Below, one piece after another: positions 1-64,000 of a DNA stretch of 64,000 bases. The stretch is taken from contig CANFCK010000008.1 of assembly GCA_947445035.1 (NCBI GenBank), forward strand, positions 1-64,000, written 5' to 3'. Numbering within the stretch: position 1 is the stretch's first letter; every line of letters starts with the position of its first letter. The notes below the pieces were generated by a model that searched no databases, was not told the DNA's origin, and worked only from the letters and a program-made list of their open reading frames with translations. A program made the position numbers and the translations under genes. This stretch comes from Deltaproteobacteria bacterium. Lineage in GTDB: Bacteria; Myxococcota_A; UBA796; SXON01.

Positions 1-2
1 AC

Positions 3-149
3 GGAGTGGAGATGGTGATGCCCGGTGACCGGGTTGAAATGACGATCGAGCTCATCACGCCAATCGCAATGGAGAAGCAGCTCCGCTTCGCCATCCGCGA
101 AGGTGGCAAGACTGTCGGCGCCGGTGTGGTCGCCGAGATCATCGCGTAG
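3..149 (+). CDS. tuf: Elongation factor Tu, C-terminal fragment (5' end outside window)
   Basis: The first 49 codons read as the C-terminal beta-barrel domain of EF-Tu, the GTPase that delivers aminoacyl-tRNA to the ribosome. Recognisable stretches are [26 protein letters not shown] and the terminal GKTVGAGVV. The stop TAG is at 147-149 and rpsJ begins 9 bp later, the usual str-S10 junction in which tuf is followed by rpsJ. The start and the GTPase domain lie upstream of the window. Confidence 0.95.
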
Positions 150-158
150 GGGTATTTC

Positions 159-473
159 ATGGCCTCCGCCAATCGCATTCGCATTCGCCTCAAGGCGTAC
201 GATCACAAGCTGCTTGACAAGTCAGCGCGTGAAATTTTGGATACGGCCAAGCGTACCGGGGTGACCATTCGTGGTCCCCTGCCGCTCCCGACCACGATTT
301 CCCGCTGGACGGTGCTTCGCAGTCCGCACGTCGACAAAAAGTCGCGCGAGCAGTTCGAACGCCGCACTCACCACCGCCTGCTGGACATCCTCGAGCCCAC
401 CCAAGCCACGGTCGACGCGCTCATGAAGCTCGATCTCAGCGCGGGTGTGCACGTTGAGATCAAGCTTTCCTAG
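159..473 (+). CDS. rpsJ: 30S ribosomal protein S10
   Basis: A 104-aa protein of normal S10 length. The N-terminus has the family pattern [14 protein letters not shown], the middle has GPLPLPT and the [19 protein letters not shown] loop, and it ends in VEIKLS like most S10 proteins. S10 is a 30S head protein and also the NusB partner in antitermination. It is complete at both ends, which matters because rplC, normally next, is absent; the next gene begins 16 bp downstream and is rplD. ATG start. Confidence 0.97.
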
Positions 474-489
474 GCCCAAGAGGAACGTC

Positions 490-1128
490 ATGGCCAAGGT
501 CGATGTTTACAATCTCGCAAAGGTGAAGGTCGGTTCTGCCGATCTTGCCGATGCGGTCTTCGGGGTCGAAGTCAAGGAACACCTGTTCCACTTCGTAGTC
601 CGTGCCCAGCTCGCCGCGCGCCGGTCGGGCAACCATTCCACCAAGCAACGCGCGATGGTTGCTGGCGGCGGTCGGAAGCCCTGGAAGCAGAAGGGTACCG
701 GGCGCGCCCGTCAGGGGTCCACGCGGTCGCCGCAGTGGCGAGGCGGCGGATCGGTTTTCGGGCCTCAGCCGAGGAGCCACGCGTTTCAGGTGAACAAGAA
801 AGTTCGCAGCTTGGCGCTTCGTAGTGCATTGAGCCGTAGGGCAGGCGAGGCGGCCCTCGTCGTCCTCGACGGGTTCGCCCTTCCCGAGGCGCGCACCAAG
901 CATTTCCGCAGCTTTATGAAGGCGTTCGGCTTCGAAAGTGTGTTGGTGGTGCTCCCAACGATGGATCAGGCGGTCTCGCTAGCCGCGCGCAACCTTCCGG
1001 GCGTCACGGTCCTTCCGGTGGAAGGTTTGAACGTCTACGACGTGCTCCGGCACAAAAACATGGCGGTCGCCCAAGGAGCCCTCGCGGCGATCGTGGCGCG
1101 GCTGGGGAGTGAGGTCGCGCATGGCTGA
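490..1128 (+). CDS. rplD: 50S ribosomal protein L4
   Basis: The 212-aa product has the L4 signature: the extended loop KPWKQKGTGRARQGSTRSPQWRGG, cut here as KPWKQKGTGRARQG followed by SPQWRGGG, which lines the peptide exit tunnel. It also has the C-terminal NVYDVLRHKNMAV helix. ATG 490 has an AGAGGA ribosome-binding site 5 bp upstream and gives an MAKVDVYN start. An in-frame start further upstream would overlap rpsJ. L4 also autoregulates S10 operons in some bacteria. The 3' end overlaps rplW by 8 bp. Confidence 0.96.
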   Translation: MAKVDVYNLAKVKVGSADLADAVFGVEVKEHLFHFVVRAQLAARRSGNHSTKQRAMVAGGGRKPWKQKGTGRARQGSTRSPQWRGGGSVFGPQPRSHAFQVNKKVRSLALRSALSRRAGEAALVVLDGFALPEARTKHFRSFMKAFGFESVLVVLPTMDQAVSLAARNLPGVTVLPVEGLNVYDVLRHKNMAVAQGALAAIVARLGSEVAHG

Positions 1129-1408
1129 GATCCACGAAATTATCCTGCGCCCGATCGTGACCGAACGCAGCGCGGCGGCCGAGGCCACACAGAACACGTA
1201 CGTGTTCCAGGTCGGCGACACCGCCAACAAGCACGAAATCAAGGCCGCTGTGGAGTCCTTCTTCTCGGTGAAGGTCGAGGACGTGCGCACGGTCTGTGTG
1301 CGTGGCAAGTACAAGCGCTTCGGGCGGTTCTACGGGAAGCGCTCCAACTGGAAGAAGGCCTACGTGAAGCTCGCGTCCGGCCACTCCATCAACTTCTTCG
1401 AGGCCTGA
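1121..1408 (+). CDS. rplW: 50S ribosomal protein L23
   Basis: A 95-aa L23, the exit-tunnel protein that docks SRP and trigger factor. Family features are the start [12 protein letters not shown], the central [18 protein letters not shown], and the basic loop [22 protein letters not shown] chose ATG 1121 (MAEIHEI) over an in-frame GTG four codons earlier because it gives the conserved N-terminus. It overlaps the end of rplD by 8 bp, and rplB starts 1 bp after its stop, so translation is probably coupled. Confidence 0.96.
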
Positions 1409-1409
1409 G

Positions 1410-2234
1410 ATGGGTACCCGTCGCTTTCGTCCGGTCACACCGGGCACACGCTTCCTGGTCGCACCTGACTTCTCTGAGGTGACCACCGACCGCCCGGAGC
1501 CCTCCCTGACCGTTCCGCTGAAGCGGACCGGCGGCCGCAACAACATGGGTCGTATGACCCAGCGCCGCATGGGCGGCGGTCACAAGCGTTCCTATCGAAT
1601 CATCGACTTTCGGCGGAACAAATTCGAAGTTTCCGCCAGGGTTGCCACGATCGAGTACGACCCCAATCGCACGGCGCGAATCGCCCTTCTGCACTACACC
1701 GACGGAGAAAAGCGCTACATCCTTGCGCCCGTCGGTCTCGGAGTAGGGGACAGCGTCGTCGCGTCGGACACCGCGGACATCAAGCCAGGCAACGCCATGC
1801 GGCTCACCGCCGTTCCGCTCGGCACATTCGTGCACAATGTGGAATTGAAGGTCGGCCGCGGCGGACAAATGTGTCGGAGCGCTGGCAGCTACGCCCAGGT
1901 GATGGCCAAGGAAGGAAAGTACGTCTTGCTTCGCCTTCCGAGCGGGGAACTTCGGCAGATACTCGGTGAGTGTCGGGTGACCATTGGTCAGGTCGGCAAC
2001 CTTGAGCATGAGAACGAACGGCTTGGCAAGGCGGGACGTGCGCGCTGGCTCGGCTGGCGTCCGTTTGTCCGTGGCACGGCCATGAACCCAATCGACCATC
2101 CGCACGGCGGTGGTGAAGGCCGCACCAAAGGCGGCCGGCATCCCGTCACTCCCTGGGGCAAACCGACGAAGGGGTACAAGACCCGTTCGAAGAAGAAGCC
2201 CACCACTCGCTTTATCGTCAAGCGTCGCCAGTAG
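1410..2234 (+). CDS. rplB: 50S ribosomal protein L2
   Basis: A 274-aa L2 of standard length, needed for subunit association and the peptidyl-transferase centre. The N-terminus has [11 protein letters not shown] and the [16 protein letters not shown]-binding motif. The middle has [22 protein letters not shown]. The C-terminal catalytic-region motif [18 protein letters not shown] is intact, including the conserved His of [11 protein letters not shown] 1410 lies directly behind the rplW stop. Confidence 0.98.
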
Positions 2235-2246
2235 GAGCCGCCCGAC

Positions 2247-2531
2247 ATGGCACGTTCAGTAAAGAAGGGTCCGTTCGTTGATCAACACGTCTTCGCCAAG
2301 GCCAATGCGGCCCGTGCGGCGGGGGGCGGGGGAAACCGGGTCATCAAGACCTGGAGTCGCCGTTCCACCGTCCTGCCGGACTTCATCGGTCTGACCTTCG
2401 CCGTCCACAACGGGAAGAAGTTCGTGCCGGTCTACATTTCCGAAAACATGGTCGGACACAAGTTCGGGGAGTTCGCACACACGCGGACCTTCTACGGGCA
2501 TGCCGCCGACCGCAAGACCAAGGTGAAGTGA
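2247..2531 (+). CDS. rpsS: 30S ribosomal protein S19
   Basis: A 94-aa S19, a 30S head protein contacting A-site tRNA and S13. Family features are [12 protein letters not shown] at the start, the [18 protein letters not shown] core, GKKFVPVYI and the [13 protein letters not shown] motif. An Ala/Gly-rich stretch (ARAAGGGGN, around residues 22-30) replaces the more usual loop. The stop overlaps the rplV start by one base (TGATG). Confidence 0.97.
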
Positions 2532-2881
2532 TGGAGGCGACAGCACATCTCCGCTTTGCTCGCATCAGCGCCCGCAAGGCGCGCCTGGTGGCCGACGTGG
2601 TCCGCGGAAAGCGTGCCGGTCAGGCGGTGGAGGCGCTTCAGTTCTTGGACAAGAAGTCGGCGCCGCTCATCGCTAAACTCGTCGAGTCGGCGATCGCCAA
2701 CGCCGAGCAATCGGCAAAGCTTAACAATCGTGAGTTGGATATCGACGCGCTCGTCATCAAGCGCATTGAAGTCGGTGCCGCGGCCGGGCTTCGTCGGTTC
2801 CGGCCTCGCGCCCAAGGGCGAGCAACGCCAATCGTTAAGAAGACTGCCCACATCACCGTCGTTATCGGCGAGGAGTCCTGA
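2531..2881 (+). CDS. rplV: 50S ribosomal protein L22
   Basis: A 116-aa L22, a tunnel-wall protein. Its core matches the family: RISARKARLVADVVRGK at the N-terminus, AEQSAKLNN in the middle and the RFRPRAQGRATPIVKKTAHI beta-hairpin region that forms the macrolide-associated tunnel constriction. ATG 2531 is taken as start because it overlaps the rpsS stop as TGATG; a GTG just before it is less likely. Confidence 0.96.
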   Translation: MEATAHLRFARISARKARLVADVVRGKRAGQAVEALQFLDKKSAPLIAKLVESAIANAEQSAKLNNRELDIDALVIKRIEVGAAAGLRRFRPRAQGRATPIVKKTAHITVVIGEES

Positions 2882-2884
2882 ATC

Positions 2885-3532
2885 ATGGGCCAAAAGGTAA
2901 ATCCAATCGGGTTCCGCGTCGGGATCACCCGGCCGTGGGAATCCAAATGGTACGCGGAGAAGGACTACCAGCGATTCCTTCACGAAGACATCAAGATCCG
3001 TCGGTATCTGAAGGAAAAGTTGTTCGTGGCCGGCATCTCTAAGATACGCATCGAGCGCGCGGCGAACAAGGCCAAAGTGTTCATCCATGCGGCAAAGCCG
3101 GGCATGGTGATCGACAAACGGGCCAAGGGCCTCGACCAGCTCCGGGCTGATCTTCAGGCGCTAGTCAAGACCGAGCTGTTCCTCAACGTGATGGAGGTGC
3201 GCAAGGTTGACACTGACGCCATCCTGGTTGCGGAGAACATCGCTGCGCAACTCGAAAAGCGCGTCAGCTTTCGCCGCGCGATGAAGAAGGCAATGACCCA
3301 GTCGAAGAAGGCTGGGGCAAAGGGCATCAAGGTTATGTGTTCGGGTCGTCTCGGCGGTGCCGAGATGAGCCGCACGGAGTGGTACCGTGAGGGTCGTGTG
3401 CCCCTGCACACCCTCCGGGCCGATGTCGACTACGGACTGGCCGAGGCGAGAACGAACTACGGCGTCATCGGCGTCAAGGTTTGGATCTACAAAGGTGAGT
3501 TCGTGGTCGGCGACGAAGACCGGTCGCTCTGA
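2885..3532 (+). CDS. rpsC: 30S ribosomal protein S3 with altered KH loop
   Basis: A 215-aa S3, a head protein at the mRNA entry channel. It begins [20 protein letters not shown], carries the N-terminal KH domain (about 40-110) and the C-terminal S3 domain with [26 protein letters not shown] and [13 protein letters not shown]. One oddity: the KH GXXG loop, usually PGxVIGKKG in this family, reads [11 protein letters not shown], so both glycines of the signature are replaced. The rest of the fold looks intact. ATG is 3 bp after the rplV stop. Confidence 0.97.
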
Positions 3533-3544
3533 GAGGAATCCACA

Positions 3545-3964
3545 ATGCTCTCCCCCAAGCGTGTCAAATTTCGCAAGGTCCAGAAGGGCCGATCCAACGG
3601 TCTTGCCTACCGAGGCGGTGACGTCTCCTACGGTGAGTTCGGCCTGCAATCAACCGACCCCGGTCGGTTGACCTCCCGACAGATTGAGGCCGCGCGAATC
3701 GCGTTGACCCGGTACGTCAAGCGTGGCGGTCGAATCTGGATACGAGTGTTCCCGCATAAGCCCGTCACCAAGAAGGCCGCCGAGACCCGCCAAGGTACCG
3801 GAAAGGGCAACGTGGAGTTCTGGGTGGCGGTGGTCAAGCCGGGCACCATTCTCTATGAAATCGAGGGGGTCACGGAGGACGTGGCCCGGGAGGCGTTCCG
3901 CCTTGCCAGCCACAAGCTCCCCCTCGGAACCCGCTTCATCAAGCGAGAGGACCACGTCGGATGA
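3545..3964 (+). CDS. rplP: 50S ribosomal protein L16
   Basis: A 139-aa L16, which helps position A-site tRNA in the large subunit. It has the start [11 protein letters not shown], the central [38 protein letters not shown] and [15 protein letters not shown], and ends in [15 protein letters not shown]. The sequence lacks nothing obvious for the family. The 3' end overlaps rpmC by 4 bp (ATGA). Confidence 0.97.
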
Positions 3965-4281
3965 AAACCACCGAACTCTCGGCACTCACGGACGAGCAGC
4001 TCGTGCACCACGAGCTCAGCTGCCAGCGCGAACTCGCCGGCCATCAGTTGCGGCATGCCACCGGAAAGCTGGAGAACAACAGCTTGCTCGGCAAGGCCCG
4101 CAAAGCCATTGCGCGCGCGCAAACGGAGATTCGCCGTCGCGAACGCGTCGGCGGTGTGATCCAGGGTGGACTCCGGTCACGGCACCTTGGCTCGTTCACG
4201 CCAACCGCGCTCGGGGCAGTCGCCGAAGCGGGCGGCGGCTTTCTCAAGTCCATGCTTGACACCAATCATGGCGTGGAGTAG
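3961..4281 (+). CDS. rpmC: 50S ribosomal protein L29 with C-terminal extension
   Basis: Residues 1-62 form the two-helix L29 hairpin ([49 protein letters not shown]). The family is normally about 60-75 aa; this protein has 106, with an extra ~40-residue Gly/Ala-rich tail of unknown role ([16 protein letters not shown] and onward). L29 sits beside L23 at the tunnel exit, so the tail could reach the exit surface; that is inference. The ATG overlaps the rplP stop. A 101-bp spacer with two hairpins follows. Confidence 0.88.
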
Positions 4282-4296
4282 AAGCGCGTCCTCCTC

Positions 4297-4319
4297 GGGA
4301 GCTGTCCTTGGACAGTCCC
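4297..4319 (+). other. Intercistronic hairpin 1, rpmC-rpsQ spacer
   Basis: GGGA-CTGTCC pairs with GGACAG-TCCC (4297-4300/4316-4319 and 4302-4307/4310-4315), a 10-bp stem with one bulged base and a tiny loop. It is not followed by a T tract, so it is unlikely to be an intrinsic terminator. It may act in mRNA processing, stability or regulator binding. Confidence 0.6.
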
Positions 4320-4332
4320 CAACCCGCTGAAG

Positions 4333-4348
4333 TCCACCGTCCGGTGGA
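4333..4348 (+). other. Intercistronic hairpin 2, rpmC-rpsQ spacer
   Basis: TCCACC (4333-4338) pairs perfectly with GGTGGA (4343-4348) around a GTCC loop, 34 bp before the rpsQ start and 13 bp after the first hairpin. There is no T tract downstream. Two stable stems in one 101-bp gap of an otherwise tightly packed operon is unusual. Confidence 0.55.
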
Positions 4349-4382
4349 GACCTGCGGGAGAACACAAAGCTACAGGTGAATC

Positions 4383-4676
4383 ATGCCCGCCGAGGGAACC
4401 AACGAGGTTGCCAGCGCCGAACCGCGCCGGCGTCGCACGCTGCTTGGTCGCGTTGTCTCTGACAAGATGGACAAGACCGTGGTGGTGTCCGTCGAACGCA
4501 CGCACAAGCACCCCACGTACAAGAAGTACGTGAAGACTAGCAAGAACTACAAGGCACACGACGAATCGAATGGCTGCAAAGTCGATGATTTCGTGGTCAT
4601 CGAGGAATCCCGTCCGCTCAGCCGCACCAAGCGCTGGGTGGTGGTGCAAGTCCGCTCTGCCGGGGGTGCAGCGTGA
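4383..4676 (+). CDS. rpsQ: 30S ribosomal protein S17
   Basis: A 97-aa S17, an early-assembly 16S rRNA-binding protein with an OB fold. The conserved core begins at [20 protein letters not shown] (around residue 16) and continues with [28 protein letters not shown]-like [18 protein letters not shown]. About 15 extra N-terminal residues precede the core. ATG 4383 follows a spacer with two hairpins, unlike its closely packed neighbours. The stop overlaps the GTG start of rplN (GTGA). Confidence 0.95.
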
Positions 4677-5041
4677 TTCAGATGCAGTCCCATTTGGACG
4701 TGGCCGACAACTCCGGAGCGCGGCGGGTGCAGTGCATCAAGGTGCTCGGCGGCTCGAAGAGGAAGTACGCCTCCCTGGGGGACGTGATCGTGGTCGCCAT
4801 CAAAGAGGCCATCCCCAATGGCAAGGTTAAGAAGGGCGAGGTGGCCAAGGCGGTCATCGTCCGGACGGCCAAGGAAGTACGTCGCGCTGACGGGTCCTAC
4901 ATCAGGTTCGACACCAACTCAGCCGTGTTGATTGACGCGAAGGGTGAGCCGGTGGGCACACGAATCTTTGGTCCTGTTGCACGCGAGCTTCGCGGCAAGC
5001 AGTATATGAAGATCGTGGCGCTGGCTCCCGAAGTTCTGTGA
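4673..5041 (+). CDS. rplN: 50S ribosomal protein L14
   Basis: A 122-aa L14 of standard length, at the intersubunit bridge and the RsfS-binding site. It has [62 protein letters not shown] and [13 protein letters not shown]. The start is GTG 4673 overlapping the rpsQ stop (GTGA), which gives exactly the canonical N-terminus. Its partner RsfS is encoded in this window at 17521-17928. Confidence 0.97.
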
Positions 5042-5048
5042 GGCGGCC

Positions 5049-5381
5049 ATGAAGACCAAATTGAAAATTCATCGGGACGACACCGTCGTCATCATCGCCG
5101 GCAAGTTCAAGGGCCGCGTCGGCAAGGTCGTGCGCGTACTCACGGAAGAGGGGCGCGTGGTGGTCGAGGGCGTGGCGCTGCAAAAGCGCCATATGAAGGC
5201 CCAAGGCGAACAGGCGGGGCGCATCGTTGAGAAAGAACGCCCGATGCACGTTTCGAACGTGGCGCTGTGGGACGCCGCGGCTGGCCGCCGTGTGAAGGTG
5301 TGCATCAAGGTGCAAGACGACAGCAGCCGCTCGCGGGTCGATCGGAAGACCGGCGTAAAAATCGACCAGGCAGGGGGCTAA
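5049..5381 (+). CDS. rplX: 50S ribosomal protein L24
   Basis: A 110-aa L24, an assembly initiator on 23S rRNA. It has the KOW motif near the N-terminus ([19 protein letters not shown]), the [11 protein letters not shown] segment, and VSNVALWD followed by [16 protein letters not shown] 5049 follows the rplN stop after 7 bp. The tail is slightly basic and ends GVKIDQAGG. Confidence 0.96.
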
Positions 5382-5383
5382 TC

Positions 5384-5926
5384 ATGGCACCACGTATGCA
5401 GGAGGTTTACCGCAACACGAGCACGCCAGCGCTCCTCCAGGAGTTCAGCTACGCCAACGTGATGCAGGTGCCTCGGCTCGAGAAGATCGTACTGAACACC
5501 TGCGTCAAGGAAGCCACCCAGAACGTCAAAGTGCTGGAGACGGCGGCCGAAGAGCTCGCGCTAATTACTGGGCAGAAGCCCCAGGTCCGCCGGGCGCGGA
5601 AGGCTATTGCGAACTTCAAGCTCCGCGCTGGAATTCCCATCGGAGCCCGGGTGACCCTGCGCGGTCGCCGGATGTGGGAGTTCCTTGATCGGCTGATCAA
5701 CATCGCGCTTCCCCGCGTCCGTGACTTCCGCGGTATCAACCCGAGGGCGTTCGATGGGCGAGGCAACTATTCCCTCGGCGTCACCGAGCAGATCATCTTC
5801 CCGGAGATCAACTACGACCGCGTGTCGAAGGTGACCGGCATGAACATTTCCTTCGTCACCACCGCGAAGACCGACGCGGAGGGCAAGGCGCTGCTGCAGC
5901 ACCTTGGCCTTCCGTTCCGGCAGTAG
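5384..5926 (+). CDS. rplE: 50S ribosomal protein L5
   Basis: A 180-aa L5, which binds 5S rRNA. Conserved blocks are [69 protein letters not shown] and [16 protein letters not shown] chose ATG 5384, 3 bp behind the rplX stop, over upstream in-frame codons that would lie inside rplX. Confidence 0.97.
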
Positions 5927-5936
5927 GGGGGCTCAG

Positions 5937-6122
5937 ATGGCCAAAAAGTCAATGATCGCGAAGGCCGCTCGGCCGGCGAAATTTTCCTCTCGCAAGTACA
6001 ACCGCTGCCCGCTGTGCGGTCGTCCTCGCGCCTTCCTCCGCAACTTCAACATGTGCCGCATCTGCTTCCGCGACCTCGCCCTCAAGGGCGAGATCCCGGG
6101 TGTGATGAAGGCGAGCTGGTAG
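5937..6122 (+). CDS. rpsN: 30S ribosomal protein S14, zinc-binding short form
   Basis: A 61-aa S14 of the short, zinc-binding type. Two CxxC pairs (CPLC and CRIC) flank the [12 protein letters not shown] segment. It begins [10 protein letters not shown] and ends with the conserved [11 protein letters not shown]. The long, cysteine-free paralogue used under zinc limitation is not in this window. ATG 5937 sits 10 bp after the rplE stop. Confidence 0.96.
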
Positions 6123-6131
6123 GAGGCGCAG

Positions 6132-6530
6132 ATGGTTACCACCGATCCGATCGCTGACCTGCTCACGCGCATCCGCAACGGTCTGGCAGCCCGACAAAAG
6201 TCGGTGCTCATTCCCCGTTCGAAGATGAAGCTTGAAATCGTCAAAATCCTCAAGAGCGAGGGGTTCATTGAGGGGTACATCGACCAGGCGGACGCTGAGC
6301 GGCCCAACCTGAAGGTGTTCCTTCGCTACGTGGACGGCGCTGCCGGCGTCATCCAAGGTCTTCAGCGGGTCTCCAGCCCAAGCCGGCGGACGTATGTCGG
6401 CAAGGACGAACTCCCGAAAGTCCGAAACGGCCTCGGGGTCGCCATTCTCACTACGCCTCGCGGCGTGCTCACCGACAAGGCGGCCCGTACGGCTGGCGTT
6501 GGCGGTGAGGTCATCTGCTACGTCTGGTAG
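6132..6530 (+). CDS. rpsH: 30S ribosomal protein S8
   Basis: A 132-aa S8, a central 16S rRNA-binding protein that also autoregulates spc operons in enterobacteria. Conserved features are DPIADLLTRIRNGL, VLIPRSKMKLEIVKILKSEGFI, RVSSPSRRTYVGKDELPKV and the C-terminal GVLTDKAARTAGVGGEVICYVW. It lies between rpsN and rplF with 9-bp gaps on both sides. Confidence 0.97.
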   Translation: MVTTDPIADLLTRIRNGLAARQKSVLIPRSKMKLEIVKILKSEGFIEGYIDQADAERPNLKVFLRYVDGAAGVIQGLQRVSSPSRRTYVGKDELPKVRNGLGVAILTTPRGVLTDKAARTAGVGGEVICYVW

Positions 6531-6539
6531 GAGCAGCCA

Positions 6540-7079
6540 ATGTCGCGCATCGGCAAGCAGCCCATCGCCGTCCCCCCAGGGGTAATCGTGTCGGTGGGCG
6601 CCACTCAGGTCAGGATCAAGGGTCCCAAGGGAGAGCTCGCCCAAGCTATCGCGACGGGCGTAAAGGTATCCGAGGAAGGCGGCGCACTCTCTGTCACTCG
6701 CATCAATGATGAACGTCAGAGCCGGTCGAATCACGGACTTACGCGGGCGTTGCTCGCGAACATGGTGACGGGCGTCACCAAGGGCTACGAGCGGAGGCTC
6801 TCGATTACGGGCGTGGGCTTCAAGGGCGAAGTCAAGGGGAAGACCCTCGTTCTGGCGCTGGGTTATTCCCACCCGATCGAGTTCCCGTTCCCCGCGGGGA
6901 TCACCATCGACGTAGAGAAGGCGACCACCCTGATCATCAAGGGGGCTGACCGCCAGGGCGTGGGTGAGACCGCTGCCAAGCTCCGTGAACTCCGCGCGCC
7001 GGATGCCTACAAAGGCAAGGGCATACGGAACGAAGGCGAACACATCCGGTTGAAAGCCGGTAAGACGGCCAAGAAGTAG
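6540..7079 (+). CDS. rplF: 50S ribosomal protein L6
   Basis: A 179-aa L6 with the start MSRIGKQPIAVPPGV, the first fold GPKGELAQAI, the central LLANMVTGVTKGYERRLSITGVG and the C-terminal signature GADRQGVGETAAKLRELR followed by YKGKGIRNEGEHIRLKAGKT. L6 sits near the factor-binding region. It is complete and of normal length. Confidence 0.97.
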   Translation: MSRIGKQPIAVPPGVIVSVGATQVRIKGPKGELAQAIATGVKVSEEGGALSVTRINDERQSRSNHGLTRALLANMVTGVTKGYERRLSITGVGFKGEVKGKTLVLALGYSHPIEFPFPAGITIDVEKATTLIIKGADRQGVGETAAKLRELRAPDAYKGKGIRNEGEHIRLKAGKTAKK

Positions 7080-7088
7080 GGAGACGCC

Positions 7089-7457
7089 ATGTCCATTCGC
7101 GAAGATCAGGCTCTGGCCCGCAACCGCCGTCGGGCGCGCATTCGGGGGAAACTTGCCGGCACCACCGCGCGGCCTCGGCTGTCGGTGTACCGGTCGGCCA
7201 ATCATATTTACGCCCAAATCGTCGACGATGACGCGGGCACCACGCTCGCCGCGGCGTCGACGCTGTCGGAAGAGCTCAAGTCGCACGCCGGCCACGGTGG
7301 CAACCGGGCGTCCGCGCGCGCCGTCGGTGCCCTCATCGCCTCAAAGGCGAAGGCTGCGAACATCACGCAAGTGGTCTTCGATCGCAACGGATTCCTCTAC
7401 CATGGTCGGGTTCAGTCCCTGGCCGACGGTGCCCGGGAAGCCGGCCTCGACTTCTAG
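7089..7457 (+). CDS. rplR: 50S ribosomal protein L18
   Basis: A 122-aa L18, a 5S rRNA-binding protein. Features are a basic N-terminus ([15 protein letters not shown]), [23 protein letters not shown], the AAASTL stretch, and the C-terminal [31 protein letters not shown] 7089 is 9 bp after rplF. Confidence 0.97.
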
Positions 7458-7495
7458 ACCTTTCTGCTCGGCGTCTCGTGCGCCACGGAGCTCAT

Positions 7496-8071
7496 ATGTC
7501 AATGCCAACCGGCAAAAAGCACGCCCCTCGTAAGCCTGCGGAAGATTCGCAGGTGATCGAGAAGAACATCTACGTGAACCGCGTCGCCAAGGTCGTCAAG
7601 GGCGGTCGTCGGTTCTCGTTCGCCGCGCTGGTCGTGGTGGGCAACGGGGATGGTAGGATTGGTATCGGCCAGGGCAAGGCGAACGAAGTGCCGGAAGCCG
7701 TGCGCAAGGCCACTGAGCGTGCGCGCCGTACGATGTTCGATGTGCCGGTTGTGGACGGTACGGTACCCCACATCATTGAAGGCCGGTTCGGCGCGGGCAA
7801 GGTATTGCTTCGTCCGGCCAACCCAGGAACTGGCGTTATCGCAGGTCCGGTGGTGCGCGCGCTTCTGGACGCTGCGGGCTACCACAATGTGCTCACCAAG
7901 AGCCTGGGCAGTTCCAACCCCTACAACGTTGCGAAGGCGACGATCTCGGCGTTGAAGCAGGTGGAGTCACCGGCGATGGTCGCGGCTCGCCGTGGCAAGT
8001 CTCTCGAAGAGGTGGTCGCGAACTACGATCTCGGCCACCGCGTCTTCGGCGCTGGCAGGGAGCGCGCATGA
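7496..8071 (+). CDS. rpsE: 30S ribosomal protein S5
   Basis: A 191-aa S5, an accuracy-determining protein of the decoding region. It has [42 protein letters not shown], the [20 protein letters not shown]-like block and [18 protein letters not shown] 7496 has a GGAG ribosome-binding site 6 bp upstream; a GTG 18 bp earlier lacks support. The end overlaps rpmD by 4 bp (ATGA). Confidence 0.96.
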
Positions 8072-8259
8072 TCCAGCTCAAGGTGACGCTGACCCGTTCG
8101 CAGATCGGGTGCGACGAGCGGCAGCGTTCAACGCTGCGCGGGCTCGGCCTTCGGAAGATCGGCGGCTCTCGCGTTCTGGAAAACACACCGAGCGTGCGCG
8201 GCATGGTGAAGTCAGTCATCCACCTGCTACAGGTGGAAGAGGTGTCCAGTGGCGGATGA
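8068..8259 (+). CDS. rpmD: 50S ribosomal protein L30
   Basis: A 63-aa L30, found between rpsE and rplO as is usual for spc operons. The family pattern is visible: [27 protein letters not shown], split here as [10 protein letters not shown] then [10 protein letters not shown], followed by [11 protein letters not shown]. The start overlaps the rpsE stop and the end overlaps rplO by 11 bp, so its translation is probably coupled on both sides. Confidence 0.95.
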
Positions 8260-8701
8260 ACTCAGTCGACTCAAGCCTGTGCCCGGTAGCCAGACTCCCC
8301 GTACGCGCATCGGTCGGGGCCAGGGTTCCGGGCTCGGCAAGACCGCGGGTCGCGGCACCAAGGGGCAGCAGGCGCGCGCCGGCTACACCCGGCGGTTCGG
8401 GTTTGAGGGCGGACAAATGCCGCTTCAACGCCGACTTCCCAAGGTCGGGTTTCGGAACTACAACAAGACCGACTTTGAGATCGTGAATATCGAGAAGCTC
8501 GGCGGCCTCGCCGCCGGCTCGACGGTGGACGCGGCCTCGCTCAAGTCCGCCGGCATCATCTCGCGTATCGGTCGGGACGGCGTCAAGCTGCTCGGCGACG
8601 GCGAGTTGACCGTGAAGCTTGTTGTTCGCCTCGCGAAGGTCTCTTCGAGCGCTCGTGCCAAGATCGAAGCGGCCGGTGGGTCGGTCGAGGACGGGGCGTG
8701 A
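8249..8701 (+). CDS. rplO: 50S ribosomal protein L15
   Basis: A 150-aa L15. Conserved parts are the glycine-rich N-terminal tail [21 protein letters not shown], the [18 protein letters not shown] signature and [20 protein letters not shown]. The start is GTG 8249, which overlaps the end of rpmD in another frame and gives [15 protein letters not shown] 70-bp spacer separates it from secY. Confidence 0.95.
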
Positions 8702-8704
8702 ACC

Positions 8705-8720
8705 CGCGGCTTCGGCCGCG
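8705..8720 (+). other. UUCG-capped hairpin between rplO and secY
   Basis: CGCGGC (8705-8710) pairs with GCCGCG (8715-8720) around a TTCG tetraloop, right behind the rplO stop. No T tract follows, so termination is not implied. It may stabilise upstream mRNA ends. Confidence 0.55.
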
Positions 8721-8771
8721 CCCCGTTGCTTTCGCGAGGAGCGCGCTTAGCCTTCCCGCGCTGAGGATGGC

Positions 8772-10139
8772 ATGACCCGCTGGATCTCCACTATCTGGCG
8801 CATGCCAGACCTTCGCAGCCGCGTGTTGTTCACGCTCGGCATGCTTGCGGTGTACCGCTTGGGCGCCCATATTCCGGCGCCTGGGGTCAATCGCGAGGCG
8901 CTCGCGAAAATGATCGAGAAGAACAGCCAGTCGATGTTCGGGCTGTACGACATGTTCACGGGCGGGGCGCTCGGGAATTTCTCGGTTTTCGTCCTTGGCA
9001 TCATGCCGTACATCACGGCCAGCATCATCATTCAGATCCTGACGGTGGCCATCCCCACGTTGGAGCGAATCTCGAAGGAAGGGCAGCAGGGTCGCGGTCG
9101 AATCACCCAGTACACTCGCTACGCGACCATCGGGATTGCCCTCGTGCAGGGGGTGCTGATGGTGGCGCTGCCGCTCGAGTCCCAGCCGCCGGTGGAGGGG
9201 ATGAGTATCGTCCTCGACCCGGGTTGGAATTTTCGAATCCTGACCGCGATCACGCTCACGGCCGGAAGCTGTTTCGTGATGTGGATTGGCGAACAGATCA
9301 GCGAACGAGGAATCGGGAACGGCAGCTCGTTGATCATCGCGGCCGGGATTCTGTCGCAGCTTCCCGGTGCGGTGCAGAACAGCATTCTGAAGCTGCGCAA
9401 CGGCGAAACGACGCTTCTCCAACTCACGCTGCTTGGCTTCGGCTTGGTGATCGTGATCGGGCTGATCGTGTGGATCGAGCGGGCTCAGCGGCGAATTCCG
9501 ATTCAGTACGCCAAGCGCATCGTCGGGCGGAAGGTGTACAACGGTGCGCAGTCCAGCCATCTTCCCTTGAAGATCAACACCGCTGGTGTGATTCCGCCGA
9601 TCTTCGCCTCCAGCGTGCTGATGGCGCCGGCGACCATCCTTACCTTCACCCAGGGGACGGAAGGGGCTGCCGCTGACTTCGTCAGCGCGCTGACGGCGGC
9701 GCTCCAGCCCGGGGCGTGGCTTTACAATTACGCCGAGGTGGGGCTGATCGTCTTCTTCGCGTACTTCTACACGGCCATGGTGTTCAATCCCGTGGACGTG
9801 GCAGACAACCTGAAGAAGCACGGCGGGTACATTCCGGGCATCCGGCCCGGGCGTCAAACAGCCGAATACATCGACCACATTCTCACCCGCCTTACTGGGG
9901 TGGGTGCGTTGTACATGGCGGGCATTTGCACTTTGCCAATCATCTTGTCGAGTCAGTTCGGCACGCCGTTCGCGTTCGGCGGAACCGGCCTGCTGATCGT
10001 AGTCAACGTCTCGCTTGACACGGTCGCGCAGATTGAGGCCCAGCTGCTGACCCAGCATTATGACGGGATCAGCGGTCCTCAGGCGCCCGGCATGTCCGGC
10101 GGACGTCGCCGGTTGCTGGCCGGCGCCGACCCCGTGTAG
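8772..10139 (+). CDS. secY: SecYEG translocon channel subunit SecY
   Basis: A 455-aa inner-membrane protein with the ten hydrophobic segments of SecY, the protein-conducting channel for secretory and membrane proteins. Recognisable parts are RSRVLFTLGMLAVYRLGAHIP (TM1; first residues LFTLGMLAVYRLG), GIMPYITASIIIQIL, the cytoplasmic loop RRIPIQYAKR, LPLKINTAGVIPPIFASS and GGTGLLIVVNVSLDT. Its partner secG is at 23755-24174; secE is not in the window. ATG 8772 has a GAGG site 5 bp upstream. Confidence 0.97.
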   Translation: MTRWISTIWRMPDLRSRVLFTLGMLAVYRLGAHIPAPGVNREALAKMIEKNSQSMFGLYDMFTGGALGNFSVFVLGIMPYITASIIIQILTVAIPTLERISKEGQQGRGRITQYTRYATIGIALVQGVLMVALPLESQPPVEGMSIVLDPGWNFRILTAITLTAGSCFVMWIGEQISERGIGNGSSLIIAAGILSQLPGAVQNSILKLRNGETTLLQLTLLGFGLVIVIGLIVWIERAQRRIPIQYAKRIVGRKVYNGAQSSHLPLKINTAGVIPPIFASSVLMAPATILTFTQGTEGAAADFVSALTAALQPGAWLYNYAEVGLIVFFAYFYTAMVFNPVDVADNLKKHGGYIPGIRPGRQTAEYIDHILTRLTGVGALYMAGICTLPIILSSQFGTPFAFGGTGLLIVVNVSLDTVAQIEAQLLTQHYDGISGPQAPGMSGGRRRLLAGADPV

Positions 10140-10147
10140 GAGCGGCG

Positions 10148-10792
10148 ATGTTCGTGCTGCTGTTCGGACCGCCGGGGTCGGGTAAGGGCACCCAGGCCGT
10201 CGCCCTGGCGGCTCGCCTGGGGGTGCCTCACGTGGCCACCGGCGACATCTTTCGGAAAAACCTGCGCGAGGGGACCGAGCTCGGCCAACGCGTGCGTGGC
10301 TACATGGACCGCGGAGCGCTCGTGCCGGACCTCGTCACCTGCGATCTGGTCGGTAGCAGGCTCGAAGAGCAGGATGCAGCCGGCGGCGTGCTGTTCGACG
10401 GCTTTCCCAGGTCCGTGCCGCAGCTCTATTGGCTGATCGGTCACCTCGGCGCGGGCCGGCGCACGCTCTCTGCGGTGGTGAATCTGCAGGTTCCCGACCA
10501 GGCGATCCTCGCCCGCATCACCGGTCGACGTACCTGCACCAACTGTGGGGCGACTTACCACGTGGTAACCGCGCCGCCGCTCGCTGACGGCAGCTGCGCC
10601 CGTTGCGGGGCCGCCGTGGTGCAGCGACAGGACGACGCCGAGGCGGTCGTCCGCGACCGGCTTGTGGCCTACAGGGCGCAGACCTTTCCATGCCTTGCCG
10701 AATTGCGGGACCGCGTGACCGTTCATGATCTTTCGGGGGAAGGTGCGATCGACGAAGTTCGGCGGCGCATTTTCGCTGCGCTCGCGCTTTAG
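10148..10792 (+). CDS. adk: Adenylate kinase, zinc-lid form
   Basis: A 214-aa adenylate kinase (ATP + AMP to 2 ADP). The P-loop GPPGSGKGTQA is at residues 7-17, the AMP-binding ATGDIFR near 30-36 and the FDGFPRS motif near 83-89. The lid carries four cysteines at 130, 133, 150 and 153 (CTNC, CARC), typical of the zinc-stabilised long form. It follows secY by 8 bp, the common secY-adk-map order. Confidence 0.97.
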   Translation: MFVLLFGPPGSGKGTQAVALAARLGVPHVATGDIFRKNLREGTELGQRVRGYMDRGALVPDLVTCDLVGSRLEEQDAAGGVLFDGFPRSVPQLYWLIGHLGAGRRTLSAVVNLQVPDQAILARITGRRTCTNCGATYHVVTAPPLADGSCARCGAAVVQRQDDAEAVVRDRLVAYRAQTFPCLAELRDRVTVHDLSGEGAIDEVRRRIFAALAL

Positions 10793-10798
10793 GTACGG

Positions 10799-11560
10799 AT
10801 GATCCCGCTCAAGGAGCCGTGGGAGCTGACGGTCATGCGAAGCGCTGGGGGTCGGCTGGCCGAGGTGGTGGCCCGTCTGCGCGAGGTCGTCGCTGTGGAC
10901 ATGACGACCCTCGACCTGGATCATATGGCGGAGGAAGCGATTCTGGCCCGTGGCGCTAAACCAGCGTTCAAGGGGTATAGGGTTGGCAAGGCGGTGTTCC
11001 CGGCCAGCCTTTGCGTGTCGATCAACGAACAGGTGGTTCATGGCATACCGTCGAAGCGCAGGCTGAAGTCGGGAGACGTGGTCTCGCTGGACTTTGGACT
11101 CGTCTATGGTGGTTACTTCGCCGACACCGCGTTTACCGTGGTGTTGGGCGCGGGGGACGCAGAAGCGGCACGCCTGGTCGCGGCAACTGAGGACGCGCTT
11201 CGCCTGGGAATTGCGCAGGCTCGGATAGGCGCTCGCATCGGTGACATCGGCCACGCGATCGAATCCGCCGTGCGTCCGCAGGGAATGGGGGTGGTGACGC
11301 AGATGGTGGGTCACGGCATCGGCCGCAAGCTTCACGAGCCGCCGAGCGTGCCCAACTATGGTAAAAGAGGGACGGGCGACCTGCTCAAGCCGGGAATGGT
11401 ACTGGCTGTGGAGCCCATGATCACTCTCGGCTCGGACGACACTAAAATCCTATCCGATCAGTGGACAGTAGTGACATCGGACAATAGTCGCTCGGCCCAC
11501 TTCGAACACACCGTGGCCATCACCCCAGCCGGACCGGAAATCCTGACCCGGCTGGATTGA
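10799..11560 (+). CDS. map: Methionine aminopeptidase type I
   Basis: A 253-aa type I methionine aminopeptidase, which removes the initiator Met from nascent chains. The metal ligands are all visible: Asp in SLDFGLVYGG and in FADTAFT, His in MVGHGIGRKLHEPP, Glu in LAVEPMIT and Glu in HFEHTVAIT. It starts 6 bp after adk. In many genomes infA follows; here an 83-bp hairpin-containing spacer leads straight to rpmJ. Confidence 0.97.
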   Translation: MIPLKEPWELTVMRSAGGRLAEVVARLREVVAVDMTTLDLDHMAEEAILARGAKPAFKGYRVGKAVFPASLCVSINEQVVHGIPSKRRLKSGDVVSLDFGLVYGGYFADTAFTVVLGAGDAEAARLVAATEDALRLGIAQARIGARIGDIGHAIESAVRPQGMGVVTQMVGHGIGRKLHEPPSVPNYGKRGTGDLLKPGMVLAVEPMITLGSDDTKILSDQWTVVTSDNSRSAHFEHTVAITPAGPEILTRLD

Positions 11561-11585
11561 ACCGCACGTACTTCGAAGACAAATG

Positions 11586-11631
11586 CAGCGAAAGCTGTTT
11601 CGTTCCATCCGTTGAACCGGCGTAGAGCCGG
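11586..11631 (+). other. Hairpin pair in the slot where infA is usually found
   Basis: In the map-rpmJ spacer (11561-11643), CAGC-GAAA-GCTG forms a GNRA-capped stem at 11586-11597 and CCGGC-gtaga-GCCGG a second stem at 11617-11631. The second ends just before the rpmJ ribosome-binding site (GAGGAG). No T tract follows either stem. Confidence 0.5.
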
Positions 11632-11643
11632 CGAGGAGACCAC

Positions 11644-11757
11644 ATGAAAGTAAAGGCCTCAGTCAAGGTCATTTGCGACAAGTGCCGCGTGATCAAGCGG
11701 CGCGGTGTCGTGCGCGTCATCTGTGAAACAGCCAAGCACAAACAGCGCCAGGGCTAG
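11644..11757 (+). CDS. rpmJ: 50S ribosomal protein L36 (37 aa)
   Basis: A 37-codon gene reading [20 protein letters not shown] at the N-terminus and ending [11 protein letters not shown]. It has the zinc-ribbon ligands of L36: CxxC (CDKC), a later Cys and a His in KHKQRQG. The GAGGAG ribosome-binding site is 6 bp upstream of ATG 11644. It sits directly before rpsM, the expected location. Its length is exactly that of the zinc-binding L36 form. Confidence 0.96.
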
Positions 11758-11766
11758 GAGTACATC

Positions 11767-12144
11767 ATGGCACGCATCGAAGGCGTCGATCTCCCGCGAA
11801 ATAAGCGGGTGGACATCGCGCTCAGCTACATCTACGGCATCGGCCGACCGACCGCCACGGCCATACTTGTGAAGGCCCAGGTGGAAGGCGCGACCCGCAC
11901 GCAGGACCTTTCCGAGGTCGAAATCGCCCGCATCCGCGAGATCATACAGCGCGAGCACCGCGTGGAAGGCGAGCTCCGCAAGGAGGTCGCTATGAACATC
12001 AAGCGCCTCATCGACCTGGGCTCCTATCGGGGTTCACGGCACAAGAGGGGCCTTCCCGCGCGTGGCCAACGCACTCACACCAACGCGCGTACCCGTAAGG
12101 GCCCACGTCGCACCATCGCCGGCAAGAAGGTCGCGGCCAAGTAG
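11767..12144 (+). CDS. rpsM: 30S ribosomal protein S13
   Basis: A 125-aa S13, a head protein that contacts P-site tRNA and forms intersubunit bridges. Features: [27 protein letters not shown] (beginning [14 protein letters not shown]), [13 protein letters not shown], the [20 protein letters not shown] block and the basic tail [11 protein letters not shown]. It starts 9 bp after rpmJ and is followed by rpsK after 9 bp. Confidence 0.97.
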
Positions 12145-12153
12145 GAGGACGGT

Positions 12154-12546
12154 ATGAGCAAGCAAGAATCAGGCAAGAAGGTCAAGCGCGTCAAAAAGAA
12201 CGTGCCCGTGGGCATGGTGCACATCCAGAGCACCTTCAACAACACCATCGTGACGATCACCGACATGGTCGGCAACACGGTGGCGTGGTCGAGCGCCGGG
12301 GTGAAGGGCTTCAAAGGCTCTCGCAAGAGCACTCCGTTCGCCGCGCAACTCGTGGCCGAAGACGCCACGCGCAAGGCCATCGAAAACGGCATGAAGACGG
12401 CCGGCGTCGTGATTCGGGGCCCCGGCTCCGGTCGCGAGTCCGCGCTTCGCGCGATCGCCGCTGCGGGCCTTCGGGTCACGTCTATCGTCGATCAGACTGC
12501 GATTCCCCACAACGGTTGCCGCCCCCCCAAGCGTCGACGCGTGTGA
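12154..12546 (+). CDS. rpsK: 30S ribosomal protein S11
   Basis: A 130-aa S11, a platform protein near the mRNA exit. Conserved stretches are [56 protein letters not shown] and the end [18 protein letters not shown]. In most bacteria rpsD follows; here a 139-bp structured spacer leads to rpoA. Confidence 0.97.
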
Positions 12547-12552
12547 TTCCCT

Positions 12553-12658
12553 CGGCCCCCGTTCTGGGGTGCCGTGAACCCGCCTGGCCAGCACCGCTCG
12601 TCCTTCGGATCGAGCGGAACGTCCATGGCAAGCGAACAGCCGGCTCGGCCAGCCGAGC
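12553..12658 (+). other. Three successive hairpins in the slot where rpsD is usually found
   Basis: Stem 1: CGGC-CCCC / GGGG-GCCG (12553-12574, one bulge). Stem 2: CCGCTCG-TCC / GGA-CGAGCGG (12594-12617, one bulge). Stem 3: GCTCGG / CCGAGC around CCAG (12643-12658). None is followed by a T tract. Stem 3 lies inside a short open frame that ends 4 bp before rpoA. Confidence 0.6.
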
Positions 12659-12681
12659 AAGAAGCTTGCCTCGGAGATTGA
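12625..12681 (+). CDS. Possible 18-codon leader ORF upstream of rpoA
   Basis: ATG 12625 opens an 18-codon frame ([18 protein letters not shown]) that ends TGA at 12679-12681, four bases before the rpoA ATG. It spans the third hairpin of the spacer and contains the GGAG that would serve rpoA, so translating it could open the stem and feed reinitiation at rpoA. This is speculative: the frame is short and a chance ORF is quite possible. Confidence 0.25.
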
Positions 12682-12685
12682 GAAG

Positions 12686-13693
<1,008 letters not shown>

Positions 13694-13715
13694 TCGCGGA
13701 CAGAAGGAGTCCCCC

Positions 13716-14153
13716 ATGCGTCATCTCAGCTCCGGCCGCAGTTTCGGCATCGCGTCCGACCACCGCAAGGCCTTGTTCAACAACATGGTCACCTCCCTGA
13801 TGCTCCACGGGCGCATTCAGACGACCGAAGCAAAGGCCAAGGAGCTTTGCAAACTCGCCGATCGGGTGATCACCTTCTCGAAGAAGGTGCCTCACGCCGG
13901 CTTGGCAAGTTTGGAAGGCGAGGAGCTTCGGGTTGCCAAGGCCCGTCGCGTGCATGCCATTCGGTTGGCTCGTCAGCACATCACCAATCGCGACCTTCTG
14001 GAGGTCATCTTCAGCGAGTACAGTGACCGGTACGCTGCCCGCCCGGGCGGCTACACGCGCATCGTCAAGCTCGGCCGTCGTGCTGGCGACAACGCGCCGA
14101 TGGCCTTGGTGGAACTCGTGACCGAGCCCTACCCAGCGCCCACCGCCGAGTAG
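13716..14153 (+). CDS. rplQ: 50S ribosomal protein L17
   Basis: A 145-aa L17 with the start [43 protein letters not shown] and the C-terminal [20 protein letters not shown]. It closes the alpha operon, 22 bp behind rpoA with an AGAAGGAG site. The gene on the opposite strand ends only 13 bp downstream and no obvious intrinsic terminator lies between. Confidence 0.97.
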
Positions 14154-14166
14154 TTCGACGGCGCGG

Positions 14167-16014
14167 CTATTCGTGCAGGAAGGTGCTGACCTTTCCGGGT
14201 GACTCGGCCGAGCGGACCATCAAGTCCTCTCGGCCGTCGCCGTCAATATCCTCGGCCCATGCCGAGTCGCCGAACCTGTTGCCCGGGTCCAGATCGAAGA
14301 AACCGGGCAAGCTGGTGGAGGGCAGGATGTCGCCCCCGCCCCGCAGAAGCGCAAGTTCCACGAACGCCACTTGCCCCGTGCCTGGCAGGCCGAGGATCAG
14401 GTCGTTGTCACCGTCGTCGTCCAAGTCGCCCACGCCGGTGGGCCGGAGGCTGGCGCTGTCGACCCCGCCGGAAAGGGTGACCATGGCCGCCCCGGTCCAG
14501 CTCGCTGTGAAGTCGGCACCATCGACGATCCAGGTGCGGCCATCTCCGGTCGCGAGGGCGTCCGCCGCGGTGTCGGTGATCATCGCCTCGTCGTAGCCGT
14601 TGCCGTCGATGTCAGGGAGCGTTGAAAACAACAGGCCGTAGGTGTAGGCCCCATAGTCTTGCAGGTCCAGGACACTCGTGGCGCCGCCTGAGCCGCGTTG
14701 CACGGAAGAGAGAAAGCGGAGCGTGCTCGCGCCGGACTCGTCCGCCATGCCGACGACCAGCTCGCCGAGTCCGTCGCCGTCCAGGTCGCCGAGCAGCGCG
14801 GTGTCCAGACAGGCGTAGTCCTCCGATGCGGCGCTGAAGTCCGCCGCGGAGACGCCCTGACTGCCGGAGAGGCTGCTCCAGGACGAGATGAGCACCGCCC
14901 CGTTCCCGGCCCCGCACCCGACGACGAGCGACCCAGCCTCGGGTTCTAGCAAAACCGCGCCCGCCGAGTCGTGGTCTACGTTGGCGACCTCAGCTCCAGT
15001 GCTCAGGTCATCGAGCCCGTAGAACGAGACATTTCCGCCGGTGGCGGAGCCGATCGCCAACGTCGTCTCGCCCGTGATGTCAGTCAGCGACATCGCGTAC
15101 CCGGTGTAGCCGAAGCCCTCGATGACCGAAAGCCCCTCGCTCTTCGGCGTAGTGATGCCGTTGGTCGAGGAGAGAATCCAGACCCTGCCCGCCGCGTAGG
15201 CCTCGCCCTCGTCATCGTACCCCTCCGTGCCCGGCGCACTCACCGCGAAGTCGCGCCGGCCGTCGTCGTCGCGGTCCGGCAGGAAGACTACCTTGTGGCC
15301 GAGCAGGTCCTCCCCGGTGCCGGAGTCGCCCGAGGCGCGGGACGTCGAGAGTGAGACTGAGACGTAGTCCACGATCTTGTCGCAGTCGTCGTCGTAGTCG
15401 TTCCAAAGTTCGTCCATGCCGGTGTTGACGAGGTCGTTGAGGTCGTCGCAGTCGCCGCCGGCGTGGGCTTCGGTCTCCTGACCGTCGTGGTCCTGGTCCC
15501 AGTCGTTGTCGCCAGCGCAGTCGGCGTCGGTGCCGTCATACCAGACCTCGACGGCCGAGTCGTTGACCTCAGCTGGCGTCAGGCCAGCTTCGTTGGGGTA
15601 GGGAATCGACTCGTCGTCCCAGCAGTCGTGGCTGATGTCGTAGCCGTCACCGTCGCAGTCGGTGCCGCCTTCCCAGCCATCACAGTCGTTGTCGAGCACG
15701 TCGTAACAGATCTCCACGTGCCCAGGATTGATGTTGGGATTGCTGTCATCGCAGTCGTCGCCCCCCCCGTTCTGGCCGATGTACCCATCGCCGTCGACGT
15801 CGTTGACATCGGCTCCGTCACAGTCTTCATCGACGCCGTTGTAGGGGACCTCGTAGTGGCCTGGGTAGACGTTGGCGTTGTCAGGCGAGCAATCAGCATC
15901 ATCGGGGACGCCGTCGCCGTCGCGGTCGGAGGCGGCCGATGTGCCGTCGCCCGTGTCGTCGGTCTCCCCGGCACCTTGGGTTTCACAGGCGAAAAGCAAC
16001 AGAGAAATGAGCAT
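14167..16014 (-). CDS. MopE-type / FG-GAP-like surface lipoprotein
   Basis: A 615-aa predicted lipoprotein. The start chosen at 16014 gives MLISLLLFACETQG, a short signal peptide with a lipobox ending at Cys; the open frame extends 19 codons further but without a signal. Residues about 30-235 carry Asp/Cys-rich MopE-type units (DRDGDGVPDDADCSPD, YNGVDEDCDGADV, WYDGTDADCAGDND), each like a calcium- or copper-binding DxDxDG loop. Residues about 245-615 are integrin-like FG-GAP repeats (DRDDDGRRDFAVSAPG, GDLDGDGLGELVVG, DIDGDGREDLMVR). Probably an extracellular metal-binding propeller; the ligand is not known. Transcribed towards rplQ. Confidence 0.8.
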   Translation of the reverse strand: MLISLLLFACETQGAGETDDTGDGTSAASDRDGDGVPDDADCSPDNANVYPGHYEVPYNGVDEDCDGADVNDVDGDGYIGQNGGGDDCDDSNPNINPGHVEICYDVLDNDCDGWEGGTDCDGDGYDISHDCWDDESIPYPNEAGLTPAEVNDSAVEVWYDGTDADCAGDNDWDQDHDGQETEAHAGGDCDDLNDLVNTGMDELWNDYDDDCDKIVDYVSVSLSTSRASGDSGTGEDLLGHKVVFLPDRDDDGRRDFAVSAPGTEGYDDEGEAYAAGRVWILSSTNGITTPKSEGLSVIEGFGYTGYAMSLTDITGETTLAIGSATGGNVSFYGLDDLSTGAEVANVDHDSAGAVLLEPEAGSLVVGCGAGNGAVLISSWSSLSGSQGVSAADFSAASEDYACLDTALLGDLDGDGLGELVVGMADESGASTLRFLSSVQRGSGGATSVLDLQDYGAYTYGLLFSTLPDIDGNGYDEAMITDTAADALATGDGRTWIVDGADFTASWTGAAMVTLSGGVDSASLRPTGVGDLDDDGDNDLILGLPGTGQVAFVELALLRGGGDILPSTSLPGFFDLDPGNRFGDSAWAEDIDGDGREDLMVRSAESPGKVSTFLHE

Positions 16015-16024
16015 CGGGACCCCG

Positions 16025-16047
16025 CGGCCGGGATTGTACCCCGGCCG
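16025..16047 (-). other. Perfect 8-bp hairpin 11 bp upstream of the 16014 start
   Basis: CGGCCGGG (16025-16032) pairs with CCCGGCCG (16040-16047) around a 7-nt loop. On the - strand the loop reads GTACAAT and the only ribosome-binding-like bases (GGGG) follow the stem. It may hide or set the translation start, or mark a promoter (TACAAT resembles a -10, with TTGACG 21 bp upstream, too long for a good spacing). Confidence 0.45.
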
Positions 16048-16069
16048 TCGGCCAAGCGGCGTCAAGTCC

Positions 16070-16121
16070 AAAAAAGGCAGAGCCCGCGCTGAGATTGGCC
16101 TCCCCTGCCTCTCTCAGCGCG
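16070..16121 (-). terminator. Intrinsic terminator of the small gene at 16139-16303
   Basis: Read on the - strand: a 10-bp perfect stem CGCGCTGAGA/TCTCAGCGCG (16121-16112 and 16094-16085), then GGCTCTGCC and a run of six T (16075-16070). It starts 18 bp after the stop of the 54-codon gene and isolates it from the lipoprotein gene. Confidence 0.7.
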
Positions 16122-16138
16122 TGGCCAGCCGGTCGGGA

Positions 16139-16303
16139 CTACGCAGCCGCTTCGTGCGTCCGCGCCGTCGCCTGTCCGAGGATGTCGTTGATGGCCGCCG
16201 CGGTCGCTACGCTCGCCAGCTCCTCATCTCCGTACATCATGAGGAAGTGCTCATAGAAGTTGGAAATGAGTTCGCCGAGGTTGGTGTCGATCTTGGTGGT
16301 CAT
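16139..16303 (-). CDS. Small acidic protein, 54 aa, function unknown
   Basis: ATG 16303 opens a 54-codon frame beginning MTTKIDTNLGELISNFYEHF and ending ARTHEAAA with stop at 16141-16139. A TGGAG ribosome-binding site lies 8 bp upstream and an intrinsic terminator follows the stop, so the gene looks like a free-standing unit. The sequence is predicted mostly helical (LISNFYEHFLMMYGDEELAS), with no signal peptide, cysteine or membrane segment. I do not recognise the family. Support comes from the signals at both ends and the sensible composition rather than from homology. Confidence 0.65.
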   Translation of the reverse strand: MTTKIDTNLGELISNFYEHFLMMYGDEELASVATAAAINDILGQATARTHEAAA

Positions 16304-16431
16304 CGCGGTCTCCAGGACTCGGTTGAGTTCACTGCAACTTTCGTTCCAGCGTGCCCAGGTACTTCATCGGCCCCGTTTGGCCGTCCTGTAGAGAAGTACG
16401 CGCCGGGGGCGTCACGGTCCTTCGGACGTTG
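16304..16431. other. Spacer between comF stop and the small gene; no gene seen
   Basis: It holds the presumed promoter of the small gene on the - strand. A short inverted repeat (GTCC-gaa-GGAC) lies just behind the comF stop but has no T tract. I could not identify a convincing -35/-10 pair. Confidence 0.4.
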
Positions 16432-17091
16432 TCAACAAAACCCGACGCGCACACGCCTGAGCGGGCCTGCCGCGGCCAATACCACGCACGACACCGATGT
16501 CGCGCCTGCGGCGATCAACTCCGCGGCGGCTGCGTGCATCGAGGCCCCACTGGTGACCACGTCATCGACGAGCAGAACGTGGCCGGCGACGGTTCCGACA
16601 GGCGCAAAGAGCGAGTCCCCAGCGTCCAGGCGCTCTTGGAAGCTACGGCGCGCTTGGGCCCCGCCCCAGCGTCGTCGTAGGGCCCACCGCATGGGCGTGC
16701 CCGTCGCTTCGACCACCACCTCGCCAAGTTGCTCGGGGAGGTGGAACCCGCGCAGTGCGATTCGCCACGGAGTGGTGGGGACCGGCACGACCAGGTCGAC
16801 AACCGCGGGCAGACCGTCGAGAAGGGCATGGCGGAGCAACCCCACCAAAAGCGCCGAGGCATGCTGGTCATGGTCGAACTTGCTTCGCCGGACGAGGGCG
16901 CCGATGGTGCCGGCGTAGGTGCCGATGGCCCAGGCCTGCGTGAGCAGGGTGTTGCGCGTCGCAAGTGGGTGCAAGGTGGCCTGCAAATCTGCGGCGCACG
17001 CTTGGCAAAGGCCCCTCTGGTCGAGTTCGACTCGGCAGGCGATGCAGTCGCGGATGGCGATGAGGTCCAGCACGAGGGCCAAGCTTGGCAC
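16432..17091 (-). CDS. comF: ComF-like phosphoribosyltransferase-fold protein
   Basis: About 219 aa in the ComF family, linked to DNA uptake in competent bacteria and found widely in others. The N-terminus has a zinc-ribbon pattern CIACRVELDQRGLCQAC, the middle DLVVPVPTTPWRIALRGFH and the C-terminus the PRTase PRPP loop VLLVDDVVTSGASMHAAA. GTG 17091 is proposed as start because the open frame further upstream would lie inside rlmH; the exact start is uncertain. It lies 13 bp behind rlmH in the obgE-rsfS-rlmH chain. Confidence 0.8.
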   Translation of the reverse strand: MPSLALVLDLIAIRDCIACRVELDQRGLCQACAADLQATLHPLATRNTLLTQAWAIGTYAGTIGALVRRSKFDHDQHASALLVGLLRHALLDGLPAVVDLVVPVPTTPWRIALRGFHLPEQLGEVVVEATGTPMRWALRRRWGGAQARRSFQERLDAGDSLFAPVGTVAGHVLLVDDVVTSGASMHAAAAELIAAGATSVSCVVLAAAGPLRRVRVGFC

Positions 17092-17104
17092 CGTCGCGCC
17101 GTCG

Positions 17105-17515
17105 TCAATCGCCGTGGTGGTACGGGCTGCGATTTCGGATGGCGCAGGCTCGATAGATCTGTTCGACGAGCACCACCCGCGCCACCGCGTGATTGAGGAC
17201 GAGTGTGGAGAGGCGAAGCGTCTTCCAGGCCGCTGCCTTGACCGTGTCGTCAAGGCCGTAGGGTCCACCGATCACGAAGATCAACGGGTGAGCCCCGGCC
17301 CGGACGGCGGACTCCATCAACTCGGCGAAGCCCTCACTCGTACGCTCCTCTCCTCGTTCGTCCAGCGCGACGATGCGGGCGCGACCGGTCAGCTTGGGGC
17401 TCGACTCGACGATCTGTATGGGGAAAGTTCGGCCGATGCGCCGCGCCCACTCCCCGCATGCCTCGCGCACCCAGGCTGGCGTGCGGCCCGGACCGGTGAC
17501 AACCACGATGTCCAC
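17105..17515 (-). CDS. rlmH: 23S rRNA pseudouridine-1915 N3-methyltransferase
   Basis: A 136-aa SPOUT methyltransferase, a little shorter than the usual ~155 aa. The SAM-binding knot is clear: RIVALDERGEERTSEGFAEL, FVIGGPYGLDD and the C-terminal LVLNHAVARVVLVEQIYRA then SPYHHGD. It modifies a residue in helix 69 of 23S rRNA on 70S ribosomes. It lies just behind rsfS, a pairing seen in very many bacteria, which supports both assignments. Confidence 0.93.
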   Translation of the reverse strand: MDIVVVTGPGRTPAWVREACGEWARRIGRTFPIQIVESSPKLTGRARIVALDERGEERTSEGFAELMESAVRAGAHPLIFVIGGPYGLDDTVKAAAWKTLRLSTLVLNHAVARVVLVEQIYRACAIRNRSPYHHGD

Positions 17516-17520
17516 GTCAG

Positions 17521-17928
17521 TTACGCGTGAGCGGGGGCGCGCACCGGGGGCGGAGGCGGGCTCGCGGCGGTGACGCCTGGAATGTCGATTCGCCGGGCGT
17601 CCGACCAGAGTGATTCCAAGTCGTAGAATCCACGCATCGGGCCGTCGAAGACGTGTACGAGGACGTCCCCCAAGTCGATGAGCACCCAGCGCGAGGCGTC
17701 CAACCCCTCGAGCCCCGTGGTTCGCGCGCCTTTGGCCTTGAGGTCATCGACCACCCCTTCAGCGATCGCCCGAACCTGACGCCGGTTGCTGCCGTGACAG
17801 AGAACGAACGCGTCGCAATAGGAGGAGATGCCGCGCATGTCCAGGACCACGATGTCCTCGGCCTTTCGGGCAGCAGCAGCTTCGGCGGCGGCTTTCGCCA
17901 AGTCGATGGATTCGATCGTACACCTCAC
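17521..17928 (-). CDS. rsfS: Ribosomal silencing factor RsfS
   Basis: About 135 aa. The RsfS/Iojap domain spans residues ~10-110: KAEDIVVLDMRGISSYCDAF, SNRRQVRAIAEGV, GLDASRWVLIDLGDVLVHVF and YDLESLW. It binds L14 and blocks subunit joining when nutrients are short. GTG 17928 is chosen because it overlaps the upstream stop as GTGA; an ATG six codons earlier is also possible. The C-terminal tail is Pro/Ala-rich (SPPPPPVRAPAHA). Confidence 0.92.
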   Translation of the reverse strand: MRCTIESIDLAKAAAEAAAARKAEDIVVLDMRGISSYCDAFVLCHGSNRRQVRAIAEGVVDDLKAKGARTTGLEGLDASRWVLIDLGDVLVHVFDGPMRGFYDLESLWSDARRIDIPGVTAASPPPPPVRAPAHA

Positions 17929-18404
17929 GAGTTGATGACCCGCCACGAAGTAAGCACCACCACGAATTCTCCGTCCTCGCCCTTGTGGCGGCGGCCCGCC
18001 AGTTCGAGGGTGGCGTCCACGTGTCCGGCGAGCACCAGAGCCTCTAGTAGCTCGGTTGCGAGGATCCAGCCCTCCTCATTCGATCGGGTACGGTACGGGG
18101 CACCCACGTCCGACGGCAGGTCGTTCGCGGTGCGCGCGATCTGCCCGGTGAAGCGCCAATCCCTGCCCTCGGCGATCGCTCGGCGCGCGGCTTGGCTGGT
18201 CGCCCACGCGGAGTGCGCGCCCAGAAGGTCGGGACTCTTTGCGGCGTGCACCGCCGCGGTGTCGTCGACCTCCACCGAGCTTGCTGCCGATCGCGCGATG
18301 AGCTCCTCATATGGACATGCTATCGCCGAACCGGCGGAAACGAGGAGGACGGCGGACGCGATCAACAAGACCCACAGTGTAGCGAGAGAAGCCTTGAGAT
18401 TCAA
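17925..18404 (-). CDS. Secreted or membrane-anchored hypothetical protein
   Basis: 159 aa with a strongly hydrophobic N-terminus (LWVLLIASAVLLVSAGSAIA, about 9-28) that could be a signal peptide or anchor. The remainder (CPYEELIARSAASSVEVDD onward) has no recognised motif; it holds GRDWRFTGQIARTANDLPSD and ends FVVVLTSWRVINS. The likely start is TTG 18404, overlapping the upstream lipoprotein stop (TTGA), and its own stop overlaps the rsfS start. It may serve with the upstream lipoprotein; function unknown. Confidence 0.6.
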   Translation of the reverse strand: MNLKASLATLWVLLIASAVLLVSAGSAIACPYEELIARSAASSVEVDDTAAVHAAKSPDLLGAHSAWATSQAARRAIAEGRDWRFTGQIARTANDLPSDVGAPYRTRSNEEGWILATELLEALVLAGHVDATLELAGRRHKGEDGEFVVVLTSWRVINS

Positions 18405-19093
18405 GGCGCCGCGGGGGCGGGTGGCGGTTCGACGCCCGCGTCGCCGCCGACCCTGGACATCGAGAAGCGTAGGTGTCGCATCGTGAGTCCGCCCTTTTTG
18501 CGAGTGGTCACCGTCACGTCGCCGGCCATGCGGACGGCAGTTTCTTCGTCAATCCACACTTGCCCTTCGACCCCCACGACCTCTTGTCCCTTCCGGACCT
18601 TTGCCGGGGTGGGGACCAGGTCCAGCCGGTAGTGATGGGTCGTTCTATTCTCGACGATTTCGGTGCCGAGGTCGATGTAGGCGACGTTGGCCGCAGTCGG
18701 ACCCAGGGTGCGCTCCCAGGGGTCCGCCTGCTGGGCCAGGCCAACCCGGGCGACTTCCGCGTCGCGCCCCCGGCGCAGTTCCCGGTCGCGCGTGGCCGTC
18801 CACAACTGCCCATCCCAGACCCGACTCTCCGACAGCAGGTCTCCCGCCCGCTCGCGGACGAACTGCCAGTGTTCGGCGTCCTGCCAGCGGAGCCGGGTCA
18901 GTTCTTCGGTCACCTGGGCCGGGCCGCTCTCGGGGGTGTGGGTGGTTTCGGTTCGGGCCTCCAGAACGTAGGCCCCGAGCGCCTCAGCGCTCGCGAAGGT
19001 CGTGTGGCCCGCCGCGGTCGGGAGCGGGGCCTCGATCGTCGGGCTCGCCGTTTCCCGACAAGCGAGGCACCAGGCCAGCAGCGGTAGGATCAT
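18401..19093 (-). CDS. Predicted lipoprotein overlapping obgE by 110 bp
   Basis: 230 aa. The N-terminus MILPLLAWCLACRETASP is a signal peptide with a lipobox (CLAC), which argues for ATG 19093. The mature part has no cysteine-rich or catalytic motif that I recognise; KVRKGQEVVGVEGQVWIDEE followed by AVRMAGDVTVTT resembles outer-membrane lipoprotein-sorting folds of the LolA/LolB kind, but only loosely. The first 36 codons overlap the 3' end of obgE in a different frame, an unusually long overlap. Confidence 0.6.
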   Translation of the reverse strand: MILPLLAWCLACRETASPTIEAPLPTAAGHTTFASAEALGAYVLEARTETTHTPESGPAQVTEELTRLRWQDAEHWQFVRERAGDLLSESRVWDGQLWTATRDRELRRGRDAEVARVGLAQQADPWERTLGPTAANVAYIDLGTEIVENRTTHHYRLDLVPTPAKVRKGQEVVGVEGQVWIDEETAVRMAGDVTVTTRKKGGLTMRHLRFSMSRVGGDAGVEPPPAPAAP

Positions 19094-20078
19094 TCAGGCG
19101 ATTCCAGACCGCCTGTAAGAGATCGGGGATCCCCTGTCTCGCGACTGCGCTGACGACCATCGTCGGCACGCGGGCCATCTTGAACGACCCTTCGGCTTTG
19201 GCGATGACCTCGGCCGTGGCAACGTCGGCTTTGGTGAGCACCACGAGTTCCAACCGGTCGAGTAGCTCGGGGTTGTAGAGGCGCAGCTCGTTGCGCAGCA
19301 CTTCCCAGCGGCGGAAGGCGGGCAGCGCGTCGTCTTCGAGCGACACGAGATGCAGGAGCATACGGGTCCGCTCGACGTGACGGAGGAACTGCAGGCCAAG
19401 CCCCTTTCCTTCCGCTGCCCCCTCGATGAGGCCCGGGATGTCGGCGATGACGAAGCTGCCAGCGTCGCCCATCGAGACCACGCCCAGGTTTGGGACAAGC
19501 GTGGTGAAAGGGTAGTCGGCGATTTTCGGGCGAGCTGCCGACACCACGGAGATGAGGGTGCTTTTTCCGGCGTTGGGATAGCCGAGCAGTCCAACATCGG
19601 CGACCAGCTTCAGCTCCATGGCTAGGCGGACGGAGACGCCAGGTCCCGCGGGTCCAGTCTCTTTCGGCGCCCGGTTGGTCGAGCTCTTGAAGTGGATGTT
19701 GCCGAGTCCGCCGCGCCCCCCTTGGGCCACGATTCGCTCGTCGCCGTCTCGGAGAAGCTCGCAGATCACCAGGTCCTCCGCCACGTCTTTGACGACCGTC
19801 CCGACGGGGAGGGGTACGACGAGGTCCTCGCCGGTGGCCCCCGTCATCTGGCGATAGTCCCCGTTGGTGCCGTCGCCCGCCCGCCAGTGCGCGCGCGAGC
19901 GCAGGTCGAGGAGGCTGGTGAGCCGGGCGTCCGCCCGAAAGATCACGTGTCCTCCCCGCCCCCCGTCGCCGCCGTCAGGGCCGCCATGCGGAACAAACTT
20001 CTCACGGCGGAACGATGAGCTTCCGCGCCCACCCCGCCCGGAGCGCACCTCGATCTCAACTTCGTCGACGAACCGCAT
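18984..20078 (-). CDS. obgE: Obg-family GTPase
   Basis: A 364-aa Obg, a GTPase of late 50S assembly and stress control. The glycine-rich Obg fold (about 1-158) begins MRFVDEVEIEVRSGRGG and contains GGPDGGDGGRGGHVIF. The G domain has G1 GYPNAGKST, G2 YPFTTLVPN, G3 DIPGLIEGA and G4 LTKAD. The C-terminal ~35 residues (SGNGEPDDRGPAPDRGG) are polar and probably disordered, and overlap the next gene. It heads a chain with rsfS, rlmH and comF. Confidence 0.95.
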   Translation of the reverse strand: MRFVDEVEIEVRSGRGGRGSSSFRREKFVPHGGPDGGDGGRGGHVIFRADARLTSLLDLRSRAHWRAGDGTNGDYRQMTGATGEDLVVPLPVGTVVKDVAEDLVICELLRDGDERIVAQGGRGGLGNIHFKSSTNRAPKETGPAGPGVSVRLAMELKLVADVGLLGYPNAGKSTLISVVSAARPKIADYPFTTLVPNLGVVSMGDAGSFVIADIPGLIEGAAEGKGLGLQFLRHVERTRMLLHLVSLEDDALPAFRRWEVLRNELRLYNPELLDRLELVVLTKADVATAEVIAKAEGSFKMARVPTMVVSAVARQGIPDLLQAVWNRLNDPTAAGLVPRLSGNGEPDDRGPAPDRGGPHDLRER

Positions 20079-20146
20079 CGCGCGGGGCTAACCCGTACAA
20101 GGCACATCGCCCCACACCGCGAGATAGGCCCGCGGCCGGCTCGGCC

Positions 20147-21463
20147 ATGCGCAACGAACTCAAGCACATTGCCCGATTGGCGTGGCCCAACAGCCTCGGA
20201 ATGGCGGCGTTCATGGCCATGAGCGTGATCGACACCATCTGCGTGGGGCAGCTCGGCTCCGTTGCGCAGGCGGGCGTCGGCGCGGCGCATGCCTGGGGAC
20301 TGAGCGGCTCGGTGTTGGCATTTGGGGCCATCCGGGCGATCGAGCCGATCGTGTCCCAGGCGCACGGGGCAGGCGACCGGGAGGCGGTCGGGCAGGCGCT
20401 GGTGCGAACGCTGGTGCTGGCGCTGCCGCTCGCCGCGTTCTCCTTCGCCTGGTACTTCCTGGCCGCACCGGGCTTGCGACTGCTGGGTCAGCCTGAGTCT
20501 GTGCTGCCTACAGCGGAGATATATGCGCAAGCGTTTGCCTGGTCCTGGTGGCCTGCGCTCGTGTTCCAGGTGCTGAGGGCCTTTTTCCAGTCCCTGGGTA
20601 TCGTGCGGCCGCCGATGGTGGTGATGGTGGTCGGTGGACTGGCAAAAGCCCCGCTAAATCTGGCGCTGATGAACGGATGGGGCCCGCTCCCCGCGCTGGG
20701 AGTGGCCGGCGTCGGCTGGGCCACGTTGTTGGTGGAGTTGGTCATGCTGTCGGCCCTGGTCGCCGTCACCTGGCGAACCCTCTCCTCTTACTGGCCTGCG
20801 GCTCCGCTGGTCAGCCCACGGGCGTTGGCCCGGCTGTTTGGGCTCGGCCTTCCGCTGGGGGTGCAGATGGGCACAGAATTCTGGGCGTTCGCCGCGATGC
20901 AGATGATGATGGGGCAAATCGGGCCCGACGCCATGGCCGCGCACCAGGTGGCCCTGAGCCTGGCCTCGGTCTCGTTCATGCTCCCACTCGGCGTCAGCTC
21001 CGCCGCCGCAGCTCGGGTCGGACAGCGTTTCGGAGCGGGCGAGGACTGGGGGCCCACGGCAAAGGCGGCGATCCTGCTGGGAGTGGGCCTGCAATTGGTT
21101 TCGGGTGCAGTTTTCTGGCTTTTTGGTCCGCTTCTCGTGCAGCCCTACAGCAGCGACGTGGCGGTTCGGGCGGTCGCCGCCAGCTTGATGCCCATCGCGG
21201 CCGCCTTCCAACTCTTCGATGGCCTCCAGGTCATCGGGTTCGGCGTGCTCCGTGGCGCCGGTGATGTGCGCGTTCCGACCGTGGCCAACCTCGTGGGCTA
21301 CTACGTGATGGGACTGCCGTTCGGGTACTGGCTGGGCCTGCGGCTGGGGCTCGGCCCCCAGGGCATCTGGTGGGGCATCAGCCTGGGGCTGGCGATCGTG
21401 GGGACCTCCTTGCTTTTCCGCATCCGGTACGTCCATCGACGTGGCGGCGTGCGGGTGAGGTAG
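20147..21463 (+). CDS. MATE-family multidrug/Na+ exporter
   Basis: A 438-aa integral membrane protein of the MATE family with about 12 hydrophobic segments in two homologous halves. Family-like features are LAWPNSLGMAAFMAMSVID at the N-terminus, GAIRAIEPIVSQAHGAGD in the first half, and the second-half MMMGQIGPDAMAAHQVALS and DGLQVIGFGVLRGAGD motifs. ATG 20147 is preferred over an open frame 44 codons longer that is basic and not hydrophobic. It is divergent from obgE with a 68-bp spacer. The substrate cannot be told from sequence. Confidence 0.9.
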   Translation: MRNELKHIARLAWPNSLGMAAFMAMSVIDTICVGQLGSVAQAGVGAAHAWGLSGSVLAFGAIRAIEPIVSQAHGAGDREAVGQALVRTLVLALPLAAFSFAWYFLAAPGLRLLGQPESVLPTAEIYAQAFAWSWWPALVFQVLRAFFQSLGIVRPPMVVMVVGGLAKAPLNLALMNGWGPLPALGVAGVGWATLLVELVMLSALVAVTWRTLSSYWPAAPLVSPRALARLFGLGLPLGVQMGTEFWAFAAMQMMMGQIGPDAMAAHQVALSLASVSFMLPLGVSSAAAARVGQRFGAGEDWGPTAKAAILLGVGLQLVSGAVFWLFGPLLVQPYSSDVAVRAVAASLMPIAAAFQLFDGLQVIGFGVLRGAGDVRVPTVANLVGYYVMGLPFGYWLGLRLGLGPQGIWWGISLGLAIVGTSLLFRIRYVHRRGGVRVR

Positions 21464-21474
21464 ACTCCCGGCCC

Positions 21475-23252
<1,778 letters not shown>

Positions 23253-23256
<4 letters not shown>

Positions 23257-23708
23257 CCCCGTTCGACTCGGCGCGGGCACGGCTCGAAAGTCACATCGAC
23301 CACCAGGGGATGAAGCACACGCGCCAGCGGGTGCAGATCCTGGAGGTGTTTGTCGGTGCGCACCACGTCACGGTGGAGGAGCTTCTGCGCGCGGTTCAGC
23401 AGGCTGCGCCGGCCACGGGGGCGGCGACGGTGTATCGCACCCTCAAGCTCTTCGTTGAGGCAGGTATTGCGCATGAGCGAAACTTCGGCGACGGGCACGC
23501 GCGCTACGAACTCGCGGTGGCCGACGAGCACCATGATCATCTGATTTGCCTGGATTGTAAGTTGATCTTCGAGTTCGAAGAACAGCAGATCGAGTCCTGT
23601 CAGGCGGTCGTCGCGTCGCGACATGGGCTCACTCTTCGCTCCCATCGCCACGAGATCTACGGCAGTTGCGACCTGCGCGAGGCGTGTCCCAGGTGGCCGC
23701 TGTCGTAG
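23253..23708 (+). CDS. fur: Fur-family metal-responsive repressor
   Basis: A 151-aa Fur-family regulator. The N-terminal winged helix has GMKHTRQRVQILEVF and GAATVYRTLKLFVEAGI. The dimerisation domain has the His-rich HHDHLICLDCKLIFEF (metal site plus first CxxC) and GSCDLREACP (second cysteine pair). The pattern best fits Fur itself, but Zur or PerR cannot be excluded. It overlaps the end of cstA by 4 bp, so its own level may follow cstA expression. Confidence 0.85.
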
Positions 23709-23754
23709 CCGAGCGGTCGTTCGGTGGTTAGCAACGCGGTCTCGCTGGAACCCG

Positions 23755-24174
23755 GTGCACACCTTCCTCCTGACTTTGCACGTGATTCTCTCCTTGCTCC
23801 TGGTCTTCATCATCTTGATGCAGCCGGGCAAGGGCGCGGACGCGGCCAGCGCGTTTGGTGGTGGCGGCGGCTCGCAGATATTCGGCGCGTCCGGTCCGGG
23901 GAACTTGCTGACCCGCGGTACCGGCGTCATCGCGACCCTTTTCATGATCACGAGCATCACGCTCGCGTTCCAGAGCACCCGGGCCTATCAGGCCGGTGGT
24001 GGCGTCGATCTCGGCGCCGAGGATGTCGAGGCGGGAGGTGGCTTCGGCGTTCCCGCGGCCCCTGAGCCCACGGCTGTGCCGGACCCGACCCCCGCTCCCC
24101 TTGAGATCGACGTGGCCCCAGTTCCCGTCCCCGAAGCGCCGCCAGCCGCTCCTCCTGCGGCGCCGGCGCCGTAG
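23755..24174 (+). CDS. secG: SecG translocon subunit with Pro/Ala tail
   Basis: 139 aa. The first ~75 residues are SecG: VHTFLLTLHVILSLLLVFII (TM1), LMQPGKGADAASAFGGGGGS, NLLTRGTGVIATLFMITSI (TM2). The remaining ~60 residues are Pro/Ala/Glu-rich (VPDPTPAPLEIDVAPVPVP) and likely disordered, longer than in E. coli. GTG 23755 with GGA 6 bp upstream is the likely start; the open frame further upstream runs through the fur gene. SecG assists SecA-driven export. Confidence 0.92.
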   Translation: MHTFLLTLHVILSLLLVFIILMQPGKGADAASAFGGGGGSQIFGASGPGNLLTRGTGVIATLFMITSITLAFQSTRAYQAGGGVDLGAEDVEAGGGFGVPAAPEPTAVPDPTPAPLEIDVAPVPVPEAPPAAPPAAPAP

Positions 24175-24226
24175 TTCGAGTCTGGCGCTTGACCCCGACG
24201 CGGCCGGGGAGTAGATGGCGGCCGTT

Positions 24227-24312
24227 GCGCGGGTGGCGGAATGGTAGACGCGCTAGTTTGAGGTGCTAGTGGGGTAATACCCGTGGGGGTTCAAGTCCCC
24301 CCTCGCGCACCA
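24227..24312 (+). tRNA. tRNA-Leu (GAG)
   Basis: 86 nt including an encoded CCA (24310-24312). The acceptor stem GCGCGGG pairs with CTCGCGC, the anticodon stem-loop is CTAGT-TTGAGGT-GCTAG giving anticodon GAG, a long variable arm (GTGGGGTAATACCCGT) marks a class II tRNA, and the T arm is GGGGGTTCAAGTCCCCC. It reads CUC/CUU leucine codons. An intrinsic terminator follows 5 bp later. Confidence 0.95.
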
Positions 24313-24317
24313 CCTCT

Positions 24318-24355
24318 CGAAAGCCCATCGGAAACGATGGGCTTTCGTTCTTTTT
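24318..24355 (+). terminator. Strong intrinsic terminator after tRNA-Leu
   Basis: CGAAAGCCCATCG (24318-24330) pairs perfectly with CGATGGGCTTTCG (24335-24347) around a GAAA tetraloop and is followed by TTCTTTTT. It ends the secG/tRNA-Leu unit; the convergent tpiA gene stops 5 bp further on. Its reverse strand lacks a T tract, so it mainly serves the + strand. Confidence 0.93.
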
Positions 24356-24359
24356 GGGG

Positions 24360-25118
24360 TCAGCCCGCCGCGGCGATGATGTGGAGAAATTCCTCCATGT
24401 TCAGGGCCGCGCCGCCCACCAGGGCGCCATCGATGTCCGGCATCTTAAGCAGCTCTGCGGCGTTACTTCCTTTGACCGAACCTCCGTACTGCAGGCGCGT
24501 GGACCGTGCGACGAACGCGGGGAAAGACGCTTCCAGCCAGCCGCGGATGGTGGCGTGCATCTCCTGAGCTTGGAAAGGAGAGGCGGTCTTGCCGGTGCCG
24601 ATGGCCCAGACCGGCTCGTACGCAATGGTCACGCTCGGAACTTGATCTGCGTGAAGCTTGCCCATGGCGACCGTCAGCTGGCGCGTGACGACGTCGCGCT
24701 CGTTTCCGGCCTCCCTCTCGGCCAGGGTCTCTCCGACGCAGAGGATGGGGAGCAGGCCGCTTCGGAAGCACGCCAGCACCTTCTTTTCAGCGACGGCATC
24801 GGTCTCGCCGAAGAGTTGCCTGCGCTCGCTGTGCCCCACAAGGCAGTAGGCCACGCCCGCTTGGCGCAACATCTCGCCCGACACCTCGCCGGTGAACGCG
24901 CCCGACGCCTCGGCGTGCAGGTTCTGGGCGGCGACCTGGATTCCCGTGTGTTTGAGGCGGGCCACAACGGCCGGGAGGCTGAGGACAGGAGGCGCCACGC
25001 CGACGTCGACGGCCGCATCCTTGCCGGCGAGGGCGCGTTTCAGGCCCTCGGCGAAGCTGTCGGCATCGGCCGGACCCTTGTGCATCTTCCAGTTTCCGAC
25101 GATGAACTTGCGACGCAT
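24360..25118 (-). CDS. tpiA: Triosephosphate isomerase
   Basis: A 252-aa TIM barrel that interconverts dihydroxyacetone phosphate and glyceraldehyde-3-phosphate. Catalytic Lys is in GNWKMHKGP (about residue 10), His in LVGHSERRQLFGE (about 95) and Glu in AYEPVWAIGTGKTAS (about 165). The phosphate-binding loops YGGSVKGSN and GALVGGAAL are present. ATG 25118 lies 20 bp behind pgk, in the gap-pgk-tpiA order. Confidence 0.97.
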   Translation of the reverse strand: MRRKFIVGNWKMHKGPADADSFAEGLKRALAGKDAAVDVGVAPPVLSLPAVVARLKHTGIQVAAQNLHAEASGAFTGEVSGEMLRQAGVAYCLVGHSERRQLFGETDAVAEKKVLACFRSGLLPILCVGETLAEREAGNERDVVTRQLTVAMGKLHADQVPSVTIAYEPVWAIGTGKTASPFQAQEMHATIRGWLEASFPAFVARSTRLQYGGSVKGSNAAELLKMPDIDGALVGGAALNMEEFLHIIAAAG

Positions 25119-25138
25119 TTGACTCCTTGTCTGGCGAC

Positions 25139-26323
25139 TCAGCGGCCTTTGTTTCGGATCGCCTTCACCCCGGGCAGGTCCTTGCCTTCGATGAGCTCCA
25201 ACGAGGCGCCCCCACCGGTAGAAACGTGACTGAATCGCTCGGCGAGTCCGAACTTCGCGGCGGCGGCGGCCGAATCGCCGCCACCGATGACGGTGTAGCC
25301 GTTGGACGCGGCGACAGCTTCGGCCACGCCCCGCGTGCCTGCGGCGTAGGCCTCTCGCTCGAAAACGCCCATCGGCCCGTTCCAAAAGATGGTCTGCGCC
25401 TGGCCGACGACCGCTGCAAACGCCTTGACGGACTCCGGGCCGATGTCGAGCCCCATCTGGTCGGCGCCGATCGAGGTGACGACCTCTGCGGGGGCGGTGC
25501 TCTCGAGCGAGGTGTTGACCACGTGATCGCAGGGGAGGTGCAAGGCGATGCCCTTTTCTGCGCATCGCTCCAAAAGGCGGGTGGCCAACGCCAGCTTGTC
25601 CACCTCGACGCGGCTCTTGCCGACGTCGACCCCTTTGGCCTTCAGAAAGGTGTAGGCCATCGCGCCGCCGATTACGAGCGCGTCGACCCGGCTCAGCAGC
25701 GCCTCGATCACGGCGATCTTGTCGCTGACCTTGGCCCCGCCGAGGATGCCCACGTAGGGGCGTGCCGCACCTTGGAGACACCGGCCGAGCGCGTCCAGTT
25801 CCTTGCCGACGAGCAGGCCGACGCCCACCTGCTCGACGAAGTTGACGATGGCGGCGATGCTGGTCTCGGCACGGTGCATCGCGCCGAATGCGTCGTTGAC
25901 GTAGACGTCGCAAAGCCGGGCCAAGGCCTTGGCGAACTCCTCATCCCCGCCCTTCTCGCCGGCGTGGAACCGGAGGTTTTCCAGCATCATCACGCCGCCC
26001 GGCAAAAGCTCCTTCGTCATCGCTTCTACATCGTCGCCCACGATGTCGTGGGCGAAGAGCACATCGTCGTTGATGAGTTCGGCGAGACGCGCCGCGCAGG
26101 GCAAAAGCGAAAGCGTCGGGTCGGTCCCGGTGGGGCGGCCGAGGTGGCTCGCCAAGATCACCCGACAGCCCTTCTCGCGCAGGTACTTGATAGTAGGAAG
26201 AGCGGCAACAATCCGATTGTCATCGGTGATGCGCCCATTTTCGAGTGGAACATTGAAGTCGACGCGGACGAGAACCCGACGGTTGTCGACGTCGAGGTCA
26301 GTGAGGCTGGGGACCTTCGACAT
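25139..26323 (-). CDS. pgk: Phosphoglycerate kinase
   Basis: A 394-aa two-domain kinase (1,3-bisphosphoglycerate + ADP to 3-phosphoglycerate + ATP). Signatures are VLVRVDFNVPLENGRITDD, ILASHLGRPTG, MMLENLRFHAGE, NDAFGAMHR, the hinge ILGGAKVSDK and the nucleotide-binding VIGGGDSAAAAAKFG with STGGGASLELIEGK. It follows gap by 3 bp, which indicates tight cotranscription. Confidence 0.97.
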   Translation of the reverse strand: MSKVPSLTDLDVDNRRVLVRVDFNVPLENGRITDDNRIVAALPTIKYLREKGCRVILASHLGRPTGTDPTLSLLPCAARLAELINDDVLFAHDIVGDDVEAMTKELLPGGVMMLENLRFHAGEKGGDEEFAKALARLCDVYVNDAFGAMHRAETSIAAIVNFVEQVGVGLLVGKELDALGRCLQGAARPYVGILGGAKVSDKIAVIEALLSRVDALVIGGAMAYTFLKAKGVDVGKSRVEVDKLALATRLLERCAEKGIALHLPCDHVVNTSLESTAPAEVVTSIGADQMGLDIGPESVKAFAAVVGQAQTIFWNGPMGVFEREAYAAGTRGVAEAVAASNGYTVIGGGDSAAAAAKFGLAERFSHVSTGGGASLELIEGKDLPGVKAIRNKGR

Positions 26324-26326
26324 CGC

Positions 26327-27334
26327 TCAGGCCCTCGCGATCTTTCGGCAGAGATCGACCATCCGATTGGAGAATCCCCATTCATTGTCGTACCAGGACA
26401 TCACCTTCGCCATCCGGTCGCCAATCACCTGGGTGAGGTCGAGGTCCACGATTGAGGAATGGGGATCCCCGTTGAGGTCGATGCTGACCAGCGGCGCGCT
26501 GACTGCGGCGAGGATTCCCTTCATCGGGCCATTCGCGGCGGCTACGAACGCCGCATTGATCGCCTCTTTGGTGACCGGCTTCTCGGTGTTGAACACCAGG
26601 TCCACGACGCTGACGTTGGGGGTGGGTACCCGCACCGCGAGGCCGTTGAGGCGCCCCTTCAGTTCCGGCAGGACGAGCGCGACGGCCTTGGCCGCGCCGG
26701 TGCTGGTCGGAACCATCGAGAGCGCGGCCGCCCGCGCGCGGCGCATATCCGCCTTCTTGTGCGGCGCATCCAGGAGGTTCTGGTCCATCGTGTAGCTGTG
26801 GATGGTGGTCATCAGCCCCTGGGTGATGCCGAAATTCTCATGGAGAACCTTAGCAAAAGGGGCCAGACAGTTCGTCGTGCAGCTGGCGTTGCTGATGATG
26901 CGGTGTTTGGACAGGTCGAGCTTGTCGTCGTTGACACCCAGACACACCGTGATGTCCTCGCCCTCGGCAGGGGCCGAGATGATGACGCGGCCGGCGCCGG
27001 CATCGAGGTGTAGCTGAGCCTTTTCCCGGCTGGTGAACATCCCAGTGCACTCCAGCACGACGTCGATGCCGAGCGCCTTCCATGGCAGCTTGGCCGGGTC
27101 CCGTTCGGCGCTGACGGGAATCGCCTTCCCGCCCGCTACGATCGAGCTTTCAGAGGCGCTCACCGGGACTGACCACTTTCCATGGACACTGTCGTGGGCG
27201 AGCAGGTGGCCGAGTTGCATGGGGCTGGTCAGGTCGTTGATGTGGACGATCTCCACCTCGGCGTCTCCGAAGGCGGAGCGGAACACACAGCGACCGATAC
27301 GGCCGAAGCCGTTGATGGCGACGCGCAGACCCAT
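26327..27334 (-). CDS. gap: Glyceraldehyde-3-phosphate dehydrogenase
   Basis: A 335-aa GAPDH. The N-terminal NAD fold begins LRVAINGFGRIGRCVFR; the active-site Cys is in ISNASCTTNCLAPFAK and the catalytic His in MTTIHSYTMDQN. The residue after the second strand is Asn in IVHINDLT, usual for NAD-dependent enzymes. ATG 27334 has a GAGGGG site 7 bp upstream. It lies between gpsA and pgk. Confidence 0.97.
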   Translation of the reverse strand: MGLRVAINGFGRIGRCVFRSAFGDAEVEIVHINDLTSPMQLGHLLAHDSVHGKWSVPVSASESSIVAGGKAIPVSAERDPAKLPWKALGIDVVLECTGMFTSREKAQLHLDAGAGRVIISAPAEGEDITVCLGVNDDKLDLSKHRIISNASCTTNCLAPFAKVLHENFGITQGLMTTIHSYTMDQNLLDAPHKKADMRRARAAALSMVPTSTGAAKAVALVLPELKGRLNGLAVRVPTPNVSVVDLVFNTEKPVTKEAINAAFVAAANGPMKGILAAVSAPLVSIDLNGDPHSSIVDLDLTQVIGDRMAKVMSWYDNEWGFSNRMVDLCRKIARA

Positions 27335-27384
27335 TTTGAACCCCTCGTGGTGGCACGGCTATCCCGTCCGCCGCCAGGGCGGTC

Positions 27385-28380
27385 CTACCCGCGCTCGCTC
27401 CGTCGCTCCCGTCCGGCGAGGTCGCGGAGCACTTCGAAGACCGGCTTGCCCTCGTAGAGCATACGGTAGACTTGCTCGGTGATCGGCATGCCCACGCCCT
27501 CTCGCAGAGCAAGTTGGTGGGCGCTTTGCGCGGTGACGACGCCCTCCGCGACCTGCCCCAGCTCCGTCAGGATGTCAGGCAGCTTTTCCCCCCGCCCTAG
27601 TCCCAGCCCCACGCGCCGGTTGCGGCTGAGGTCCCCAGTGCAGGTCAGGACGAGGTCGCCGAGGCCCGCCAGCCCCATCAGGGTCAGCGGATTCCCGCCC
27701 CGATGGGTTGCGAGGCGCGAAATTTCGCTGAGCCCGCGGGTGATCAGCGCCGCGCGTGCGTTCGTTCCCAGGCCGGCGCCGTCGGAGACCCCGCACGCGA
27801 TGGCAATGACGTTCTTGAGCGCGGCGCCCATCTCGACGCCGATGACATCGTCGGTGTCGTACACGCGGAAGAAGCCGCCATGAAGTGCCGCTGCGGCCCG
27901 CTGGTTCGCCTCGCGGTCATGACTCGCGACGACGACCGCGGTGGGCATGCCCTGCGCCACCTCTTTGGCGAAGCTGGGGCCGCCGAGCGTGACGAGAGGT
28001 TGCCCCTTTGGCAGCCCCTCCGCCAGGATCTCGTCCATGGTCAAGAGGGTGTCCACCTCGATGCCCTTGGTCGCGCACACGACGACGACGTTCGGGCCGA
28101 GGTGGCGGGCCAGGAGCGCGAGAACCTCGCGCAATCCGACGCTTGGGACCGCCTCGATGCAAACATCCGCATGCTCGACGACCATCGCCAGATCGGCGTG
28201 CACCGAAAGGTTCTCTGGGAACTCGATTCCCGGAAGATAACGGGTGTTTTCACGGACAGCGTTGAGCGCGGCCGCGCGGTCTGGGTTGTGGTCCCACATC
28301 CGCGTCCGATGCCCAATCCGCGCGCCTTGGATCGCGAGGGCGGTGCCCCACGAGCCCGCCCCGATGACGGCCAGGTTCAT
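27385..28380 (-). CDS. gpsA: NAD(P)-dependent glycerol-3-phosphate dehydrogenase
   Basis: A 331-aa enzyme making sn-glycerol-3-phosphate from dihydroxyacetone phosphate for phospholipids. The N-terminus has the dinucleotide fold VIGAGSWGTALAIQG, then the GPSFAKEVAQGMPTAV motif, the catalytic Lys in GAALKNVIAIACG and NARAALITRGLSE. Its ATG overlaps the stop of the upstream AAA ATPase gene by 4 bp. Placing it with gap-pgk-tpiA links triose phosphate to membrane lipid synthesis. Confidence 0.96.
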   Translation of the reverse strand: MNLAVIGAGSWGTALAIQGARIGHRTRMWDHNPDRAAALNAVRENTRYLPGIEFPENLSVHADLAMVVEHADVCIEAVPSVGLREVLALLARHLGPNVVVVCATKGIEVDTLLTMDEILAEGLPKGQPLVTLGGPSFAKEVAQGMPTAVVVASHDREANQRAAAALHGGFFRVYDTDDVIGVEMGAALKNVIAIACGVSDGAGLGTNARAALITRGLSEISRLATHRGGNPLTLMGLAGLGDLVLTCTGDLSRNRRVGLGLGRGEKLPDILTELGQVAEGVVTAQSAHQLALREGVGMPITEQVYRMLYEGKPVFEVLRDLAGRERRSERG

Positions 28381-29858
28381 GCGCTACGGTCCCAGTCTTC
28401 GAAAAAGTTGGCGCGGCGTGAGTCGACGGAGGCGGGCCGGGCGCGTGGGCGCGCCCACTCGCGTAGTTCTTTGAGCCGGTCGTCCATCGTGACGGCGAGC
28501 GGGATGCTGTCTCGAGCCACCCGCACGAGATCTTCCTGCCGCAGTTCTCGGTCGCGCGCGAAGGCCGCAAACAGCGCGGCGGTCACCAGTTGTTCGAGCT
28601 CTGCCCCGGAGAATTTCTCCGTCTCCTCCGCGAGTTGAAGCAGGTCATAGTCCTCGATCTTCCGCCCGCGTCGGCGCACGTGGATCTCGAGGATCTCGAG
28701 CCGCTCGTGAACATTCGGCAGATCGACAAAAAAGATTTCGTCGAAGCGCCCCTTTCGGAGCAGTTCGGGCGGGAGGCTGCGGACCTCGTTGGCGGTCGCG
28801 ACGACGAAGACCGGTCGCGTCTTTTCCTGCATCCACGTCAGGAAGGCGCCAAAGACGCGGCCGCCGCCTTGGTCCATCAAAAAGGCCTTCTCGATCTCGT
28901 CGATCCAGAGGACCGCGGGCGCGAGCGACTCGACAATCCGAATGCTGTCGCGGAGGCCTTCTTCGGCGCGACCCGAAAACAACGCGGCGACGTCGAGTCG
29001 CAAGAGAGGCACGCGCCAGGACTCCGCCACCGCCTTCGCCGAGAGCGATTTTCCGCACCCTTGAACGCCCAGCAAGAAGACGCCCTTCGGCTCCGGAAGG
29101 CCGAAGGCGCGGGCCCGATCGGAGAATGCGCTCTTGCGCTCGATGAGCCATTCTTTCAGGTTGCCGAGGCCGCCGAGATCGCTGAGGGCGGCGTCCGGCT
29201 TCACGAACTCCAAGAACCGCGACTGCCGAACGAGGCGTGCTTTCTCCTCGAGGACCAACTCAAGGTCTGCCGTCGCGAATTTGTCGCCGTCCAGGAGCAC
29301 CCGCGCGTAGGTGCGCTTGATCTCCTTCTCCGTCAGGCCCAAGGAGGCCGTCACGAAGGACTCGAAGAGTTCCCGTTCAATCTCGATCTTTCTCGCTTGC
29401 GCCAGTACGGCGAGGAGGCGGCCGACCTCCTTCCGGTTTGGCAGCGGGACATCCAAGACCGCGAACTCCTTTTCGAGCTCCGGGGGGATGGCGAGGGTGT
29501 GACTGAGCACGACCACGGCCTGTTTTCGCGCCCCCAGCTCCCGCTCCAGGTCGCGCAGCCGACGAACCACCTCTGCGTCGCGAAGCGCATCGTGGAGGTC
29601 CTCGAACAAGAAGAGTGCGCTCCCTTCGATCCCGGCGATGGCGCGCAGGGCCGCGACCGGGGACTGAGTGTCGGGAACGTCGATGCCACCTGGGGCGACG
29701 AGCCCTGACGTCCGCCGCCAACGATATATCAGGATGTGGGCCGATTGACCCAGCCGTTCCAGCCCCTTCTCCACCCGCTCTTCTTCGGGCGAGACGATCC
29801 ACAGCAGCGGATACCGGGCGGCCAGAAGGTGCGGGATGCGGGAGAGAACCTCGTCCAC
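28377..29858 (-). CDS. Ycf46-like AAA+ ATPase
   Basis: A 493-aa protein with an N-terminal ~230-residue regulatory part and an AAA+ domain at about 235-450. Walker A is [18 protein letters not shown], Walker B is [11 protein letters not shown], and sensor and arginine-finger region [20 protein letters not shown] with [12 protein letters not shown]. The layout matches the Ycf46 family known from plastids and cyanobacteria, where it is linked to carbon status and photosynthesis; here its job is unknown. The start is GTG 29858. It heads the gpsA-gap-pgk-tpiA run, whose first gene overlaps it by 4 bp. Confidence 0.85.
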
Positions 29859-29880
29859 CCGGCGAGGTTATCGCGCGCCG
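29859..29880. promoter_or_regulatory. Short divergent promoter region
   Basis: Only 22 bp separate two divergent starts. On the - strand TAACCT (29870-29865) lies six bases before the GTG of the AAA gene; on the + strand TTATCG (29868-29873) overlaps it and lies seven bases before ATG 29881. Both would give nearly leaderless transcripts. The match to the -10 consensus is only moderate. Confidence 0.35.
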
Positions 29881-30834
29881 ATGCGGCTTGTGGTGCTCGT
29901 CTCCAGCACGGTGTCGGCGTCGGTCACGCACACGACCATGCACGTCGTGGCGGCGGCGCTCGCGCGCGGCGATGCGGTGCGGCTCGTGGAGCCGTGGGAC
30001 CTGGAGATCGACGAACGAGGTCGGCTGCAACTCCGGGCGTTCGTGCTGGACGGGCACAGTCCCGACCGGGAGTCGATCGTCGCGACGCTTCATGCGCGAA
30101 CCGCGCCGAGGCGGAGCGTCGAGGCGCTCTCTCACGACGTGATGCTGCTGCGGGTCAACCCGATCGACACCGCCGTCGTCGCCTTTGCGCAGCTCGCCGC
30201 GAAGGCCGGTCTACTGGTCCTCAACGACCCAGACGCGCTTTTGAGGACCACCCACAAGGCGTGGTTGGCGTCGCTCCCGCCCGATGTGCCACGGCCTTTG
30301 ACCTTGGTGACGCGCTCGTTAGCCTCGGCGGAGCGCTTCGCCGCCACGTCGCGCGACGGTCTCGTGGTGAAGCCGGGACGCGCCTGTGGAGGCCGCGGAG
30401 TGGGGCTCGTGCAGCGGGCGCAGGACGGGCTCGCGGAGCGTTTCCAGGAGGCGGCGAAGGCGGGAGATGGGTGGGTGATCGTGCAGGCCTACCTGCCGGA
30501 GGCGGCGGAGGGAGAAAAGCGAGTGCTCTGGCTCGGAGGAGACGTCCTCGGTGGCTACCTGCGACGCCGGGCCGACGGCGACTTCCGCCACAACCTGAGA
30601 CTTGGTGGGGTGCCCGAGGCGTGTGAGCTGACGGCTCTGGAAATGGCTGCGCTCGGGGCGCTGGGTCCCCACCTGCGCCGGGAGGGCGTGTGGTTTGCCG
30701 GGGTCGATCTCATCGGCGGCAGAATCGTCGAGGTCAACGTGCTCAACCCCGGCGGGGCCCATTTCACCACGCTCCTGGGGGGCGTGCCGGTGGGGGAACG
30801 GTTGATGGAGCAACTCGCGCGTCGGGTGGGTTAG
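29881..30834 (+). CDS. ATP-grasp ligase resembling glutathione synthetase
   Basis: 317 aa with the GshB-type ATP-grasp fold. Visible elements: VNPIDTAVVAFAQLA, LLVLNDPDALLRTTHKAW (preATP-grasp), VVKPGRACGGRGVGLVQ (ATP-binding loop), WVIVQAYLPEAAEGEKRV, and the metal-binding AGVDLIGGRIVEVNVLNPGG. ATG 29881 gives a proper first strand (MRLVVLVSST). It could make glutathione or another amide-linked small molecule; no glutamate-cysteine ligase lies nearby, so I leave the gene unnamed. Confidence 0.8.
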   Translation: MRLVVLVSSTVSASVTHTTMHVVAAALARGDAVRLVEPWDLEIDERGRLQLRAFVLDGHSPDRESIVATLHARTAPRRSVEALSHDVMLLRVNPIDTAVVAFAQLAAKAGLLVLNDPDALLRTTHKAWLASLPPDVPRPLTLVTRSLASAERFAATSRDGLVVKPGRACGGRGVGLVQRAQDGLAERFQEAAKAGDGWVIVQAYLPEAAEGEKRVLWLGGDVLGGYLRRRADGDFRHNLRLGGVPEACELTALEMAALGALGPHLRREGVWFAGVDLIGGRIVEVNVLNPGGAHFTTLLGGVPVGERLMEQLARRVG

Positions 30835-30849
30835 TCCCCGCTCGGGAGT

Positions 30850-31329
30850 ATGTGGATGAGTCGGCCCCGAAAGCCCAAGGCCCCGCCGGACCCGGTCGTC
30901 GAGCGCGACGATTTCGACGAAGGGAAGACCCTTACGCGAAAGCAGGTCGTGGACATGGTTCGTCGTGGCGACAGCCTTCAGGACGCCGATTTGCGGGGCT
31001 TGGACCTCAGCGCGGTTTGTTTCGACGGCACGGGCCTGCGCCGGGCGAAGTTCGGAGACAGCAACCTGCAACGCGCGAGCTTTCGCGGCGCGGACCTGTC
31101 GGGCGCGAGCTTCTGGAATGCGAATCTGCGTGAGGCGGTGCTGGACGGGGCCAACCTCGAAGAGGCTGATTTCGACTACTGTAATCTCGACGGCGCCAGC
31201 TTCCGCGACGCGAAGATACGGAAGGCCATCTTCCCCTTCAAGCGGCTTCCGCTCGAGATGATCCAGCGGTCGATCCGCACCGGCCAGCGGGTGAGAATGG
31301 AACCGCTGCGCCACGAGGACGAAGAATGA
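30850..31329 (+). CDS. Pentapeptide-repeat protein
   Basis: A 159-aa protein with about nine A(D/N)LxX-type pentapeptides at residues ~43-120 (LQDADLRGLDLSAVCFDG, RRAKFGDSNLQRASFRGADL as shorter runs), forming a right-handed quadrilateral helix. The N-terminus is basic and Pro-rich (SRPRKPKAPPDP), and the C-terminus (RSIRTGQRVRMEPL) is not repetitive. Such proteins mimic or scaffold other molecules; some protect DNA gyrase. It is 16 bp behind the ATP-grasp gene. ATG 30850 or 30856. Confidence 0.85.
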   Translation: MWMSRPRKPKAPPDPVVERDDFDEGKTLTRKQVVDMVRRGDSLQDADLRGLDLSAVCFDGTGLRRAKFGDSNLQRASFRGADLSGASFWNANLREAVLDGANLEEADFDYCNLDGASFRDAKIRKAIFPFKRLPLEMIQRSIRTGQRVRMEPLRHEDEE

Positions 31330-31376
31330 TGGAACCGGAGGCCTTGGGCGCTGTCCGAAGGGGAGGGTGATCAGGC

Positions 31377-32030
31377 GTGGAGTTTCGGTTCGCCGCCATT
31401 GGAATGCGCTCGGTGAGCGGTTTGCGCTCAGGGGCGGCAGTCGCCGATGCCGAGCTGGTTCAGCGGTTTCAGAGCGGGGACCGACGGGCCTTCGATGAGA
31501 TCGTCGTTCGCTATCAGGCGCGGATCTACTCGCTCTGCCTGCGCTGGTTGGGCGACCCCAGCGGAGCCGAAGAGCAGGCGCAGGACGTCTTCGTCGCCGC
31601 CTTTCGCGCGCTCGGCGCCTTCCGAAACGAGTGTTCGTTGTCGACGTGGCTTTTCCGGATCGCCATCAACCACTGTCGCAACGCGCGGCTGTACCGGATG
31701 CGCCGCGCCTACGGCCGCCACGAGGCCATCGACGCCCCTCGGGACGATGAGGACGGGCCGATGCGGCAGGTCGCGGACGAAGACGCGCCGCTGGCCGACC
31801 ATGGCATTCACCGAAGCGAGGCGGGTGTTTTGGTGCAGACGGCCCTCGCCGAGCTGGACGACGACCACCGACAAATCCTGATTCTGCGGGACGTCGAAGA
31901 TCTCGCCTACGAAGAGATCGCAGACATCCTCGATCTTCCCCGTGGGACCGTGAAGTCCCGCATCCACCGTGCTCGTGCGGAGTTGGCCCAGAGGCTTTCC
32001 CGCCGGGTACGCGCCGCGGACGTGTTGTGA
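31377..32030 (+). CDS. ECF-type RNA polymerase sigma factor
   Basis: 217 aa with sigma region 2 (DRRAFDEIVVRYQARIYSLC, EEQAQDVFVAAFRAL, LSTWLFRIAINHCRNARLYR as shorter runs) and region 4 (LAELDDDHRQILILRDVE, YEEIADILDLPRGTVKSRIH). It fits RpoE-like group-IV sigma factors that answer envelope or extracellular stress. GTG 31377 has a GGGAGGG site 6 bp upstream; ATG 31404 is an alternative. The stop overlaps the anti-sigma ATG (TGATG), the usual pairing with its own regulator. Confidence 0.93.
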   Translation: MEFRFAAIGMRSVSGLRSGAAVADAELVQRFQSGDRRAFDEIVVRYQARIYSLCLRWLGDPSGAEEQAQDVFVAAFRALGAFRNECSLSTWLFRIAINHCRNARLYRMRRAYGRHEAIDAPRDDEDGPMRQVADEDAPLADHGIHRSEAGVLVQTALAELDDDHRQILILRDVEDLAYEEIADILDLPRGTVKSRIHRARAELAQRLSRRVRAADVL

Positions 32031-33040
32031 TGGACGCATTTTTCGCTCGAAATCGCCTCAGCGCGTACCTGGACGGTGAACTCAGCGGGGCAGAGGCGCG
32101 CGATCTCGAAGGGGCGCTGGCCCGGGATCCGACCCTGCGCCAGGAGCTGAACGAGCTGCGGCAGGCCATCGACTTTTTGCGTGAGGGGGGACTTGTCGAT
32201 CCACCTCTGGGCTTCGCCGACCGGCTGGCCGCCCGTTTGCAGGCCGAGCCCATGCCGGTGGGGTGGCGACGCTGGATGCGCCAGCTGCGTCCCGAGGCGG
32301 TGATGCTCGCGGCGGCGGCGGCGATGGTGGTGGTCTACGTCGGAAACCGCGACGAGCTCCCCAATCTGAGCGTGCCCGTTGAGACGCCTGTTTTGGTGGG
32401 AAAGGCCTTTGACAAGGGTGAAGAAGCGGCCGAAGGGGTCGCGGCCGCCTCGGGTCCGGAATCAGCGCCGTCGACGCTGGAGGCCACGTCCGTGGATGGT
32501 TCCGGCGTCAAGGGCGCGGAGAAGCCGGCGGGGTACGCCTCGTCCGCGGCGGATGGCGTACTGGGGAACGAAGGCCGCAAGGCCCCACCGAAATCGCAGT
32601 CCCTGGCTGAGCGCCTGCCGAGCCCGAGCGCCGACCGGGCGGGTGCGGAGCCGTGGCGCGCGAACTGGGAGGTCGATCCGGAGCTCGATCAGGGAAACAC
32701 CGCGACGCCGAACACGGCAACCTCGGCGCAGTTCGTCGCGCCGCCTCCCTTTCGCTATCGCATCGTCGCATCAAACGACCTGGCGCTGAAGGAGCTTGCC
32801 CGCATCGCCAACGAGCTGGGCGGCGAGCTTCAGGACTCCCGAGGGCGGCCGCTGGCGGCCTACCAGCTCGAGGCGGGGAGCTCCAGTTCGGTCCGGGTGG
32901 CCGTTCCCGCCCACAATGCCGTCCGGTTGGCGGAGCGCCTCCGCGATCTGGGGTCTGTGGACGCGCTCAAGGAGACTGGGAACCTGCTTGCGGACCCCAA
33001 CGCCGACATTCCGGTTCAAGTGGAGCTTCAACTTCAGTAG
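32030..33040 (+). CDS. Transmembrane anti-sigma factor
   Basis: 336 aa. The N-terminus NRLSAYLDGELSGAEARDLE and LARDPTLRQELNELRQAID resembles the anti-sigma domain but has no Cys or His, so it lacks the zinc motif of ZAS proteins. One TM segment lies at about 88-106 (AVMLAAAAAMVVVYVG), then a periplasmic part: a ~120-residue Ser/Ala/Glu-rich linker and a C-terminal domain (about 240-336) with LALKELARIANELGGELQD. Coupled to the ECF gene by overlap; it likely holds that sigma at the membrane. Confidence 0.85.
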   Translation: MDAFFARNRLSAYLDGELSGAEARDLEGALARDPTLRQELNELRQAIDFLREGGLVDPPLGFADRLAARLQAEPMPVGWRRWMRQLRPEAVMLAAAAAMVVVYVGNRDELPNLSVPVETPVLVGKAFDKGEEAAEGVAAASGPESAPSTLEATSVDGSGVKGAEKPAGYASSAADGVLGNEGRKAPPKSQSLAERLPSPSADRAGAEPWRANWEVDPELDQGNTATPNTATSAQFVAPPPFRYRIVASNDLALKELARIANELGGELQDSRGRPLAAYQLEAGSSSSVRVAVPAHNAVRLAERLRDLGSVDALKETGNLLADPNADIPVQVELQLQ

Positions 33041-33051
33041 CGGGGCTCAGC

Positions 33052-33759
33052 CTATTCGGCGAGCCAGTTCGACCCGACCCAGCCGACGAGGTCGCCTTGC
33101 AGCGCCGGACTCCGCATGAGCATCTGGACCCCTCGGCCGGCCTTTTCAAGGATCCGCAGCTCGTGTGCGCCCTGGGCCTTGGAATCGAGGACGGCGGCGG
33201 CGCGCGCGCCCGCAACATCGTCTTCGGACGCGACGATCAAAAGGGGCCTGGGTGCGAAACGCTGCACCGCGTCAATCGCGATGATGCCCTTGAGGTCCGC
33301 GCCGGGTGACAGCAACACGATCGAGGCCACCGAAGCCTCTGCGACCGCCGCGTTGATTGCGAGGTTCGCGCCAACTTCGGCGCCGATGATGCAGATCCGC
33401 TCCGCCCCCATGCTGCGGAGCAGGACAACCGCTGCCGCCACGTCTCCTTGCATCGCCTGGTAGTCCTCGGGCCGCAGGTCGGCCGGAGGCGTGGGCCGAT
33501 TGGCGCCGTGTCCGCGCAAGTCGAAGCTGAGCACAATGTTTCCGTCGCGGAGCAGCGCCTCCGCGAGCGCGCTCCAGTCTTCCCGATTACGGCCGTTCTG
33601 GTGCAGGAACAGCACGCCGCGCTTGCTACGCGCTGGCACGCCGATCGATGCCTCCAGGCGGGTACCGTCCGCCGCGACCACCACTGCCGCGACCGGCCAG
33701 GCCGGCGTCACGGGCTTGGCAAGGGCGAAAGAAGACCACAAGAAAAACAGCAATGCCAT
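33052..33759 (-). CDS. Exported alpha/beta-hydrolase-fold protein lacking catalytic Ser and His
   Basis: 235 aa with a signal peptide (MALLFFLWSSFALAKP) and a dienelactone-hydrolase-like fold: GVLFLHQNGRNREDW, LSFDLRGHGANR, ERICIIGAEVGANLAI, PLLIVASEDDVAGA and LEKAGRGVQML. The nucleophile elbow, usually GxSxG, reads GAEVG, and the C-terminal His, usually AGHG, reads AGRG, while the acid position (EDD) is kept. It is probably a non-catalytic binding protein or a pseudoenzyme. Its ATG overlaps the upstream stop (TGATG). Confidence 0.75.
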   Translation of the reverse strand: MALLFFLWSSFALAKPVTPAWPVAAVVVAADGTRLEASIGVPARSKRGVLFLHQNGRNREDWSALAEALLRDGNIVLSFDLRGHGANRPTPPADLRPEDYQAMQGDVAAAVVLLRSMGAERICIIGAEVGANLAINAAVAEASVASIVLLSPGADLKGIIAIDAVQRFAPRPLLIVASEDDVAGARAAAVLDSKAQGAHELRILEKAGRGVQMLMRSPALQGDLVGWVGSNWLAE

Positions 33760-34151
33760 CAAGTCTGCAACCCCCGAAGGTCAGCCAAAAGTTCCGAGAG
33801 CGGGAAGCCCTCGGCCTCGGCCGCTTCGGCCAGGGTCTCATCCGCTCCTACCGCGCAGGCGGGGCACGCGGGGAGGCCCCGGCTCGCGAAGATCCTGCCA
33901 ACTCCTGGGTGGCGGGCATGCGCGGCGTGTACGGTCATCTCGCCGCGGAATGGCCCGGGGTCGAGACGGCTGAGTGCGGCGACCAGCGCGTCGTCCAGCG
34001 CGTCGGTTGGGGGGACCAGCGCGTCGAGGTCCTTTCGAAGGGGCTCCATCAGCACCTTTCGCTCGTTCAGTTGCCCCGTCACCGCGGCGGTGAGCCACTT
34101 GCGGACGCGCTCAGCCTCGCCCGGGCGTACGGTGGCGAGACGGGACATCAT
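33759..34151 (-). CDS. CxxC small protein with DUF1858-like C-terminus
   Basis: About 130 aa; the start is uncertain (ATG 34151, ATG 34148 or GTG 34169). The N-terminal half (SRLATVRPGEAERVRKWL, TAAVTGQLNERKVLM) is helical. The C-terminal half resembles DUF1858: GEMTVHAAHARHPGVGRIF, then SRGLPACPACAVGADETLAE and GFPLSELLADLRGL, with the family CxxC motif (CPAC) and ETL. DUF1858 proteins often sit beside hybrid-cluster or disulfide-related genes. Its stop overlaps the pseudo-hydrolase ATG, so the two probably work together. Confidence 0.65.
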   Translation of the reverse strand: MMSRLATVRPGEAERVRKWLTAAVTGQLNERKVLMEPLRKDLDALVPPTDALDDALVAALSRLDPGPFRGEMTVHAAHARHPGVGRIFASRGLPACPACAVGADETLAEAAEAEGFPLSELLADLRGLQT

Positions 34152-34237
34152 TTCGCGGGTGTCACGCACGCCGTGCAGTGTAGCCCGGTGCCGGTTGACG
34201 ATGACCGTATCGGGCCATAGACAGGGGGGCTCGCGGG

Positions 34238-34738
34238 GTGCCCTCCGTGCCTGGCTCTTTGAATATACCAAATGATTCCTTTGAACACGACGAATATTGG
34301 ATGCGTCGGGCGTTGGCGGTGGCTGCTGAAGCCGCCACCCGCGGGGAGGTTCCCATCGGGGCCGTCGTGGTCTCCGGGGAGCTGGAGTTGGCCGCGTGTG
34401 GGAACACGCGCGAGTCCGAAGCCGACCCTTGCGGTCACGCCGAAGTCAACGCCCTCCGGCTCGCCGCGAGGCGTCGAGGCCACTGGCGCCTCGACGATGC
34501 CACCGTCTATGTGACTCTCGAACCGTGCGCGATGTGCACGGGGGCGATGGTCCTTGCCCGGGTGTTTCGCTGTGTTTTCGCGACCGCGGACCCCAAGGGG
34601 GGCTTTTGCGGAACCCTGGGAAACTTGGCCCAACACCCCGGCCTCAACCATCACTTTGTGGTGGACTCCGGGGTTCTCCAAGTCGAGGCCGCGGAACAGC
34701 TGCGGGCCTTCTTCCGGTCGTTGCGTTCGAAGGATTGA
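34238..34738 (+). CDS. tadA: tRNA adenosine-34 deaminase
   Basis: 166 aa. The zinc ligands are in PCGHAEVNALRLA (HAE) and LEPCAMCTGAMV (PCxxC); ARVFRCVFATADPKGG and HPGLNHHFVV are also typical of TadA. The conserved N-terminal EYWMRRALAVAAEAATRGEV fixes a start upstream of the internal ATG; GTG 34238 with AGGGGGG nine bases upstream is best. It converts A34 to inosine in tRNA-Arg(ACG). Two tRNA-Ser genes follow 9 bp after the stop, in the same direction. Confidence 0.93.
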   Translation: MPSVPGSLNIPNDSFEHDEYWMRRALAVAAEAATRGEVPIGAVVVSGELELAACGNTRESEADPCGHAEVNALRLAARRRGHWRLDDATVYVTLEPCAMCTGAMVLARVFRCVFATADPKGGFCGTLGNLAQHPGLNHHFVVDSGVLQVEAAEQLRAFFRSLRSKD

Positions 34739-34747
34739 CAGTTCTGC

Positions 34748-34835
34748 GGAAAGGTGGCCGAGTGGCCGATGGCGACAGACTCGAAATCTGTTTTAGGTTT
34801 TCCTAACGTGGGTTCGAATCCCACCCTTTCCGCCA
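34748..34835 (+). tRNA. tRNA-Ser (CGA)
   Basis: 88 nt with encoded CCA. The acceptor GGAAAGG pairs with CCTTTCC, discriminator G; the D arm is GGCCGAGTGGCCGATGGC; the anticodon stem-loop ACAGA-CTCGAAA-TCTGT gives CGA; a long variable arm (TTTAGGTTTTCCTAACG) marks class II. It reads UCG codons. It starts 9 bp behind tadA and is likely cotranscribed with it. Confidence 0.95.
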
Positions 34836-34842
34836 CCTTTTT

Positions 34843-34932
34843 GGACAGGTGGCCGAGTGGTTGAAGGCGCACGACTGGAAATCGTGTGTACCCTTAAAAG
34901 TACCGCGGGTTCGAATCCCGCCCTGTCCGCCA
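34843..34932 (+). tRNA. tRNA-Ser (GGA)
   Basis: 90 nt with encoded CCA. The acceptor GGACAGG pairs with CCTGTCC, discriminator G; the D arm is GGCCGAGTGGTTGAAGGC; the anticodon stem-loop CACGA-CTGGAAA-TCGTG gives GGA; a long variable arm (TACCCTTAAAAGTACC) fits class II. It reads UCC/UCU codons. Only 7 bp separate it from the preceding tRNA-Ser. Confidence 0.95.
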
Positions 34933-34939
34933 TCCCTCT

Positions 34940-35064
34940 CCGCGCGCGGAGGTGATGGTCGGGTCCCATGACCGTGATCACGTGAACCCCGCCAGGTCCG
35001 AAAGGAAGCAACGGTAGCGTTGATCGTGGGGTGTGGGGTGCCCGGCCATCACCTCCGCGCGCGG
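34940..35064 (+). ncRNA. ffs: Signal recognition particle RNA, small bacterial (4.5S-like) form
   Basis: The Ffh-binding tip is clear: CCAGGTCC-GAAA-GGAAGCAACGG, the conserved domain IV with a GNRA tetraloop and the AGGAAGCA internal loop. The ends form a long, nearly perfect stem (CCGCGCGCGGAGGTGATGG at 34940-34958 with its complement at 35046-35064). About 125 nt, with no Alu domain. The position between tRNA-Ser and dnaX is widespread in bacteria. The ends are inferred from pairing. Confidence 0.93.
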
Positions 35065-35139
35065 GGTTGGCGCGCCCGGCGCGGTAGGCCGTTTTGCGCC
35101 TGGGCGGGATGGGGCCGCCGCAGCCCCTTCCCCCGTTGC

Positions 35140-36381
35140 ATGATAGCTGCGCGCGTGTCCGACGGGTATCTGGCCATCGCCCGCAAGTGGCGCCCACAAA
35201 CGCTCGAAGAGATGGCGGGGCAGTCGCACGTCACGCGCACCCTCGGGAACGCGCTGGCCAGTGGCCGCCTGCACCATGCGTTCTTGTTCACGGGTGCGCG
35301 CGGCGTCGGAAAGACCACGGCCGCTCGTGCGTTCGCACGCGCGCTCAACTGCATGGAGGGCGCGTCGCTCCAGCCGTGTGGTCAGTGCGCGCCGTGCAAA
35401 GAGATTCCGGTGGGCACCAGCCCCGACGTGATTGAGGTAGACGGCGCCAGCAACAACTCGGTCGAGGACGTCCGCGATCTGCGGGACGGCATCCGCTACC
35501 TACCCAACGCCGCGCGCTTCAAGATCTACATCATCGATGAAGTTCACATGCTGTCAAAGGGGGCGTTCAACGCGCTCCTCAAGACGCTGGAGGAGCCGCC
35601 GCCCCACGTGAAGTTCATCTTCGCGACCACCGAGGCGAACAAGATCCCGGAGACGATCCTCAGTAGGGTTCAGCGGTTCGATTTCAAGCGCATTCCGCAG
35701 CCGGTGGTGGCGGAGCGCTTACGACTCATCTGTGAGGCCGAGGGCGTGCAGATCAGCGACGGATCGCTCCGCATGATCGCTCGTGCGGGCGAGGGTTCCA
35801 TGCGGGACAGCCAAAGCCTGCTGGATCAGGTGATCAGCTTCGGCGGGATGGCCCCGGCCGACGCCCAGGTCGTCGACATTCTCGGGTTGGTGGACCGGCG
35901 CATGTTGTACGACATGCTGGAGGGGATGTTGGGTTCGGACGCGCCGCGCTGTCTCGACGCGATCGCGGAAGTCTATGAACGCGGCTACGAGATGGGTCAG
36001 TTCACCAGTGAGCTCCTCGAGTTGGTTCGTGACGCCGCGCTGGTCGCGCTCTCGGCTACGGCGGTCCGCCACATGGACGCGCCTGAGGAGGAACGGGAAC
36101 GGTTGGGTCACGTCGCTGCTGGCGTGCCGGCCGAGCAGTTGGCCCGCACCTTCCACGTGCTCTTGGAGGTCCACGATCAGGTCGCCCGCGCTTCCCGTCC
36201 AAGGATGGTGCTGGAGATGGCGGTCGCGCGGCTGGTGGCGATCCGGCCGGCCGAGGCCGTCGGTCCGTTGGTGGAGCGCCTCGCCGACCTGGAACGGCGC
36301 CTCCGCGGCGCCGGCGCCGCCCCAACACGACCCCGCGGGCGCGAGCCCGGCGACGATCCGGAGGGCGAGAGGCGAGGGTGA
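35140..36381 (+). CDS. dnaX: DNA polymerase III clamp-loader subunit, gamma-length DnaX
   Basis: 413 aa. Walker A is FTGARGVGKTTAARAFARAL, the zinc site has CGQCAPC with an upstream Cys in ALNCMEGASLQPC, Walker B is YIIDEVHMLSKGAF, the sensor I region FIFATTEANKIPETILSR, then the lid and collar domains. It stops (…GEGERRG-like end, REPGDDPEGERRG) where gamma would end; the tau C-terminal part is a separate downstream frame starting at the overlapping GTG 36378. GTG 35155 (MSDGYLAIARKWRP) is an alternative start. Follows SRP RNA by 75 bp. Confidence 0.93.
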   Translation: MIAARVSDGYLAIARKWRPQTLEEMAGQSHVTRTLGNALASGRLHHAFLFTGARGVGKTTAARAFARALNCMEGASLQPCGQCAPCKEIPVGTSPDVIEVDGASNNSVEDVRDLRDGIRYLPNAARFKIYIIDEVHMLSKGAFNALLKTLEEPPPHVKFIFATTEANKIPETILSRVQRFDFKRIPQPVVAERLRLICEAEGVQISDGSLRMIARAGEGSMRDSQSLLDQVISFGGMAPADAQVVDILGLVDRRMLYDMLEGMLGSDAPRCLDAIAEVYERGYEMGQFTSELLELVRDAALVALSATAVRHMDAPEEERERLGHVAAGVPAEQLARTFHVLLEVHDQVARASRPRMVLEMAVARLVAIRPAEAVGPLVERLADLERRLRGAGAAPTRPRGREPGDDPEGERRG

Positions 36382-36860
36382 TTGGGGCGGGTCCGACCCC
36401 ACCGGCCGCGCCCCCCCAGCCCCCCACCCTGGACGCCGTCTGGGCGCGGGTCTTGGCCGCCCTCCCGGAATCCGAGCGCGTGGCGGTCCACGACGTGACG
36501 GTCCCGCTCGCTGTCGTCGACAGCACGTTCCGGGTTGGCGTGCGCAAGGAGCTCTGGCGCGCGCGGGTGCGCGAGCAGCTCGGGCGCGTCGATCTCGCGT
36601 CGATTCTACCGGGCCTCCAGCGCGTTGAGGTCGCGGTGGTGAAGGAGGCAGGCAGCACCGGTCGCGAGGTGATCACGGCGACGGACATCGAGCGTCGAGC
36701 GGCCGCGCGAGCCGCGGCCGAGGCTTCCGAGCCCATCCGCAAGTTGATGGCGATGTTCGACGCAGAGTTGGAGGAGGTGACGCCGGCGGTGGAGCCCGGC
36801 GCCCACGACGTCCCGGGGGTGGTTGAGGACGCCCCCGACGATTACCCGGCGGTCCACTGA
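36378..36860 (+). CDS. Separate DnaX tau C-terminal-like protein
   Basis: 160 aa starting at GTG 36378 within the dnaX stop (GTGA), one base back in frame. After a Pro-rich start (PTPPAAPPQPP) it has LDAVWARVLAALPESERV, VPLAVVDSTFRVGVRKELW and then LMAMFDAELEEVTPA. This arrangement resembles the C-terminal tau domain of many bacterial DnaX proteins, which binds the polymerase alpha subunit, including the final short helix and F(D/G)xExxEV strand. The assignment is by pattern, not alignment. ybaB, usual between dnaX and recR, is absent. Confidence 0.6.
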   Translation: MIGAGPTPPAAPPQPPTLDAVWARVLAALPESERVAVHDVTVPLAVVDSTFRVGVRKELWRARVREQLGRVDLASILPGLQRVEVAVVKEAGSTGREVITATDIERRAAARAAAEASEPIRKLMAMFDAELEEVTPAVEPGAHDVPGVVEDAPDDYPAVH

Positions 36861-37441
36861 TGGATGCCCTTCGCCGCGCCGTCTCCCAGCTCGCCCGTTT
36901 CCCGGGTGTCGGCGAAAAGACGGCGCAACGCTACGCATATTGGCTGCTGCGCCAGCCTCCCGAGGTCGCCGACGCGCTCGCTGACGCCATCCGCGACCTC
37001 CGCGTCGGCATCCGCGAGTGCGAGGCATGCTGCGACCTCACCGATGTCAGCCCGTGCCGGCGTTGCAGCGACGCCCATCGTGACGCTACGATGCTCTGCG
37101 TGGTCGAGCGGCCGCAGGACATAGCGGTCATCGACGGGTCGGGGGAGTTTCGCGGGCGCTACCACGTGATGCACGGGGCGCTGTCTCCTCTTGACGGCGT
37201 CGGACCGGCGCAGTTGCGGCTCCGCGAGCTCGTCTCCCGCCTGTCCGGGGTAACGGAGGTGATCCTGGCGACGGACCCCGATGTTGAGGGCGACACCACG
37301 GCGTTGTATGTGGCGAACCTGCTCAAGCCGTTGGGAGTGAAGGTGACGCGGCTGGCGCACGGCGTCAGCGTGGGGACCGCGATCGAATACGCCGACCGGG
37401 TGTCGCTGGCACGTGCGCTCGAAGGGCGTCGCGAGATTTAG
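36860..37441 (+). CDS. recR: Recombination mediator RecR
   Basis: A 193-aa RecR, loading RecA with RecFO at gaps. The N-terminal helix-hairpin-helix has LARFPGVGEKTAQRYAYWLL, the zinc finger has four Cys (CEACCDLTDVSPCRRC), and the Toprim domain has VVERPQDIAVID, RYHVMHGALSPLDGVGP and ILATDPDVEGDTTALYV. ATG 36860 overlaps the upstream stop by one base. uvrB converges from the other strand 4 bp after its stop. Confidence 0.96.
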   Translation: MDALRRAVSQLARFPGVGEKTAQRYAYWLLRQPPEVADALADAIRDLRVGIRECEACCDLTDVSPCRRCSDAHRDATMLCVVERPQDIAVIDGSGEFRGRYHVMHGALSPLDGVGPAQLRLRELVSRLSGVTEVILATDPDVEGDTTALYVANLLKPLGVKVTRLAHGVSVGTAIEYADRVSLARALEGRREI

Positions 37442-37445
37442 GCGT

Positions 37446-39443
37446 TCATCCAGCCTTGATGAGCAGCTCTTCCAGCCCGCGCACCCGGTCGCGCAGCTCG
37501 GCCGCGCGCTCGAAGTCGAGCCTGGCGGCGGCGGCGCGCATCTCGCCGCGAAGGCGTTGAATCGCGATCGGGAGCGCTTCCAAGGTCATCTCGGGCAGCT
37601 CGGCCGCTTCTTCTTTGTCCTTCGGCACCTTGACGTAGTCGGCGTCGAGGATCGCCGCGAGCGGAGAGTCGAAGCTCTTGATGATCGTCGTGGGCGTGAT
37701 CCCGTGCGCTTCGTTGTGCGCCATCTGTTTCACGCGTCGTCGTTCGGTTTCCCCGATCGCCAGGTGCATCGAGGGGGTGACTTTGTCCGCGTACAACGTC
37801 ACCCGACCCTCCGCGTTGCGCGCGGCACGGCCGATGGTCTGGATGAGTGAGGTGCCGCTCCGCAAGAACCCTTCCTTGTCGGCGTCCATCACGCAGACCA
37901 AGGCCACTTCTGGTAGGTCCAGCCCTTCTCGCAGAAGGTTGATGCCGACCAGCACGTCGAAGCCGCCCTGCCGCAGCTCGCGGAGGATCTGCATCCGTTC
38001 GAGGGTGTCGATGTCGCTGTGCAGGTATTTCACCCGTACGCCCAGCTCGCGGTAGTAGTCTGTCAGCTCCTGGGCCATTCGTTTAGTGAGCGTCGTGACC
38101 AGTACCCGCCAGCCGGCGGCGACCACCGTTCGGATCTGGCCCAGACAGTCATCGACCTGATTGGAGGCCGGCCGCACGTCCACGACCGGGTCCAGCAGGC
38201 CCGTGGGCCGGATCACCTGCTCGGCTACGACGCCGTAGGCCTTTTCGAGCTCGTACTTGGCCGGGGTGGCGCTGACGTAAACCACCCGGTCGATGCGCCC
38301 TTCGAACTCGGCGAACGTGAGCGGGCGATTGTCGAGCGCCGACGGGAGGCGAAACCCGAACTTGACCAAGGTTTCTTTCCGGGCTCGGTCGCCGTGGTAC
38401 ATCCCCCCGACCTGAGGTACCGACGCATGGCTTTCGTCGATGACGATGAGCCATTCCGCCGGAAAGTACTCGAGGAGCGTCGGCGGCGGGTCGCCCGGCG
38501 GCCGCCCGGTCAGGTGCTTGCTGTAGTTTTCGATGCCGCTGCAAAAGCCCATCTGCTCGATCATCTCGAGGTCGAAGCTGGTGCGCTGCTCCAGACGCTG
38601 CGCTTCGAGCAACAGCCCAGCGCCCTGGAGTTCGGTCAGCCGCAAGAGCAGCTCGGTCCGGATGCTCTCGATCGCCTTGTCGAGCTTCTCGCGCGGCGTG
38701 ACGTAGTGACTCGCGGGGTAGATACATACTTTTTCGAGGTTTTCCAACCGCGTGCCGCGCAGCGGGTCGAAGACGCGCAGTGCCTCGATCTCGTCGCCGT
38801 ACAGCTCGATTCGGATCGCCCGTTCACTCTCGTGCGCGGGCACGACCTCGACGACGTCACCGCGGGCGCGAAAGGTCCCACGATGAAGATCGGCGTCATT
38901 CCTTTGGTATTGTAGCTCGACCAGCCGTGCCAGCAGGTCCTTGCGACGGATGGTCTGCCCCGGCACCAACTGCAAAAGCATCCCGTCGTACGCCTCGGGT
39001 GAGCCGAGCCCGTAGATGCAGGAGACACTCGCGACGATGATGACGTCGTTGCGCTCCAAAAGTGATCGAGTCGCCGCGTGACGGAGCTTGTCGATATGAT
39101 CGTTGATGAGGCTGTCTTTTTCGATGTACGTGTCCGAAGACGGGATGTACGCCTCGGGCTGGTAGTAGTCGAAATAGGACACGAAGTACTCGACGGCGTT
39201 TTCGGGAAAGAGCTTCTTCATCTCCCCGTACAGCTGCGCCGCCAGCGTCTTGTTGTGCGCTAGGAGCAGGGTCGGCCGGTTCCATTGGGCGATGACGTGG
39301 GCCATCGTAAAGGTCTTGCCGGTGCCCGTGGCGCCGAGGAGGACCTGGTGCTTGAGACCCTGCTGTAAACCTGACACCAGCTGTGCGATCGCGGTCGGTT
39401 GGTCTCCGGCGGGTTCGTACTCGCTGGCTAGCTTGAACGGCAC
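37446..39443 (-). CDS. uvrB: Excinuclease ABC subunit B
   Basis: A 665-aa DNA-repair helicase that verifies damage for UvrC. Walker A is [17 protein letters not shown], the beta-hairpin [41 protein letters not shown], the motif [26 protein letters not shown] region and the C-terminal UVR motif [19 protein letters not shown]. The start is GTG 39443 with an AGGGGG site. A LexA-like palindrome 26 bp upstream suggests SOS control. Confidence 0.97.
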
Positions 39444-39469
39444 GTGCGCCCCCTAATCCGCCGCCATAC

Positions 39470-39485
39470 CTGAACGCAAGTTCAG
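39470..39485 (-). promoter_or_regulatory. LexA-like operator upstream of uvrB
   Basis: CTGAACGCAAGTTCAG is a perfect 6-bp inverted repeat with 4-bp centre. It contains GAAC-N4-GTTC, the core of the LexA box in Gram-positives and close to the CTRHAMRYBYGTTCAG-type box described for Myxococcus. On the - strand it lies just before TATGGC (39468-39463), a possible -10, and 26 bp before the uvrB start, a position suited to repression. Confidence 0.6.
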
Positions 39486-39492
39486 TGTGCGG

Positions 39493-40641
39493 TCACGGCT
39501 TGGTGTACGACGCGCCGTCGCTGAGCACGATGCCGTAGAAGCTGCCGCGGTCGCCAGGGTCGGAGATGTAGAGGTGGTCGGCCACGTTGGTCCCGTGCAC
39601 GATCCGCCACACCGTCTGATACTCGCCCGCCGACGCGGTCACGTAGAACTCCGGCCGGGTGTCGTCCGACGCATCGACCGCGAGCATAAACGGAGTCCAG
39701 TCCTCGTCGCTCCAGGAGTCCTGCATCTCCCACGTGGTCGTCGCCATGTCGAACTTCACCACGCCGTACGACCCGGCGTTGAAATCGAACGCGGGCGCGT
39801 ACCAGTTGCCGTCGTCGCCGTGGGACCCGCTCAGGGTGTAGATGGCCGGTGCGTCGAAGTTGGGCATCACCTGGAAAGTGAACCCTTCGTCCGGATGATA
39901 GGTCGCAAAACCGCCGTAGATGTCGAAGACTCCGACCGTTCCGGTCAGGGGGTCGGAAGCCAGGCCTAGCCCGAAGAACTCCTCCTCCGCGTTCCATGAC
40001 GCCAATTGGGTGAGGGTTCCGTCGCGAGTGACTGTGGCGAGTTGGTCGCCGAAGACGACGTAGATAGTCCCGTCTGGGGTGACGGTGACGCCGTAGGGCG
40101 GGAACTTGTACACCTCGGTATCGCTGAAGTCGGCGAACTGGGTACACGTGCCTTTGCCATCCACGTGTGCCAGGTAGGCGAGGCCGTCGTTGATGATCCA
40201 CTCGTCGGCCACCTGGGCACCGTCGGTCACGACGTGGTCGAGGAAGAAGGGCGCACAGGGCGAGATCGAAAGGTCGGCCTCAACTCGCCCGATGGTGTCG
40301 AACGTCAACAGGTGGCCGGCGCCGCTGGACTCCACCCAGGCGACCTCAAGCCCGGAGAAGTTCTCGTCGACCTTGCCGTCGCAGTCGTTGTCCAGGTCGT
40401 CGCTGTCGTCTTCGTCCCGCGCGGGGGAAACACGGGGATTGGCGTCGTCGCAATCGCCCTGCTCCGGAGAGAAGCCGTCGTCGTCTTGGTCGGCGTCGGT
40501 GTCGCCGCTGGTGTCGACACTGGTGTCGATGCCGCCGTTGTCAGTGTCCCCGGCGGTGTCTTTCGGGCCCACGCCGAAGCCGGTGTTGACCTCGTCGCAA
40601 GCGACAAGCAGGCAGAGGATGGGAAGCGTGCGCAGGGTCAT
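39493..40641 (-). CDS. MopE-type lipoprotein with beta-propeller-like body
   Basis: 382 aa. Start at ATG 40641 gives MTLRTLPILCLLVACDEVNT, a signal peptide with lipobox LVAC; the open frame runs 58 codons further upstream but is basic and overlaps the divergent gene. After an Asp/Thr-rich linker (GDTDNGGIDTSVDTSGDTD) it has two DxDxDG-type metal-binding units (DADQDDDGFSPEQGDCDD, DLDNDCDGKVDENF). The rest (about 115-382) is a repeat-rich beta domain (GVTVTPDGTIYVVFGDQLA). Probably surface exposed; function unknown. Confidence 0.75.
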   Translation of the reverse strand: MTLRTLPILCLLVACDEVNTGFGVGPKDTAGDTDNGGIDTSVDTSGDTDADQDDDGFSPEQGDCDDANPRVSPARDEDDSDDLDNDCDGKVDENFSGLEVAWVESSGAGHLLTFDTIGRVEADLSISPCAPFFLDHVVTDGAQVADEWIINDGLAYLAHVDGKGTCTQFADFSDTEVYKFPPYGVTVTPDGTIYVVFGDQLATVTRDGTLTQLASWNAEEEFFGLGLASDPLTGTVGVFDIYGGFATYHPDEGFTFQVMPNFDAPAIYTLSGSHGDDGNWYAPAFDFNAGSYGVVKFDMATTTWEMQDSWSDEDWTPFMLAVDASDDTRPEFYVTASAGEYQTVWRIVHGTNVADHLYISDPGDRGSFYGIVLSDGASYTKP

Positions 40642-40666
40642 CGGAGCAGTATATCGTTGCCGGACG
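40642..40666. promoter_or_regulatory. 25-bp divergent promoter with overlapping -10 elements
   Basis: AGTATATC contains TATATC on the + strand (40650-40655) and, sharing four bases, TATACT on the - strand (40653-40648), a good -10 match. The - strand element lies six bases before the lipoprotein ATG; the + strand one eleven bases before the Nudix ATG. Both imply very short or no 5' leader. No clear -35 is visible. Confidence 0.5.
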
Positions 40667-41212
40667 ATGCTCCGCGCCCCCCCCCTCCGGTCCTTCCTAC
40701 AACGGTTTGTCCCCGCCGACGCCACCGAGGCAGCGCACCGCGCCGCGATGCTCTCGCTCGCCGATGCGCCGGGCGACGCCTTCGCGCGAGACCACTTCGT
40801 TCCTGGCCATTTCACCGCCAGCGCCTTCGTGCTCTCTCCAGATGGTCAGGCGATATTGCTCATCTTCCACGAGAAGTTTCGGCGCTGGTTGCAACCGGGC
40901 GGCCACGTTGAGCCCCAGGACGTGGACCTTTTGGCGGCGGCGCTCCGTGAAGTGGAGGAGGAGACCGGTCTATCGGAGGTCGAGGTCCTCGGCGACGGTT
41001 GGTTCGATCTGGACGTCCACGACATCCCCGCGCGCAAAACTGAACCGGCGCACCAACACTTCGACGTTCGGGTGCTCCTCAAAGCACGGACGCTCGAGTT
41101 CGCCGCCGGATCGGACGCGTTGGCGGCCCGATGGGTGCCGTTGGCCGCGGCCCACGAGGTCGAAACGGACGAGTCGGTGCTGCGTGCAGTCCGCAAGCTC
41201 CGTTTGGGATAA
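40667..41212 (+). CDS. Nudix hydrolase
   Basis: A 181-aa Nudix-domain protein. The Nudix box is present as [20 protein letters not shown] followed by EETGL, with one extra residue between the first Gly and the REVEEETGL helix compared with the strict consensus, a variant common in this family. [16 protein letters not shown] and [12 protein letters not shown] complete the fold. Substrate unknown; it may clear a nucleoside or sugar diphosphate. ATG 40667 faces the lipoprotein gene across 25 bp. Confidence 0.85.
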
Positions 41213-41220
41213 CGCGTCGC

Positions 41221-42135
41221 ATGGTGCGCTTCCCCGAGCCGTTGCGGGCCTCCGAGATTGCCGCGAAAGTGGCGGGAGTTCTCAACGGTTCGGACCCGCT
41301 CCTATCGGGCGTGGCCCCGCTTTCAGAGGCCGGCTCCAACGAGTTAGCCTATCACGACCGTGGACCCGTCGCGCTCTGTGGCGCGCTGCTCACCCGCGTT
41401 GCCATTCCCGGGCGCTCGACCATCGTGGTGGCCGACCCGCTGGCCGCGATGGCGCTTTTCTTGGCACTGACGTTTCCCGAGCCCACGCCAGCGCCCCGCA
41501 CGCCCGCAATTCACCCAGATGCGCGAATCCACCCGACCGCTGTACTGCACCCGGGGGTGGTGGTGGCCGCCGGGGTGGTGGTGGGTTCGGGTTCGATTCT
41601 CTACCCAAATGTCGTGCTTTATCCTGGTACATCGGTGGGTAGTCGCGTCCGGATCCATGCCGGTGCGGTGATCGGTGCCGATGGATTTCGTTTTCATGGC
41701 ACGCCGTCCGGGTTGGTCAAAGTTCCCCACGTTGGGGGGGTGACCATCGAGGACGACGTCGAGATCGGGGCGAACACCTGCATCGACCGCGCGATGCTCG
41801 GGGACACTCGCATCGGGCGCGGCGCCAAGATCGACAATGCGGTGCAGATTGGCCACAACTGCGTGATCGGCGCCGGCGCGGTCCTGGTGGCGCAGGTGGG
41901 GCTCGCGGGGTCGGTGACCATCGGCGCGGGGGCAGTCCTGGCGGGGCAGGTTGGTGTGAAGGATCACGTCAGCATCGGCGCCGGGGCCCGGATTGGCGCC
42001 CGATCGGCGGTGCACGGGGACGTGCCCGCTGGCGAGACCTGGCTAGGCGAACCCGCGCGCCCGGTGCGCGAAGCGATGCGGATCTATGCGGCGCTCCGGT
42101 ACCTGCCCGAGCTCGTGCGCACGCTGCGTCGGTAG
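41221..42135 (+). CDS. lpxD: LpxD-like UDP-3-O-acylglucosamine N-acyltransferase
   Basis: 304 aa. An N-terminal uridine-binding part (about 1-100) precedes a left-handed beta-helix of hexapeptide repeats ([38 protein letters not shown]). The catalytic-region motif [21 protein letters not shown], with the family His, and [15 protein letters not shown] are LpxD hallmarks. It adds the second acyl chain during lipid A synthesis, so the organism has an outer membrane with LPS. Slightly short for LpxD (~340 aa). ATG 41221 is 8 bp behind the Nudix gene. Confidence 0.88.
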
Positions 42136-42197
42136 CGGTCTTTGTGGCGTGGCGTCGCCGATCGCGCGTTACGTTGGGGACCCCACCAGGGTCCTCC

Positions 42198-43658
42198 ATG
42201 GCACCCTCCGCCCCCCGACCACTCCCCTCCGTTCCCGTTCCCGCCTCCGACCAGGGCCCCGCCCGTCGGCACTGGACCGGGCTGACCATTGCGGTCGCCT
42301 GGGAGCTTGCCAGGGCCGTCTCCCGCGTGCGGCCGGCGCTGCTCGCGGCGGCGCGTGAACATGCCGCTTGGCGCATCCCGGAGGCGGCCGGCCTGGCCGA
42401 AACCGAGGCGATCGCGACGATGGCCACGAAAGAGTTCCTTGCGCGCCGTTCGTCGGCCTACCGCCGATGGCAAGCCGACCCGGACCTCGACGTGCTCCCC
42501 GACCCCCGTTGGCGGCAGGCTGTCGTCGAGACGGCGACCCCGCTGCACGAAGCCGTGTTTCGCCTCCATTATGGCGATGGTGTCCCGCTTGAAGAGCTTC
42601 CGTCGCGACTGAAGGTCGACCTCAGCTGGCTGCGGCCCGCGCGCGAGGCCGTACGCGAGCTCGTGAAGGTGATCGTCGCGGAGGATGGCGTGACGACGGA
42701 GGGTTGGGAGCCGGCCAGGCTCGATCGGCTCGTGACCCGCGTGGCCCTTGCCGCCGCCGACCGTTGTCCGGGTCCGGGGGGGCTCGCCACCGAGAGCGGC
42801 CGTGCCCACGGCGAGTCGTGCCCGCGTTGTGGGCGGGCCCTGCGCCTGATTCGTGAGGGTGTGCTCTCGCCAGGAGACCTTTTCGCGCCCGACGGGCCGG
42901 TGCCGCCGGCCAACAGCGTGCTGACGCTGGTCCACCTGCATCCCGACTCGCGCAAGCACAGCCGCGCCCTGGTTCGGGCCTTGCCTGCCGCGGTGCGGGT
43001 CGCAGACGACCAGTTCGTGTATGCCCACGACGATGCCGCCGATGCGGCCCTGCGGGAACTCGCTGAAAGCGGGACGCCGCCTCGCTCACAGCTGCGCATC
43101 GCTCGGGGCTCGGTACCGGGACGCATCGTCGATGGCGTTGTGCTGGGCAGGGCGTTTGAGAGCCTGCACGACGCCGTCCAGCTGCTCCCGTGGGGCGAGG
43201 TCCGAGGGGTGGAGCCCCTGCCGGATCCATTGCCGGAGCCGCCGTCGGCGGCGCGCTGGTGGGCGGTCGCGGGTCTGGTGGGCAGCCTGGCCCTTGGGGC
43301 GGCGGTCTTGGCGGCGCAGACGGTGGCTCCCGGGCCGGCCTGGGCGGTCGAGGCGTCCCGCGGGGCGGCGGGGGTGGTGTTCGTGGCCGACGAGGCGGCG
43401 TTCGTCGATGTGGTCGCGGTCGCGCCGGCGCACGGGGAGGTCGTGTTCCACAGCACCAGTGCTGCGGACAAGGCGGTCCTCGCCACCATGGACGGGCGCT
43501 ACCGGCTGCCAGTCGACGGGCGGCCCATCTTGATCATCGCCGCCGGCGTGCCGATGGGCGACACCGCCGACGTGGTGGCGGCTGCACGCGACATTGACGA
43601 CGTACGCGTCCGGTTGCGCAGTCGTTATCCAGAGGCCGGGATCGTCATTGTTCGTTAG
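42198..43658 (+). CDS. Membrane protein with sigma-region-4-like and zinc-finger segments
   Basis: 486 aa from ATG 42198 (a GTG 54 bp earlier is possible). Residues ~75-175 resemble a degenerate sigma factor: a helical part (AETEAIATMATKEFLARRSS) and PLHEAVFRLHYGDGVPLEEL then LKVDLSWLRPAREAVRELVK, similar to sigma-70 region 4. ESCPRCGRALRLI (about 211-223) is a possible zinc knuckle. One TM segment lies at about 355-377 (WAVAGLVGSLALGAAVLAAQ), followed by a ~110-residue exported domain (FHSTSAADKAVLATMDGRY). I do not know a named family with this layout; it may sense outside and act on transcription inside. Confidence 0.6.
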   Translation: MAPSAPRPLPSVPVPASDQGPARRHWTGLTIAVAWELARAVSRVRPALLAAAREHAAWRIPEAAGLAETEAIATMATKEFLARRSSAYRRWQADPDLDVLPDPRWRQAVVETATPLHEAVFRLHYGDGVPLEELPSRLKVDLSWLRPAREAVRELVKVIVAEDGVTTEGWEPARLDRLVTRVALAAADRCPGPGGLATESGRAHGESCPRCGRALRLIREGVLSPGDLFAPDGPVPPANSVLTLVHLHPDSRKHSRALVRALPAAVRVADDQFVYAHDDAADAALRELAESGTPPRSQLRIARGSVPGRIVDGVVLGRAFESLHDAVQLLPWGEVRGVEPLPDPLPEPPSAARWWAVAGLVGSLALGAAVLAAQTVAPGPAWAVEASRGAAGVVFVADEAAFVDVVAVAPAHGEVVFHSTSAADKAVLATMDGRYRLPVDGRPILIIAAGVPMGDTADVVAAARDIDDVRVRLRSRYPEAGIVIVR

Positions 43659-43677
43659 GGCTTGATACGCGGCGCGA

Positions 43678-44130
43678 ATGACCGTGACCCCGCTCGACAT
43701 TCTCCAGAAGCAGTTCGGTCCTGCGCGGCGTGGCGGCTACGAGCCGGCCGAAGTGCACACCTTCCTGGACAACGTGCGTGAAGCGCTCGAAGCGAGCTTG
43801 CGGGAGAGCCTCAAGCTCCGCGAAGCGCTGCTCGAGCGCGATCATGAGGTGGCGGGGATGCGCGCCGAGTCCGGCGAGATCAAAGAGGCGCTGGTTCTGG
43901 CAAGGCGACTGGCGGTCGACATGGACAACCATGCTCGTCGCGAAGCGGACCTCATCGTCGGCGAAGCGCGTCTGGAAGCCGAGCAGATCCTGGCGGCTAC
44001 CCGCGACGAAGAACGGCTTTTGCAGGAGCACATCATGCGCCTGCGCACCTCCCGCACCCACCACCTTTCCCAGATGCGCGCGTTCATCAACGCCCAGGGC
44101 CGCATCCTCGATGAGCTGGACCGTGAGTAA
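43678..44130 (+). CDS. DivIVA-domain protein
   Basis: 150 aa. The N-terminal DivIVA motif TPLDILQKQFGPARRGGYEP and AEVHTFLDNVREALE is followed by a long coiled coil (SLKLREALLERDHEVAGMRA, LEAEQILAATRDEERLLQEH) to the end. DivIVA-family proteins mark curved membranes and organise poles or septa. ATG 43678 is 19 bp after the preceding gene; no SD stands out. It is shorter than Firmicute DivIVA. Confidence 0.85.
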   Translation: MTVTPLDILQKQFGPARRGGYEPAEVHTFLDNVREALEASLRESLKLREALLERDHEVAGMRAESGEIKEALVLARRLAVDMDNHARREADLIVGEARLEAEQILAATRDEERLLQEHIMRLRTSRTHHLSQMRAFINAQGRILDELDRE

Positions 44131-44145
44131 GCGCGAGGCGTCCCC

Positions 44146-44940
44146 GTGAGCCCGCTCCGCCTCGATCTACACGTGCACAGTGACCGCTCGGACGGAAAAT
44201 ACCCGGTGGACGAGGTGCTCCGGCGCGCCGGCCTGGCCAAGATCGACGTCATCGCCATCGCCGACCACGATCTCGCCCCGGCGCTCCCTGCGGGGACCGT
44301 CGAGATCGAGGGGCACCCGGTCCGCCTGCTCGCCGCCGCCGAGGTCTCAGGGGCACACGACGGAAAAGAGCTTCATCTTCTTGTGTATTTTCGTGGGCAG
44401 CCTCCGGCGGAGGCGGTCGCCTTCCTCAAAGGACGCTCCCAAGCGCGGGCGGAACGGTTCGACAGCGCCGCAAAACGATTGGGCCTCTCCGACACGGCCG
44501 GCGCGGACGCACGCGCGGGGACCCTGTCCTTGACGCGTCATCACCTCGCTCAGGCCCTCACCCGGTCCGGAAAGGTCACCAAACAGTCGGACGCCTGGCG
44601 CCACCTCGGTCGCGATATCGTGCCGCTGATCGCGTTCACCTACCTCGAGGCCATCGCGCTCGCCCGCAGTTGGGGCGCGCTCACCAGTTGGGCACACCCA
44701 GCCTTGGCCGATGCGAATCTATACCTGGATACCTTCGTCAAGGCTGGACTTCAGGGTGTCGAAGCCTCGCGCCCAGGCCTGGATCGCCCCACCCGGAACG
44801 GGCTGCGCCGGCTAGCCAAGAAACACGAGATCCTGGTTACCGGCGGCTCGGATTGGCACGGCTGGTGGCCTGGAAACCTGGGCGACTTTCGCTTCGACGA
44901 CGAACACGCGCGGCGGTTCATCGAGCAGCTGGACGCGTGA
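44146..44940 (+). CDS. PHP-domain phosphoesterase
   Basis: 264 aa. The PHP metal-binding motifs are RLDLHVHSDRSDGKYPVDEV (motif I), IAIADHDLAPAL (motif II, a D-H-D triad), TSWAHPALADANLYL (motif III His) and GGSDWHGWWPGN (motif IV). It resembles RNase AM / 3',5'-nucleoside bisphosphate phosphatases of the TrpH group, but the exact substrate cannot be set. GTG 44146 start. It overlaps the next gene by 4 bp (GTGA). Confidence 0.88.
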   Translation: MSPLRLDLHVHSDRSDGKYPVDEVLRRAGLAKIDVIAIADHDLAPALPAGTVEIEGHPVRLLAAAEVSGAHDGKELHLLVYFRGQPPAEAVAFLKGRSQARAERFDSAAKRLGLSDTAGADARAGTLSLTRHHLAQALTRSGKVTKQSDAWRHLGRDIVPLIAFTYLEAIALARSWGALTSWAHPALADANLYLDTFVKAGLQGVEASRPGLDRPTRNGLRRLAKKHEILVTGGSDWHGWWPGNLGDFRFDDEHARRFIEQLDA

Positions 44941-45743
44941 GCGGCCGGCCGCTGGTGGTCTTCGGCGGAGGGGCACTGGGCGGTGCGGTGGCCCGGCTCG
45001 CGGCAAGCCGTGGGACGTCGGTGACGGTAGCGTCGCGGCAGCCGGGCGAACACGTCGGCTGGTGGCGGCGGGTGTGCGTGGGCGGAGATGCCCCTCTGGG
45101 TTGGTTGCCGACTCAGGCCGACGTGGTGATTGCGGTGGGTCCGGGGGCCGGGGAGCACGCCGCAGAGACCTGGGGCCCCGCCTTCTCGGCGTGGTGCGGG
45201 CGTCTCCGTAGTCTTCGGCCCGCTGGCGTGGTGATTGCAGGACCGGCCGGGCTGGTCGGCGGCGGCATCGACGCCTTCGACAGGGCCGCGCGCGTCCTTC
45301 GCCATGAAGGCGTCGCTGTGGTGCGGGTTCCGGCCCTCTTGGCCACGGAACGCGGCTGGGCCGGCGAGCTGGCCGCCGGTCTGCGCCGTGGACTCTGCCC
45401 GCGAGTGAGCCCCCGCCTGCCCGCCGCCCGGGCGCTGGTCGTGGAAGATGCAGCGCGCGTGGTGCTCTCCGAGCTGGGCGCTGAATCCGACGTGATCGTG
45501 ACCGGTCCGGCCTTGGTGACGGCTGAGGAGGTCATCCGCGCGCTGGAAGTTCGCTACGGGTCGTCCACCCGCCCGCGCCTTTTCGGAACCGGCGTTCCCC
45601 GCGAGGTCCAGGCCCGGCTGCGGGCCCAGGAGCAGCTCGAGGACGCTTGGGACGACACCCGATACGGAGCGAGGACCACGCTCGCCACCTGGGTGGAGCG
45701 ACAGCCCGGTCCGCGTCGGCGACGAGGCGAGCCCACACCCTGA
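44937..45743 (+). CDS. Rossmann-fold NAD(P)-binding protein
   Basis: 268 aa from GTG 44937, which overlaps the PHP stop. The N-terminal dinucleotide motif is VVFGGGALGGAVARLAASRG (GGGxxGG), followed by VTVASRQPGEHVG. The middle has VVIAGPAGLVGGGIDAFDRA and ARVLRHEGVAVVRVPALL, as in extended short-chain dehydrogenases/NAD-dependent epimerases, but a clear YxxxK is not visible. The C-terminus is Arg-rich. It may be a non-enzymatic or divergent epimerase relative. Confidence 0.65.
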   Translation: MSGRPLVVFGGGALGGAVARLAASRGTSVTVASRQPGEHVGWWRRVCVGGDAPLGWLPTQADVVIAVGPGAGEHAAETWGPAFSAWCGRLRSLRPAGVVIAGPAGLVGGGIDAFDRAARVLRHEGVAVVRVPALLATERGWAGELAAGLRRGLCPRVSPRLPAARALVVEDAARVVLSELGAESDVIVTGPALVTAEEVIRALEVRYGSSTRPRLFGTGVPREVQARLRAQEQLEDAWDDTRYGARTTLATWVERQPGPRRRRGEPTP

Positions 45744-45798
45744 ATCTCGCTTCACATTTGGCGCCGCTGCGTTAATCGACCCGACAACGGGAGCCATC

Positions 45799-46116
45799 AT
45801 GGCCGAGACCGCCGAGTTCTTCGATACCTACATGCCCCAGAAGTTGATCGACAAGCCAGACCTGATCAAGACCAACGCCATCTTCCGCTTTGACGTGGGC
45901 GGTGCGGGGAACTGGGTCATCGACCTGAAGACCCCCCCTGGCGCCGTGCGGGCGGTGGATGCGAACGAGCCCGCGGACTGTGTCATCACGGTGGCCAAGG
46001 CCGACTGGGAAAAGGTGCTCGACAACCCGGGTCTTGCCATGCAGCTGTTCATGACGGGCAAGCTCAAGGCCAGCAACATCGGTCTCGCGATGGCGCTTCA
46101 GAAGATCCTGGGCTGA
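45799..46116 (+). CDS. SCP2 sterol-transfer-domain protein
   Basis: 105 aa, all one SCP2 domain: IFRFDVGGAGNWVIDLKTPP, DCVITVAKADWEKVLDNPGL, AMQLFMTGKLKASNIGLAMA and the closing LQKILG. SCP2 domains bind sterols, acyl-CoA or other lipids in a hydrophobic pocket. ATG 45799 has a GGGAGCC site. Stand-alone bacterial SCP2 proteins are often near lipid catabolism genes; here a GMC oxidoreductase lies on the opposite strand nearby. Confidence 0.92.
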   Translation: MAETAEFFDTYMPQKLIDKPDLIKTNAIFRFDVGGAGNWVIDLKTPPGAVRAVDANEPADCVITVAKADWEKVLDNPGLAMQLFMTGKLKASNIGLAMALQKILG

Positions 46117-46135
46117 TCTCCGCGGCGCGGCGGTA

Positions 46136-46618
46136 TCAGGCCGTCGCGCTCGCCCAGCGCTTTTCGGCGCTGGCCAGGAGGTCCCGGTGGGCGCGGTCCT
46201 CTTCTGCCATTTTTTGGAGAAGGTCGCCAAACTCGGGGAAGACCTTGAAGAACTGAATCCGGCCGTGGAGCTCGGCCGCGTGCTCTTCCACCCACCGCGC
46301 CAGTTGCAGGGCACGGCCGATGGTCACGCCGTCCCGCTCGGCGCCCTCCCGAGCCGCACGGACCTCGGCGAGGAACTTCCGGGCTTCATCCTCCTCGACT
46401 TCGAACTTCTGCACGCCCATCTCGGGCATCCCCGCCAGCGCGGACTGGTGGATGCGGATGCTGGCGGCGTGGTAGCGCTCCGCCTCGGCGTAGTTCATCC
46501 AGAAGTAGACCAGCTCGCGACGGTGTGAGAACCGTTTGGCGAAAACTTCGTAGAGGGCTGCACACTCGAGCTCGATCGCGACCGCCACTTCGAGCACATC
46601 TTTCCAGGTCGACGCCAT
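46136..46618 (-). CDS. Ferritin-like / rubrerythrin-like protein
   Basis: 160 aa and mostly helical, with the four-helix-bundle iron pattern: Glu in AIELECAALYEVFAKRF, ExxH in NYAEAERYHAASIRIH, Glu in WVEEHAAELHGRIQF and AEEDRAHRDLL near the C-terminus. No rubredoxin (CxxC) tail is present. It may bind di-iron and handle peroxide or oxygen. ATG 46618 has a strong GGAGGG site and TACACT 20 bp upstream of it could be a -10. Confidence 0.75.
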   Translation of the reverse strand: MASTWKDVLEVAVAIELECAALYEVFAKRFSHRRELVYFWMNYAEAERYHAASIRIHQSALAGMPEMGVQKFEVEEDEARKFLAEVRAAREGAERDGVTIGRALQLARWVEEHAAELHGRIQFFKVFPEFGDLLQKMAEEDRAHRDLLASAEKRWASATA

Positions 46619-46638
46619 CGGTCCCTCCGAGTCTGTTG

Positions 46639-46644
46639 AGTGTA
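46639..46644 (-). promoter_or_regulatory. Candidate -10 element of the ferritin-like gene
   Basis: TACACT on the - strand, 20 bp before the ATG at 46618, in the 50-bp gap behind the GMC oxidoreductase gene. It matches four of six consensus bases; no convincing -35 is seen. Confidence 0.3.
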
Positions 46645-46668
46645 ACGCCGGCCGTGGCGGGTCGCGCC

Positions 46669-48186
46669 TCAGGTCTCGGCCAGGATGCCGTCGGCGACCA
46701 CGTCGGACAGGGCGTATATGGTCAGCTGCGGGTTGACGCCGGATGCGGTGGGAAACAGGCTCCCGTCGGCTACATAGAGGTTCTGGTAGGCCCACATCCG
46801 GCCTGTCGGGGACACTGCACCGACCGCGGGGCTGTGCCCCATTCGCGCTGTGCCCATCTGGTGAAAGCAGAAAAGCGCCACCTCGCCCGGACCCCAGCCC
46901 ACGTCGTCGAGTTTCCGCAGGTCCTTGGTGGAGCGAATCATCGTGAGGCGACTGTGTCCGGTCACCACGGCGCTGGCGCCCGCGGCCAGCCACGCTTCGG
47001 CACAGTGCGCCGTCGCCTCTTTCAGGCGCCAGGCATCTTCTTTGGCCAGGCTCCAACGGACGGACGGGCGGCCTTTGCCGACCCCGATGCTGCCTGGCAC
47101 CTTGTCGCGCAAGAGCAGGCCCGCGGCGCTGAACTCGTTGTACCGGCGGAGCATGTCTTGGCGCTCCCAGCCAAGTCCCGGGAAGATGGTCGCGGTGATG
47201 CCGGGCGGCGCCCCGATGCCTTCGATGAGGACGCCCGTCGGGTGGCCGTGGAGGACATCCGAGAACTCCGAGATGTAATAGCCCTGTTTGATCCCTTCGT
47301 AGTTGGCGACCCGTTCGCCGGGGTACCAGCCACAGACCGGCGAGCCCGGGTGCGTCCAGAAGTTCTGGCCCAGGTGACCAGAGGGGTCGTCGACGCCCGA
47401 AGACAGGAGCAGGTACGGGGTATGGATGGCGCCCCCGCTCACCACGATCACGTCCGCATCGATGCGGAAGGAGCCTCGCGGCTGCCGGGCGTGGTCGAGC
47501 AGGGTGCCCTCCACGGCGATGGCGCGGCCGGCCTCGGTGATCACCCGGTCGACCCGCGCGTCGGTGAGCAGCGTGGCTCCGGAGGTCGTCGCCAGCGGAA
47601 CGAAGGTGATCGCCGCCGATTGTTTGGCGTTGTAGCTACACCCGAGGTCGCAAAAGCCGCTGCCGTAGCAATCCTTGGCGTTGCGATGGAAGGTGTCGCC
47701 GGCCCAGCCCAGGGCTTCGGTGCCGCGGCGGAGCTTGTCGTTGTTCAGGTTGAGGTTCTCGACCGGGAGCTTGCGGACGTGGAGGATATCCTCAATCTTC
47801 TCGAAGCGCGGCCGCATCTTCTCGGGGGTGAGCTCCGGAAGGCCGAAGCGAGCCACCCAGTCGTACAACAGCCGATCGGGGGTCCGGAAGCAGTCGAGGT
47901 AGTTCACCACCGAGCTGCCACCGACGACGCGTCCGTGCAGCATCGCCATCGAGCCGTCGTCCGTCGTGCGCAGCCCGGCCTCGTGGTACAGTTTGCGCAT
48001 CATCTCGCCTTCGCGCTGCGAAAACTCGGCGGCGGAGATGTACGATCCGGCATCGATCATCACCACGTCGCGCCCAGCCTCAGCCATCCGTTTGGCGATG
48101 GTGCTACCGCCAGGGCCGGTTCCGACGACGACAACTTGGGCCGTTTTCAAAAAAGGGGTCGCGACCGTATTCCCGGAGAGCCTCAC
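46669..48186 (-). CDS. GMC-family flavin oxidoreductase
   Basis: 505 aa. FAD motif VVVVGTGPGGSTIAKRMAEA, then MLHGRVVGGSSVVNYLDCF (GMC signature region), a cysteine cluster CYGSGFCDLGCSYNAKQSA and the C-terminal HQMGTARMGHSP, YVADGSLFPTASGVNPQLTI motifs. GTG 48186 is the likely start because it overlaps the upstream stop (GTGA). It is coupled to a gluconate-2-dehydrogenase-subunit-3-like gene, so the pair may be a periplasmic alcohol or sugar dehydrogenase, or a cholesterol-oxidase-like enzyme. Confidence 0.88.
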   Translation of the reverse strand: MRLSGNTVATPFLKTAQVVVVGTGPGGSTIAKRMAEAGRDVVMIDAGSYISAAEFSQREGEMMRKLYHEAGLRTTDDGSMAMLHGRVVGGSSVVNYLDCFRTPDRLLYDWVARFGLPELTPEKMRPRFEKIEDILHVRKLPVENLNLNNDKLRRGTEALGWAGDTFHRNAKDCYGSGFCDLGCSYNAKQSAAITFVPLATTSGATLLTDARVDRVITEAGRAIAVEGTLLDHARQPRGSFRIDADVIVVSGGAIHTPYLLLSSGVDDPSGHLGQNFWTHPGSPVCGWYPGERVANYEGIKQGYYISEFSDVLHGHPTGVLIEGIGAPPGITATIFPGLGWERQDMLRRYNEFSAAGLLLRDKVPGSIGVGKGRPSVRWSLAKEDAWRLKEATAHCAEAWLAAGASAVVTGHSRLTMIRSTKDLRKLDDVGWGPGEVALFCFHQMGTARMGHSPAVGAVSPTGRMWAYQNLYVADGSLFPTASGVNPQLTIYALSDVVADGILAET

Positions 48187-48704
48187 GTCGGCTCCCCGAA
48201 GCGCAGAGGGTGTACTGGCAGGAGGTGCCGACCGAGCCACGGGCCGGGGTACGCGATGTCGGTGTAGACGGCCTCGTCGGTGTAGCAGTGAGACAGCACC
48301 AGCTGCCGCAGCGCCTGGCCAATCTGACGGCGGAACCCCACTCGGCTCTGCAGCCAATCCTCCAACGCCGCGCCCTGATCGGCCTCGGAGAGGGTGACAA
48401 ACGGATGCACGGTCGGGACGAGTGCGCGCGAGAGCAGGTCGAAGGTGCTGGGCAGGGACGCCAGCAGCGCCTGCTGGCTGTCGTCCATGAAGCCGAGCGT
48501 TTCCGGGAGGCTCGTCCGCAGCGACAGCGCGTCGGCGCCAGGGCCGTACAAGACGCGAGCGAGGGCCCCAATCACGTCCAGGTCGGCGTCACCGAAGCGC
48601 GCCTTGGGAGGCGGGAGGGCGGCTTGGAGGGATGTCGGAACCAGGAGGACGGCGGACGCGGCGCCGAGGGCCATTAGGGTGCGGCGGGTGACGGGCGCGG
48701 CCAC
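48183..48704 (-). CDS. Gluconate 2-dehydrogenase subunit 3-like protein with Tat-type signal
   Basis: 173 aa. The N-terminus APVTRRTLMALGAASAVLLV has the twin-arginine and hydrophobic stretch of a Tat signal. The mature part is like the small subunit of membrane dehydrogenases: DADLDVIGALARVLYGPGAD, LVLSHCYTDEAVYTDIAYPG and GPWLGRH. GTG 48704 start is needed to include the RR pair. Coupled to the GMC gene, it may carry the flavoprotein across the membrane as a hitchhiker. Confidence 0.8.
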   Translation of the reverse strand: MAAPVTRRTLMALGAASAVLLVPTSLQAALPPPKARFGDADLDVIGALARVLYGPGADALSLRTSLPETLGFMDDSQQALLASLPSTFDLLSRALVPTVHPFVTLSEADQGAALEDWLQSRVGFRRQIGQALRQLVLSHCYTDEAVYTDIAYPGPWLGRHLLPVHPLRFGEPT

Positions 48705-48736
48705 AATCCGGGCGTATCGCGGCGGCGGTCGCGCGC

Positions 48737-50389
48737 TCAGCTTTGGCGACGTCGCATCCAGGTGCCCACGGCGCCGAGCACGGCGAGGCCGGGGACGAGG
48801 AACACCGAGAGCAGACCGGAGACCAGCATGCCCACGGTGTCGAGCGTCAGCTTGCCCTTCTTCCCTTCGTTGGCGTGGATGGTGATCGCTGCGGTGTCAC
48901 CGCGAACCCAGGCCAGGCTGTTGAGCGCGAGGTCGGCGTTGTCCCCAGCGAGGGACAGCATGTTGGTGGCGAACATGGCACTGCCGAGGATGACCACCCG
49001 CCCGCCCGCCTTGTCTGCCAGCTCTGGCGGCGCCTCGGCGACGATCGGCGCCAAGACCGGCGCGCCTTCGCTTGGGGCGACCGGCGCATCGGCAGCGCGG
49101 CGTGTCGAAACGGCCGCTGGGTCGTTGATCTCGACCGCGACGGCGAGGGGCACGTTCCCCTCGCGCTCACCGCCATCTGGCTGGGCTGGCACCGTAGGAT
49201 CGACTAGAGAGTTGACTTCGGCCCAGCTGGATTCGCCGGCGTTCATCAGCTCGAAGACCGAGATGCCCTCGATCGCAGGTCCGGCCCCGACGCTGCGAGC
49301 GCGCGGAAATGCAACGAGGTCACGCAGCTTCTCGGTGATGGCGTGCGCGGCGAGATCCGGACCGCCGAGGCCGATGGACGTCTGCCCCATGCCGGTAAGT
49401 TCGCGTCCGGGGGCGAGGACGATGTCGTCCGCCATCCGAATGCCGTAGCGGCTCATGTCGGCCGCGGTGTTCGGCGTCCGCATCGGTTCGAGCATCACGA
49501 AAAGATGCCCACCGGCCGTCACATACTCGGCGAGCCGGTCGAGCTCGCTGGGGAGGAGGTCGGTACGCGGGCCGGCCACCAGCACGGCGTCGCAGATTTC
49601 GGGCGCGGGTTGCTCCTTCAAGGGTTCAATCGTGCGAAGGGTGAAGTTCTGACTGGCGAGCCTAGCAAAGACGAGGCCCATGCCATCGGGCCCGTCGCTG
49701 TCGGTGAGGTCCGCTTCCCCGTGCCCGGTCACCGCACAAAGGGTGTGGGTCACGTCCGAGGTGACGCGGATCAGCGCGTTGGTCAACTCTTCTTCGCCGA
49801 AGCCGGCGGTGATCCGCTCCACACGCTCGCCGGCCCGCACGATGACGGTACCGTTGGCAGAGGTGATGCCCTCCTCGTTGGTGGCGAGAAGGTCGGCATA
49901 GGGGTCGTGGTACGAGACGGTGACGAAGGTGCTCTCGGCGCTGTAGCGCTCGGCGAGGTCCTTGAAGTTGCGCTCGCCCGGGCTCCCAGTGGGGAAGAAC
50001 GCCCGAAGCTGAACGGCTCGGTCCAAACCGCGAGCGGTGGTCAGCGACTGCTCGGCAAGCGAGTAGTGCTTATTCTCGGTGAAGTCCCACTTTTTGTCAT
50101 AGCGGTTGCCGATCACGTTCGCGGCGATGGCGACGCCGAGGCCGACGAGGAGCAGCAGGCCGGCGGTGAAGCTGCGACCGACGGTCTGGTCCTTTCCGAC
50201 CTGAGAGAGCGAGCCCCAATCCAGGAAAAGCCACGCCGCCACCAAGAGTGCGCCCACCGCGCCGACGGCGTGGAACCATGACGGCACGTCGCCCGACGTC
50301 GTGAGTTGGGTCAGGACGAGGAAGCCGAAAAGCCACGCTGCGACGGCAAAGGCACCGACAACTGCGAACAACCATCCGAGAGCGCGCAT
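48737..50389 (-). CDS. gldG: GldG-type ABC accessory membrane protein
   Basis: 550 aa. Three or so N-terminal TM segments (ALGWLFAVVGAFAVAAWLFG, GLLLLVGLGVAIAANVIG), a large extracytoplasmic part starting with YDKKWDFTENKHYSLAEQSL, a hallmark of GldG/ABC-type proteins, and a closing TM (MLVSGLLSVFLVPGLAVLGA). It has VTGHGEADLTDSDGPDG, typical of the DUF4350/GldG domain. Start ATG 50389 lies within 3 bp of the gldF stop. Forms an ABC system with the next two genes; role in gliding not implied outside Bacteroidota. Confidence 0.85.
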   Translation of the reverse strand: MRALGWLFAVVGAFAVAAWLFGFLVLTQLTTSGDVPSWFHAVGAVGALLVAAWLFLDWGSLSQVGKDQTVGRSFTAGLLLLVGLGVAIAANVIGNRYDKKWDFTENKHYSLAEQSLTTARGLDRAVQLRAFFPTGSPGERNFKDLAERYSAESTFVTVSYHDPYADLLATNEEGITSANGTVIVRAGERVERITAGFGEEELTNALIRVTSDVTHTLCAVTGHGEADLTDSDGPDGMGLVFARLASQNFTLRTIEPLKEQPAPEICDAVLVAGPRTDLLPSELDRLAEYVTAGGHLFVMLEPMRTPNTAADMSRYGIRMADDIVLAPGRELTGMGQTSIGLGGPDLAAHAITEKLRDLVAFPRARSVGAGPAIEGISVFELMNAGESSWAEVNSLVDPTVPAQPDGGEREGNVPLAVAVEINDPAAVSTRRAADAPVAPSEGAPVLAPIVAEAPPELADKAGGRVVILGSAMFATNMLSLAGDNADLALNSLAWVRGDTAAITIHANEGKKGKLTLDTVGMLVSGLLSVFLVPGLAVLGAVGTWMRRRQS

Positions 50390-50391
50390 GG

Positions 50392-51144
50392 TTACCGCCA
50401 CCGAAGCGCTTCCACCCGTTGGGTGGTCGCGAATAGAAAGAATAGGATCGTCGATGAGAAGTACACCACATCATTGATGTGCACCACCCCGCCGCTCATG
50501 GTGTCGAAGTGGCTGAGCATCGAGATGTGGCCGAGGATCGTGCCGAGCGAGCTTTCGCCCAAGGCCGCGCCGAACCAGCCGATGATCCACAAAGTGAGCG
50601 ACAGGGAGAAAGACATGGCCAAGGCGACAAGCTGGTTGTCAGTCACGGAGGAGGCGAACAAACCGATCGCCACAAAGACGGCCATCAACAGGGTGAAGCT
50701 CCCATAGGATGCAAGCATCACGCCGCCGTCGGGTTCGCCCATCCAGTACATCATCGCCGGGAGGTACAGGGTGGTAGAGATCATCACGAGCACGAAGGCC
50801 AAGGCGCCGAAGTATTTGCCCAGCGTGATCTGCAGCGAGCTGACCGGTGACGTCAGCAGGAGCTCGATGCTCCGTTCACGCCGGTCTTGCGCGATGAGGC
50901 CCATCGTGACCGCTGGGATGAGCAGCAGGCCGATCACCGTGAGGTTGCCGAAGAAGCCCTGGACGACGCCCTCGGTGAGTCCTTCCTCCATCCCGAGTTG
51001 CATCGATTGATTGGCGATTTGAACCAGGACCACGTTGTAGAAAAGGGCAGCGATGAGCGTGAAGACCACCAGGCATATCCACCCGATGGGCCCGGTGAGG
51101 TAGCCGCCAAGCTCCCGTTTTGCGATGACGAGGATCGGTTTCAT
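50392..51144 (-). CDS. gldF: GldF-type ABC-2 permease
   Basis: A 250-aa permease with six hydrophobic segments: IGWICLVVFTLIAALFYNVV, NLTVIGLLLIPAVTMGLIAQ, then DRRERSIELLLTSPVSS (the conserved cytoplasmic loop of ABC-2 permeases), YFGALAFVLVMISTTLYLPA and others. It starts with KPILVIAKRELGGYLTGP. Its ATG overlaps the gldA stop by 4 bp and gldG follows at once. Confidence 0.88.
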   Translation of the reverse strand: MKPILVIAKRELGGYLTGPIGWICLVVFTLIAALFYNVVLVQIANQSMQLGMEEGLTEGVVQGFFGNLTVIGLLLIPAVTMGLIAQDRRERSIELLLTSPVSSLQITLGKYFGALAFVLVMISTTLYLPAMMYWMGEPDGGVMLASYGSFTLLMAVFVAIGLFASSVTDNQLVALAMSFSLSLTLWIIGWFGAALGESSLGTILGHISMLSHFDTMSGGVVHINDVVYFSSTILFFLFATTQRVEALRWR

Positions 51145-52037
51145 GCCTTGGCCTCAGCGCCCATCAGGCGCAGGTAGACTTCCTCGAGATGTTCTTTGCC
51201 GTCTAGCGCCAGCAGGCCGAACGGCACGGCTGCTGCCGCGACTTCCGCACGCACGTCCCGCGAGGTGCGAAGCGTGTAGATCGAGCCCGCCTGTTCGAGC
51301 GCGAGCACGCCGTCCACGGCGGCCAGAGCGACCTGCGCCCCCTCAGGGCGCGCCAGCTCGAGACGAACCACCCGGGCGGTACCGGAGAGGTTCCCGATGT
51401 CGTCCTGCGCGAGGATTCGCCCTTTGCCGATGAAGATGACCCGGTTGCAGATCGCCTCGATTTCGCCGAGCACATGCGTGGACAAGATGATCGTCCGGTC
51501 CCCCGCGGCGAGCGTGCGGATGAGCTCGCGAATCTCAACCCGTTGGGCCGGATCCAGCCCCGAGGTCGGCTCGTCAAGCACCAAGACCTTGGGATCGTGG
51601 ACCAGCGCCTGCGCGAGCCCGACGCGCTGCCGGTAGCCCTTCGACAAATGGTCGATCAGCCGATGGGAAACGTCGGTGAGCCCGACACGCGACAGCGCGA
51701 GGTTGGTGGCGGCCGCTACGTCCGGAACCCGCTTGAGCGACGCCGCGTAGCTGACGTACGAACGCACCGTCATGTTGGTGTACAGCGGCGGGACCTCCGG
51801 GCTGTACCCGAGCATGGCCTGAACCGTGCGCGGATCTTCTGCGACATCGACGCCATCGACCTTGGCGGTGCCCGACGACGCCCCCAGGGAACCGGCGATG
51901 ACGCGCATCGTGGTGCTTTTGCCGGCGCCGTTGGGGCCGAGAAAGCCAACGACCTCGCCCTTTTGGACGACAAACGACACGTCGTCGATCGCGGTGTTGG
52001 CGCCGTAGCGCTTCGTAAGGCCTTGTACCTCGATCAT
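51141..52037 (-). CDS. gldA: GldA-type ABC transporter ATP-binding protein
   Basis: 298 aa. Walker A FLGPNGAGKSTTMRVIAG, Q-loop region YSPEVPPLYTNMTV, signature LSKGYRQRVGLAQAL, Walker B VLVLDEPTSGLDP and switch STHVLGEIEAI. The C-terminal ~80 residues (GTARVVRLELARPEGAQVAL) are the usual accessory domain. With gldF and gldG it makes an export-type ABC system. ATG 52037 gives MIEVQGLTKRYG. Confidence 0.93.
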   Translation of the reverse strand: MIEVQGLTKRYGANTAIDDVSFVVQKGEVVGFLGPNGAGKSTTMRVIAGSLGASSGTAKVDGVDVAEDPRTVQAMLGYSPEVPPLYTNMTVRSYVSYAASLKRVPDVAAATNLALSRVGLTDVSHRLIDHLSKGYRQRVGLAQALVHDPKVLVLDEPTSGLDPAQRVEIRELIRTLAAGDRTIILSTHVLGEIEAICNRVIFIGKGRILAQDDIGNLSGTARVVRLELARPEGAQVALAAVDGVLALEQAGSIYTLRTSRDVRAEVAAAAVPFGLLALDGKEHLEEVYLRLMGAEAKA

Positions 52038-52255
52038 GCTGTAGCCATGCCCGGTTCGGAGGGGGCCGGTGGTAACCGGCCGATGCCCCGGCGTCGACCG
52101 TGCGGAGCAGGGCGGTCGGCGATTCACATTTCGTGACGGGAGCAGTTGCGGAGGGGGGGGGAGAGCGCCACGCACGGCGCGTTGCCGACGCGACGTGGGC
52201 GGCAGGCCGGAGACCGCAAGTTCACGTGATAGAGTGCCATTGCCCAGGGTCGCGC
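52038..52255. promoter_or_regulatory. 218-bp divergent spacer: hairpin, G9 tract and presumed promoters
   Basis: It separates gldA (-) from the MopE operon (+) and holds no gene that I can support. GGCCGGT-ggta-ACCGGCC (52064-52081) is a perfect 7-bp hairpin. A run of nine G (52153-52161) lies about 95 bp before the operon start. No clear -35/-10 pair is visible for the operon; TAGAGT near 52231 is the best -10 guess. Confidence 0.45.
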
Positions 52256-55200
52256 ATGCGTCACGTCGCCACCGCTCTCCTCGTGTTTCTCGTCTCGGGC
52301 TGCGGCTCGACTTGGACCGGCCTCGATGGCGACGGGGACGGCTACACCCTCGCGCAGGGCGACTGTAATGATGGCCCGGAAGGCGGGGATATCGGGCCCG
52401 AGGCCACGGAGGTCTGGTACGACGGCGTGGATCAGGATTGCGACGGGAACGACTCGGATCAGGACCTGGACGGCGAGCCTGCACTCGCTGCGGGCGGCCT
52501 CGACTGCTGGGACGATCCCACGAACACCCCTGCAGACTTCGTCGCGATCAACGGCCTCGTTCAGCCAGAGGCGGCGGACGTGCTCCCCGGTGCGGCCGAG
52601 ATTTTCTACGACGGTGTCGACCAGGACTGCGACGGCGCCGACGACTTCGATCAGGATCGCGACGGTTTTGCGTCGACTGCCTGGGTGGAGACCCGCACCG
52701 AACTGCCTGTGGAGGACTGTTACGACGATGTGACGGAGGTTTACCCTGAGCTTTGGCCCGAGTGCGTGGTCGAGGCCAATCGTGTCGTCGAGACGCCGCT
52801 GGCTCCGGGTGCGGTCTACCCGGCGGCGGACGACACCTGGTACGACGGCACCGACGCCAACTGTGACCGCGAGGACGACTTCGACAAAGACGGCGACAGC
52901 TTTGCGGTCTGCGCGGAGTGTGACGACGATGACGAGACGGTGTTCCCCAATGATGCGGTGGAAATCTGGTACAACCACATCGACGAGAACTGCGACGGCA
53001 ACGATGCCGACCAGGACGGCGATGGGTACGTCGAGTCCGGCTATGTCGAGGCCGACCCAGGGAATCCGATCCACGTCGAGGGCGCGTACGGCACCGACGA
53101 CTGTTGGGACGACCCCACGGACATCCCGACCGGCTACGACGCCATCAACGGGAAGGCGCAGCCAGGCGCCGACGACGTACACCCCGATGCCACCGAGACC
53201 TGGTACGACGGCGTCGACGAAGATTGCGCTATGGACGATGACTTCGACCAGGATGGCGACGGCGATCCCGCCGAGGCGGAGCCCAATCGCAGCGGCCTCT
53301 TCGGATCGGACTGCGACGACCTTAACGGGACGATCTACAGCGATGCGCCCGAAACCTGGTACGACGGCACCGACTCCGACTGCGATGGGGGCTCGGACTA
53401 CGATCAGGACGCCGACGGCTACGATTCGTCGGCCTACAGCTACGGCACCAGCGACGACTGCGACGACACCAAATCAGAAGTGCATCCGTCGACGGCGGGC
53501 GATCTCGTCAACGAGGACTGCGGCACGACCTACGATGACGATTGTGACGGTGACACCAATGATGACGACGCCGATTCGTGCATCGAGTACTACGACGATG
53601 CCGACAGCGACGGCTACGGCGACGTCACCGACTCCCGCTGCCTGTGCACCGACGACGGCACCTACACCGAGACGGGCGTCACAACGAGTAATGACGATTG
53701 CGACGACACCCGCTCGGCGGTGAGCCCTGCGGCGACCAACGAGGACTGCGGCACCAGCTACGACGACGACTGCGACGCCGTCACCAACGAGCAGAACGGC
53801 ACCGACTGCACGACCTACTACCTCGACGCCGACGGCGACAACTACGGCACCACCGTCTCTCAGTGCTGGTGTTCGGGCTACGGCACCTATGACGCCAGCA
53901 ACGACGATGACTGCGACGACACGCGCGCGGCAGTGAGCCCGGCGGCCACCAACGAGAACTGCTCCACCAGCTACGACGATGACTGCGACGGGGTCACCAA
54001 CGAGCAGAACGGCTCATCGTGCACCACCTATTATTACGACGGCGACAACGACGCCTACGGCAATGCCAGCCTCTCGCAGTGCTGGTGCTCCACGTCCGGC
54101 AGTTACGACGTCACCAACGACGACGACTGCGACGATGCCGACGCCACCACCTTCCCCGGCGTCGCTGAAGAAGACAGCACCACCGCGTGCATGACCGACG
54201 CCGACGGCGACGGCTTCGGCGATACCACCGCGCCCTCGGGCGGCACGGCGGGCACCGACTGCGACGACGCTCGCTCGGGCGTCAGTCCCGACGGCACGGA
54301 GACCTGCGGCACCTCCTACGACGACGATTGCGACAGCTCGATCAACGACGTCGGCGCGCTCGGGTGCACGACCTACTACTACGACGGCGACAACGACACA
54401 TTCGGCAAGGCCTCGCTGTCGCAGTGCACCTGCACCACGTCCGGCAGCTACGACGTCACCGACAACACCGACTGTGACGACAGCGACGCCGACACCTTCC
54501 CCGGCGCGGCCAGCGTCGAGTCCGCCACCTCGTGTCGCAACGACGACGACAACGACGGTTACGGCGACACCACCGTGACCAGCGGCGTGACCGCCGGCAC
54601 CGACTGTGACGACGCCCGCAGCGCGGTGAACACCGCCGCGACCGAGTCCTGTTCCACCACCTACGACGACGACTGCGACAGCTCCGCCAACGACGTGGGC
54701 GCCACCGGGTGTACAACCTACTATTACGACGGCGACAACGATGGTTACGGGATCACCACGTCGACACAGTGCACCTGCACGTCCAGCGGCAGCTACGACA
54801 TCACCGGCACCACTTCTGCCAACGACGACTGCGACGACACCGACGACGACATCAGCCCCGGCGATCCAGAGCTGTGCACGACCACCGCGGACGATGACTG
54901 CGACGGCGGCACCAACGATGTCGGCGCTACGGGGTGCGTGACCTACTATTACGACGGGGATGTGGACGGCTATGGCATCACCACGTCGTCACAGTGTGCG
55001 TGTACGGGCACGGGTTTCTACACGGTCACCGGGGTCACGACGGCCAACGACGACTGCGATGACACCCGGGCCGCTGTCAGCCCTGGCGACCCGGAGGTCT
55101 GCACCACCACCTACGATGACGACTGCGACGGGTCGAGCAACGAGGTCGGCGCCTCCGACTGCACGACCTACTATTACGACGCCGACGTCGATGGCTACGG

Positions 55201-56497
55201 GCTCCTGACCACGACCCAGTGCGCCTGCGCCACCAGCGGATTCTACACCGTCACCGGCACGACCTCCGCCAACGACGACTGCGACGACACGCGCGCGACG
55301 GTGAGTCCTGCCGATCTCGAGGTCTGCACCACCACCTACGACGACGACTGCGACGGCTCCAGCAACGAGGTCGGCGCCTCGGACTGCACCAACTACTACT
55401 ACGACGGGGACAGCGACCTCTATGGGCTGCTCGCGACGTATCAGTGCGCGTGCGCCAGCAGCGGCCTCTACACGGTCACCGGAGTCACCGCCGCCAACGA
55501 CGACTGCGACGACACCCGCGCCGCCGTCAGCCCCGCCGATCTCGAGGTGTGCTCGACGACCTACGACGACGATTGCGACGGGTCCAGCAATGAGGCGGGC
55601 GCGTCGGATTGCACGACCTACTACTACGACGGCGACAACGACGGCTACGGCCTTTTGGCCACGACCCAGTGCACCTGCGCCAGCAGCGGCAGCTACGACG
55701 TCACCGGGACCACGGCGGCGACGGACGACTGTGACGATGCGGTTGCGACGACATACCCGGGCGCGGCCGACACCTTCGCCACCAACGACGGGGTCGACAA
55801 CGACTGCGACGACTTCATCGATGAAACGGGCGTGGCCTACGGCGACATCGTCATCACCGAGTTCTTCGGAGGCAACACCACGGCGACGTACGACTGGGTT
55901 GAGATCTACAACAACTCGGGGGACACGATCTCGCTGGCCAACTGGACGATGGACCTCTGTCACGAAGGCGACACCGGGATTGCGGCGCCGTACCTGTCCG
56001 CCGATTGCGCGTCTTGGGTGACGGTGACCTTCCCGAGCACGGCCACCATCGCGGACGACAGCTACTACGTGGTGTGCGACATCCTCACCAGCTTCACCAC
56101 CACGACCGACTGTGATCTGGTGCTCACCAGCTACGATGATCCGGCCTACACCACCTCGACCGATCTGGAGAACGGGGTGGGTGGTGTCGAGGTGGCGCTC
56201 GACGGGACGCTCATCGACAGCGTCTTCTGGTGGCAGGACAACGGCAACGACGACTGGCCGGCCGACGCCAGCACCGCGGTCACCGCACAACTCACGTCGA
56301 TCCAGCTCGACCTGGACACCATCAACGCGGTGAGTCCGGACCCCGCCGACACCAATGATGACTACTCGACTTCGGCGAGCAATCCCTACCTGGACGACAT
56401 CTGGTGCACCGCCGAGGATGCGGGGGTCAGCACCGACTGGGCAACCTTGTACACCTTTGTGGGCAGTCCAGGCGCGGCCAACGTCGTCTGCCCGTAA
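52256..56497 (+). CDS. Giant MopE-type metal-binding lipoprotein with lamin-tail domain (1413 aa)
   Basis: Starts ATG 52256: MRHVATALLVFLVSGCGST, a signal peptide with lipobox VSGC; an open frame 52 codons longer lacks a signal. Residues ~20-420 hold about six units of the type WYDGTDANCDREDDFDKDGD. Residues ~425-1190 hold nine units of the type TTYDDDCDGSSNEVGASDC followed by YYYDGDNDGYG, each with paired Cys and DxDxDG loops. Residues ~1195-1413 form a lamin-tail domain (YGDIVITEFFGGNTTATYDW, VEIYNNSGDTISLANWTMDL). Cysteine pairs suggest disulfides in an exported, calcium- or copper-binding rod on the cell surface. First gene of a four-lipoprotein operon. Confidence 0.85.
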   Translation: MRHVATALLVFLVSGCGSTWTGLDGDGDGYTLAQGDCNDGPEGGDIGPEATEVWYDGVDQDCDGNDSDQDLDGEPALAAGGLDCWDDPTNTPADFVAINGLVQPEAADVLPGAAEIFYDGVDQDCDGADDFDQDRDGFASTAWVETRTELPVEDCYDDVTEVYPELWPECVVEANRVVETPLAPGAVYPAADDTWYDGTDANCDREDDFDKDGDSFAVCAECDDDDETVFPNDAVEIWYNHIDENCDGNDADQDGDGYVESGYVEADPGNPIHVEGAYGTDDCWDDPTDIPTGYDAINGKAQPGADDVHPDATETWYDGVDEDCAMDDDFDQDGDGDPAEAEPNRSGLFGSDCDDLNGTIYSDAPETWYDGTDSDCDGGSDYDQDADGYDSSAYSYGTSDDCDDTKSEVHPSTAGDLVNEDCGTTYDDDCDGDTNDDDADSCIEYYDDADSDGYGDVTDSRCLCTDDGTYTETGVTTSNDDCDDTRSAVSPAATNEDCGTSYDDDCDAVTNEQNGTDCTTYYLDADGDNYGTTVSQCWCSGYGTYDASNDDDCDDTRAAVSPAATNENCSTSYDDDCDGVTNEQNGSSCTTYYYDGDNDAYGNASLSQCWCSTSGSYDVTNDDDCDDADATTFPGVAEEDSTTACMTDADGDGFGDTTAPSGGTAGTDCDDARSGVSPDGTETCGTSYDDDCDSSINDVGALGCTTYYYDGDNDTFGKASLSQCTCTTSGSYDVTDNTDCDDSDADTFPGAASVESATSCRNDDDNDGYGDTTVTSGVTAGTDCDDARSAVNTAATESCSTTYDDDCDSSANDVGATGCTTYYYDGDNDGYGITTSTQCTCTSSGSYDITGTTSANDDCDDTDDDISPGDPELCTTTADDDCDGGTNDVGATGCVTYYYDGDVDGYGITTSSQCACTGTGFYTVTGVTTANDDCDDTRAAVSPGDPEVCTTTYDDDCDGSSNEVGASDCTTYYYDADVDGYGLLTTTQCACATSGFYTVTGTTSANDDCDDTRATVSPADLEVCTTTYDDDCDGSSNEVGASDCTNYYYDGDSDLYGLLATYQCACASSGLYTVTGVTAANDDCDDTRAAVSPADLEVCSTTYDDDCDGSSNEAGASDCTTYYYDGDNDGYGLLATTQCTCASSGSYDVTGTTAATDDCDDAVATTYPGAADTFATNDGVDNDCDDFIDETGVAYGDIVITEFFGGNTTATYDWVEIYNNSGDTISLANWTMDLCHEGDTGIAAPYLSADCASWVTVTFPSTATIADDSYYVVCDILTSFTTTTDCDLVLTSYDDPAYTTSTDLENGVGGVEVALDGTLIDSVFWWQDNGNDDWPADASTAVTAQLTSIQLDLDTINAVSPDPADTNDDYSTSASNPYLDDIWCTAEDAGVSTDWATLYTFVGSPGAANVVCP
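54662..55740 (+). repeat. Tandem 225-bp coding repeats, five consecutive units
   Basis: The unit marked by the codons for YDDDCD (or ADDDCD) recurs at 54662, 54887, 55112, 55337 and 55562, an exact 75-codon period. Two earlier units are 345 bp long (start 53972 and 54317) because of a 120-bp insertion each. Neighbouring units differ at many third codon positions, so the protein is conserved more than the DNA. Confidence 0.85.
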
Positions 56498-56509
56498 TAG
56501 CGGGATCGA

Positions 56510-59128
56510 ATGCGGCTGCTTCTCCCCCTCCTGCTCGTCGGTTGCGGCTCGTCCTGGCTTGCCCAGGACCTCGATGGTGATGGTTGGACCGCCGCAGACG
56601 GCGACTGTTTCGACAACCCCGAACAGGACGCCGACGGCATCGCTGCGGCCGACATCCACCCCGGGGGCTCCAACGAGACCTGGTACGACGGGGTCGATCA
56701 GAACTGTGATGGGGCCGACGACTACGACAAAGATGCGGACGGGCACCGGGCGGCGGAATTCGAGGGCGGGGACGATTGTTGGGACGACCCCGACGCCGCC
56801 CCGCCAGCGTTCATCGCGCTGAGCGGCTTCTACCAACCGTTGGCCCGCGAGGTGCATCCGGGCGCCGAGGAGACCTGGTACGACGGTGTCGATGAAAACT
56901 GCGACGCCGGCTCTGACTTCGACCAGGATGGCGATGGCGCTGACACCCTGTGGCACGAGCAGGCTGCTGGCGCTGTCGGCGACGACTGTCTCGACGCCGG
57001 CACGGATCCGTTCGACAATCCGGCGCTCGCGGCGCCGGAAAACGTGAACCCCGACGCGGTGGAGACCTGGTACGACGGCACCGACGCCAACTGTGACGGG
57101 GCCGACGACTACGACCAGGACGCCGACGGGTGGGTGGTCGATGACGAGTGCGACGACCTGGACCCCGACATCTACCCCAATGATGAGGCCGAAACCTGGT
57201 ACGACGGCATCGACAGCAATTGCGACGGCCACAGCGACTACGACCAAGATGACGACGGCTACGACTCGGCCGACTACGCAGGGGACGACTGCAACGACGA
57301 CCCGGCCGCCCCCGCTTCCGGTCGCGATGGCGCCAGCGTTGGTGCGGACGACATTCATCCAGACGCTCGCGACACGGCCTACGATGAAATCGACGCCGAC
57401 TGCGCGGGGGACAGCGACTTTGACGCCGATGGCGACGGACAGGACGCGGATGACGTCGCCAACGGGTCCGGGCTCTTCGGCACCGACTGCGATGACGACG
57501 ACGGAACGGTGTACACCGGCGCGGCGGAGGTCTGGTACGACGCCGTCGACGCGAATTGTTCGGGCGGCAGCGACTTCGACCAGGACGGGGATGGTTTTGA
57601 CTCGTCGTCGTACGGCTACGGCACCTCCGACGACTGCGACGACGCCAGCGCGGTCGTGCATCCGAGCACCGACGCCGATCCCGTCGACGAGGACTGCGCG
57701 ACTGTGGCCGACGATGATTGCACCGGCACCGACAACGACGAGGACGCGGTGGATTGCGTGGAGTACTTCCGCGACGCCGACGCCGACAGCTATGGCAAAC
57801 TGAGCGACTCAGGCTGCTTCTGCGCGGCGTCCGGCACCTACACCGTGACCGGCGTCACCGCCGCGAACGACGACTGCAATGACGCCAAGTCGACGGTGAA
57901 CCCGGGTATTTCTGTCGAGGACTGCGATACGTCGGACGACGATGATTGCGACGGCGACACCAACGAGCTCGGCGGCGACAACTGTGAGGAGTGGTACGGC
58001 GATGGCGATGCCGATGGGTACGGCGTCGGGACCGCAGCCTGCTATTGCGCTGCGACCGGGGCGTTCTCTTCTGCCAGCGATGACGATTGCGACGACGCCG
58101 ACGACAGCGTCCATCCCGGCGCGACCGAGACGTGTGACCTCGTGGACGAGGACTGCGACGGCGCCGTCGATGAGGGGGTCAGCCACTACTATATCGACGC
58201 TGACGGTGACCTTTACGGGGATGACACCACGGAGACCTGCTCCTCCGGCGGGGGACGCATCGCGACCGGTGGCGACTGCGATGATGGCGACGAGCGCATC
58301 TACCCGTCCGCTCCGGAGCTCTGCGACGAACAACAGAACGATTGCGACGCCGCGAGCTGGGCCACCACGGACGAGGATGGGACGGTGTCGTACGCCACGA
58401 CGGCGGACGTGTGGACCAGCGTCACCTCCGCTTGGGCCGCCGGCACGAGCACGACGGTGGCCGCGATCTCGCTGGCTGCCACCGGAACCTACCAGGTGTG
58501 CGCGGGAACCTGGTACGTCTCCCTGGTTGCCGCGTCCGGCGACGACGTCGATGTTGTGGCGCCCTACGGCGCGAGCGCCACCATTCTGGATCGAAACGGC
58601 ACGCTGGGGCCGCTCTTGTCGGTGACCGACAGCTCGGTGACGATGGACGGCTTCACGCTGACCGGAGGCACCGGGCAGCTTGGTGGCGCCTCCCGATACG
58701 GCGGGGCGGTCCTGTCGTACGCCACCACGTCGTCGGCGGTTGCGAGCGTCGTGCTGACGGATTGCGACGTGACCGGAAACACCGCGACCTACGGGGGCGG
58801 GATCGCCGCCTACAACTATGGCGACATCACCCTGACCAACACCGAGGTCTACGACAACAGCGCGACCAACGGCGGCGGGATATTCGTGCAGCGCGGCGCC
58901 GTCGTCGCCACGGCCGGGGGGGTGCACGACAACGTCTCCTCCAGCGAGGGGGGGGGCGTCTACTTCTCGACGAACCAGGGTTCACTGACGGTGACCGGCG
59001 GGGATTGGCTCACCAACAGCCCGGATGACGCGGCGGGGGGCAGTGGCGGATTCGGCACCGAGTCTGACGCATCCTACGGCAGCGCGGCTGACTTCTCCTG
59101 CCTTGGGAACACCGGGTGCACGCCGTAG
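56510..59128 (+). CDS. MopE-type metal-binding lipoprotein with beta-helix domain (872 aa)
   Basis: Signal peptide and lipobox MRLLLPLLLVGCGSSWLAQD. Residues ~20-390 contain about six units of the type ETWYDGVDQNCDGADDYDKD; residues ~390-600 contain longer Cys-paired units (VDEDCDGAVDEGVSHYYIDA). The C-terminal ~210 residues form a right-handed parallel beta-helix of the polymorphic-outer-membrane type (TDCDVTGNTATYGGGIAAYN, NTEVYDNSATNGGGIFVQRG). It starts 12 bp behind the larger paralogue and shares its repeat types, so the two arose by duplication and swapped C-terminal domains. Its stop lies inside the next start. Confidence 0.85.
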   Translation: MRLLLPLLLVGCGSSWLAQDLDGDGWTAADGDCFDNPEQDADGIAAADIHPGGSNETWYDGVDQNCDGADDYDKDADGHRAAEFEGGDDCWDDPDAAPPAFIALSGFYQPLAREVHPGAEETWYDGVDENCDAGSDFDQDGDGADTLWHEQAAGAVGDDCLDAGTDPFDNPALAAPENVNPDAVETWYDGTDANCDGADDYDQDADGWVVDDECDDLDPDIYPNDEAETWYDGIDSNCDGHSDYDQDDDGYDSADYAGDDCNDDPAAPASGRDGASVGADDIHPDARDTAYDEIDADCAGDSDFDADGDGQDADDVANGSGLFGTDCDDDDGTVYTGAAEVWYDAVDANCSGGSDFDQDGDGFDSSSYGYGTSDDCDDASAVVHPSTDADPVDEDCATVADDDCTGTDNDEDAVDCVEYFRDADADSYGKLSDSGCFCAASGTYTVTGVTAANDDCNDAKSTVNPGISVEDCDTSDDDDCDGDTNELGGDNCEEWYGDGDADGYGVGTAACYCAATGAFSSASDDDCDDADDSVHPGATETCDLVDEDCDGAVDEGVSHYYIDADGDLYGDDTTETCSSGGGRIATGGDCDDGDERIYPSAPELCDEQQNDCDAASWATTDEDGTVSYATTADVWTSVTSAWAAGTSTTVAAISLAATGTYQVCAGTWYVSLVAASGDDVDVVAPYGASATILDRNGTLGPLLSVTDSSVTMDGFTLTGGTGQLGGASRYGGAVLSYATTSSAVASVVLTDCDVTGNTATYGGGIAAYNYGDITLTNTEVYDNSATNGGGIFVQRGAVVATAGGVHDNVSSSEGGGVYFSTNQGSLTVTGGDWLTNSPDDAAGGSGGFGTESDASYGSAADFSCLGNTGCTP

Positions 59129-61134
59129 CCTTCGGACTGGTCCTCGGCTGCCAGACGGCGGCGACGCCCCTTCCTGAGTCCGGGGAGTCCGGCGGGTCCG
59201 ACACCTCCCACAGCGGAGCGGTGGCGCCTCCCAGCGTGGTGGTGACGGTGACTCTCGACGGCACCCCGATCGCGGGCGCGTGGGTGCTCCAGGCGGGGAC
59301 CGAGCGCCGCTACGAGACCGATGCGGACGGGCTTGCGGAGGTTCCGATCGACGCGACGATCGAGGGCGATCTGTGGCTGGCCGCGAGCTACCCGAGCGCG
59401 TGGAACGTGGGCGCGCCCGTGGATGGCGGCACCGCGGTGACCATCGAACTATCGAGCTTCGACCCTGCGGACAACCCCGACTACGTGTTCGCCGATCCTG
59501 GGTTGGACGCGACGGCGAACTCCAACGCCACGGAGTGCAGCCACTGCCACCTGTCGCTCCATCGCGGCTGGTCGGCCAGCCCCCACGCTTCTTCGGCGAA
59601 AAACCCCGTGGTTCAGGCGGTGTACCAGGGCTTCGATCGTGAGGTCGTCGATCGCGCCACGTGCGAGGCGCGGGGCGGAAGCTGGGGAGCCGCGGTCGAG
59701 CCGGGGTCGGCCCTGTCGATCGAGGCGTGCCACGTGGCCGACGCGGTCAGCGGCGGTGGGGGGTGCGCGGACTGCCACGCGCCCGGCATCGGCGGTGCAG
59801 GGTTGGCGGGGCACGATCTGCTCGAGGCGACGGGGCTCGCCTACGACTACGGCGTGCACTGTGATGTCTGCCACAAGGTGGAGTCCGTCGACGTCGGCGC
59901 GGTGGCGGGCGTTGCCGGCTGGCTCAACGTTTTGCGCCCGAGCGATCCCTCTCCGTCCCGGCTGCTCGGGCCCTACCATCCCCTCCAGTTCGGACCCTAC
60001 ATCGACGTGCTCAACCCGTTGATGGGGGGGGTGCTGCGCGAACATCTGCACGAGGCGGACTTCTGTGGAGGCTGCCATCAGCTCGATCAGGGCGTGCTCG
60101 TAGAGGGGGCGGAGCTGGATCAGTTGCGATGGCCGGAGGGCACGCTACCGGTTCAGACCACCTGGGCTGAGTGGGACGAAGGCCCGATGAACCCGGCCGC
60201 ACCCTGCCAAAGCTGCCACATGCCGCCGTTGTCGGGCGCCGGCAACTCAGCCGACCTCGGCAACGAGTTCGATCTCGTACCAGGCGTCGCGACCGGTTGG
60301 TATCGAGCGCCCGGCGCGGTACGTGCGCACTCGTGGGTGGGGCCGCGTCAACCGGACAGCGGCATGCTTGAACTGGCCGCTTTTTTGGACATTGAGGCTG
60401 AGCTCGTCGGCGCGGAGCTGGTGGCGACGGTCACGGTCCAGAACTCCGGTCCGGGGCACGCGCTGCCCACGGGTGAACCCCTGCGGAATCTGGTCCTTCG
60501 CGTCGAGGCCGCTTGCGATGGTGCGCCGCTTGCGGCGACGGGTGGCGACGTGGTTCCGGTCTGGGGTGGGACCGACGGCATGCTCGCGTTGCCGGCCGAC
60601 CTGGCGGTGGTGGTCGGGGCGGCTCCTGGCGACCGCCTGCGTCTGTTGCGGAATGAAGGCTGGGTGGACTACCGAGGCTTCGGCGCCTTTGGCGATGGGC
60701 GCTTCTCGGCGGCCGAGAAGGGGCTTCCCGACTATGCGCTCATCGGGGACGCGGAGGTTCTCGCGGTGGACGACCAGGGCCGTGTCACGCTCGACCACCC
60801 GGAGTGGGTGGCGCAGGCGGATACCGCCTTCTGGGTCGTTGCCAGCAACGTTTCGGAGGTGGGTGCGGTCGGCGGTCTGCCCGGATTCGGGTTCGCCCGG
60901 GTGCTGGTCGGTGACGACGGGGAGCGCATGGTGCCCCACCATCTCGCCGTGGACGTCGAAAGTGACAATCGCCTCTTGCCGACCGAGTCCTTCACGACGG
61001 AGCACCGATTCGCCGCGGAGTGCGCGTCGCCGACGGTCACCGCAACGTTGCGCTATCGAGCCTACCCCTGGGACCAGGCGCAGCGCTACGGGTGGGAGGT
61101 CGAGGACCGGGTGATGGCGAAGGTGACGTGGTGA
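59116..61134 (+). CDS. Pentaheme c-type cytochrome lipoprotein
   Basis: 672 aa with a signal peptide and lipobox (AVAFGLVLGC, Cys 12). Five heme-binding CxxCH motifs: CSHCH (141), CADCH (217), CDVCH (249), CGGCH (317) and CQSCH (364), in a cytochrome fold resembling the c554/NrfB multiheme group. An N-terminal beta domain (about 38-112) precedes it, and the C-terminal ~300 residues are a beta-sandwich with no heme motif. GTG 59116 start lies inside the end of the MopE gene (13-bp overlap) and is needed for the signal. Probably carries electrons at the outer face of the cell for the oxidase downstream. Confidence 0.88.
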   Translation: MHAVAFGLVLGCQTAATPLPESGESGGSDTSHSGAVAPPSVVVTVTLDGTPIAGAWVLQAGTERRYETDADGLAEVPIDATIEGDLWLAASYPSAWNVGAPVDGGTAVTIELSSFDPADNPDYVFADPGLDATANSNATECSHCHLSLHRGWSASPHASSAKNPVVQAVYQGFDREVVDRATCEARGGSWGAAVEPGSALSIEACHVADAVSGGGGCADCHAPGIGGAGLAGHDLLEATGLAYDYGVHCDVCHKVESVDVGAVAGVAGWLNVLRPSDPSPSRLLGPYHPLQFGPYIDVLNPLMGGVLREHLHEADFCGGCHQLDQGVLVEGAELDQLRWPEGTLPVQTTWAEWDEGPMNPAAPCQSCHMPPLSGAGNSADLGNEFDLVPGVATGWYRAPGAVRAHSWVGPRQPDSGMLELAAFLDIEAELVGAELVATVTVQNSGPGHALPTGEPLRNLVLRVEAACDGAPLAATGGDVVPVWGGTDGMLALPADLAVVVGAAPGDRLRLLRNEGWVDYRGFGAFGDGRFSAAEKGLPDYALIGDAEVLAVDDQGRVTLDHPEWVAQADTAFWVVASNVSEVGAVGGLPGFGFARVLVGDDGERMVPHHLAVDVESDNRLLPTESFTTEHRFAAECASPTVTATLRYRAYPWDQAQRYGWEVEDRVMAKVTW

Positions 61135-62489
61135 TTTTCACCCTTTTCGGCTGTGTGGCGCCTGGCGTCGTCGCCGACACTGGCTCGGTCCCCCCCGAGA
61201 CGGCCGCCGACACCGCGACCGCGGGGCCGATCCCGTTGCCCTTCCCCCCCGCCGCCGTGGATCTCGACGCCACCGAGGGCCGCGTGTGGTTCGCCCTCTC
61301 CGCCCAATCGGCGACGCACGACATCGGTGGCACCGAGCTTGCCGGGTACGGCTATGACGGCGTGGCGCCGGGACCGGTGCTCCGTGCTCGCGTGGGCGAC
61401 GAGGTGACGGTCGAACTCCACAATGCCCTCGACACCCCCACCACCCTGCACTGGCATGGGATGAGCGTGCCCAATGAGATGGATGGCGTGGAGCGCGTGC
61501 AGACGCCGATCCCGCCCGGCGCGGGCTTCACCTACACGTTCACCGCCACACACGCCGGCACGTTCTGGGTGCACCCCCACGTCGATACCGCCCGACAGGT
61601 CGACCTCGGTCTATACGCTGCCGTCGTGGTGACGGAGCCCACCGAACCCCAGGCCGATCACGATGTCGTCCTGGTCTTCGATGCCTGGGGAGAGGCCGAG
61701 TCGGGCGTCGGCGCCGCGGACGATCACACGCCACCGGACCCGCGGACACAGGTGTGGACGGTCAACGGTGCGGTGAGCCCCGTGTGGACACTGGAGCCGG
61801 CCCAGTCGGTGCGGGCCCGGCTTCTCAACGCGTCGAACACCAGCTACCTCTCGCTGAGCTGGCCTGGGGCGCGCCTGTTGGCCACCGACCAGGGGTTGTC
61901 GGCGTCTCCCGCGGCGGTCGAGGCGCTGGTGCTCGCGCCGGGGGATCGCGCCGAGGTGGAGGTCCTGGCGAGCGGGGGCACCGTGGAGGTCAGCACGGCC
62001 ATGTGGTCGCCGGCGGGCGGCGCCAGCTATGGCGAGCCCAGAACGCTGCTCACGGTCGTGGGCGGCGAGGACGGGCCCGAGCCACTCGCCTTCGTGTTCT
62101 CAGGGGCCGCGCCGTCGATCGATCCGGGGCGCACCGACCTGCTCTACACCTTTTCGGGGGGGGCGCCCGACGAGGACTGGCTCATCAACGGCGAGGCCTG
62201 GCCCGACGTGACCGCGGCCAACGTTGAGCTCGAGGCCGACGTGATCATCGAGGTGCGCAACCTCAGCGCGACGAGTCACCCCTTTCATCTGCACGGCCAT
62301 CGGTTCGAGGTGCTTTCGGTCGGTGGGGTCGCCTCGCCCGCCCGCCGGTTCGAAGACACGGTCGACGTGCCGATTCGCAGCACGCTCCGGTTGCGAATGA
62401 CCGCCGACAATCCCGGGCAGTGGCTGGTGCATTGCCACCTGCTGGGCCACGAGGAGGGGGGGATGATGACGGAGTTGGTGGTGGAGTAG
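61131..62489 (+). CDS. Multicopper oxidase lipoprotein
   Basis: 452 aa. GTG 61131 overlaps the cytochrome stop (GTGA) and gives MIFTLFGCVAPG with lipobox LFGC. Copper ligands: HWHG (107-110), HPH (148-150), HPFHLHGH (~383-390) and HCHLLGHEEGGM (~434-445), the full set for one type 1 and a trinuclear centre. The last motif carries the Cys between His residues and ends with Met as axial ligand candidate. It is short for a three-domain oxidase but complete at the sites. Could oxidise Cu(I), Fe(II), Mn(II) or phenols; substrate unknown. Confidence 0.92.
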   Translation: MIFTLFGCVAPGVVADTGSVPPETAADTATAGPIPLPFPPAAVDLDATEGRVWFALSAQSATHDIGGTELAGYGYDGVAPGPVLRARVGDEVTVELHNALDTPTTLHWHGMSVPNEMDGVERVQTPIPPGAGFTYTFTATHAGTFWVHPHVDTARQVDLGLYAAVVVTEPTEPQADHDVVLVFDAWGEAESGVGAADDHTPPDPRTQVWTVNGAVSPVWTLEPAQSVRARLLNASNTSYLSLSWPGARLLATDQGLSASPAAVEALVLAPGDRAEVEVLASGGTVEVSTAMWSPAGGASYGEPRTLLTVVGGEDGPEPLAFVFSGAAPSIDPGRTDLLYTFSGGAPDEDWLINGEAWPDVTAANVELEADVIIEVRNLSATSHPFHLHGHRFEVLSVGGVASPARRFEDTVDVPIRSTLRLRMTADNPGQWLVHCHLLGHEEGGMMTELVVE

Positions 62490-62568
62490 GACGTAGCCGT
62501 CGGAGCCGCGCGGAGGGTCACCCCGTGCTCGAGGACATCGTCTGGTGTGGGCCGAACAGTAGCAGGCG
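62490..62568. other. 79-bp spacer between convergent genes
   Basis: It lies between the oxidase stop and the CPBP-family stop. I see no gene and no stem with a T tract; termination of the operon is not obvious here. Confidence 0.4.
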
Positions 62569-63423
62569 TCAGCGCGGCCCTTCCAGGAGAAAGGCGGAGA
62601 CTTCTACACCGAAGTTCATCGGCCAATGACCGAGGAAGGCGGGGAGAAAACTGCGACAGCGCAGGCATACGACCGCCAGCAGCGCGCTCCCGACGAACGA
62701 CGACAACATCTCGAGCTCGGGCTTTCCCCGGTGCAAGAGGAAGTATCCGAGGCTGACATACAAGATCGCGGCACGGTTGCCGTGGGTTTTTGCGATCGCG
62801 AAAAGTCCGAGCCCGTGCCAGAAGAACTCTTCCGCGAACAGGCAGGCGCCACGCAGGAGTTGCACCCCAAGCAGCTGCATGAAGTCGGCCCGGGCGCCCA
62901 CGTCTTGCGGGTAGTACGCCCGGAGGCTGGGCAAAAGCGCCACCACGAGGAACGACGCGGGGAGGATGATCGCCCCGGCGATGGCCATCTTCGGGCCCCA
63001 CCAGCGCCAATCGCCGAGGCCGATCCCGTAGTCGTCGGCACGAACGTCGGAGGCGAGCCAGGTGCCCACCGACACCACGGCCGCCAGCGCCAACGGCGCC
63101 AAGTACCGGCCCGGATCGGTCTCCGCCCAGGTTTTCGCCTCGCCCATCAACTTCGCTGCCCACCACGGAGCCGCGACGAGCAGCGTCACCACGATCGCCG
63201 CGCCCGTGAGCGCGCCACGCCGCCGGGTTGCCCCCCACGCCGCGAGGAACGCCAGCGGAATGAACAGGTAGATCGAGTCGTAGCCAGCGGCCAACATGCG
63301 GCCGCTCCGGGGCATCAGCTTCCAATCACAGAAACAGCACCATGCCATCATCGTGGCTGGGAGGCCGCCCGCGAGCAGGCTCGCGGCGTTGAACTCGGCG
63401 ATGAACGGGCGCAGGCGAGACAT
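62569..63423 (-). CDS. CPBP-family membrane protein with altered protease motif
   Basis: 284 aa, with about eight hydrophobic segments (SIYLFIPLAFLAAWGA, AAIVVTLLVAAPWWAAKLMG, FLVVALLPSLRAYY). The CPBP/Abi motif, usually EExxxR, appears as AEEFFWHGLGLFA, with His replacing Arg; a later HRGKPELEMLSSF and FLGHWPMNFGVEV match motifs 2 and 3 in part. CPBP proteins are intramembrane proteases or their relatives. The change may impair activity. It is divergent from the mvaB-like gene. Confidence 0.75.
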   Translation of the reverse strand: MSRLRPFIAEFNAASLLAGGLPATMMAWCCFCDWKLMPRSGRMLAAGYDSIYLFIPLAFLAAWGATRRRGALTGAAIVVTLLVAAPWWAAKLMGEAKTWAETDPGRYLAPLALAAVVSVGTWLASDVRADDYGIGLGDWRWWGPKMAIAGAIILPASFLVVALLPSLRAYYPQDVGARADFMQLLGVQLLRGACLFAEEFFWHGLGLFAIAKTHGNRAAILYVSLGYFLLHRGKPELEMLSSFVGSALLAVVCLRCRSFLPAFLGHWPMNFGVEVSAFLLEGPR

Positions 63424-63473
63424 GCGCGCCGGCGTACCCTGCGGATCGCCATCGAGCCGTGTTAGGATAGCGC
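63424..63473. promoter_or_regulatory. Divergent promoter with overlapping -10 elements
   Basis: On the + strand TG-T-TAGGAT (63460-63468) is an extended -10 only five bases before ATG 63474, suggesting a leaderless mRNA. On the - strand TATCCT (63469-63464) overlaps it and lies 40 bp before the CPBP start. The same arrangement is seen at 40642-40666. Confidence 0.5.
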
Positions 63474-64000
63474 ATGGGCGCGATTTCCCTGTACGAGGTG
63501 TCGCCGCGCGACGGTCTGCAGAACGAAGCGGGCGTGGTCTCCACCGAGGCCAAGGCCCAGTTGATCGCGCAGTTGGTGGGCGCCGGGGTCACCGACATCG
63601 AGGTGACCAGCTTCGTACGGCCGGGCTGGATTCCGCAGCTTTCGGACGCGGTCGAGCTGGTGCGGAGTCTCCCGAAGGTTGATGGTGTCCGGTACTGGGG
63701 GCTGGTGCCCAACCAGGTCGGGTTGGAACGCGCCCTCGAAGGTGGCATTCGGCACGTCGCGACCTTCCTCAGCGCCAGTGAAACGCACAACAAGAAGAAC
63801 GTGAACCGGACCGTGCGGGAAAGCCTGGCGGGCATCGAAGAGGTCATCGCAGTCGCACGGGACGAAGGCGTAGCCGTCCGCGGGTACATCTCCACCGTCT
63901 TCGGCTGCCCCTACGAGGGGCGCGTCCCCTTTGACCAGACCCTGCGCATCGTCGAGCGTTGTTTGGCGGCGGGCGCCGAGACGATCGCTTTGGGTGACAC
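63474..64000 (+). CDS. mvaB: Hydroxymethylglutaryl-CoA lyase, N-terminal part (runs off window)
   Basis: At least 175 codons of a DRE-TIM-type metallolyase. It begins SLYEVSPRDGLQNEAGVVST (the RDGLQNE metal and substrate motif), then EVTSFVRPGWIPQLSDAVEL, GLVPNQVGLERALEGGI, FLSASETHNKKNVNRTV and YISTVFGCPYEGRVP. It fits HMG-CoA lyase (leucine degradation, ketone bodies). The C-terminal signature lies beyond the end of the window. Possibly leaderless, see the promoter entry. Confidence 0.93.
   Translation, partial: MGAISLYEVSPRDGLQNEAGVVSTEAKAQLIAQLVGAGVTDIEVTSFVRPGWIPQLSDAVELVRSLPKVDGVRYWGLVPNQVGLERALEGGIRHVATFLSASETHNKKNVNRTVRESLAGIEEVIAVARDEGVAVRGYISTVFGCPYEGRVPFDQTLRIVERCLAAGAETIALGD

Follow-up and report, generated by a model that had tools for sequence, protein, structure and literature searches.

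Comparative evidence strongly indicates that the 139-bp spacer between rpsK and rpoA holds a conserved RNA, beyond chance hairpins, and this RNA is, on balance, probably a cis-acting operator of the ribosomal-leader type in the alpha operon, which controls the translation of rpoA-rplQ. The spacer lies in the window, the whole stretch of 64,000 nucleotides that was analysed. Comparison of sequences supports a conserved structure, a pseudoknot, a place before rpoA and the lack of any match above background in those loci read that keep rpsD within the operon; what we infer is repression of translation, a protein as ligand and a switch. The spacer RNA probably sets the amount of RNA polymerase alpha that is made.

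Gene order around rpoA

The genes that frame the spacer are the following.

12154-12546, + strand, rpsK (uS11), open reading frame directly 5' of the spacer
12686-13693, + strand, rpoA (RNA polymerase alpha), open reading frame, the gene presumed to be regulated
13716-14153, + strand, rplQ (bL17), open reading frame after rpoA, last in the cluster

An earlier sequence-only reading of this DNA had rpoA following rpsK with no rpsD between them, and this arrangement is borne out, with rpsK ending at 12546, rpoA starting at 12686 and a spacer of 139 bp. The same reading held that detection of rpsD at this site in the true genome would refute it. No rpsD is found there; the sole S4 match in the 60-contig assembly, a protein of 205 aa (L001), is unlinked and lies on a different contig. 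The order to which the window belongs was sampled with 63 genomes, in which rpoA was matched in 58 and S4 in 57, and the regions 5' of the 58 rpoA loci (30 + 28 loci, the window among them) were read. rpsK adjoins rpoA without rpsD in 56 of the 58, across spacers of 64-222 nt. The proposal that rpsD was lost from the operon and that structured RNA stands in its place thus extends to 56 of the 58 loci read in the order, the window being one of them. The two exceptions, L133 and L134 (extended as L208 and L209), have no rpsK in the stretch read. The order rpoA then rplQ is as in the window in the 30 loci compared.

rpsK-rpsD-rpoA is the arrangement in all six of the sister-order genomes of the same class that gave an rpoA match (6 of 8). 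Further afield, the named loci comprise the best 80 of 579; six belong to the order, and among the remaining 74, rpsD is inside the cluster in 66 and absent in 8. Two Deltaproteobacteria MAGs outside the order that have no rpsD at this place (L050 and L052) carry rpsK-rpoA spacers of 291-293 nt with shared stretches, which are perhaps another rpoA leader. We also note that the minus-strand region 14167-16071 of the window, convergent to rplQ, encodes a protein that has a MopE-type metal-binding motif and weak FG-GAP matches below the Pfam cut-off, and that one order genome encodes a second RpoA-like protein, 42% identical, beside the normal rpoA (G049:C7:2879-3805).

S4 type and origin of the gap

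The zinc cysteine pattern is found in none of the 31 unlinked order S4 proteins read (57 order genomes have an S4 match), and zinc cysteines are present in 6/6 sister-order and 65/65 named in-operon S4 proteins read. Judged by these residues, the gene lost from the operon is a zinc-type rpsD and the S4 found is unlinked and zinc-free. According to passages of Chen et al. 2009 (PMC3087516), a zinc-free S4 was gained elsewhere and the zinc-type copy of the operon was then lost; the S4 pattern of the order is the one described there, and the gap therefore has an origin of a known kind. In those passages, the C-(IV) S4 outside the alpha operon is likewise zinc-free and unlinked, with the operon copy gone. 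The S4 of the order is single, unlinked and without N-terminal zinc cysteines, its assignment to the C-(IV) subclass being by cysteines only. The passages of PMC3087516 concerned mention no RNA in the vacated slot, whereas here the slot holds a conserved RNA. In the sister orders, one genome (G158) has both a zinc S4 in the operon and a zinc-free S4 that is unlinked (L205, L211), a pair that represents the intermediate expected ahead of loss of the operon copy.

The unlinked rpsD has a conserved leader of its own, with CCCAYGA further up and GCACC before GGAG (L001:1390-1497; L140-L169). Both marks occur in 15 of 31 loci, the GCACC mark alone in 3 and neither in 13, and they are restricted to three of the six families (f1, f3, f5). 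This leader is possibly a site of S4 self-control. It gave no match of note to Rfam in 19 loci, and no match to the rpoA leader was found in the stretch of up to 108 nt before rpsD in 31 loci.

Architecture of the spacer RNA

The features of the spacer in the window are listed below; A1 is a 38-row alignment of the core, described in the next section.

12553-12574, + strand, H1 hairpin, the first stem of the sequence-only reading, GC-rich and without a U tract
12582-12592, + strand, GCCTGGCCAGC stretch, 10 of 11 positions invariant in 14 aligned rows of the window's own family
12584-12589, + strand, upstream pseudoknot strand CTGGCC, inside the preceding stretch, pairing with the P2 loop
12594-12617, + strand, H2 hairpin, the second stem of the sequence-only reading, found in the MFE fold and by RNAalifold
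12622-12624, + strand, pyrimidine stretch before P1, possible anti-Shine-Dalgarno (TCC/GGA, 3 pairs, weak in the window)
12627-12633, + strand, P1 5' strand, pairing with 12664-12670, missed by the sequence-only reading
12634-12638, + strand, 5' side of the internal loop, GAACA in the window (A1 consensus GNNGA)
12639-12658, + strand, P2 hairpin, strands 12639-12645 and 12651-12658, with A12656 as a bulge
12646-12650, + strand, P2 apical loop CGGCC; GGCCAG at 12647-12652 can pair with 12584-12589
12659-12663, + strand, 3' side of the internal loop, AAGAA (consensus AGAA)
12664-12670, + strand, P1 3' strand, beginning 9 nt before the rpoA Shine-Dalgarno
12673-12676, + strand, rpoA Shine-Dalgarno GGAG

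Three successive stems had been drawn in the spacer. Those at 12553-12574 and 12594-12617 stand, but the third, drawn at 12643-12658, differs from the pairing that is conserved. The core that is conserved, P1-internal loop-P2, is also present in the MFE fold of the window. At the H1 site, own-family relatives have a hairpin of altered sequence, as seen by eye only. RNAalifold on A3, an alignment of 14 own-family leaders with 6 of the 20 own-family loci left out, leaves H1 unpaired, probably because the region is poorly aligned. The same program predicts seven pairs for H2 (A3 columns 84-90/103-109); for six of these, one row or more has both partners changed.

The letters of the internal loop are invariant in 38/38 rows at A1 columns 7, 38 and 40, and in 37/38 at columns 10, 11 and 39. 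The window is the sole A1 row of the 38 without G at the fourth loop position, column 10 (GAACA vs GAUGA), so that its own copy may be weakened or contain a sequence error. By eye, the GNNGA/AGAA loop has room for a GNN bulge followed by GA/GA, with one A left over.

Covariation and transfer of the family model

The fold energy of the window spacer is unremarkable when taken alone (z -1.73, with 12 of 200 shuffles as good), which, together with the departure of this copy in the loop, would suit a relic of rpsD or a functionless, chance GC-rich spacer. Such an origin is nevertheless very improbable in the face of the covariation, the transfer of the model across families and the swap control of the pseudoknot. 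Of 56 spacers, 37 include P1 in their MFE fold (at least 4 pairs, or all where there are fewer); the mean energy z is -1.84.

Core placement in the 56 spacers used a script whose score favours pairing and loops of the GA type, and the covariation, pairing and loop-column results are therefore inflated. A1 holds the 38 rows with a 5-nt 5' loop and leaves out 18 of the 56 loci; some loci outside it depart from the consensus, among them the two own-family loci L018 and L019, which have GTTCT/CGCA loops. A check for covariation in relatives, suggested along with the stems, was run, and the stems of the spacer do covary. The whole-core covariation in A1, subject to the inflation just given, is 0.546 vs 0.220 (sd 0.019) for shuffled and at most 0.151 for slid alignments. 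In P1, 93.0% of cells are paired in A1 and 6/6 pairs are changed on both sides; P2, which A1 aligns poorly, is paired in 70.8% of cells there and in 91.1% in the own-family alignment A2. A2 (18 own-family rows) is 92.3% paired overall and gives a covariation of 0.516 vs 0.222. The count of further pair types is not unusual, being reached by 72/500 (A1) and 180/500 (A2) shuffles.

Two models were built, R1 from the 38 A1 rows and R2 from the 18 own-family rows only. R2 was searched with filters off against 37 of the 38 other-family loci, L121 being left out. The top 16 of its 94 matches are exactly the rpoA-leader core, from 34.9 to 14.1 bits (E 5e-7 to 0.22), six of them at E<0.01. In all, R2 lists the core in 23 of the 37 loci, seven of these lower down among mixed matches, and it is absent from the list in 14.

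The pseudoknot

The P2 loop carries a G..C core whose complement lies upstream in the spacer, in the window as 12584-12589/12647-12652, a pairing that the sequence-only reading did not include. The letters of the two strands change together between loci, as in CAGGTCG/CGACCTG (L117), CCAGGCC/GGCCTGG (L023), TCGGACC/GGTCCGA (L024), GTCCAA/TTGGAC (L136) and GGCCAAG/CTTGGCC (L031). In a Watson-Crick test that left the place of pairing free and demanded the G..C loop core, a requirement chosen after the loops were inspected, at least 5 pairs with the locus's own upstream sequence form in 36 of 47 loci vs 17.5 with upstream sequences swapped from other families (sd 3.1, max 25, 200 draws), and at least 6 pairs in 19 of 47 vs 5.9 swapped (max 12). 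For loci of the other families, the count with at least 5 pairs is 21/27 vs 8.4 swapped (max 16); at the threshold of at least 4 pairs the count of 22/27 falls within the null (16.2 swapped, max 22). A few loci, L015 and L137 among them, score by another pairing than the intended one, and L020, L112, L119, L123 and L132 give no score in this test. A permissive search yields a mean of 16.1 vs 14.9 swapped (sd 0.36, max 16.3); the excess is modest because GC-rich sequence pairs readily. This search, like the two counts around the Shine-Dalgarno given below, left out 11 of the 56 loci, 2 of which were restored for the Watson-Crick test.

Translation start and transcription signals

In 36 of 45 loci the distance from the start of the P1 3' strand to the rpoA Shine-Dalgarno is 7-9 nt. 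Across 45 loci, 35 have a pyrimidine tract ahead of P1 that is able to make four or more pairs with the Shine-Dalgarno, compared with a shuffled mean of 24.7 and maximum of 32 (500 draws), and RNAalifold on A3 pairs the two, mostly by G-U and without double changes. The sequence evidence that the tract may pair with the Shine-Dalgarno is moderate, and in the window itself 3 pairs only can form.

An 18-codon frame had been noted across the end of the spacer. It exists, with ATG at 12625 and TGA at 12679-12681, four bases before the rpoA ATG, but it is not conserved: of 20 own-family loci, two share this ATG, namely the window and L003, its nearest relative. Another ATG, within the GAUGA loop, occurs in 15 of the 20, opening frames of 8 to 27 codons with varying stops. 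A leader-peptide attenuator was considered and set aside, as the 20 own-family loci share no conserved short frame. An intrinsic terminator or attenuator was likewise rejected, with no stem + U-run site in 12100-13100 (1.0 expected by chance). No promoter-like site was found in 12100-13100.

Distribution of the leader

R1 scores its site in the window at 42.5 bits, the window being in the training set, and the next match there is 13.0 bits at 5543. Across the 63 order genomes (102 candidates scored per genome), R1 gives 40 matches of at least 32 bits, of which 35 are rpoA leaders, all training rows, and 5 lie elsewhere, one at 42.1 bits in G010. Four of these five overlap long open reading frames on either strand and the fifth is in G021. 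Such high scores elsewhere mean that the model alone is not specific genome-wide, and it is the fixed place before rpoA that counts. A search of the phylum, which scored 22 candidates in each genome, gave a match at E<=0.01 in 82 of 282 genomes, 30 from the order and 52 from outside it.

Among the 74 named loci that do not belong to the order, the highest-ranking match (E 0.11) lies away from rpoA and a weak one stands directly before rpoA in L058 (14.2 bits, E 1.3), in a search that missed 4 of the 6 order contigs (L034-L037). The six sister-order loci that keep rpsD, together with L208 and L209, give nothing above background, the best being 12.8 bits (E 0.10). The sister-order gaps between rpsD and rpoA are 11-137 nt in the five measured, with weak matches in L207 (11.3 bits, E 0.29) and L203 (8.5 bits, E 2.0). 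A plasmid search with the spacer gave no match.

Relation to known leaders

The S4 operator of the E. coli alpha operon, which we take to be Alpha_RBS (Rfam RF00140), resembles the spacer element in that both are RNAs with a pseudoknot at a ribosome binding site of the alpha operon, with presumed translational control. It sits at rpsM, whereas the spacer RNA lies before rpoA in an operon without rpsD. Identity with Alpha_RBS was rejected: no match to it was found at E<=5 in the window (11500-14300) or at E<=3 in 20 order loci, and the pseudoknot is not at the start of rpsM, the spacer element preceding rpoA. Against Rfam 15, the window (11500-14300) gave one chance-level match, elsewhere (E 4.4), and the 20 order loci gave nothing but tRNAs and weak matches located on or next to them. 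Families of S4 or L17 leaders are absent among these matches, in the same window stretch and the same 20 loci, although published leaders may lack Rfam models.

In E. coli, the alpha cistron is described in the pertinent part of PMC10931766 as unaffected by S4, i.e. outside S4 repression. The S4 leaders predicted in Bacteroidia and Flavobacteria, as presented in parts of PMC7247131, share with the spacer RNA a location inside the alpha operon ahead of rpoA-rplQ; they precede rpsD and are called hairpins, whereas the spacer RNA precedes rpoA. The L17 leader predicted in Actino- and Proteobacteria in the same source would have its ligand in common with the spacer RNA if bL17 is right, but it is listed there with rplQ only, and the spacer RNA precedes rpoA-rplQ. 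Bacillus subtilis has the same arrangement of the alpha operon, rpsM-rpsK-rpoA-rplQ with S4 elsewhere, and for Bacilli, with their unlinked rpsD, control of the alpha operon is called unknown in a section of a 2024 review (PMC10931766). No such rpoA leader was reported in the top listings of the open-access literature searched. The spacer RNA shows one mark of a ribosomal leader, a conserved, covarying structure that leads a unit with a ribosomal-protein gene (rpoA-rplQ), and it would be a new operator of this type in an unusual place.

Candidate ligands

Two stretches of 16S bear on the choice of ligand: GGGU GAUGA..UAAA GCCC, which we take to be helix 16, part of the S4 site, and GGU GUAGA..AGAU AUC, presumably the helix 23 k-turn, the uS11 site. 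Helix 18, helix 23 and helix 16 were considered in turn, and the rRNA resemblances do not decide the ligand. Imitation of the ligand's own binding site on rRNA is frequent among ribosomal leaders, though not a constant. The counts below for six order 16S exclude L176, and n=7 with it; L176 (G019) is a partial 16S without the sequence marks of the other order 16S read, possibly from a contaminant contig.

bL17 is by a narrow margin the favoured candidate ligand. In the relevant passages of PMC7247131 a regulated gene is assumed to encode the ligand, as it does in every case known, and this rule points to bL17, which alone among ribosomal proteins is encoded downstream in the cluster. uS4 is a possible ligand and comes close behind bL17, another ligand or none at all is doubtful, and uS11 is improbable.

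That uS4 from its unlinked gene binds a loop imitating 16S helix 16, and so keeps rpoA-rplQ under S4 control, is a questionable reading. uS4 is the established regulator of the alpha operon in E. coli (PMC10931766, in part), and several groups have predicted S4 leaders, which in two of them stand directly before rpsD-rpoA-rplQ (PMC7247131, in part); uS4 as ligand would, however, violate the rule, as worded in those passages of PMC7247131, that one of the regulated genes encodes the ligand. Under the own-family matrix, 4 of the 7 16S read have their best match at helix 16, but it does not lead in two further order 16S, shuffled rRNA attains its scores in 6, 0, 4 and 0 of 60, and the best 23S score, 17.9, falls within the helix 16 range of 16.2-19.5. 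By loop letters alone, helix 16 comes first in 4/6 and second in 2/6 (L176 excluded), yet the loops of other families (GUAGA, GCAGA) are less like it. R2 matches helix 16, by coordinates, in 4 of 6 16S (E 0.44-1.7), whereas R1 scores it at only 8.3 bits (E 4.3), in two 16S, its best 16S place being elsewhere (13.7 bits, E 0.11, L173). The different conserved leader of rpsD in three of the six families also speaks against uS4.

The loop may instead imitate the helix 23 k-turn and bind uS11, encoded just 5' of the spacer, which seems quite unlikely. When the matrix comes from the other families, the highest-scoring loop match in 6/6 order 16S is helix 23, tied in one of them, at 10.0 of 15.4 in five and 8.0 in one against a 23S best of 9.3, figures that stand without a shuffle control. 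S11 is said to fold its cognate k-turn in an unpublished statement of the authors in PMC5061560, in the part concerned. Nevertheless, the 16S of L176, set aside, scores 14.7 elsewhere, the pooled matrix gives helix 23 7.9 vs 10.2 for 23S, the own-family GAUGA loops lose the resemblance, and neither R1 nor R2 lists helix 23 by coordinates.

Proposed mechanism and meaning

In the proposed ribosomal-leader operator, the core hairpin P1-internal loop-P2, held by the pseudoknot to a strand just after rpsK, would abut the rpoA Shine-Dalgarno. A ribosomal protein in excess over rRNA would bind the internal loop and bring about a closed form, which, possibly with the pyrimidine tract on the Shine-Dalgarno, would block loading of 30S on rpoA. 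rplQ would be repressed along with rpoA by coupling. Once the protein is drawn into ribosomes, the operator would open. An element without ligand, serving mRNA processing or stability or as a translational set-point that tunes rpoA vs rpsK, is rather unlikely; some cis-regulatory RNAs of ribosomal proteins may bind none, according to a passage of PMC7247131, but in our judgement the invariant loop letters (A1 columns 7, 38 and 40) and the pseudoknot exceed what a set-point needs.

An operator at the start of rpoA would tie the supply of ribosomes to that of RNA polymerase, and its presence where rpsD was lost would make it a case of regulatory rewiring. A dedicated RNA polymerase alpha operator bound in trans by uS4, whose gene left the operon by zinc-free replacement, is unlikely; if true, the supply of RNA polymerase and ribosome assembly would be directly coupled, and the operator would show a regulatory link rebuilt after an operon loses its regulator.

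Follow-up and report, generated by a model that had tools for sequence, protein, structure and literature searches.

A pentaheme cytochrome and multicopper oxidase pair of predicted lipoproteins, widespread in Myxococcota and accompanied in one genus by a separable pair of MopE-type repeat proteins

The four-gene cluster at positions 52256-62489 of the 64,000-nucleotide stretch of DNA analyzed here (the window) consists of two modules, namely a pentaheme cytochrome (CYT) and multicopper oxidase (MCO) pair that is widespread and conserved in many Myxococcota, and a pair of repeat proteins (MOP1 and MOP2) that is separable from it and constitutes a genus-level addition. In our best explanation, to which we give a probability of roughly 0.5, the core would be an electron-transfer machine made of two lipid-anchored parts in the cell envelope. 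CYT, a cytochrome of the c552/PHC kind, would collect electrons and deliver them to the type-1 copper of MCO, its dedicated partner, whose trinuclear copper cluster would then reduce oxygen to water. Possible donors are Fe(II), Mn(II), reduced organic or sulfur compounds, and the cell itself. We infer that the transfer would be direct and would run in this direction, with oxygen as the acceptor and the proteins at the outer membrane or cell surface. MOP1 and MOP2 would form a separate module of Asp-rich repeat lipoproteins that joined the core in this genus, probably of a calcium-binding type and perhaps acting as a scaffold or adhesive stalk. Somewhat more tentatively, we propose that a lipid-anchored, oxygen-reducing complex in which a pentaheme CYT feeds a three-domain MCO, as two coupled lipoproteins or as one fused protein, may represent a previously undescribed class, found in Myxococcota.

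All four genes lie on the forward strand as intact open reading frames: MOP1 (52256-56497, 1413 aa), MOP2 (56510-59128, 872 aa), CYT (59116-61134, 672 aa) and MCO (61131-62489, 452 aa), the last two with GTG starts. The coordinates, lipoboxes and intergenic distances of 12, -13 and -4 bases given by the initial annotation were all verified in the reading frames; MOP2 and CYT thus overlap by 13 bases (59116-59128), and CYT and MCO by a 4-base start-stop overlap, GTGA (61131-61134). Inspection of the junctions of the four genes revealed no terminator-like site. The proteins are all predicted lipoproteins by lipobox motif (VSGC in MOP1, LVGC in MOP2, VLGC in CYT and LFGC in MCO). The signal sequences of CYT and MCO are very short, with 11 residues before the Cys in CYT and 7 in MCO and no Lys or Arg; a lipobox was found in 61 of 68 CYT relatives and 34 of 38 MCO relatives, and the N-termini of many relatives are equally short (e.g., MIWWFGC, MILLLGC).

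The five CxxCH motifs noted earlier in the third gene were confirmed at CYT positions 141, 217, 249, 317, and 364 and are invariant in a 44-row alignment, in which five histidines outside these motifs (143, 157, 248, 405, and 448) are also invariant or nearly so, a pattern that would fit bis-His electron-transfer hemes. Comparison of CYT with Pfam gave nothing above cut-off; a PDB profile search led to the penta-heme cytochrome c552 of Thermochromatium tepidum (5ze8, E 5e-13), which is the nearest solved structure. The AlphaFold2 model of CYT (pLDDT 88) matched the same entry (E 7e-14, 18% identity) in a superposition that is partial only (rmsd 9.6; TM 0.62 by target, 0.37 by query). By its five CxxCH motifs and modeled fold, CYT has the features of penta-heme c552-like cytochromes: the fold match covers most of the chain, and the HAxPTG motif and the C-terminal beta domain are shared as well. 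It differs from c552 in its predicted lipid anchor, in an extra N-terminal domain that in the model matches carboxypeptidase-regulatory-like domains, in its larger C-terminal domain, and in its coupling to MCO. A study of cable bacteria (PMC11976967) related c552 to archaeal cytochrome nanowires and to a pentaheme family (PHC) of cable bacteria and Geobacter that is proposed to include ExtKL; CYT was compared with ExtKL and Gsu2801 only through their common similarity to c552.

MCO is identified by its sequence as a multicopper oxidase, with three cupredoxin domains (all three Cu-oxidase domains in Pfam) and predicted type 1, 2, and 3 ligands. The claim that its copper ligands are complete held up: H107, H109, H148, H150, H383, H386, H388, H434, C435, H436, H440, and M445 are all invariant in a 26-row alignment. 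Assignment as CueO or CopA was rejected, as these two gave the best NCBIfam scores of MCO and yet missed the curated cut-offs by far (159.6 of the 525 bits required for CueO, 156 of the 478.95 required for CopA). MCO scores among relatives were bimodal, at 500 bits or more in the subfamily that partners CYT and at 354 bits or less in other multicopper oxidases.

The claim that the cytochrome and the oxidase belong together is borne out by their distribution. In a first sample of relatives, 26 loci have MCO directly downstream of CYT and in the same orientation; in a second sample, which overlaps the first, the two genes are adjacent in 38 of the 57 loci with room. The cultured relatives Plesiocystis pacifica (L105) and Enhygromyxa salina (L086) are among the carriers of the pair. 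Of the 38 linked pairs, 37 offer an MCO start codon that gives the same -4 overlap, the sole exception (L110) being a near-copy of a locus that has the overlap (L111). Across 58 genomes, 29 carry both CYT and the high-scoring MCO subfamily, 6 only CYT (at least three of them, G023, G048, and G054, cut by contig ends), 1 only MCO, and 22 neither (Fisher p 1.5e-9, kinship of the genomes being ignored). Chance adjacency is ruled out by this linkage, the co-occurrence, the -4 overlap and the fusions described below. Most linked loci cluster in a single clade of the CYT tree (SH-aLRT 99), and the unlinked ones sit in a Polyangiaceae-type branch or branches, where an MFS transporter and a small repeat lipoprotein are among the neighbors; CYT can act without MCO, since one branch of its homologs lacks an MCO gene next to it. 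Other recurring CYT neighbors form only small clusters, and the neighborhoods of CYT loci in relatives contained no recurring porin or other electron conduit and no recurring metal-transport gene. A MauG-like CCP adjoins CYT-MCO in two loci (L092 and L094) and a diheme c in another (L089); in L092 (1702-10539) the pair is followed by an NHL protein, the MauG-like di-heme peroxidase, and two more MCO genes. The titles of four loci (L069, L083, L093, and L120) name Klebsiella pneumoniae or Bifidobacterium breve and look wrong, as CYT in these groups with Myxococcota-type sequences.

The strongest evidence that CYT and MCO work jointly is their natural fusion in a single reading frame, found in two draft genomes of different families, G195 (family f37, 1157 aa, L178) and G250 (family f46, 1159 aa, L180). 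Both fusions keep the five hemes and all 12 copper ligands, and neither junction contains a second signal peptide. They probably arose more than once, since G227, of the same family as G195, has CYT and MCO as separate genes. In two further genomes (G162 and G198; L177 and L179) CYT continues into a fused C-terminal domain of ~370 aa that is weakly MCO-like and has no recognizable copper ligands (hhalign with two sequences, E 7.8e-5, probability 61%, the ligands lost in the alignment); this is only suggestive, and the domain may be a copper-less relic of a multicopper oxidase.

In multicopper oxidases generally, electrons pass from the type-1 copper to the trinuclear cluster and on to O2, the usual electron sources being small molecules or metals. 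The order first proposed for this locus, from metal through MCO to the cytochrome, runs contrary to this flow, which makes transfer from CYT through MCO to O2 the more plausible. A heme module joined to a cupredoxin enzyme is also known from the cytochrome c-fused copper nitrite reductases of Ralstonia and Pseudoalteromonas, in which the heme donates to type-1 copper, and by this comparison a multiheme module fused to MCO would most simply be its electron donor; the fusions found here differ from those reductases in combining a pentaheme module with a three-domain MCO that would carry a trinuclear cluster. Pairing of an MCO with a c-type cytochrome is itself already known, since the two genes adjoin in the Leptothrix MofA-MofB-MofC operon and the Geobacter OmpB cluster (PMC5566968). 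Compared with these clusters by gene arrangement, what differs here is the pentaheme, c552-like partner, the conserved 4-base overlap, and the natural fusions; our limited search of the open-access literature turned up no description of a pentaheme-MCO pair or fusion. A dedicated pentaheme donor, at times part of the oxidase chain itself, would couple a multiheme wire to oxygen in a new manner, and the fusions make heme-to-MCO coupling testable in one purified protein.

The four-gene set was sought in relatives, the MOP pair being traced by the C-terminal ends that are unique to each of its two proteins. The linkage was kept in 8 of the 11 sampled genomes (species) of the genus (G000, G001, G002, and G006 to G010, of which G008 to G010 have an additional FG-GAP MopE-type gene in the cluster), while the MOP pair proved separable from CYT-MCO. 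The MOP1 C-terminal region was found in 10 of the 11 genomes and in a member of another genus (G012), which has MOP genes without CYT. Among the remaining genomes of the genus, G005 carries MOP1-MOP2 and CYT-MCO on separate contigs, G004 has MOP2 apart from CYT-MCO, and G003 has MOP1 and MOP2, with ~1.3 kb between them, without a CYT or an MCO of this subfamily. Outside the four-gene arrangement, another PF11617 gene lies directly upstream of CYT only in L077, which belongs to G005 of the same genus and has a different MopE-type gene at that place, and in L093; an association of MOP with CYT beyond the genus was rejected, as these two cases come at about the rate expected from a very abundant family.

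Whether the two modules of the genus share a function is about evenly balanced: the MOP and redox pairs may be mere neighbors, perhaps co-transcribed, without joint function, a reading compatible with electron flow from CYT through MCO to oxygen. Each module is found without the other, MOP2 has other genes downstream in G003 (lipase-like) and in G005, and the linkage in the genus may be due to descent alone because the flanking ABC, CPBP, and HMGL genes are also syntenic with the cluster. The tight MOP2/CYT junction argues the other way, as seven loci of the genus, down to ~53% CYT identity, have a CYT start codon no more than 13 bases away from the MOP2 stop. The CPBP/Rce1-like protein of the window (62569-63423, reverse strand), syntenic in several genomes of the genus, scored below threshold against archaeomyxosortase MrtA (68.9 against 200 bits).

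The MOP proteins share the PF11617 motif with the copper-binding protein MopE. Pfam detected 12 PF11617 stretches and a C-terminal lamin-tail domain in MOP1, and 7 stretches in MOP2, whose C-terminal region was modeled as all-beta and beta-helix-like and whose repeats (pLDDT ~27) gave a model uninformative on repeat shape. MOP2, alone and as a 7-sequence profile, aligned solely to residues 1-45 of MopE* (2vov), and neither search matched the C-terminal beta core with the Cu(I) site, which consists of Kyn130, His132, and His203 (PMC3423442). CorA, which binds Cu, resembles MopE in the C-terminal part only (PMC3912023), so copper binding is probably defined by something other than the PF11617 repeat. 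Calcium stabilized MopE* (PMC3423442), and a second ion in CorA was interpreted as calcium (PMC3912023). The 1413 residues of MOP1 include 279 Asp, 6 His, and 4 Met, and about 68 or more different PF11617 frames occur among the 150 best matches in the 5.3 Mb genome itself (a visual count that told frames apart by contig and length). Because the match lies outside the Cu(I) site, the proteins are rich in Asp and poor in His and Met, the family is abundant, and calcium has been linked to MopE* and CorA, we consider it likelier that the MOP1 and MOP2 repeats bind calcium-type ions than copper. The MopE/SACCP system of Methylococcus capsulatus resembles the cluster in its PF11617 motif and in an adjoining redox partner gene (PMC3912023), and differs from it in that the partner is a co-transcribed di-heme peroxidase rather than a pentaheme cytochrome and in the MopE copper core, which MOP2 appears not to share.

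Two other uses of the redox pair were weighed against oxygen reduction fed by CYT. It is conceivable, but rather unlikely, that the pair is a metal-oxidizing module in which MCO uses O2 to oxidize Cu(I), Fe(II), or Mn(II), serving detoxification or mineral deposition, with the cytochrome in an accessory role like that proposed for MofC beside MofA. The MofA/MofC and OmpB combinations (PMC5566968) point this way, as do the leading, if far sub-threshold, CueO and CopA scores and a heavy-metal P-type ATPase that precedes CYT in one locus (L087), whereas MCO lacks Met-rich stretches, with 6 Met among its 452 residues, metal-transport genes do not recur among CYT-locus neighbors, and the fusions argue for electron transfer between the two parts. 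We judge distinctly less probable a role in extracellular electron transfer, with CYT in the nanowire-related pentaheme family proposed with ExtKL and MCO aiding mineral reduction or oxidation like OmpB; the structural match to c552 is consistent with it, but ties CYT to ExtKL/PHC only through that common similarity, and no conserved porin-cytochrome conduit was found near CYT loci, while a multicopper oxidase suggests aerobic use.

Least probable of all is the reading of the initial annotation, in which MopE-type rods capture copper, MCO oxidizes it, and the cytochrome carries the electrons away. Its broader view of an extracellular metal and redox module survives as an envelope redox operon of predicted lipoproteins; copper capture on the MopE repeats is not supported. 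The PF11617 matches and the linkage within the genus speak for capture, and truncated MopE* lacking its first 24 residues lost binding to a Cu(II) column, so those positions may bind Cu(II) weakly and one such repeat may add weak Cu(II) binding (PMC3423442). Against it stand the Cu(I) site that lies outside the residues matched by MOP2, the scarcity of His and Met in MOP1, the separable modules, and the very large number of PF11617 frames in the genome. The annotation 'Cu-binding_MopE' in Myxococcota should not be taken as copper binding.

Two more PF11617 genes are present in the window on the reverse strand (14167-16071 and 39493-40815), one clear and the second just below cut-off. A second five-CxxCH cytochrome, c7-like and of 388 aa, is encoded at L064 (G000:C25, 5048-10870), where its neighbor is a protein of 1539 aa that carries FG-GAP repeats and 14 PF11617 stretches.
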